From: Spirogloea muscicola
Taxonomy: Eukaryota > Streptophyta > Zygnematophyceae > Spirogloeales > Spirogloeaceae
NCBI GenBank assembly: GCA_009602725.1
Contig: WELB01000228.1
Coordinates: 69,425 to 100,441, forward strand
Reading direction: 5' to 3'
DNA: 31,017 nucleotides
The position numbers and the translations under genes are program-made. Below are positions 1 through 31,017 of this stretch, piece after piece. Under the pieces are notes generated by a model. That model saw nothing but the letters and a program-made list of their open reading frames with translations. It searched no databases and was not told the origin of the DNA. How positions within the stretch are numbered: the stretch's first letter is position 1; every line of letters starts with the position of its first letter.

Positions 1-1
1 G

Positions 2-892
2 GCTGGCGGGTCGAGCGGCAGCCCTGCGCTGGAGAGCGCCGTGGGGAGCCGCGGCAGCAGCGAGGGCAGCGGCGTCACCTCCGCCGCCGCGGCCGACGAG
101 GGCCTCTTCTCGCCGCTCAGCCTGCAGCACCGTGGCAGCGGCAGCGGCAGCAGCGACGCGGCGGCTGCACAGGCGGCGAGCAGCAGCAGCGCCGCGCTCG
201 CCACCATGCCGCTTCTTGACGGCACCCCATCTACTGGCGGCAGCAAGCACTCTGACCTGGCTGCCACGAGTGCTGCCGACCGCCTTCAGTCGCCCGGCGA
301 TGGCAATGGCCCGTCGCTGGCGACCGACGCGGCCCTCAGCAGCGACGGCCTCTCGCTGGCGTCGGGCATGTGGCAGCAGTCGGCGCCCTCGGCGCCAGCG
401 CCGACCGCAGCCTCGCTCCAGAGCTCCGGCGAGGGCTCCTGGCTGGCGACGCCCCCGGCGCCATCGCCGATGTCGTCGGCAATCTGGACCAGCGGCCCGC
501 TGAGCTTCAACTACTTAAACGGCTCGTGGCCGTACGGCTATGGCACGCAGTGGCCAGGCGTGGCAGCCGCCGCGGCCGCTGCCGCAGGGGGCCCCACCGG
601 CCCCGCAGCGGCAGTGGCGGCTGGCCTCGGCAGCTGGAGCGGCGTGCCCGGCAGCTGGGCAGCACCGAGCATGGTCCCTCCCTGCCCCTGGCCACCGGGC
701 GCCATTGGCCCGTGGGCCGCCGTCGCCGGGCCTCCCGGCATGCCAACAGTAATCTCCGCAACCAATGACGTGATGGCGGCGGCCCGGTCCTGGCCTACTT
801 ACCCCTTCGCCGCCCCTTCTGCCGCTGCCCCTATCACTGGCTGGTCGGGACGTGCCACTGCCCCAGTCGCCAAGCGGCTCCGGCAAGCATGA
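2..892 (+). CDS. 3' part of an Ala/Ser/Gly/Pro-rich protein, 5' end outside window
   Basis: The frame is open from base 2 to a TGA at 890-892, with no in-frame ATG that must be the start, so this is probably the last exon or C-terminal part of a longer gene. The roughly 296 visible residues are low complexity: Ser/Gly/Ala runs, a poly-Ala stretch, then a Trp/Pro/Gly-rich segment (residues such as SWPYGYGTQWPG and MVPPCPWPPG) and a basic end (AKRLRQA). No catalytic or DNA-binding domain is visible. Disordered regions like this are common in algal transcription factors and RNA-binding proteins, but that is inference only. The strong GC bias and the poly(A)-like TGTAA 382 bases after the stop support a real gene end. 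I do not recognise the family. Confidence 0.6.
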   Translation, partial: AGGSSGSPALESAVGSRGSSEGSGVTSAAAADEGLFSPLSLQHRGSGSGSSDAAAAQAASSSSAALATMPLLDGTPSTGGSKHSDLAATSAADRLQSPGDGNGPSLATDAALSSDGLSLASGMWQQSAPSAPAPTAASLQSSGEGSWLATPPAPSPMSSAIWTSGPLSFNYLNGSWPYGYGTQWPGVAAAAAAAAGGPTGPAAAVAAGLGSWSGVPGSWAAPSMVPPCPWPPGAIGPWAAVAGPPGMPTVISATNDVMAAARSWPTYPFAAPSAAAPITGWSGRATAPVAKRLRQA

Positions 893-1273
893 GCAGCGGA
901 CCAAGCAAACTAAGCCAGCCCATGTACCGTAGTGTCTGTTGAGTAATAGATCCTGCGAGCGACAAGCCGGCAGCCAGCTCCCCTGCCGGCATCGCATTGC
1001 GTGTACAAAATTTTGTGTTCATATGAATCAATCAACCTCAGAAACTGGAATTGGATATACCTGACTGAGCCCACCGCTGAAGCTGTCCATGCACCTCATT
1101 TGAAGTTGACACGACTTGTATTTACGAACTGCATTCTCCACGTCTACTTCTGCTCGATTGTGCATTGCCACCTGCTCGTTGGAGTCACTTCTCCTTGACA
1201 TGCATGTTATTGGAGAGAGATATGCCGTGCACGGCTTGAAGTAGGCACCACACAGTCGCATGTATAGTCAGCC

Positions 1274-1278
1274 TGTAA
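1274..1278 (+). promoter_or_regulatory. Candidate TGTAA poly(A) signal
   Basis: TGTAA is the known green-algal polyadenylation signal. This one lies 382 bases after the stop of the upstream coding region, within normal 3' UTR length. A pentamer occurs often by chance, so position is the only support. Confidence 0.4.
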
Positions 1279-2535
1279 ATTCGAGGCAGATGGATATTGA
1301 TCAAGGGTGATGCTTAACCGATCTCTTAGTCATGTATTCCTTCTCTGGACATGCTGAGGTGCCATGTCGTTCGGAGCCTGCAAATGGCGACTGAAAGCTT
1401 GCTCTGTGAGGGTAAGTTTTCCGGATCCACAATATTCTCCAGCATGATTCACATTGGTCTCCAGCATAAGAGACCATCACATTGCAAAAGCAGTGTGCTC
1501 ACAAATGTGAAAAGATTCTCAAACACCCGATAATAAATCCGCAGCTTCTGGGCTGCTTCACACACTCGTATGACCGCGTCATACAAAGCTGGATGCTTGC
1601 AGATTGCTTGCCATCATGGTCAGCAGGGCTGTTGTGCAGGAAGCAAGAGTGGATTGCACTACCACAATAGTGGAGTGTGCGATGCATGCTGCTCTATATG
1701 TGGCTATGAAAAGCGGCTGCTGGTAGGGTTGGAAGTGGGAAAGCCATCAGAAGCCGCAGAGCCTCGATGGACGTACTTAGACATTGGTTGCTCGATGCAG
1801 CTGTGAAAGTCTCAAATTGCATCCTCTGTGGTGTAGAACAAGAACAGTTGGCCGTTGGTACTTTTATCTTTGACAGAGGCAGTGACCCATCATCGTAGCA
1901 TGCACTACTTGCATGAGCAGCATGTGGGTCGAACAATCTGAGTATTTCAGATAATCCTTCCTGTAGGAGCTGTAGCTGTGATCATACAGGGGCTGTAGCT
2001 AAGTCATTACAGCGTCGTATACAAGAAGTAAAAAAAAATCCTGGAAGGTGGGGCTGCCACAGCAAAGCGTCTGACCTGTGCGCGCGGCTATGAAGATCAA
2101 AGAGAATCCTGGGCAGCCATGGTTTCGACACGGGGAAGGGAGGGGTCGGCGAGGAAGCCTGGAGCTCTTAGCAGAAGTACGCTGCTCAAACTCAAGATCA
2201 CGAGGCAGATGCCTGCAACGTGCTGGTTGTTGAACCTGAGGTGCATAGGAGGCCTGTAAACACTCGGCAGTGTGATCTTCTGGATTTCATACTTGTAAGT
2301 GAACCATGACAAGAAGCTGATAGTATGCCAGAAGGCAACCAAGTCCTCGTTTGCACATGGGGTGACAACTATTCACGGGTGTGTCAGCGATTGACACTGT
2401 GGCATGCACTCAATATCTCTCTGGTGCAAACGGCTTGGAACAGCTTTCAATTGACCTCAACGATCTGATGAATTGCGTCCTCGTAGTCATGCGCGCCCTG
2501 GGCCACGCCGATCCTTCAAGGTGCTCCACGGCATA

Positions 2536-2752
2536 AAGATGTCGCTGATGTCAACACTCTACACGATGTCACCGATGTAGTCTTTGTACCTGATGCTGAG
2601 TATTGTTGTCGATGTCGTTGATGATATGCTGAATGATGCTTGCGTTGATAGGATACCATTGACATTGTTGACACCATTGAAACCCTTGATGTAATTGCTG
2701 GCTTTACTGAGGTCAGTGTATGTCATGGATGTTGATTAAAATTATCGATGTC
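2536..2752. repeat. Degenerate GATGTC/GTTGAT low-complexity tract
   Basis: GATGT, GATGTC and TTGAT words recur many times over about 215 bases with no fixed period (for example around 2536, 2569, 2612, 2690 and 2747). It looks like an old, decayed trinucleotide-type repeat. No open frame spans it convincingly. Confidence 0.55.
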
Positions 2753-3057
2753 ATCTGGCTGCCGAGCTCATCGTGGCATGACTGTCGAGCCGCTTGGCTT
2801 TTGCGGCGGTGCTCCGGCTCCTCATCGTAGCCTGTCGCATTTGCAACTCACTTGCGTATTTTGAAGTCTCTTTCAACCAGCTTTCGCATTGTCAACCAAA
2901 CCAACCTTAGCATAGGTGCTTCGCCTTGTGTAACCCCCCATCCTTTGCACTAGCTTTGCCTGAAGAGACGGCTCTTTCCATTGTGAAAGCAATGCTGTGA
3001 GAGGACAGCCCAAAGGAATGTACAATGTCTGAAAGATGAAAGACTCTTCCAGAAGAT

Positions 3058-3092
3058 GGCGATGGCTGTGATTGCCCAGCCCAGAAAATGAA
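3058..3092 (+). repeat. Solo copy of the dispersed hairpin core
   Basis: GATGGCTGTGATTGCCCAGCCC followed by AGAAAATGAA matches the stem-loop core found at the 3' ends of the LINE copies and in the fold-back elements further along (for example 25588 and 29995). Little recognisable LINE sequence surrounds it, so it is a short remnant. A second remnant, GGCTGTGCATGGCCAGCC, sits at about 5268-5285. Confidence 0.5.
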
Positions 3093-3159
3093 TGTAACAG
3101 GGAACAATGTGAGGATATAGTGGAGTGGCTTGATCCGCCATCTCAGATATTGCATGCGC

Positions 3160-3643
3160 ACCGCGCGCCCCCTGTCTTGGGCGGTGGGACCATTCGTGCA
3201 AGGTCAGGGCCCGAAATAATCCACGATAGAGCAGGCCGGGAAGCGAGGCGAGCTGCCAGCACATCTCGCCGACCCTGATTGCCGCGAGCCCCGCGGCGCG
3301 CCCCCCGCCGCCTGCCGCGCCGCACTTCGAGGCGCATTCCCCGGCGGAGGCGGCCGGGCGGCGGGAAATCCGTCGCATTCAAGATTCCTTCCGCTCTTTG
3401 TGGCGCCGCTGCGCCGCGCTGCCAGGTGAGATGGTGGTCGAGTCGCGGCCGTCGTCGGCCTCGCCGTGGACCGCAGTGATGGCATGGCGTTGATGGACCT
3501 TAATGGCCGTAATGGACGCCTCCTGCGTGTAAATGTGAAGCGCACAGTGCACGACTCGCTGGCAATGTGATCGCCGCCGGCGGAACCGTCGGCCAATGCT
3601 CGCCGCTTAAGATCCTGACACTTTACATCGCACTTGTCGCCAG
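3160..3643 (+). promoter_or_regulatory. GC-rich candidate promoter and 5' UTR with an intron
   Basis: A GC-rich island (about 3160-3480) stands out against its flanks and lies just upstream of the coiled-coil gene. A strong donor (CCAG, then GTGAGA at 3426) and an acceptor (TTGTCGCCAG ending at 3643) could bound a 5' UTR intron, placing the candidate ATG at 3659 fifteen bases into the next exon. The splice sites are read by eye and no TATA-like box is clear. Confidence 0.3.
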
Positions 3644-3658
3644 GCAATCTCCGCAAGC

Positions 3659-4803
3659 ATGGGCTTCGAAGGCGACGGCTTCACGGTACGCATGCAAGGC
3701 CTTGCCAGCGATAGCTCGCTATGCAGTATGCTCCGATATTGCTCGTTGATGCTTCAGACCCGCCTGATTCTTGCGGCTGAAGCACCATTGTGCATGTACG
3801 GCTGTTTGTAAATAATGCACATAAAGCAAGCGCAAATCTATGGATCAGTTGCACATTGTCAAAGTTAGGGGGCTGCGTGATGGCTTGTCAAATCTGTCGC
3901 CTATCAACCTTGTCGACAATGTTACTACTCATCGTTAGTACCACTCTCTGTGCTCAAGTGTTGAAATCTGTTATGGTAATGCAAAGTAAAGGAGTAAGTG
4001 GACTTCAAGTTACATAATCCATCATCCACATTAACGGCATCCTCAAGCCAATTCTGCTTGGTCCAGAGCTTGCCATTCCGCCCACCACAACGGACCGGTC
4101 ATTCGATCTGCAGAGAGTGGGTTTTGGTCAGCGATGTCGCAGTGAGCTTCGCTAGGAGCAAAGGCCCGTCGATACATAAGAGCTGACCCTTTTTGCTTGT
4201 GACTTGCAATCGGTTTGCAGGAGAGGCAGGAGGAGGCCTGCCTGCACAGGCTCATGAAGCAGCAGCTTGACAAGCTCAACGACGAGCTCGACGGCTTCTG
4301 GGGAGAGCAGCGGCACCTGAATCACAAGATAGAGTGCGAGCTCAGGAAGACTGACCGGAGTGAGACGCTGATTGCCAGGTACAAGGAGGTAGAGAGCCGG
4401 CTTCGCGAACGCGAGACTGAAACCCTGAAGCAGCGCAGGTATCTGCAAGCCCAGTTGGCAGGTATATAGATACTCCATCCTCTCAAGTATGATTGCCTTG
4501 CAAGTGACTGCTGCAAGTATCCCTTTGCTCAAATATGTCTGAAATGCAGTAATCTAGTAACGTAGGCAATTTTTGAAGTACTGTAATTACTGGTCGTGCA
4601 CTGCGACATCTGATCTGTTGAGCCCATCCTTGGCAGGCGTGATCATCCCAGAGCAGGTACTCGCCAGACCAGTTGTCAAAGTTGGCATCTCCAGCCCCAT
4701 GCTTCGAGGAAACTTGTCTGTAGCTGGCACTGCAGAGAGTCTCTCTAGCCCCGACTATGAGTTTGTAAGTGATGAGGAGGCCTTGCCAAAGAGCTCTGCC
4801 TGA
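3659..4803 (+). CDS. Small coiled-coil protein, three-exon model
   Basis: Exon 2 (4221-4461) and exon 3 (4637-4803) are well supported. The acceptor CGGTTTGCAG precedes 4221, the donor GGCAG|GTATAT follows 4461, and the acceptor CCTTGGCAG precedes 4637. Joining them keeps the frame in phase 1 (QLA-GVIIPEQ) and ends at TGA 4801-4803. Exon 2 encodes an 80-residue charged amphipathic helix (segments LMKQQLDKLNDEL, RYKEVESRLRERETETLK) typical of a coiled coil. Exon 3 encodes a Ser/Pro-rich tail ending EALPKSSA. Exon 1 (3659-3685, MGFEGDGFT, donor ACG|GTACGC) is tentative. It is phase-0 compatible and gives 144 residues in all, but the 535-base intron could hide another exon. A coiled coil suggests oligomerisation or a scaffold role; I do not recognise the family. 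It converges with the glycosyltransferase gene, about 760 bases between stops. Confidence 0.5.
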
Positions 4804-4946
4804 GATCATGAATGTGTCTGGCTTGAAGGTACGTGCTTGTAGCTTACGTACTTTGCAAAAGGCAACAGACTGTGATCTGCATCTGCAGACATCAAGTGCC
4901 AAAATGGCATCGCGTCATAAGACATAGCCACTGATAACCTAGGCCT

Positions 4947-4951
4947 TGTAA
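4947..4951 (+). promoter_or_regulatory. Candidate TGTAA poly(A) signal of the coiled-coil gene
   Basis: TGTAA lies 144 bases after the TGA at 4803. A GTACGT donor at about 4829 and a TGCATCTGCAG acceptor at about 4890 could bound a short 3' UTR intron between them. Confidence 0.4.
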
Positions 4952-5559
4952 TTGCTGCCATCATGGCCTCTTGTGGGCCACTTATTTGGCATGTGTACAT
5001 AGACTCTTGATGGTGCCTTGAGGACACAAGGTTGGCATTTGACACCACGTACTCATTTATAGAGCATCTTCTGCATCAAAGCTTGAATACTTTTAGTATT
5101 CAAGTCCTCATTTGCTATACCTGTGAAGTGCCAGTAACAACACCCACAACCACCTCTGGACAAGCCAGGCATCATAAGCACACTAGCAACCTTCCGGGGA
5201 ACTCCACTGTGTACAGCTGTCTCACTCGAACACTAAAAGGAGCAGCTTCTTCTCTGAAAGACGAGAGTGGCTGTGCATGGCCAGCCAAAGAACCGAGCAG
5301 CTCCACAGTGGAGTGCACAGTTGCAGGCTGGAGCTTGAATTGGCTGCAGATGAGAAGTGCCTCATGGTCATCATTGGCTGTGCCAATGACGCCTAGAGAA
5401 GCATAAGGTTGACGTCAACAGGCTTGAAAAGGACCGGAGGATATGGTAGTACAAGCTATGACATGAATAGACGTCAACATCCAGCTCCATGCACATCAGC
5501 AGGAGTCAATATGCTAACATGATGCAAGCAATCAAGAAGGCCTTCAACCTCCATTGCTC

Positions 5560-8187
5560 TCAGCGCACATCCTCATAGAGCCGCTTGTAAAGTTGCTGCA
5601 ATTGCTGGTGGCTTGCTCCAAGAGCATAGCTGCACACAAGTGCGATGATGTGATGTCAATGTTGCTGTCTCATCTCATTCACTATGTGCTCTTCCTGCTT
5701 ATCTTGTGAAGCACACCAAAGGTCTGGTCTCTACAGCCCTGTCATTAGGCTTCTAACTGGTCTAGCTTGAAGACAGCCATGGACATGATTGTCCTTCTGC
5801 TCTACTCCCCACTATGCTACAGTGCCATCGTGATGCTGGATTTCATTACTGTCAGTATTGGTCATGCGTGTGCCAATGCTCAATCTCAAAGACAACCGAG
5901 TACGTCAGGGCGTCGCTCAAGAGTACCTGAATCCGATATTAGCAAATATGTAGGAGGTCTTTAACAACCCCCACCTCTTTATTCTCCGTCCACTGCGAAG
6001 CAAGCAGACTGGTAAGTGCAACTTCTTCATAACCAGCGCATCCACAATCAGAAATCCTTCAGCAAGCAGGACATCAAGATTCATCGCTGTCAGCAGACAC
6101 ATTCACCTAAAACCCTGAATACAGCTCTGCCTTAATGATCATGCGCTTGGTCAAACCTCAATGGCATGAGAAAGCTATTTGACTACCTGGTATAGACTGC
6201 TCGCGAGAGGATCTTTACTTTGCTTGATCGCCGCACGCCAAACTCGTCTATGTAACCTCGGTCGTGGAGTCGCTCACAAAGATTGACATCCTGCGCTGAC
6301 GGGGCATGTTGTATGCCGAGTGCGACTTAGTCCCGAGCACAACCTGAGCAGGTCATCCAAGATCTGCATTTACAACCAGGTTGAATCTTGATGATAACTT
6401 TGTCGACCATGGACACTGTGCTAGACACACATTTGTGGTATGAGCTGATCCAGTATGTTGACATTATGTACAACCTGCAATCGGCAGATGCTGCACTTCA
6501 TTACCTCCATGATTGGAAGTCGTTCATCGAAGCCATTCACAGCAAGAAAGTCCACTGCTCTGCAGAAGATTACCTGCACAGGTACTCTAATTATCGGGGC
6601 TTTACAGCTCTTGCACATGAGCACAAATTGAGCAAGAGTCCTTGCATTACCAAGTACGTCATGGTCATTTGGACGTGTTGAATCTGTGCAACGTGTGAGC
6701 AGCGCTCACATATCCTAAAGACTGACATAATGTCCATGATGCTTCTCAAGCACGCACACAAGGCTTTTGCCAGAGGGCCTCAAGAAACACTTGTGGCACT
6801 TAATATAACCGGAAAAGAAGGTGTTGACTGCCGGCACCTGGTCTCCAAAGAGGGCCCGGAGACCTCTGGCAAACTTGAGCGGGCGGAAGAGAAGGGGGCC
6901 GTACCATGTCTACACAGTGGTGAACGGTGCCAGAACCATCACAATCACCAGACTAGGAGTGCGAGAAGCACTCCTAGTGGCGCTCTACGTCACGGTTTTG
7001 GCATGAGAAGAGACACTGCATTCTGAGGACCTCAAAGAGTTCATGCAGAAGGAATGAATAAAGTAGAGCACGTGGCAACGGACACTCACAGTAATCAAAG
7101 AGCTATGAATTACGACGTCGGCGGGACATGGGTATAGGTACTACGGTTCAGGTATTGGGGTTCAGGTTTTGGGGTAAAGTAAGCAGCGGACCTTCACGGT
7201 GTTGTGAAAGGAGCTGCCCCACAGCGTGCTGCCCTCGTGGCGAAGGACGGCCACAAAGCCACCGCAAGCGACCGCGGGTTCGCTGAGCAGGGCACGCATG
7301 AGGGCCACGAGGTCCCGTGGCACAGTGGTGTCAGCATGAAGGAAGCAGAGCAAAGCCGTCGGAGGGCCCGAGCCTCCGGTCTGCATGGCAGCAGCCGCCC
7401 AGCGAGCACCGGCATTGAGCTGAACTGGGCGGCCGCGGCCAACGCCCGCCACGACAGCGGCGCCAGCAGCTCGGGCCAACTCTGGGGTGCTATCACTGCT
7501 CCCGCCGTCCACGACGACTACGCCGGCTGGACGCGGCCGCAGGCCTACAAGCTGTTGCACGGTGGCCCCAATGGCCGCCGCCTCGTTCAGTGCAGGGATG
7601 ACGACGTAGACGGCCATGCCGCTTTCCTCCTCGTCGCTGGTGTCACAGAACTGGCTGCCTTCCTCACAGCGCCGCCCGTGGTCACCCCTCCCATCTCCTC
7701 CGCTGCCTCCGTCGCCTCCGCGGCCGCCATTGCCACTGCCACCAAAGCCGCCGCCCTGACCATCATGGCCCCGTGCCACGGCCAATGCCAGCACCACGGC
7801 GGCGTGGAGGATGACCCAAGTGGCTACGCCGCCCAATAGTGCGGCAGCAGCCGCCACTGCCTTGAGTACAGGGATCCACATTGGCGCTCGGCGGCCCGAA
7901 AGCACTGCCACAGCCAATCCTTTCCTCCGTCCGCCTCTGCCGCTCAGTGGTGTCTGTGACTCCACCACCTGCTGAATGCCAGAGTGCGGCAAGTGCGGCA
8001 GCGCTGACAGCTGCTTGCACCGGCCGGTGCGCCTGCTGCAGTGGGAGCAGTGGCAGCGGTGGCTGACAGCCAGCGCAGCGAAGCTGCGGCCGTGACCGGC
8101 AGCAGCCGACCGGCCCAGCAGCGTCAGTGCGAGGCGGGCGAGGGGGAGCGTGGTGAGGCCGCCGCTGGCGCGCGGCAGGCTGGTCAT
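5560..8187 (-). CDS. Family-2 glycosyltransferase (TIGR04283-like), six exons, membrane-anchored
   Basis: The exons on - are 8187-7192, 6909-6838, 6573-6505, 6290-6187, 5992-5927 and 5629-5560. The intron phases are 0,0,0,2,2 and all introns are GT-AG (282, 264, 214, 194 and 297 bases), giving 458 residues. GT-A fold motifs are the nucleotide-sugar loop VVIPALNE (195-202), DGGSSDST (227-234) and the metal-binding LHAD (283-286). Further matches are PLLFRPLKFARGL and FGDQ in exon 2, NGFDERLPIME in exon 3, a DxxLCxRLH motif in exon 4 and SGRRIKRWG across the exon 4/5 junction, the order seen in plant, algal and cyanobacterial members. The family transfers a sugar from an activated donor; acceptor unknown. 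Residues 103-138 form one strong hydrophobic helix, followed by a Gly-rich linker. Residues 1-102 are Ser/Arg/Ala-rich and could be a transit peptide. Translation could instead start at Met103 (7881), making a signal-anchored protein. Exon 1 is far more GC-rich than exons 3-6. A LINE tail sits 60 bases upstream of the ATG. Confidence 0.85.
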
Positions 8188-8239
8188 GGTAGGCGGCCGC
8201 AGGTCGAGCCCGACAGATCAGGGCCGGGAAGAAGCTTCG

Positions 8240-8638
8240 GCAGAAAGGAGGAAGGGCTCGCCCATTGAGGATAGGGGCTGGAAAAAGCCAGCCCAAAAAG
8301 AATGAGCAAAGGACGAGAAGGGGCCAGGGGAAGTACGAAGAACAACAAGCACAAAAAAGAAACGACACGAAACAGCCACGAAGCACTCAGTAACCCCTGC
8401 TAAGCAGCCTCAGGTCAGAGAGACTGGTTCCTGGAAGCGGGTCCCCTGGCCAGAGCCAGAGGCAGCAGCGAGGGCTCTGCCTGCACGCAGGTGCAGCGCG
8501 CGGGCCATAGACCTCTGCAGCGAGACGGCCAAGCGCATGCGGTACACCTGCGCTAGCGACCCTGCTGCATGGAAGTCCACCGGCTCCCCATGGAAGCGGC
8601 GGACGATGGCGTGGCGGGCGAGCTGGTTGAGCAGAAAG
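8240..8638 (-). mobile_element. 5'-truncated RLE-LINE insertion with 8-base target duplication
   Basis: Read on -, this holds the last 75 or so codons of the LINE protein (HAIVRRFHGEPVDFHAAGSL, then SLQRSMARALHLRAG), its 3' UTR, a perfect 7-bp stem-loop (GGGCTGG-AAAAAG-CCAGCCC at 8275-8294) and the terminal GGGCGAGCCC motif. GCAGAAAG flanks it at 8240-8247 and 8631-8638, a target-site duplication, so the insert is 8248-8630. It lies immediately upstream of the glycosyltransferase start in the same orientation. Confidence 0.8.
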
Positions 8639-8884
8639 TGGCTGGGGAGAAGGGGAGATAGCGGCGGAAGTACGAGGCACGAGCGCGCCTTCGCAGCGAG
8701 GAGATCGCTTTGGCGTTTTGGCGCGCTTTTCCTCAGCTTAGCTTGCCGGTTATGTACGTGCTCACTCGGAGGATATTAGTGCCCCCACTAGCCAACTCAT
8801 TACCCCGTTACCAGGACATTTGTAAGGCTACAATTGGCCTCCCTTTCAGTATCATGCGCACCGCACGCCTTCTGTCTCTGGCGA
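8639..8884. repeat. Unassigned repeat; 8773-8880 is paired with 11216-11316
   Basis: The segment around 8773-8880 (GCCAACTCATTACCCCGTTA, then CAGTATCATGCGCACCGCACG) recurs diverged at 11216-11316 (GCCAGCTTATTGCCCCGTTA, then CATTCTCATGCGCGCCGCGC). Both lie between LINE fragments. A shorter echo (GCATGCGCACCGCGCG) is at about 3151. It is probably part of another transposon; its class is not determined. Confidence 0.5.
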
Positions 8885-9455
8885 AGAGAGAGAGAGAAGA
8901 AGTGGCTCTCCCAAAGGGGGCAAGGGCTGTGAAAAGCCAGCCCGAAAAGAATTGATGAAGGCTCGAAGGGGCCAAATGACGGAAGAAAGGGCTCGCCCAT
9001 TTGAGGATAGGGGCTGGAAAAGCCAGCCCAAAAAAGAAGGAACAAAGTACGAGAAGGGGGCCAGGGGAAGCGCTGAGAAAGACAAGCACAACAAGAAACA
9101 AAGCAGCTACGTGTTACTCAGTAACCCCTGCTAAGCAACCTCAGGTCAGAGAAGCTAGGCTCCTGGAAGTGGGTCCCCTGGCAAGAGCCACAGGCAGCAG
9201 GGGCCAAATGACGGAGGGGCCTAAAGCGCTATGGCAGAACGGGTGGAGGATGGACCACTCAGAAGCTACGAGTGAGGAGCCTCAAATCCGACAGACTAGC
9301 TGCCGGAAAACAATCCCCCTGGCGAAAGCCAGAGGCTGCAGCGAGAGCCCGGCCAGCACGCAGATGCAAGGCGTGTGCCACGGACCGCTGAAGGGAGACT
9401 GACAACCGCATGCGATAGACTTGGGCCCATGAGCCAGCGGCGTTGAAGTCAGTGA
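8885..9455 (-). mobile_element. LINE 3' end interrupted by a younger LINE
   Basis: On -, the C-terminal coding remnant (about 9455-9300) and 3' UTR run to a stem-loop (GGGCTG at 8924-8929, CAGCCC at 8938-8943) and a GGGAGAGCCACTT terminus with a short (CT)n tail at 8885-8900. The UTR is split by the insertion at 8984-9199: the word GGGGCCAAATGACGGA occurs at 8968-8983 and again at 9200-9215. Confidence 0.75.
8984..9199 (-). mobile_element. Nested 216-base LINE tail, 16-base target duplication
   Basis: Bounded exactly by the 16-base direct repeat GGGGCCAAATGACGGA, this is a different subfamily 3' end (stem-loop GGGCTGG-AAAAG-CCAGCCC at 9011-9029, terminal GGGCTCGCCC read on +). Only 3' UTR and a few last codons remain, the usual product of aborted target-primed reverse transcription. 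Confidence 0.85.
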
Positions 9456-9834
9456 AGTGAGAGAGAGAGAGAGAGCGTGTGGCCAAGAAACAGCTCTTTC
9501 ATTGTAAGGCAGAGGCTGTGAGAACCGAAAAGGGGCTGTCCCAAAGGGGGCGAGGCCTGACAAGCTTCGGCTTTTCCAGCTGCAATTTACTCCGACTTGC
9601 TGCTGCAAACCCAGGGTTATTAAGCTCCCCTCCCCTGAGTCTCGTGCATAGCTGTGTGGTTTAGGCGCCTATTCGAAAAAGGTCCTGGATGTGAGTTGGT
9701 GGCCCTACCCCAAAAGGTCAGTCCTGGCACAGGAATACAAGGTCAGTGTATACTTGAGCCGTGTATACAGAACCAGTCTGGTTCGGCTGGGCTGGTAGTG
9801 AGCGTCGGAGTAAGGCAGTTTTAATGCTAACCTC
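9456..9834. other. Decayed repeat sequence, no gene
   Basis: A short (GA)n run (9461-9475) and a weak copy of the LINE hairpin (GGCTGTGAGAACCGAAAAG near 9510) show that this is LINE debris to about 9580. From there to 9834 the sequence has no open frame, repeat or motif that I can name. Confidence 0.4.
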
Positions 9835-10754
9835 TGTTACACTTGTAGCGTAAGGGCATAATAGCTGCCTGATAAGATTGCTGACAGTCTACACAAGACA
9901 AGTGCTCAGAAATCCATTAAGTGGTGTGTTCATTCAACATAATAACTGATTCGTGTATTCATTTGACAAAATAACATTGCTTCACTAATGACGAGCAGCA
10001 TTCTGCACATGATCGCTGAAAATGCGATCACAAAACTGACAATCTACACAAGACAGGTGCACAGAAACTCTGTAGCGTTCTGTCCTTTACTGGCAGGTCA
10101 GAGCCGAATGCGTCCTTATTGGGATTGAGTGCTTGGGGATTTGTGGACAACCACCCGCCACAAGGAAGCACTCCGACACAGCGGAAGACTTGGCCAGGCA
10201 GCAGCTTCACCTCCTGGGCACGCGCTGCAGACTTGTCCCTAGCGGAACGTCGCCAAGGTCTCCACAGCAGAGCCGGCAACAAGCAGCGCGCGGCAGCGGT
10301 CTACAGCAGCAGACAGCAACAGGACTGCGCCTCTCTCAGAGCTTCACTGAGTCCTCGGCCTCCCGTCGGGTCTCTCTCTCTCATCCGCGCAATAGTGCTT
10401 CTCCGTACCACCCTCCCTCTAGGGTGTATGGGGGTCGCCCCAAGGCTCGCCCGCGAGGAGCGTGCCTGACGAGGGAACCATGAGCAGTCTCCAGCAGGCG
10501 CCATGGCGCCGAGCATGGCCGCGGCAGAGCATGCCGCCAAGCATGGCCGAGGCCGGGCATGGCCGAGCATGGCCACGGCCGAACATGCCGCCGGGGGCGT
10601 CAGGGCCCACGCATGCCAACGAGCATGTCTGGGCCGAGCATGACGGGAGCATGCGAGGCCACCCGGACGAACCTGGACGGAACAGCAACAGCACTAGTGC
10701 CAGGGCGGTACCGTCCGGGGCTAACGGCCAAAAGACCTATAAGCGTTAACAACA
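9835..10754 (+). mobile_element. Candidate long terminal repeat of an LTR retrotransposon
   Basis: The block starts TGTTACACTTGTAGCG and ends CTATAAGCGTTAACA(ACA), so the ends are imperfectly inverted (TGTTA/TAACA plus further matches). A PBS-like TGGCGCTCAC...GGGGAAC starts six bases later. No second LTR is in the window, so this is inference from ends and PBS. Inside lie two diverged 36-base direct repeats (9881-9916 and 10036-10071, sharing TCTACACAAGACA) and a GCATGGCC minisatellite. Confidence 0.35.
10483..10665. repeat. GCATGGCC/GCATGCC minisatellite
   Basis: GAGCATG, GCATGGCCG and GCATGCCGC words recur about ten times at 10-25 base spacing. The open frames across it (M-x-P/W-rich) are a by-product of the repeat. 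Confidence 0.65.
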
Positions 10755-10759
10755 TAATT

Positions 10760-10781
10760 TGGCGCTCACAAACCGGGGAAC
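10760..10781 (+). other. Candidate primer-binding site
   Basis: TGGCGCTCACAAACCGGGGAAC follows the candidate LTR end. TGGCGC...GGGGA leaders are typical of plant Ty3-type elements, where tRNA 3' ends prime minus-strand synthesis. No specific tRNA match could be tested. Confidence 0.3.
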
Positions 10782-11606
10782 TCTACAAGCCGTACATGGC
10801 ATCCGGCAGAAGGTCGTGCGTGCTGGTTCGGTCTCACCCGTGTGCAAACGAAGCATGTGAGCGGTCAACTCCGCCGCGGCAGCGTGGCATGCTCCGCAAC
10901 TCGCACTGCACGGCATTGACGAGGCATGGCGGGTGGAGGCCTTGGAGCCGGCGGACAGCCGTCCCGAAGACGAAGAAGATGGGGGCTCTGAACAGCCAGC
11001 CCGAAAACACATGACAAGGTCCAGAGGGGCCAGAAAGTGCTGAAAGACATACCGAGCAAGGACCATAAGTAAGGACCATGAGCAAGGGCCATCGTCTTCT
11101 GCCGCAGAGGAGGCTTTCGTGTGTTTGAAATACGGAAGGTCAAAGAGGCTAAGTACAAAGGCAAGCACATCTGACGACGTACACTAGCAACTTAGCCGTT
11201 CGTCCCATTCGTCCCATTTGCCCTCCTTAGCCAGCTTATTGCCCCGTTATCAGGACTTTTTTAGGGCTCGAATCGGCATCCCATTCATTCTCATGCGCGC
11301 CGCGCACCTTACTTCTGCCCACTGCAGATCGACCCGCTCAGTACTTCCACGGTCAACAAATAGAGCTCGCTAAACGATGCCTGAAAACCAGATGGCAAAT
11401 CCAAGCCCTTCTGTCACCAACTAGAGTTCGCCAAGCTTTCTGGTGCAAGGAATGAGCCGAGCACGCTGCAAACAGGCCGACACTCGACGGCGCAAGAACG
11501 ACAGATATGCAGCTGGCAAGCCCACCTCAGCCGGATGCACATCTGTGCGTCGTGCATAGCCTAAACTCGCAAAAATCTGACGGAGGGTGTGGATTCGAGG
11601 ACCTTT
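10782..11606. other. Retroelement debris, no intact gene
   Basis: This follows the candidate PBS. It includes a LINE stem-loop remnant on - (10978-11032: GGGGGCTCTGAACAGCCAGCCCG with AAGGTCCAGAGGGGCC), the 11216-11316 repeat that pairs with 8773-8880, and otherwise unassigned sequence. Open frames are short and overlap on both strands. Confidence 0.45.
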
Positions 11607-12085
11607 ACAGCTGGGTATGCGGTGGCCTGCGCCGCACGGGCCCAGGAGAAGTACGCTGACCATCCGCGGGACGACGAGTTCTCCGCTTCTCCGCTTCTCC
11701 GTGTTTTTTTTGCGCTCGCCATCGACACCCACGCCGCGTTGGGCGCTCGGTGGCTCGAGCTGCTCAATCAGCTCTAGCGGCACACCATCTCCCGCCGATC
11801 CCATGGCGAGCCGGTGGACTTTCAAGCAGCAGGCTCGCTCGCGCAGGTGTACCGCATGCACTTGTCCGTCTCACTGCAGAGGTCCATGGCTCGCGCGTTG
11901 TATCTGCGTGCCGGTCGTGCCCTAGCTGCAGCCTCTGGCCCTGGCCAGGGGACCCGTTACCAGGAGCCCAGTATCTCCGACCTGCGGCTGCTAACCAGGG
12001 ATTACTGGGTCTTTCGCAGCATGTTTTTAGCTCTTTCCCTTAGCCCCTTCGACCTTCGTTCATACTTTTCTCTGGGCTGGCCTCT
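11607..12085 (+). mobile_element. LINE C-terminal and 3' UTR fragment, first of a tandem pair
   Basis: It encodes the end of the RLE domain and the conserved tail (DDEF..., IDTHAALGARWLELLNQL, HGEPVDFQAAGSLAQVYRM, SISDLRLLTRDY). It is broken by a TAG after LLNQL (11775-11777), a tripled CTTCTCCG and a run of eight T within the DEF-to-ALAID stretch. Its stop codon is lost (TACTGGGTC in place of TACTGA), so the frame runs into its own 3' UTR and stops at the GGGCTGG of its hairpin, where the next copy begins. Confidence 0.75.
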
Positions 12086-12575
12086 TTTCGCCTGCGCCGC
12101 TCGGGCCAAGGAGCTCAAGTTTGCTGATAATCCGTGGGAAAACGAGTTCTTCCCGCTGGCTATCGACACGCATGGGGCGTTGGGCGCTCGGTGGCTCGAG
12201 CTGCTCAACCAGCTCGCCCGCCACGCCATCGTCTGCCGCTTCCATGGGGAGCCGGTGGACTTTCCTGCAGCCGGGTCGCTAGTGCAGGTGTACCGTATGC
12301 GCTTGGCCGTCTCGCTGCAGCGGTCTATGGCCCGCGCGCTGCACCTGCGTGCCTCTGGCTCTGGCCAGGGGATCCGCTTCCAGGAGCCCAGCTTCTCTGA
12401 CCTGAGGCTGCTTAGCAGGGGTTACTGAGTGCTTCGTAGCTGCTTTGTTTCATATTGTGTTTGTTCTTCTTAGCGCTTCCCCTGGCCCCCTTCTCGTACT
12501 TTGTTCATTCTTATCGGGCTGACACTTCCAGCCCCTATCCTCAATGGGCGAGCCTTTCTTCTCCCAGCCACCGCC
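12086..12575 (+). mobile_element. LINE C-terminal and 3' UTR fragment, second of a tandem pair
   Basis: This starts at about 12081-12090, straight after GGGCTGG of the previous copy, and repeats the same domain order without the internal stop (FFPLAIDTHGALGARWLELL, RFHGEPVDFPAAGSLVQVYR, FSDLRLLSRGY, TGA at 12426-12428). The 3' UTR carries the stem-loop GGGCTG...CAGCCCC (12514-12533) and ends with ATGGGCGAGCC. The frame 11814-12428 is an in-frame fusion of two LINE tails, not a host gene. Confidence 0.78.
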
Positions 12576-12704
12576 CTCTCATGGAAGCGTCTTTCTTCTT
12601 TACAGCCAAGTATATCGACTGCAGCTGGCAGGGGCTGATTGCAGTAGGAGTAGTCACGCAGTGCTGCAGCTCTCCTTTTATTGTTCTGCTGTCTAACAAC
12701 GCGG
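12576..12704. other. Short unique spacer between tail-to-tail LINEs
   Basis: About 130 bases separate the 3' end of a + LINE from the 3' end of a - LINE. No repeat or gene is recognised. Confidence 0.4.
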
Positions 12705-12797
12705 AGGGAGAAGTGGCTCTCCCAATGAGAAGAAAGTGCTCGCCCATAGAGAAGAGGAGCTGGCAAAGCCAGCCCAAAAAAGAACGGACGATGTCCA

Positions 12798-13183
12798 TGT
12801 TGAGCCGCGCCGGCCATGGCATGGTGGTGGCGGCAGCGACGGCGGCGGCGACCGACGCGGCGGCGACTGGGCAGCGACCGGACTAGGCGGGCCCGAAGGT
12901 GTTGAGAAGAGCAAGGGCCAACTGCCCTCCAGTGTCTGGTAACCCCAGCCCGCCGGCGCGCCCTAGCACCCGACGGTCTGGATCACACGGATCGACCCAA
13001 AACCCTATGGGGATCCAATCGATCTACAAATCGCTGGGATAAACCCTGGGCCCTCCTAAACCTTGCCTACCACTGTCCGTGATGAGCATCCCAAGGTGTT
13101 ACAACGCAGCCCCACGCAGGACAGCTAGACCTAGACCGAATGAAGTAGCAGTAAAGAGTTTACATGGAACACTCTTTCCAAAA
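12798..13183 (-). repeat. copia 3' LTR
   Basis: On + it begins TGTTGAGCCGCG and ends CTTTCCAAAA. It aligns along its whole length with 14035-14424 with scattered substitutions and small indels (for example extra GCGGCGG units), so the insertion is not very recent. The terminal CAACA is changed at this end. Confidence 0.85.
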
Positions 13184-13312
13184 CTCCCACTCTAGCTAGT
13201 ATGGGTCTAGCAACTCAAGTCGATGCCCTGGACCTCACAATACTCCTTGGCAACAAGTTGAATTGTACACCAGCTTGTAGACAAACGCCTTCTTGCGCTC
13301 CAGCTGATTCCT

Positions 13313-13568
13313 CGGCTCCCACTGCTCCACAGAGTACTCGATCTTGTACGCTCACTTGCAGCCTATCGCCTTCTCACGACACTGCTGTTTCCTCAGCTCC
13401 CACTGCTCCGCAGAAAACTTGACCTGGCACACCCACTTGCAGCCGCATCCAATCGCCTTCTCGCGATACTGCAAATTCCTCAGCTCCCATTGCTCCGCAG
13501 GGTACTTGACCTGGCACACCCACTTGCAGCCGCAGCCAATTGCCTTTTCGCGATACTGCAAATTCCTA
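13313..13568 (-). repeat. Tandem 81-87 base repeat with copia-like coding sense on -
   Basis: Three units have periods of 81 and 87 bases plus a partial fourth (CAGCTCCCA at 13394 and 13481, counterparts at 13313 and 13568). On - each unit reads like EKAIGCGCKWVCQVK...AEQWELRN, close to the opening of the copia reverse transcriptase domain (KWVxKIK motif). A short RT segment therefore appears to have been amplified in tandem inside the deleted element. Confidence 0.6.
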
Positions 13569-13630
13569 AGCTCTTCTCAACACCTCCGGGCCCGCCTAGT
13601 CCGGTCGCTCCTCAGTCGCCGCCGCGTCGA
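13566..13630 (+). repeat. Inverted fragment of the copia LTR
   Basis: Read on -, this matches + strand 14085-14150 of the LTR (GCGGCGGCGACTG...GAGCGACCGGACTAGGCGGG). An LTR piece thus lies in inverted orientation inside the element, suggesting template switching or rearrangement. Confidence 0.6.
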
Positions 13631-13775
13631 CAGCCTGGGCATCGGAAGGCGCAGTGTCCTCTGCACTTAGCTGTGCAGCGGAAAGGGAGTATGACCTTGT
13701 CCTTGGTCACCACACTGTTCTCAGCCTGCTTCTGCAGCACCAGCGTTCTGGACTGGCTCTCCTGCTCCTGCCCAC

Positions 13776-14030
13776 CAGCTTCCTCCACTCCTGCGCACCG
13801 ATTGCAGTCGGCAAGACTTGCGTCAGGTGGTACTGGTCCAGGTACGCCAAGACCGCAGCGTCCCGCTCCTCCCACTCCTGGCGAGCTTTGACGACTGCCT
13901 CCGGCCCGGGCATCTCCTCCGAGATGACGCCCCACAGGCAACACGCCTGCAGTGTCACCTCCACCTTGCTGCGCCACGTCCGCCAGTCCTGCCCCTCGAA
14001 CTTCTCGGTGCCGCACACCAAACCTCTGAT
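13776..14030 (-). pseudogene. copia gag N-terminal remnant
   Basis: Just after the PBS the - frame reads GTEKFEGQDWRTWRSKVEV and continues TLQACCLWGVI...EWRKL, the pattern of the Ty1/copia Gag family (UBN2/DUF4219-like: target FxGxNY-x-W, then LWxV). The frame is lost after about 85 codons, where the next in-register codons lie in another frame (EEAGGQEQESQS). No ATG is seen between PBS and this segment. Confidence 0.7.
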
Positions 14031-14034
14031 ACCG
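14023..14034 (-). other. copia primer-binding site
   Basis: On -, the LTR end CAACA is followed directly by CGGTATCAGAGG. The canonical plant copia PBS, complementary to the 3' end of initiator tRNA-Met, is TGGTATCAGAGC, so ten of twelve positions agree. It fixes the element's orientation. Confidence 0.8.
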
Positions 14035-14424
14035 TGTTGAGCCGCGCCGGCCATGGCATGGCGACGGCGGCGGCGACGGCGGCGGCGACCGACGCGGCGG
14101 CGACTGGGGAGCGACCGGACTAGGCGGGCCCGAAAGTGTTGAGAAGAGCAGGAATCAACTGCCCTCCAGTGTCTGGTAACCCCAGCCCGCCGGCGCGCCC
14201 GAGCGCCCAACGGTCTGGATCACACGGATCGACCCAAAACCCTATGGTGGGGATCAAACCGATCTACCGACCGCTGGCATAAACCCTAGGCCCTCCTACA
14301 CCTCGCCTACCACTGTCCGTGATGAGCATCCCAAGGCGCTACAACGCCGCTCCACACAGGACAGCTAGACCTAGACCAAATGAAGCCAGCAGTAACAAGT
14401 TTACATGGAACACTCTTTCCAACA
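14035..14424 (-). repeat. copia 5' LTR
   Basis: TGTTGAGCC...CTTTCCAACA on + has perfect TGTTG/CAACA ends. It includes GC-rich triplet runs (GGCGGC) near the gag side and a TATGGTGGGGATC segment. Promoter elements were not identified. Confidence 0.87.
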
Positions 14425-14443
14425 GTCCAAAGCCAAAGAAAGA

Positions 14444-14656
14444 AGGAAAGGAAGGGCTCGCCCATTGAGGATAGGGGCTGGAAAAAGCCAGCCCAGAAAA
14501 GAATGAACAAAGAACGAGAAGGGGACAGGGGAAGTACAAAGAACAACAAGCACAGAAAAGAAACGAAGCAGCTACGAAGCACTCAGTAACCCCTGCTAAG
14601 CAGCCTCAGGTCAGAGAGACTGGGTTCCTGGAAGCGGGTCCTCTGGCCAGAGCCAG
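14444..14656 (-). mobile_element. Nested LINE tail
   Basis: This is a near copy of the 8248-8630 insertion end: terminal GGGCTCGCCCATTGAGG (on +), stem-loop GGGCTGG-AAAAAG-CCAGCCC (14475-14494), 3' UTR and a last-codon remnant. AAGAAAGA at 14436-14443 and 14657-14664 is a likely 8-base target duplication, though the purine-rich site makes the exact edges uncertain. Confidence 0.7.
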
Positions 14657-14744
14657 AAGAAAGAGGAGCCGGAAAAAGGACTACACTTCAAAACACTGCA
14701 AAACATAGACGATGCAGAGGGAAGCTTAGTACCCACGAGTGAGC

Positions 14745-15260
14745 AACATCAGGTTTGAGTAGCTCGCTGCAGGGAAAGAGGCACTCCGCCGAGACCCAGA
14801 GGGCGCGGCCATAGCACGGCCTGCTCGCGTGTGGACGGCGTGGGCAAGGGAACATTGAAGCGATACCGCCAAGCGCATGCGGAAGACTTGGGCGAGCGAA
14901 CCAGCGGCGTTGAAGCCGCGGGCATCGCCCCTGGCAGACCCGGCCGCCGGTCAGTGGCCTGGCGGACAAGCCGCTGAAGGGAATCCAGCCAGCGGCTGCC
15001 GAAAGCCCCGTGTACATCCATCGCCAGGGCCGCGAATTCATCACCAACCGGGTGATCAGAATTTTTTCGCTCCTTGCCCTGGGCCGCCAGGCCGACCGCG
15101 TGCCCTGCAAATGACGCCGATCTGGTGGGATTGGGGGAGTCGATGCAGTCAGTTGTCACCACATCGGCGATGATGCGGGGACCGCCGCCGGGCGGGATGG
15201 CGACCAGGTCGACGCGTCGTGTATGGGGCTGGCCGTCCGCAATGAGGAGGGCTCGCCCAT
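14745..15260 (-). pseudogene. LINE restriction-like endonuclease domain and C-terminus
   Basis: On - the frame reads ADGQPHTRRVDLVAIPPGG, ...IIADVVTTDCIDS..., GDEFAALAMDVHGAFGSRWL, then shifts frame into the tail (NAAGSLAQVFRMRLAVSLQ). This matches the + LINE at 17495-17988. The RRxDLV...ADVVxTD...K arrangement fits a PD-(D/E)XK nuclease as used by R2/NeSL-type LINEs to nick target DNA. It is 5'-truncated, frameshifted and not functional. Confidence 0.7.
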
Positions 15261-15267
15261 TGAGGGG

Positions 15268-18165
15268 GGGGGAGGAGCTCCTGGCGCAATACGACGCCGC
15301 AGTGGCAGCAGCCGCTGCCAGTCGCCACGCCCGGCGTGGGGAGTCGTCGTCCGACAGAGCAGCGGCCATCCGGCGTGCTCTTCGCTTTGGACACGCCGGC
15401 GAGCTCTCGCGGGCTGTGCAAGCACTTTGGCTTTGAACATTGTCCATTCTTTTTTGGGCTGGCTTGGCCGGCCCCTCTTTTCTATGGGCGCGCTCTTCTT
15501 CTTGAGGACTCTTCGCTAGCTCCATCGACCTCGACAACTAGACGTGCCCTGGACGTCCTCCATCCCGAAGCCAGTTCCCCCTCGCCTCCTGGCTGCCTTC
15601 CTTCGAGCCGCCCGAGGCGGTGGCCCTCGACGCCGCAACCCTACGCCGGGTACTCCAGAGCAGCCGCAGAGCAGCAGCAGGCGGCCCCTCTGGCATGCTC
15701 ACGGAGCACCTCCGTGAGCTGTTCCTAGAGGGCGAGGCCTCCGACTTCCAGGCGCTGCTCCAAGCTTAGCTCGTGGCCCAAGACAAGGTCCCTGCTGCTA
15801 CCCGCTCGGTGCTCTGCTCCAGCAACCTCCTCGCCATCGCCAAGGCCAATGGCGGAGTCCGCCCCATCGCCATCGGCGAGGTTCTGTACCGGCTGGTGGC
15901 CCGCACGCTGTGGCAGCAACATCTCGGGCAGAGCAGACCCACCTTGCCCCACATCAATACGGCGCTCGGCGGTGGGGAGGCTGTCGTCCACGGCGTCCGC
16001 GCGGCCCTGGATCTCCACCCTGACTGGATGGTCCTGGCTGTCAATGTCCAAAACGCCTTCAACAGCGTAGAGCGCAGCGCCATCGCCGAGGAGCTGCGAG
16101 CTGCCTTCCCTTCCCTCCTTCCCTTCTTCCACCTTGGCTACGGCCAGCCCAGCGACCTTCTCTGGCGGACAGGGAGTGGCGAGGTGGAGACGCTGCAGTC
16201 GAGGACGGGCACAGGCTAGGGGGATCCTCTGGCAGGGTTCTTCTTTGCGCTGGCTCACACCCGCGCTCTCAAGGCCACTGCGGCAGCGCACCCCGGCGTC
16301 CTCCTGCCGTCCTACGCCGACGACACCACACTGGTCGGCAGCCCAGGGGATGTGTCAGCACCCACCGCCACCTTCCAGCAGCAGCTGGCCGCCCTCGGCA
16401 TGTCTATTCGGCCCAAGAAGTGCATCGCGTGGTCCCCGCGTGGCCTCCCTGCCCCCTTGCCCCTGCCGCCCGGGTGCCAGACTCCCCCAGGCGGCCTCAT
16501 CATCCTGGGGGTCCCATTCGGCACGCCGTCGTTCGTCGACGGGCAACTGCGCGACCGGCTCCTCCAGCCGGTGGCCCGCCTCCCCGAGCTGCAGGATATG
16601 CAGCTAGCGCTTGCTATGCTCACCAGATGCATTGTGCAGCGTCCCCACTACCTGGCGCGGACGACCCCTCCCTGCCCAGCCGTGCCGGAGGCCTACACTA
16701 AGTTCGACGCGGGCGTCATGGAGAGCGTGGCGGCCCTCATCCGTCACCCGGGCTTCCTCAACTCGCCCGCTGCGGCGCACCAGGCGACTCTGCCCCCCCG
16801 GCCATGGTGGCCTCGGCTGCCGCTCGCTCACTCGCATCTGCAGGCCAGCGTTCCTCGGCAGTTGGGCTCAGGTCGCCACGTCGGTGGCACAGCGCTTTCT
16901 TCATGATGGGCGGCCCATGCTGCAGCAGGCTGTGGCGGAGGTGGCGACCGGCTCGTTGCCTTTCTAGGTGGCGCTCCGCTCAGCTCAAGACGAGTTACTT
17001 GAGGAGCACCCTGCCCTCGCAGAGAGCGTGGTCCCGTTTGCCCGCCTTGCCCACTCCACCGACTTGTAAGCGCAGGCGCGGTACATGGCGGCAGTCGACA
17101 CGGCGGCCTTCACGGCCACGCTGCAGCTCCTCCCTCCCACAGACGTGCGCGGCCATGCTCGGCTGCTGTCGGCCGCCTCCCCTGGCGCGGCAGCCTGGCT
17201 TTGCGCGCTCCCCTGTACGATGCCCTCAGGATGCCGGATGAACTCTTCCGTACGGCCACCCATCGCCTGCTGGGTCTCCCCCCGCCCTGTCTGCTTGGCG
17301 TGCTGCAGTGTGAGTGTGGGGAGCGGTCGACGGACCGGCGGAGCTGGCGGCGCATATCCTCTGCTGCGCCACTGGAGGCGAACGTACAGCTGCTGACGAC
17401 CTCCTCCGAGACGCAATGTTCGGCATCTTCCAGGAGGCCGGATACACGGTTGCGACGGAGAACGTCTGTCATGCCAATCCTCCAGAGGGCCGACGGACTC
17501 CATACGCGCCGCATCGACCTGGTGGCGTCCACGCCGGCGGCGGCGGGCGCATCAATTCCGGATGTGGTCACCACTGATGTGGTCGACCGCTGCAACCCGG
17601 GGCTCTCTGCCTCGCGGGCTGGCCACGCTGCGGCGAAGGCCGCTCGCAGCAAGGCGGCCAAACACGCCGGCCACCCGGCTGCAGATGAGTTCGTCCCCCT
17701 GGCTGTGGACGTGCACGGGGCTCTCGGGTCCCAGTGGCTCGACCTGCTGGCCAGGCTTGCGCGGCGCGCCGTGTCCCGCAGGCGCGGTGAGCCGACTGAC
17801 TTACAACGCCGCTGGCTCGTGGGCCCAGGTATGCCGCATGCGATTGTCAGTCTCCCTTCAGTGGTATGGCCCACGCCTTGCATCTGCGTGCTGGCCGTGC
17901 TCTCGCTGCGGCCTCAGGCTTTCGGCAGGGGGATAGTTTACCGCCAGCTAGTTTGTCGGGTTTGAGGCTCCTCACTCGTAACTACTGAGTGGTCCATCCT
18001 CCCCCGTTCTGACACAGCATCTTCAGGCCCCTTCGTAGCTGCTTAGCGCTTTGTTTAGGCCCCTCCGTCATTTGGCCCCTTCGAACCTTTGTCAATCCTT
18101 TTCGGGCTGGCTTTTCACGGCCCTTGCCCTCATTAGGAGTGCCACTTTCTTCGTTGAGGATCGGG
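15268..18165 (+). pseudogene. Decayed RLE-type LINE: reverse transcriptase, zinc knuckle, endonuclease, 3' UTR
   Basis: This is the longest LINE copy (2.9 kb), 5'-truncated at a G run (15262-15272). The order is a pre-RT region (DRAAAIRRALRFGHAGELSRA), RT fingers (NLLAIAKANGGVRPIAIGEV), motif A, motif B (GDPLAG), motif C YADD (16313-16324), thumb, a CxC...H...C knuckle (about 17310-17360), the RLE domain (about 17495-17790; RRIDLV, PDVVTTD, DVHGALGSQWLDLL), tail LRLLTRNY and TGA 17986-17988, then a 177-base 3' UTR with the stem-loop (18105-18125). Lesions: TAG at 15767-15769, TAG at 16217-16219 where the family has CAG in RQGDPL, Asn for the catalytic Asp of motif A (AAT 16043-16045), several frameshifts (near 16800, 17200, 17330 and 17800) and an 86-base insertion at 15422-15507. 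The enzyme is dead. Confidence 0.85.
15422..15507 (+). mobile_element. 86-base LINE 3' end inside the LINE coding region
   Basis: The host frame ...GELSRAVQAL breaks into a LINE 3' terminus (TTTGAACATTGTCC, then stem-loop GGGCTGG-CTTGG-CCGGCCC, then CTATGGGCGCGC) and resumes as DSSLAPSTSTTRRALDVLHP. The fragment also preserves the empty version of the copia target at 12793/14425. No clear target duplication was found. Confidence 0.65.
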
Positions 18166-18289
18166 GGCTGGGATCGGAAGAATTTGGGAGGGAGGCGCGC
18201 GCGCAGCCGCCGGCCGCCTTGTCCGCGCGTGGGCCCCCCCCGCAATCGCGGCAAAAAGCCCGCCGAGCGGGGGGTTGGCCCTAGCCGTC

Positions 18290-18620
18290 CCAGGTTGCCA
18301 CGTGGCGCCGAGGCGTGCCGCAGTGCCTTCTCCAGCCCCGCGCGAGGCTGAGAGCGTGTTTGCCCGCCACGTGGCGTACCCTGAAGTGGGGGGCAGCGGC
18401 GGGATGGGGCTGGGAAAGTGAAGGGGTAGCAGAACAAACCCCCCCACGCCACCCCCCCTAAGCAGCGACTGTGGGGCCTGAAGAGGCTATGGCAGAAGGG
18501 GGGAGGATGGACCACTCAGTAGTTACGAGTAAGGAGCCTCACATCCGACAGACTAGCTGCCGGAAAACCATCCCCCTGACGTAAGCCGGTTTTTGCCTAC
18601 TTGCCTACTTAAGGCACCGC
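18290..18620 (+). promoter_or_regulatory. Promoter of GCC copy 1, two G-boxes, split by a LINE fragment
   Basis: CACGTG at 18299-18304 and 18368-18373, each in a CCACGTGGCG context, and the core TACTTAAGGCACC at 18606-18618 match the promoters of copies 2 and 3. A LINE 3' UTR fragment on - (about 18462-18590) separates G-boxes from core, and TGCCTACT is duplicated just before the core. Spacing is therefore altered relative to the two intact genes. Confidence 0.6.
18462..18590 (-). mobile_element. LINE 3' UTR fragment in the GCC copy 1 promoter
   Basis: On - it reads from CAGGGGGATGGTTTTCCGGC to the TAACTACTGAGTGGTCCATCC stop-codon region and on to GCTGCTTA, the same as 17930-18056 in the + LINE. 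It lacks the terminal stem-loop. Confidence 0.7.
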
Positions 18621-18804
18621 CGCTGCAGCACTCCCAACCGGGCCCCACCAGCCCGTCCCCCACTCGTGCGCCGTACCTCCGCTGCCGCGACTGCAGCCCG
18701 CCGGCCAGCCCTCAGCCCCCCCTTGCCCCTCGCCCCCGCAGCTGCACCCGCGGGCCCCCTCGGCCTCGCCCGCCGCCGAGGCCTCCTGCCCCGGCCTGCA
18801 CTCC

Positions 18805-19281
18805 ATGGCCGCCACGCCCGCACCCGCCGCTCGCCAGGGCGGAGACGCCCGCTGCCGCGCCGCCGCGGCCGCGCTCCTGCTGGCCGCGCTCCTGCACCTC
18901 ACGGCGTCGGCTCCGACGTCGGAGGGGCGCCTCATTGCCGACACCGGTGGCCAGGATCCGGCCCCCTGCCCTCCGTGCGCCGCCGGCTACCAGCCCAGGC
19001 GGCCACAGCGCTCCGACGGTGTCTGCCTGCCCTGCCTCCACTGCCCGGCCGGAAGCTTCGGCGACGGGAGCGCGCCGTGCAGCCTCTGTCCTCCTGGCTC
19101 GAACAGCAGCGCGGGCAGCGCGTCCTGCGCGACATGCTCGCCGGGAACGTTTGCGGCCTCGGCGGGTCAGAGCCAATGCAGCACGTGCCAGCCTGGAACC
19201 TTCGCGAAGAGCGATTGCACCTCCGATGTTGCTCATCATGAGATTATACGGGAGGGGTGGCAGGTGAAGCGCAATAAGTAA
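18805..19281 (+). pseudogene. Truncated copy 1 of secreted GCC2/GCC3 cysteine-rich protein
   Basis: ATG 18805 opens a 158-codon frame whose first 135 or so residues parallel copies 2 and 3: the same signal peptide (hydrophobic AAAAALLLAALLHL, cleavage after TASA), TSEGRLIADTGGQDPAPCPPC and four to five CxxC repeats up to CQPGTFAK. At about 19210 homology ends abruptly and 23 unrelated residues lead to TAA at 19279-19281. It could give a short secreted protein, but truncation plus a disrupted promoter make a pseudogene more likely. A diverged piece matching the missing C-terminus lies at 19780-19935. Confidence 0.75.
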
Positions 19282-19343
19282 TGGACCGAGAGCCAACTCA
19301 AGAGTGAGGATCAATGAGGCCGAGAGAGAGAGGCACAGCCCTG

Positions 19344-19520
19344 CTGTTGCCTGCTGCCGCAGCCAATCACCGCAGCCGCGCTGCTTCCTGCTGTGCAGCT
19401 CCTCGCCGCAGCCCGTCGCTGCGGTCTTCTCAGTGCCTCGCTGTAAGTACTGTGGCCCCATGTGGGGGACAGCTTCTGACTTATGATCCTCAGGTAGAGT
19501 CACCGCCTGCTGGCGGTACC
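19344..19520 (+). repeat. Hairpin-bearing repeat module, copy A
   Basis: This matches 28680-28854. It has a Ser/Cys-codon-like GCAGCC/GCTGC-rich stretch, a CCCC-ATGT-GGGG hairpin (about 19456-19467) and a perfect ACCGCC-TGCT-GGCGGT stem-loop (19502-19517). In both places it lies downstream of a GCC gene copy. It may be an LTR-element leader (TGGC...GGGGAC resembles a PBS). Confidence 0.6.
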
Positions 19521-19779
19521 TCAGTGTAAGACTTCCGCTGCGCTGTGTGTGCTGGCGTTTTACTGTGTGGAAGGCTTTGCTGCTGTAACCTCCTATAAGC
19601 GGAACCAAGCAGGACGGTTCAATCCTGACTGTGTTACTGGGGTTCAATTGACAAGCCGCCAAGCACATCGCTGGTCATATTGTAGACGGCGAATAGACTT
19701 TGCGCGAAGTTCGCGCGCTAATCGAGTCTGACCGGGAACCTTGTCTGAAGGGTCATATTTGGAAGGAGTTGCACAGGCT
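19521..19779. other. No gene seen
   Basis: Unassigned sequence. The one notable feature is a near-perfect palindrome GCGCGAA-G-TTCGCGC (19702-19716). Confidence 0.35.
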
Positions 19780-20127
19780 TATTGGCTTGTTTGTGCAAGA
19801 TGCCGTGTTCACTCTTTCACACCCCAGATTGGCAACAGCTCTGGCATTCCATGCCCTGGAACAACCTCCAACGACCACACAAGTTGCTCCTACTCTGTGT
19901 GGGATGTCAAGCCTCCTTATGCGTTCTCGCTTCATACTGCACCTCCCATACTCACCTCCTCCGCTTATTGGTACCTCGAAGGCGACTTGGGGTGGCTTGG
20001 GTGTGAGCTGCCGTTGCAGAAATCTATTCCAATCGCCTGCAATTGTGCCCTTATGGAAGTAGAACGAGTGGTCTTGCATGTTGCCTCGTTGCCCATCTGG
20101 CTCCCTTGTGTACCCGTAAGCTATTAA
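19780..20127 (+). pseudogene. Diverged C-terminal segment of a GCC-family protein
   Basis: In the frame ending at TAA 20125-20127 the codons read CARCRVHSFTPQIGNSSGIP then CPGTTSNDHTSCSYS. In copy 3 the equivalent is CTRCGGATFAPHPASSSCLD then CPGPVSNDHTVCYIS. CxRC, FxP, SSxxxxCPG and SNDHTxC are kept in order. The codons after this (WDVKPPYAF onward) do not match the intact copies. It may be the remnant of copy 1's own 3' end, separated by about 570 bases of inserted DNA, or an exon of an older paralogue. Confidence 0.45.
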
Positions 20128-20667
20128 TCAACACCTCCGAAGATACTTACAGCGATTGCCTGGTAAATATGTCTGTAAAAAAGAGCTGAAATTGCAAACA
20201 ATCTCCGACTACTATTGCCATTTGTGCCAGCTGAATACTGCAGCCTGCGTAGCGTGTGAATCAAAAGGTCAGCACTCTATCCAGGCCAGTACTATTTCTC
20301 CTCTTTACATTCGTCGACTGCAACAAGATGAGCGAATGGCTGCAGCATTGTCGTTGCTTGAAAACAGATTGGTGATACTCCATTTTTCGTCAGGTTGTCT
20401 GATCGAAAGGCTTGTCGGCTGTGCCATGAGACACATACTGCTCACTCATCACTCGCCAGCATTGGCTTCTGACTGCAAGCCTAGTAAGATGCTCGTCAAA
20501 GTCTGTCTCACACTGGGCTCCTCGTACTGTTTGCACGGCTGCTTGATTCGTCAAGCAGTGTGTTGAACCAGTTCTGTGACTGATTGCAACTACGGCAGTG
20601 ACCTGGCTATGGTGTTTAGATTTCGGTTTGCAGACCGGCTGCACGGTCGCACGTCAACCTCAGACGG
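20128..20667. other. No supported gene
   Basis: A frame at about 20156-20566 reads LPGKYVCKK...CVACESKGQHS, faintly like a GCC repeat, but lacks a start, a splice frame or family spacing. I treat it as unexplained. Confidence 0.3.
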
Positions 20668-21012
20668 CTAGCTCTGAAGAACAGGAGCCAAGGCTACCGT
20701 GGTGACTGCTAGGTGATTGAGATGGATTTTCTTCAAACAGCGAAAAGGGTGGCATCTGGTAGGGGCTACTTTTTGCTGCTTGCACATAAGCGGGTGAACT
20801 AGACTTCCTGCGGCGAATGCAAGGGCCTCAATGATCCCAACTATCTTGTCGGCAAGGCTTGCAGTATTGCTGCCTGACTTCGTCCCCTCAATGGACAGAC
20901 TGGAGACTGTTCTAATCTTCGTACGTGTTTCGAGCAGAGAGCCTTTGCAAACGCGCAAATCACCAAGCTCAGGCGCGCAACAATGCAAGGGAATCCGTAA
21001 TGGCAATATCAT
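20668..21012 (-). other. Conserved ORF fragment of unknown nature
   Basis: On - the open frame includes LLETRTKIRTVSSLSIEGTK, SGSNTASLADKIVGIIEALA and FAAGSLVHPLM. The 125-base core (20817-20941) recurs inverted at 26793-26915, where the same frame carries a stop and a 4-base insertion. Recurrence points to a transposon or duplicated exon. I do not recognise a domain. Confidence 0.35.
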
Positions 21013-21830
21013 GGGGCTGCAATGGCAACAACGTCCAGGGGGTCCAAGAGTTGGTAAAAGTTGACCTTCATTCCCCTCTAAGATTCTCCTTGTGTGTAGC
21101 TACGAGCTCCAAGTCTTCCCGCATCATGGCGCTACCTGGCTTTTGCCTCCCTCTAATGTATATGGCCTAGAGACCAACGTCAGTGCATCATGTCAACAGT
21201 CTACCATGACGGGTCTCCGGCCCCAAGTGCACCTTGCATCGCCATTCCTCTGCTAGCACCACGCTGACTCGCGCCACAGTTCCTGGCTGCGCCCTTCTCG
21301 GCTCAGGAAAGCAGAGATCCCTGATCGTTCACGTGGTTAGGCGCTAGCATCCGGACAGCTGCAAGCCGGCATTGCCGCGCCTAGACATTTCAGCTCTGAA
21401 GCACGAACGAAGACCAATATTTGTTGGGCTTTGCAATCACAAGCAGGTAGGGATCAGTACGAATCGAAGCAGTGACTGCAGGAAAGGGAGGAGTGCGCAG
21501 TATGATCGTCTCATTGCTCTGGGCTCTTGCCTCCTGACTGTACTTGTTGACGGAAAAGGGAGGACCGTCTGGGGTCCTAGGTATGGCACTTCTTCAGCTG
21601 CCTGCTTCAATAGGCTGACGTGAAGTACAACTTCATTGCAATTGCAAACTGCTCGCAGAAATTAATTGAAATCTTCAATTTAGTTGACAACGTTCATACT
21701 GTAACATCCTTGGATCTGGAACCGGTCGATTGCACCTGTGTACTTGCAAGCTGCCATTCGCTTTCCATGCTTAACAGGCAGTGGTCTATGAGTTTCACAA
21801 TCAATGCGACTTGAACAAACAAATGGCAAG
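21013..21830. other. No gene seen
   Basis: Balanced-composition sequence. Frames are under 85 codons, without good start or splice context. No repeat family of this window is recognised here. Confidence 0.35.
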
Positions 21831-21907
21831 TAATAGTCGGCGAGCTCGAGTAAGATTTCACGAGAACACAAGGGAGCCGAAGTGGTCAACGAGACAACAC
21901 GTATTGC

Positions 21908-21912
21908 TTACA
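21908..21912 (-). promoter_or_regulatory. TGTAA poly(A) signal of GCC copy 2
   Basis: TGTAA on -, 79 bases after the stop, in the context CTGTATGTAAGCAATAC. The same context occurs 80 bases after the stop of copy 3, so context and distance are conserved. Confidence 0.75.
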
Positions 21913-21990
21913 TACAGGGTGCAGCGAAATGAATTAAAGTCTGTAGCAGCAGATCTGCTGCCAGCTCAACCTGAGGCATCCAAGTTGCCT

Positions 21991-22992
21991 TCAAGGCAGA
22001 GTAACTCTTTTGAAGGGAGGCGATGGCTGTGAAGGCAGAGGGAAGAGGTCGGGAGATGGGGTATGAGGCAAGACCGCATCTATATAGCAAACTGTGTGGT
22101 CGAGGGAGACCGGTCCTGGGCAATCAAGGCAAGAGCTGCTACCCGGATGGGGTGCAAATGAAGCACCACCGCATCTGGCACAGACAATGTTGCCTTCGGA
22201 ATCCTCACTGGAGGTCGTGCCAGCCGGGCAGGGCTCACACAGCGACGACGTAGAGGTCTTCTTCACATACCCCGCCGGACATTTTGAGCAGTCTGATAGG
22301 CCAGGCACTGGCGTCGAGGTACCTGCAGGGCATGGTAGGCATTCCCGGGCTCCCCGCCAGCCAAAGAGTTCCTCATAGAACTTCTCATCGGCATAGGTGC
22401 CTGCTGGACATGTTTGGCAGGAAGTCGCCCCCGACGTCGGAGAGAACGACCCAAAAGGGCATGCGGTGCACTTGCTTGAGCCTGCAGACGCTGCGAAGTC
22501 CCCAGCAACGCACTTATCACAGAATTGCCACCCGGCAAAGCTGTACGAGCCTGGCGGGCAGACCGCGCAGCCTGTCGACCCTGCTCTCTCCGCGACTGTT
22601 CCAGGCTGGCACGTGCTGCACTGGCTCTGGCCCGCAGACGCCGCAAACGTTCCCGGCCAGCACGTCACGCAGGAGGCGCTGCCCGCGCTGCTGTTCGAGC
22701 CAGGAGGACAGAGGCTGCACGGTGCGCTCCCGTCGCCGAAGCTTCCGGCCGGGCATTGGAGGCAGGGCAGGCAGACACCGTCGGAGCGCTGTGGCCGCCT
22801 GGGCTGGTGGCCAGCGGTGCAGGGGGGGCAGGGGGCCGGGTCCTGGCCTCCGGTGTCGGCAATCTGGCGGCCCTCCGACGTCGGAGCCGACGCCGTGAGG
22901 TGCAGGAGCGCGGCCAGCAGGAGCGCGGCCGCGGCGGCGCGGCAGCGGCGGTCTCCGCCCCGGCGAGCGGCGGGTGCGGGCGTGGCGGGCAT
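21991..22992 (-). CDS. Secreted cysteine-rich GCC2/GCC3-repeat protein, copy 2
   Basis: 333 residues, single exon. The start at 22992 is chosen because it opens a clear signal peptide (RRGGDRRCR, then AAAAALLLAALLHL, cleavage near TASA) and lies 210 bases after the promoter core. The frame stays open upstream, but only through promoter DNA. The mature part has about eleven CxxC units with CPxG[ST/YF] spacing, the pattern of Pfam Ephrin_rec_like (GCC2_GCC3) repeats, ending CPGPVSLDHTVCYID and a Pro/Ser-rich tail. There is no transmembrane helix or catalytic domain, so it is probably secreted to the wall or matrix; such repeats are disulfide-rich adhesion or spacer modules. Its cysteine pattern follows that of copy 3 despite many substitutions elsewhere. 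It is inverted relative to copies 1 and 3. Confidence 0.82.
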   Translation of the reverse strand: MPATPAPAARRGGDRRCRAAAAALLLAALLHLTASAPTSEGRQIADTGGQDPAPCPPCTAGHQPRRPQRSDGVCLPCLQCPAGSFGDGSAPCSLCPPGSNSSAGSASCVTCWPGTFAASAGQSQCSTCQPGTVAERAGSTGCAVCPPGSYSFAGWQFCDKCVAGDFAASAGSSKCTACPFGSFSPTSGATSCQTCPAGTYADEKFYEELFGWRGARECLPCPAGTSTPVPGLSDCSKCPAGYVKKTSTSSLCEPCPAGTTSSEDSEGNIVCARCGGASFAPHPGSSSCLDCPGPVSLDHTVCYIDAVLPHTPSPDLFPLPSQPSPPFKRVTLP

Positions 22993-23201
22993 GACGTGCA
23001 GGCCGGAGCAGGGGGCCTCGGCGGCGGGCGAGGCCACGAAGAAGAGTGCGGCTGGAGGCCGGGGGGCCCGCGGGTGCAGCTGCGTGGGCGAGGGGCGGGG
23101 CGGGGGGTGATGGGCAAGGCGGGCGCTGCGGCGGCCGGCGGGCTGCAGGCGCGGTAGCGGGGGATGGCCGGGGGAGTGCTGCAGGAGCGGCGGAGATGGT
23201 G

Positions 23202-23450
23202 CCTTAAGTAGGCAACGCCGCCCCCGGGGGGAGGGGCGGGGGAGGGGGGGGCCTTGTTTCGCAACCCCTGCAACTCCCGCCCCCTTCTCCGCTCCCGCCA
23301 CGTGGTGTGCAGGCATGCCCCCGGCTTCGCCGGCAGTCGAGAAGCGGCTGCACAGAACCTCGCCACGTGGCGCGCCGCTTTGGGCCCAGGTGACCCCCGA
23401 TCGGCGTGACGCGGGCGACGGCGGGAGTATCATGGTCCGCCACGTGGCGG
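23202..23450 (-). promoter_or_regulatory. Promoter of GCC copy 2: three G-boxes and TACTTAAGG core
   Basis: CACGTG palindromes lie at 23441-23446, 23364-23369 and 23299-23304, each within CCACGTGG. The core TACTTAAGG (complement at 23202-23210) lies 210 bases before the ATG. Order and spacing match copy 3. In plants G-boxes bind bZIP and bHLH factors in light and stress responses; a role here is inference. Confidence 0.65.
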
Positions 23451-23599
23451 CTGCGGCAGGGCGGCCCTCCGCGACCGCCGAGGGGGGGCGGGCCCGTGCG
23501 GAGAAGGCGGCCAGTGGTCGCGCGCCTCTCGCGGGGCAGGCTTTGCCCTTTCAGTTATCATTTTTGTCGAACAGAGGGTGGCACAGCCGGAAGTGCAGC

Positions 23600-24213
23600 A
23601 TGTCGTGATGAAGAGGATGGCGCAGCCATCGCGGCAACTCCAAATGTGACAACGACAGCGGCGACGACGGCAACAGCGGCGGCGGCGGCTGCAGCGGCGG
23701 CGAGCTGGACTTGACGGGGATCGGCGGCGTTCGCCCCGGTGAGTGCAAGGAGGCAAGTCCCTCCAGCCCCCCAAACCCTGAACCCGGCGGCGCGCCCTAA
23801 CGCCAGCAGCCTGGATCTCAAGGGTCGGCGCCAAGCCCAATTGTGTCCATCCTCCCCCCTTCTGCCATAGCCTCTTCAGGCCCCACAGTCGCTGCTTAGC
23901 TCGTAGTGTGGCCCCTTCGAACCTTGTCAATTCTTTTCGGGCTGGCTTCTCACAGCCCTTGCCCCATTGGGAGAGCCACTTCTTTCTTAATTGTGGAGAT
24001 CCAATCGATCGATCCACCAACCGCTGAGACCACCGGACGCCCTAGCTCGGGGACAAACCCTGAGCCCCTCAGTACCCCGCCGACACACTGCTATGTGTGG
24101 GCCTCATAAAGCGCGCATTGAGGTGCTACCGCGCGGCTCCACACACAGCACCTAGACCTAGACCATACGAGCTAGCATAAGGAGAATTCTCGTCAAACTC
24201 TCGATTCTCAACA
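23600..24213 (-). repeat. copia LTR (3' LTR), split by a LINE
   Basis: On - it starts TGTTGAGAATCG at 24213 right after a PPT-like GCTAGAGTGGGAA, and runs through segments shared with the 12798/14035 LTRs (CTAGGTCTAGGTGCTG, GGCGCGCCGGGTT-like, GATCCAATCGATC) to GGCGGC runs near 23640. The far end (about 23600-23625) is not sharply defined. The LINE insertion 23846-23988 interrupts it. Confidence 0.7.
23846..23988 (+). mobile_element. 143-base LINE tail in the LTR, TSD AATTGTG
   Basis: The LINE 3' UTR, from the TCCATCCTCC that follows the LINE stop codon to the terminus GGGAGAGCCACTTCTTTCTT, includes the stem-loop (23939-23958). AATTGTG at 23839-23845 and 23989-23995 is a 7-base target duplication, and the LTR sequence resumes exactly after it. 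This defines the true 3' end of the LINE family. Confidence 0.85.
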
Positions 24214-25140
24214 TTCCCACTCTAGCAAATGGGAGTCTAAGTCATCTCAAGACCGAACTGCTCAATGCACTTGTGATGCTTTAGCTTGCCTACTCCTTAA
24301 ATTGAGCTGTCAGCAGCCATGCTGTCGGTTGGGCGATATTGGAAACAGACTCTATCTGCCTCAATAAGCTCTCTCACAAAATGCCACTGGCTCGCTCCTA
24401 CTGTGATGCACCGTAGATTTTTTGAGTGCGAGACTTCCCTGATTGTCACTGTAGTTTACGGTTGGAGCTCGTTGAGGAAAGCCCAATTCTCCAAGTAGTC
24501 TGGTCAACCAAACAGCTTATACATTCTGCCTCCATTGTGGACAATGTCACGGATCTCTCTCTTACCGCTCCATGATATGGCAGCTCCCCCCAGCAACAAA
24601 ATATAACCTGTGGTGGATCTTCGAGTATTCAGGTCCCCACCCCAATCTGCATCATACTAGCCATAGAGAGTCGAAAAACGCTCGACACTGTCGTCCAGTT
24701 GTTCCTCAACTTCTGATGCAGCCAAGAAGAGTGACACACAGCGGGGACGACCTGCCAGGGCCCCTAGCCTGTGACAGAGTCGGGGTCCAGTTTCGTTTCA
24801 GAGTGATTGAGGCAGCAGTTTGAGCAGACAACAGCGCAGAGCGGGACGACCTGCCAGGGCCCCTGTCCTGTGACAGACTCGGGGCCCACTTTCTTTTCAC
24901 AGTAGATTTTACAGCAGTCCGAGTAGAAGACATAGAAGGAGACAACCTGGGAGGGCCCCTATCCTTTGAGGAGTTCAGAGCCCGAGTTCTTTCACTCGTA
25001 GAAGAGCGATGCTGAAGTCTGCTCTCTCCTCCGAACGCAAGCCACATACTTGTAGTCCCAGCAAGATACCGAAATTCGTTTGGGGGCTTGCCAGTCGGCC
25101 ATCCCAGGATGTTGCATGCTGTTGCATGATGTTGCATATT
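24214..25140 (-). pseudogene. copia 3' region: RNase H remnant with expanded linker
   Basis: On - the order is HPGMADWQAPKRI / [15 protein letters not shown] (frameshifted), a repeat-filled linker, [24 protein letters not shown], then YSDNQGSLALKK, HFVRELIEADRVCFQYRPTD and MAAD, and finally the PPT and LTR at 24213. This is the expected copia RNase H order. It is broken by a stop before YDADW, by frameshifts around ISWSGKR and after LKK, and lacks everything upstream. Confidence 0.75.
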
Positions 25141-25587
25141 GCATAACTGTTGCTCGCTTGGTGTTTCCGTCGCTTATACTTATGACTGGAAATCATCCAT
25201 CACAAGCGCCAATTACTTTCTCATTCCGGTACTACACAATCTATCTCATCTCAAACCAAGTAACGTCCAGTTTTCTTGTCTTCTATTTCCTTTCACAGTG
25301 TTTGGCGTTGCCAGTCATGCCGTTGCCAGTCATGCCGACTCTACCTTGTCACCTGCATTTCACACAACTCTGTCCTATCGTCGTTCATTAGCAAACGACA
25401 CCAGGTGGCACAATAGCGCTCGCAAAGCTGGAAGCCGATCGGTTGGCGTAAGCGGGGCGCGCCCGAGCGACGTTCTGCGCCCTCCGCGGCAGAAGACGAG
25501 AAGGGGGGGGAGAGAAACAGCCCTTCCAATGTACGCAAGGGCTTTGAGAGGCCAGCTCAAGAGGAGAAAGACGCATCCAGTAGAGGG

Positions 25588-25770
25588 CGATGGCTGTGAG
25601 TGGCCAGCCCAGAAAAATTGAAAGTTTTGTACAAAGGAATGTACAAGGCCTGAAAGGCCGGATGGCGTGAGAAGCAGGCGAAGGAGGGGAGAGAAGAGAG
25701 AGGGAGGCTCAGAAATGGAGAGACACAGGTGTGCATCATGGGTTTTCTGGACTGGCCAGTCACAGCCATC
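25588..25770. repeat. Fold-back element with 28-base inverted ends
   Basis: CGATGGCTGTGAGTGGCCAG continuing CCCAGAAA (25588-25615) is inverted at 25743-25770 with about two mismatches, around a purine-rich GAAGGAGGGGAGAGAAGAGAG centre. It could be a MITE, or two LINE 3' ends in inverted orientation, since the ends share the LINE stem-loop core. No flanking target duplication could be fixed. Confidence 0.55.
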
Positions 25771-25994
25771 GCTATCTAATGGGAGAGTCCTTCTCCTCTT
25801 CATACACAGATGCAGAGCGCGAGAGAGAGAGGAGAGGAATGAAGAGGGGAGAAAGTGAGTGAGCTCTTCCAAAGCGGGCGGGGCTTTGAATAGCCACCCA
25901 GAAAGAACAAAGATGGGTCAAAGGGCCGAAAGGGGCTTCAGCGATAGGAGCTTAGTAACCCCGAGGGCAGTCAAGTCGGAGTGAGCTGCAGCTG

Positions 25995-26385
25995 GAAGGA
26001 AAGTGGCTCTCTCAAAGGGGGTAAGGGCTGTGAATAGCCAGCCCGCAGAGGATTGACAAGATCCGAAGGGGCCCAACAGCGCTCTCTTAAAGCTCTCACT
26101 TATTGACCTCTAGTGAGGAGCCGCAAATCAGAAAGACTAGCAGCAGGAAAGGAATCTCCCTGACGAAGCCAGAGGCTGCAGCTAGAGCACGGCCAACACG
26201 CACGTGCAAGGCGTGGGCATTGGACCGCTGGAGTGAGATGGACAGGCGCTAGCGAGCCAGCGGCGTGGAAGTCAGTCTGCTCACCTCGCCTGCGCAACAC
26301 AGCGCGTCGCTCCAGCCGGGCCAACAGTTCAAGCCACTGAGACCCGCAAGACCCCTGCGCATCGACGGCCAGTGAGAGGGGAAGA
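25995..26385 (-). mobile_element. LINE tail, unit 1
   Basis: On -, SLAVDAQGSCGSQWLELLAR, RLERRAVLRRRGEQTDFHAA and GSLA lead to a frameshifted SLSDLRLLTRGQ, then the 3' UTR with GGGCTG...CAGCCC (26028-26046, read on +) and a GAGAGCCACTTTCC terminus. Its twin is at 30420-30810. Confidence 0.75.
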
Positions 26386-26496
26386 GTGAAAGATGGCGTG
26401 AGAAAGCGATGGCTGTAATTTTCCAGCCAATTAAAATAATTAAAGGGGGTGAGTGGGAGAGAGGGGGGGAGAGAGGGAGAGCGAGAGAGCGAGAGA

Positions 26497-26790
<294 letters not shown>

Positions 26791-26792
26791 CT

Positions 26793-26915
26793 CTGCTCGA
26801 AACGCGTACGTAAATTAGAACAGCCTGCAGTCTGTCCATTCAGGGGACGAAGTCAGGCAGCAGTACTGCAAGCCTTGCCGACAATAAAGATGGTTGGGAT
26901 CACTGAGGCCCTTGC
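26793..26915 (-). repeat. Inverted copy of the 20817-20941 repeat
   Basis: The reverse complement aligns at high identity by eye with 20817-20941 (CGGCAAGGCTTGCAGTA, GCTGCCTGACTTCGTCCCCT, TGGACAGACTG), with a 4-base insertion (TTTA). It abuts the (GA)n tract on one side and a LINE tail on the other. Confidence 0.75.
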
Positions 26916-26985
26916 CGTGAAAAGCCAGCCCGATAAAGAATTGACAAAGATGCGATAGGGGCCAAATTATGGAGGGGCCTAGCGC
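26916..26985 (-). mobile_element. LINE 3' UTR fragment upstream of GCC copy 3
   Basis: GTGAAAAGCCAGCCCGATAA, AGAATTGACAAAG and GGGGCCAAATTATGGAGGGG match the LINE 3' UTR at 8926-8983 and the sequence after 9200. It borders the conserved GCC promoter block. Confidence 0.7.
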
Positions 26986-27029
26986 ACGGGCCCGCCCCCC
27001 CTCGGCTGTCGAGAAGGGGCCGCCCTGCC

Positions 27030-27285
27030 GCAGCCGCCACGTGGCGGACCTTAATGCTCCTGCCGTCGCCCGCGTCACGCCGTTCGGAGATCACCTCGAG
27101 CAACAGTGACGCGCCACGTGGCGAGATTCTGTGCGGCGGCCCCTCGACAACCGGCGAAGCCGGGGGCATGCCTGCACACCACGTGGCGGGAGCGGAGAAG
27201 GGGGTGGGAGTGCAGGGGTGGCAAAACAAGGGCCCCCCCCCCCGCCCCCTCCCCCCGGGGGCGGCGTTGCCTACTTAAGGCACCA
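27030..27285 (+). promoter_or_regulatory. Promoter of GCC copy 3: three G-boxes and TACTTAAGG core
   Basis: CACGTG lies at 27038-27043, 27115-27120 and 27180-27185, each within CCACGTGGCG. The core is TACTTAAGGCACC at 27272-27284, inside a small TGCCT...AGGCA palindrome. The core lies 210 bases before the ATG, as in copy 2. G-box contexts are conserved although the sequence between them has diverged, which suggests function. Confidence 0.65.
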
Positions 27286-27489
27286 TCTCCGCCGCTCCTG
27301 CAGCACTCCCCCGGCCATCCCCCGCTACCGCGCCAGCAGCCCGCCAGCCGCCGCAGCGCCCGCCTTGCCCATCACCCCCCGCCCCGCCCCTCGCCCACGC
27401 AGCTGCACCCGCGGGCCCCTCGGCCTCCAGCCGCACTCTTCTTCTCGGCCTCGCTCGCCGCCGAGGCCCCCTGCTCCGGCCTGCGCATC

Positions 27490-28491
27490 ATGGCCGCCGC
27501 GCTCGCATCCGCCGCTCGCCGGGGCGGAGACCGCCGCTGCCGCGCCGCCGCGGCCGCGCTTCTGGTGACCGCGCTCCTGCATCTCGCGGCGTCGGCTCCG
27601 ACGTCGGAGGGCCGCCAGATTGCCGACACCGGAGGCCAGGACCCGGCCCCCTGCCCTCCCTGCACCGCCGGCCACCAGCCCAGGCGGCCACAGCGCTCCG
27701 ACGGTGTCTGCCTGCCCTGCCTCCAATGCCCGGCCGGAAGCTTCGGCGACGGGAGCGCACCGTGCAGCCTCTGTCCTCCTGGCTCGAACAGCAGCGCGGG
27801 CAGCGCCTCCTGCGTGACGTGCTCGCCGGGAACGTTTGCGGCCTCGGCGGGCCAGAGCCAATGCAGCACGTGCCAGCCTGGAACCTTCGCGGAGGGCGCA
27901 GGGTCGACAGGCTGCGCGGTCTGCCCGCCAGGCTCGTACAGCTTTGCCGGGTGGCACTTCTGTCATGAGTGCTCCAGCGGGGACTTTGCGGCGTCTGCAG
28001 GTTCAGGCCAGTGCACACCATGCCCTCTTGGCTCGATCTCTACGACGAATGGGGCGACTTCCTGCCAATCCTGTCCAGCAGGCACCTATGCGAATGAGGA
28101 GCTGTTTTACGAGACGCATGGTAGTCGAGGAGCCTGGGAATGCCTACCATGCCCTGCAGGTACCTCGACGCCAGTGCCTGGCCAATCACAGTGCTCCAAG
28201 TGTCCGGCGGGGTACGTTAAGAAGACCTCTACGTCGTCGCTGTGTGAGCCCTGCCCGGCTGGCACGTCCTCCAGTGAGGATTACGCCGGCAACATTGTCT
28301 GTACCAGATGCGGTGGTGCTACATTTGCACCCCACCCGGCCAGCAGCTCTTGCCTTGATTGCCCAGGACCGGTCTCCAACGACCACACAGTTTGCTATAT
28401 CTCGCTTCATGCCCCCCCATCTCCCGATCCCTTCCATCTGCCTTCACCGAAGTCGCCCTTTTCACAAGTAGCTCCTCCGGCTCTGCCTTGA
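27490..28491 (+). CDS. Secreted cysteine-rich GCC2/GCC3-repeat protein, copy 3
   Basis: 333 residues, one exon, ATG 27490 to TGA 28489-28491. The signal peptide is residues 1-36 (RRGGDRRCR, then AAAAALLVTALLHL, cleavage after AASA). The mature chain has 30 cysteines in CxxC pairs with the GCC2/GCC3 spacing CPxG[SYT]...CxxC. Clear units start at CPAGSFGDG, CPPGSNSSAG, CSPGTFAASAG, CQPGTFAEGAG, CPPGSYSFAG, CPLGSIS, CPAGTYANE, CPAGTSTPV, CPAGYVKK and CPAGTSSSE. The C-terminus is CPGPVSNDHTVCYIS followed by a Pro/Ser tail, with no transmembrane helix or GPI signal. It is likely an extracellular structural or adhesion protein; no enzyme domain is present. It is the same length as copy 2, with the same cysteine pattern and matching flanks from about -500 to +150, so the two arose by duplication. 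Upstream in-frame codons belong to the promoter and 5' UTR. Confidence 0.85.
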   Translation: MAAALASAARRGGDRRCRAAAAALLVTALLHLAASAPTSEGRQIADTGGQDPAPCPPCTAGHQPRRPQRSDGVCLPCLQCPAGSFGDGSAPCSLCPPGSNSSAGSASCVTCSPGTFAASAGQSQCSTCQPGTFAEGAGSTGCAVCPPGSYSFAGWHFCHECSSGDFAASAGSGQCTPCPLGSISTTNGATSCQSCPAGTYANEELFYETHGSRGAWECLPCPAGTSTPVPGQSQCSKCPAGYVKKTSTSSLCEPCPAGTSSSEDYAGNIVCTRCGGATFAPHPASSSCLDCPGPVSNDHTVCYISLHAPPSPDPFHLPSPKSPFSQVAPPALP

Positions 28492-28570
28492 CGGCAACCT
28501 GGAATGGCTCAGGTTGAAGTGGCAGCAGAGCTGCTGCTACAGACGTTGATATTATTTGCCGCAGCCTGTA

Positions 28571-28575
28571 TGTAA
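28571..28575 (+). promoter_or_regulatory. TGTAA poly(A) signal of GCC copy 3
   Basis: TGTAA lies 80 bases after the stop in CTGTATGTAAGCAATACAT, the same context and distance as in copy 2. Confidence 0.75.
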
Positions 28576-28679
28576 GCAATACATACTATCTCGTTGACAA
28601 CTTCGGCTCCCTTGTGTTGTCTTGAGCTCTTACTCGAGCACGCCGATTGTCTCTTGCAATTTGTTAGTTCCAAGTTCCA

Positions 28680-28854
28680 AGTTGCTGCCTGCCGTCGCAG
28701 CCCGTCACCGCAGCCGTGCTGCTTCCTGCTGTGCAGCCCCTCGCCGCAGCCCGTCGCTGCAGTCTACCAGTGACTCTCTGAAAGTGCTGTGGCTGGCGCC
28801 CCGTGTGGGGACAGCTGCGACCCTCAGGTAGAGTCACCGCCTGCTGGCGGTACC
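28680..28854 (+). repeat. Hairpin-bearing repeat module, copy B
   Basis: This is the counterpart of 19344-19520. It contains TGGCGCCCCGTGTGGGGAC (28794-28812; PBS-like, with a CCCC-GTGT-GGGG stem) and the perfect ACCGCC-TGCT-GGCGGT stem-loop (28836-28851). It ends ten bases before duplication unit 2 begins. Confidence 0.6.
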
Positions 28855-28867
28855 GAGCTAAGCAGCT

Positions 28868-29550
28868 CGTTAAGGAAAGCCCAATTCTCCGAGTAGTCTG
28901 GTCAACCAAACAGCTTCTTTACTTGCTTGGGTGGCCGCCATATATTCTGCCTCCATTGTGGACAATGCCACAGATCTCTGTCTCTTACCGCTCCATGATA
29001 TGGCTGCTCCTCCCAGCAAGAACACATAACTTGTGGTGGATATTCGAGTATTCAGGTCCCCACCCCAATCTGCATCAACATAGCCATAGAGAGTTGAAAA
29101 ACGCTCGACACTGTCGTCCAATTGTTCCTCAACTTCTGATGCAGCCAAGGAGAGTGACACAGAGCGGGACGACCTGCCAGGGCCCCTAGCCTGTGACAGA
29201 GTCGGGGCCCAGTTTCGTTTCAGAGTGTTCGAGGCAGCAGTTTGAGCAGACAACAGCGCAGAGCGGGACGACCTGCCAGGGCCCCTGTCCTGTGACAGAC
29301 TCGGGGCCCAGTTTCTTTCCAAAGTAGATTGTACAGCAGTCAGAGTAGAAGACATAGAAGGCGACAACCTGGGAGGGCCCCTATCCTTTGAGGAATTCAG
29401 GGCCCGTGTTCTTTCACTCGTAGAAGAGCGATGCTGAAGTCTGCTCTCGCCTCCGAACGCAAGCCATACTTGTAGTCCCAGCAAGATACCGGAAAAACCC
29501 GTTTGAGGGCTTGCCAGTGGGCCATCCCAGGATGTTGCATGCTGTTTCAT
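28868..29550 (-). pseudogene. copia RNase H fragment, better preserved copy
   Basis: On -, [10 protein letters not shown] (frameshifted) then [14 protein letters not shown], a repeat-filled linker of about 130 residues, [60 protein letters not shown] and [13 protein letters not shown], then TAA. Asp of DADW and Glu of EAEY are RNase H active-site residues of copia. The DNQ and C-terminal motifs present in the other copy are absent because the duplication breaks here. There is no RT, integrase or LTR. Confidence 0.8.
29160..29440. repeat. Three tandem 96-99 base units in the copia linker
   Basis: The units start at about 29162, 29261 and 29357 with GACGACCTGCCAGGGCCCCT-type cores. The equivalent array in unit 1 is 24739-25013. 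Both strands stay open across most of it: - reads RGPGRSS-type repeats in frame with RNase H, and + reads [16 protein letters not shown]-type repeats. Confidence 0.8.
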
Positions 29551-30067
29551 GATGTTGCATATCGCATAACCGTTGCTCGCTTGGTGTTTCCGTCGCTTAT
29601 ACTTATAACTGGAAATTATCCATCACAAGCTCCGACTACTTTCTCATTCCGATACTACACAATCCATCTTATCTCAAACCAAGGATGTCCAGTTTTCTTG
29701 TCTTCTATTTCCTTTCACAATGTTTGGCATTGCCGGTCATGCCGACTCTACCTTGTCAATTGAATTTCACGCAACTCTGTCCTATCGACGTTAACTAGCA
29801 AACGACACCAGGTGGCACGACAGCGCTCGCAAAGCTGCAAGCCGATCGGTTGGCGTGAGCGGGGCGCGCCCGAGCGGATTTCTGCGCCCTCCGCGGCAGA
29901 AGACGAGAAGGGGGGGGAGAGACATAGCTCTTCCAATGTACGCAAGGGCTGTGAGAGGCCAGCTCAAGAAGAGAGAGACGCATCCAGTAGAGGACGATGG
30001 CTGTGAGTGGCCAGCCCAGAAATATTGAAAGGATAGTACAAAGGGATGTACAAAGCCTGAAAGGCCG

Positions 30068-30295
30068 GATGGCGTAAGAAGCAGGCGAAGGAGGGGAGAG
30101 AAGAGAGAGGGAGGCTCAGAAAGGGAGAGACACAGATTTGCATCATGGATTTTCTGGACCGGCCAGTCACAGCCATCGCCAGATGGCGTAAGAAGCAGGC
30201 GAAGGAGGGGAGAGAAGAGAGAGGGAGGCTCAGAAAGGGAGAGACACAGGGTGTGCATCATGGATTTTCTGGACTGGCCAGTCACAGCCATCGGC
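30068..30295. repeat. 114-base tandem duplication inside unit 2
   Basis: GATGGCGTAAGAAGCAGGCG starts at 30068 and again at 30182, each followed by the purine-rich centre and the inverted TGGCCAGTCACAGCCATCG end. Unit 1 has one copy, so this is a later event in unit 2. Confidence 0.8.
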
Positions 30296-30419
30296 ATCTA
30301 CTGGCGATGGCTGTGAAGAGCCACCCAGACAGAACAAAGATGGGTCAAAAGCCGAAAGGGGCTTCAGCGATAGGAGCTTAGTAACCCCGAGGGCAGTCAA
30401 GTCGGAGTGAGTTGCAGCT

Positions 30420-30810
30420 GAAAAGAAAGTGGCTCTCCCAAAGGGGGCAAGGCCTGTGAATAGCCAGCCCGCAGAGGATTGACAAGGTCCGAAGGGGCCC
30501 AACAGCGCTGTCTTAAAAGCTTTCACTTATTGACCTCTAGTGAGGAGCCGCAAACTAGAAAGACTAGCAGCAGGAAAGGAATCTCCCTGACGAAGCCAGA
30601 GGCTGCAGCTAGAGCACGGCCAGCACGCACGTGCAAGGCGTGGGCCATGGAACGCTGGAGTGAGATGGGCGCTAGCGAGCCAGCGGCGTGAAAGTCAGTC
30701 TGCTCACCTCGCCTGCGCAACACAGCGCGTCGCGCCAGCCGGGCCAACAGTTCAAGCCACTGAGACCCGCAAGACCCCTGCGCATTGACGGCCAGTGAGA
30801 GGGGAAGAGT
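30420..30810 (-). mobile_element. LINE tail, unit 2
   Basis: This is the twin of 25995-26385, with the same C-terminal codons (RRAVLRRRGEQTDFHAAGSL), 3' UTR, stem-loop GGCCTGTGAATAGCCAGCCC and GAGAGCCACTTTCTTTTC terminus. It has small private indels. Confidence 0.75.
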
Positions 30811-30910
30811 AAAAGATGGAGTGAGAAAGCGATGGCTGTAATCTGCCAGCCAATTAAAATAATGAAGGGGGGGGAGCGGGAGAGAGGGGGGGAGAGAGGG
30901 AGAGCGAGAG

Positions 30911-31017
<107 letters not shown>

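Follow-up and report, generated by a model that had tools for sequence, protein, structure and literature searches.

Arrays of G-boxes stand upstream of several copies of a small cysteine-rich protein gene in Spirogloea muscicola, which raises the question of whether these boxes are a control site shared by the family or only what duplication has left in young promoters. The window analysed here, a whole stretch of 31,017 nucleotides, holds two intact 333-residue genes in opposite orientation (c2 and c3) and one truncated copy (c1), as the original prediction described.

18805..19281, plus strand: c1, truncated copy; family homology ends at codon 136 (~19212)
19783..19935, plus strand: older, more diverged copy remnant 3' of c1, 41% identity to residues 268-318
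21908..21912, minus strand: TGTAA, 79 bases 3' of the c2 stop
21991..22992, minus strand: c2, intact 333-residue Ephrin_rec_like (GCC2/GCC3) gene, a single open frame without intron
27490..28491, plus strand: c3, intact 333-residue Ephrin_rec_like (GCC2/GCC3) gene
28571..28575, plus strand: TGTAA, 80 bases 3' of the c3 stop

Past codon 136, c1 continues as unrelated sequence up to the stop at 19281. The mechanical ORF of c2 has 480 residues and starts at an upstream ATG; the 333-residue start is the probable one, judging from the start and signal peptide shared with the other copies. A common 3' UTR with TGTAA at +79/80 had also been proposed; this holds for c2 and c3 and fails for c1, the 3' end of which is not homologous, so that the shared 3' UTR is restricted to intact copies. 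Beyond the window, a genome search added two further intact copies (c4, and B on another contig) and a pseudogene (A), confirming that the family is expanding; two of the six copies (c1 and A) are broken. A tripled genome, considered in one test, gained no support, the GT2 gene of the window matching once. RbcS exon 2 places the genome among streptophytes: its best match, at 114.6 bits, is the chain named small subunit 1A (Arabidopsis), versus about 92 bits for 1gk8/1ir2 (Chlamydomonas). For the RuBisCO large subunit, a search of the assembly gave no match.

Both intact window proteins match Pfam Ephrin_rec_like (GCC2/GCC3, PF07699; curated cut-off 23.1 bits) in five stretches each, c3 with 81.2 bits and c2 with 76.7 bits, and truncated c1 reaches a marginal 23.3 bits. 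The c3 protein consists of a signal-peptide-like start containing one Cys, 30 further Cys and a Pro-rich tail. This kind of N terminus is found across the family, in line with the signal peptide originally proposed, and the proteins are probably secreted and cysteine-rich. All 31 Cys columns are invariant across the four intact copies, in an alignment with 85 variable columns out of 329 (P = 5.6e-5); in pseudogene A, three of these cysteines are missing, one of them because of its stop codon. The family thus shares repeated CxxC modules and a signal-peptide-like start with other Ephrin_rec_like/GCC2_GCC3 (PF07699) proteins, from which it differs in being a stand-alone 333-residue form in a streptophyte that shows no kinase, receptor or membrane portion. 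An NCBIfam search gave no match.

Purifying selection across the family is real but weak. By the NG86 method, dN/dS lies between 0.53 and 0.71 in five of the six pairs of intact copies, and is 0.86 in the youngest pair, c3-c4. Estimates by YN00 and maximum likelihood exceed those of NG86 (0.86 and 0.81 for c2-c4; 0.95 and 0.93 for c3-c4). Few neutral simulations fell at or below the observed value for c2-c3 (2/200), the pair for which a dN/dS comparison had been called for, and likewise for c2-B (0/200), c3-B (2/200) and c4-B (3/200). The signal is weak for c2-c4 (19/200), and c3-c4 is indistinguishable from neutral (90/200), its dN/dS not being separable from 1. Identity along the copies is patchy, which suggests conversion or mosaic exchange.

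Upstream of these genes, the palindromes predicted in numbers of three, three and two were counted in the promoters of c2, c3 and c1, respectively, and the predicted promoter element TTGCCTACTTAAGGCACC is an exact match in both intact window copies and also in c1.

18299..18373, no strand: c1 promoter, two CACGTG (18299-18304, 18368-18373), both CCACGTGG; octamers start at -507 and -438 from the ATG
18601..18618, plus strand: c1 core element TTGCCTACTTAAGGCACC, putative TATA-like core promoter
23198..23215, minus strand: c2 core element TTGCCTACTTAAGGCACC
23299..23446, no strand: c2 promoter, three CACGTG (23299, 23364, 23441), all CCACGTGG; octamers at -313, -378 and -455
27038..27185, no strand: c3 promoter, three CACGTG (27038, 27115, 27180), all CCACGTGG; octamers at -453, -376 and -311
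27267..27284, plus strand: c3 core element TTGCCTACTTAAGGCACC

These eight palindromes are among 15 CACGTG in the window; three others lie inside the coding sequences (19182, 22610 and 27867). The gaps from box to box in c2, c3 and c4 are 58 and 70, and in these copies the conserved TATA-like element follows the three CCACGTGGC sites at distances of about 80-230 bp. ACGTGGC cores number three upstream of c2, c3 and c4, two upstream of c1 and only one upstream of B, the frame of which is intact. Base composition predicts about 0.026 occurrences of CCACGTGG in 700 bp; c3 has three (Poisson P = 2.9e-6, for a motif picked beforehand in the original prediction). Around the two clusters, 107.5 kb of sequence free of N contains 13 CCACGTGG occurrences, 12 of them in family promoters, though most of those 12 derive from a single ancestral set. 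Nor is the promoter block a dispersed repeat, as all eight of its matches fall at family copies. With up to three mismatches, the 18-base core occurs at 85 places in the genome, versus 16 for the reversed control; 72 of these have three mismatches, and the 13 with at most two comprise six family copies and seven others. A 13-base element on contig C18, whose 3 kb contain no CACGTG, was attributed to chance.

The boxes had further been said to be kept while the DNA between them diverged. For c2, c3 and c4 this is what the alignment shows: none of 30 box columns is variable, versus 42 of 214 around them (Fisher P = 0.0023), and the chance that three random 10-column windows would all be invariant is 0.027. 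For CpG, the counts are 0 of 3 in boxes and 15 of 34 outside. In the wider set of copies the claim stands only in part: c1 retains two boxes, B retains a single one and a second with one mismatch, and A has none within its 431 visible upstream bases, which are unrelated to the family beyond about -196. Adding c1 and B accordingly weakens the test (13/30 versus 116/184, P = 0.034), and no pairwise box test involving either copy is significant.

Clusters of CCACGTGG recur at two distant paralogues, C5 (-547, -505, -402 and -297) and C322 (-540 and -435), an observation new in the present analysis. Their proteins are about 41% identical to the family over the matched stretch; the reading frame of C322 is broken, and its comparison used one frame beyond the break, with about the first 100 of 200 residues informative. 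The frame of C5 is open through the box region, so the C5 start rests on homology. The promoters of both align with family promoters only over short stretches, and the 8-mer CACGTGGC has the top shared count between the c3 and C5 promoters (on either strand, five from three boxes in c3 and six from four boxes in C5). Leaving aside the first box, which is gapped, box columns vary less than others between C5 and C322 (3/40 versus 78/453, P = 0.078), a difference that is suggestive only. Three loci of the C322 subfamily are seen (C322, C5 and C145); in a third subfamily, upstream CACGTG is absent at all four loci. Because similar clusters are present at two distant paralogues, the G-box cluster looks like a real shared control site, as had been proposed, invariant in c2-c4 and recurring outside the family proper.

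What such a site might do can be proposed from the layout of proteins and promoters. Our best reading, to which we assign a probability of about one half, is that these are extracellular-matrix proteins under G-box/ABRE control, responding more probably to a stress cue than to light. On this reading the small, disulfide-rich and probably secreted proteins, in which a signal peptide precedes repeated CxxC modules of Ephrin_rec_like/growth-factor-receptor type and a short Pro-rich tail, form a lineage-specific family that is multiplying within a repeat-rich cluster, in the genome of a photosynthetic streptophyte. The CCACGTGGC sites would most likely be bound by a bZIP factor of the G-box/ABRE class, possibly by a bHLH, and an environmental cue, more probably stress or desiccation than light, would then induce the family proteins jointly, for incorporation into the extracellular matrix. 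Secretion, binding, factor, induction and matrix role are all predicted from the sequence. MFMR, the N-terminal domain of GBF-type bZIPs, has three partial matches in the genome, covering 30 of 96 positions and above the cut-off. In land plants, according to an excerpt of PMC3016407, promoters with ACGTGGC-core G-box-type ABREs are targets of ABF/AREB bZIPs, and these resemble the present promoters in having several such cores upstream of a gene; here, by contrast, the target is an extracellular Cys-rich family with putative sites.

Two other explanations of the cluster have to be set against stress-linked control. Under segmental duplication only, which we consider a serious though improbable alternative, the promoters would be shared through youth, the boxes would serve no conserved function, and decay would be the fate of the genes. 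The broken copies, the c3-c4 dN/dS that is not below neutral, the loss of two boxes in B and the patchy identity would all fit, yet the boxes are without variation in a stretch (-420 to -320) where c2, c3 and c4 are pairwise only 83-86/100 identical, the Cys are invariant, and the clusters recur at promoters alignable only over short stretches. A light-responsive promoter under HY5/PIF-like factors would account for CACGTG flanked by CC/GG in a photosynthetic genome (RbcS matches on four contigs). One RbcS upstream stretch, however, is without CACGTG in the 556 bp before its assigned ATG, and CACGTGGC fits a G-box-type ABRE at least as well. The light-linked control originally suggested is therefore unsupported, and we judge it distinctly unlikely.

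Among solved structures, the closest match by sequence is the Cys-rich region of Mst1 (E = 7.4e-21, spanning 8tx1 residues 1653-1904, and 3.3e-18), a match for which composition accounts in part, since the bias terms are large. Structure prediction from two sequences was too weak to rely on (mean pLDDT 63.3, pTM 0.42). Like Chlamydomonas MST1/MST2 (8tx1), the family has a growth-factor-receptor-type Cys-rich domain followed by a Pro-rich tail. In the available part of PMC11015965, the poly(hydroxyproline) helix after the MST1 Cys-rich domain is placed at residues 1,854-1,932, and MST2 has a like order (signal peptide, Cys-rich domain, poly-Pro) and, as here, no Ig domains. A ciliary mastigoneme role might be read from these likenesses, but the present proteins are far shorter than MST1/MST2, their Pfam hits include no Ig domain, and their Pro tail is short (8-10 of the final 35 residues are Pro). 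Moreover, dynein heavy chain has no match in the genome versus 95 for kinesin, in a search where no control genome gave a dynein signal either. A ciliary role is thus unlikely, and we regard it as very improbable indeed. A more speculative and rather doubtful idea is that, in a streptophyte without flagella, a Cys-rich rod of mastigoneme type is no longer tied to cilia and now serves as a cell-wall or mucilage block under an ABRE/G-box stress switch. If so, multi-ABRE control of extracellular-matrix genes would be older than land plants, and what preserves it among paralogues would be the turnover of sites, not alignable sequence.

Should these genes be controlled by the G-box cluster, a stress/light switch of land-plant type would be tied to a streptophyte surface-matrix family, and a mastigoneme-type Cys-rich domain would be linked to an apparently non-flagellate host. 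The six promoters, with 3, 3, 3, 2, 1 and 0 sites (the last over 431 bases only), form a compact reporter series. Among literature titles, none concerned G-boxes in streptophyte algae or Zygnematophyceae, or a GCC2/GCC3 or Ephrin_rec_like family in green algae or streptophytes. In PMC6019070, the GCC2/GCC3 or Ephrin_rec_like phrase occurs once, alongside 'green alga'.

The gene copies with G-box promoters put forward in the original prediction, two intact 333-residue genes and a truncated copy encoding a probably secreted GCC2/GCC3 (Ephrin_rec_like) protein, are confirmed, and the interpretation attached to them is partly supported. A notable addition is that distant paralogues carry this site cluster too, in promoters that align with those of the close copies over short stretches only. 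The window has a G+C content of 58.5%. A whole-genome search (153.1 Mb, 471 contigs) returned at least 22 matches to copy c3, counts for large families being lower bounds. The close matches extend the family beyond the window by two intact genes, a pseudogene and a fragment; the others are remnants and distant paralogues. C228 is the window's contig (the window spans C228:69425-100441) and C169 a second one.

Window 22992-21991, minus strand: c2, intact, 333 residues, without intron
Window 27490-28491, plus strand: c3, intact, 333 residues, without intron
Window from 18805: c1, truncated copy
C228:108417, outside the window: c4, intact, 341 aa
C169:173949: B, intact, 333 aa
C169:169060: A, pseudogene, stop at codon 75
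C228:112145: fragment, 65% identical

Direct and inverted duplications of 67-98% identity form a patchwork at C228:87100-115200 and C169:168600-182900 (loci L038-L041 and L045-L047). Older remnants of the family lie within these clusters (C228:110791, C228:112145, C228:89207 and C169:171494).

The element TTGCCTACTTRARGCACC, probably a TATA-like core, is kept in 6/6 copies. CCACGTGG starts at -507 and -438 in c1, at -455, -378 and -313 in c2, at -453, -376 and -311 in both c3 and c4, and at -422 in B; pseudogene A has none among 431 visible upstream bases. When c2, c3 and c4 are aligned, 0 of 30 box columns vary, compared with 42 of 214 elsewhere upstream of the core (P = 0.0023); the chance that three randomly placed 10-column windows show no variation is P = 0.027, making this test moderate on its own. 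Once c1 and B join the alignment, variation affects 13 of 30 box columns versus 116 of 184 others (P = 0.034), the second c1 box, 12 columns off box 3, being scored as a mismatch. Boxes are therefore also lost, and in single pairs involving c1 or B their conservation is non-significant (P = 0.066 to 0.50). The proposal that G-boxes persist amid diverged DNA holds for c2, c3 and c4, but only partly for the wider set. All 8 matches to the promoter block sit at family copies, indicating that it is not a dispersed repeat. A (GA)n tract of about 330 bases (window 26460-26790) lies 0.7-1.0 kb upstream of c3.

Seven distant-paralogue loci were examined, on contigs C5, C322, C145, C93, C56 (two) and C219. 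Upstream of the C5 gene lie four CCACGTGG (-547, -505, -402 and -297), and upstream of the C322 gene there are two (-540 and -435), with one GCACGTGC at each; a 700-bp stretch would be expected to hold about 0.03 CCACGTGG. Both starts were assigned from shared sequence, the C5 reading frame staying open upstream through the boxes and that of C322 being disrupted downstream. At the C145 gene, N fills -1007 to -359, and the 358 visible upstream bases contain no CCACGTGG. A third subfamily (C93, C56 twice and C219; one start uncertain) has no upstream CACGTG at 4/4 loci. BLAST of the c3 promoter against those of C5, C322 and C145 gave short matches only (81 bases or fewer). When all 8-mers were counted on either strand, the words reaching three or more occurrences in the c3 promoter and again in that of C5 were CACGTGGC (5 and 6 times), ACGTGGCG, CCACGTGG and a C run. 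No palindromic 8-mer reached three in each promoter in any of 500 single-base shuffles. Between C5 and C322, 3 of 40 box columns vary versus 78 of 453 (P = 0.078; first, gapped box excluded). The C145, C5 and C322 genes (L013, L014 and L018) join the same Cys-rich module to an additional C-terminal part; Pfam gave no match in the C145 downstream stretch (L013:6-1124, minus).

Selection was assessed pairwise among the four intact copies using NG86, YN00 and ML. NG86 dN/dS (in brackets, neutral runs of 200 at or below the observed value) was 0.58 for c2-c3 (2), 0.71 for c2-c4 (19), 0.53 for c2-B (0), 0.56 for c3-B (2), 0.60 for c4-B (3) and 0.86 for c3-c4 (90). YN00 and ML gave higher values (c2-c4, 0.86 and 0.81; c3-c4, 0.95 and 0.93). 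None of the 31 Cys columns differs among these copies, although 85 of 329 columns do (P = 5.6e-5); in pseudogene A three of the 31 are missing, one through its stop codon. Purifying selection across the family is therefore real, but it is not demonstrable for the youngest pair, c3-c4. That pair is 97-100/100 identical in every bin from -220 to +880, 85/100 and 88/100 in the two preceding bins, and 72/97, 57/73 and 75/96 past +880. Such patchiness points to mosaic exchange or conversion, and the pairwise dN/dS values are accordingly not independent.

Pfam Ephrin_rec_like scores are 76.7 bits for c2 and 81.2 bits for c3 (cut-off 23.1). The N-terminus has a core whose hydrophobicity peaks at a 15-residue mean of about 2.1, versus 1.0-1.2 elsewhere, which points to a secreted, soluble protein; one of its 31 Cys precedes this core, and its tail is Pro-rich, with 8-10 Pro among the final 35 residues. 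Compared by sequence with solved structures, the proteins best match the mastigoneme protein Mst1 in its Cys-rich domain (E = 7.4e-21 and 3.3e-18), composition accounting for part of the match (large bias terms). In published work this Mst1 domain measures 26 nm, contains 26 disulfides and forms antiparallel dimers, while MST2 lacks Ig domains and consists of a signal peptide followed by a Cys-rich domain and poly-Pro (PMC11015965), an order that recurs here on a smaller scale.

The host is likely a non-flagellate streptophyte, since RbcS exon 2 scores best with chains that we take to be land-plant RbcS, dynein heavy chain has no match in the genome (no control genome gave a signal either) and kinesin has 95. 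The suggested light-linked control is unsupported: one RbcS upstream stretch (556 bp) contains no CACGTG, so a link between the cluster and light genes is not established. Stress rather than light is the candidate cue, and a bZIP rather than a bHLH the candidate box-binding factor; the MFMR domain has three partial matches in the genome. In land plants a lone G-box-type ABRE site does not work and needs either a further copy or a coupling element (PMC3016407), a requirement that fits the box clusters here.

Elsewhere in the window, a reading frame at 28873-29550 (minus) resembles copia-type RNase H, with the motif DADWGGD ... STMEAEYMA, and has no Pfam match at 0.01. A glycosyltransferase family 2 reading frame lies at 7162-8187 (minus), its sole genome match being itself.
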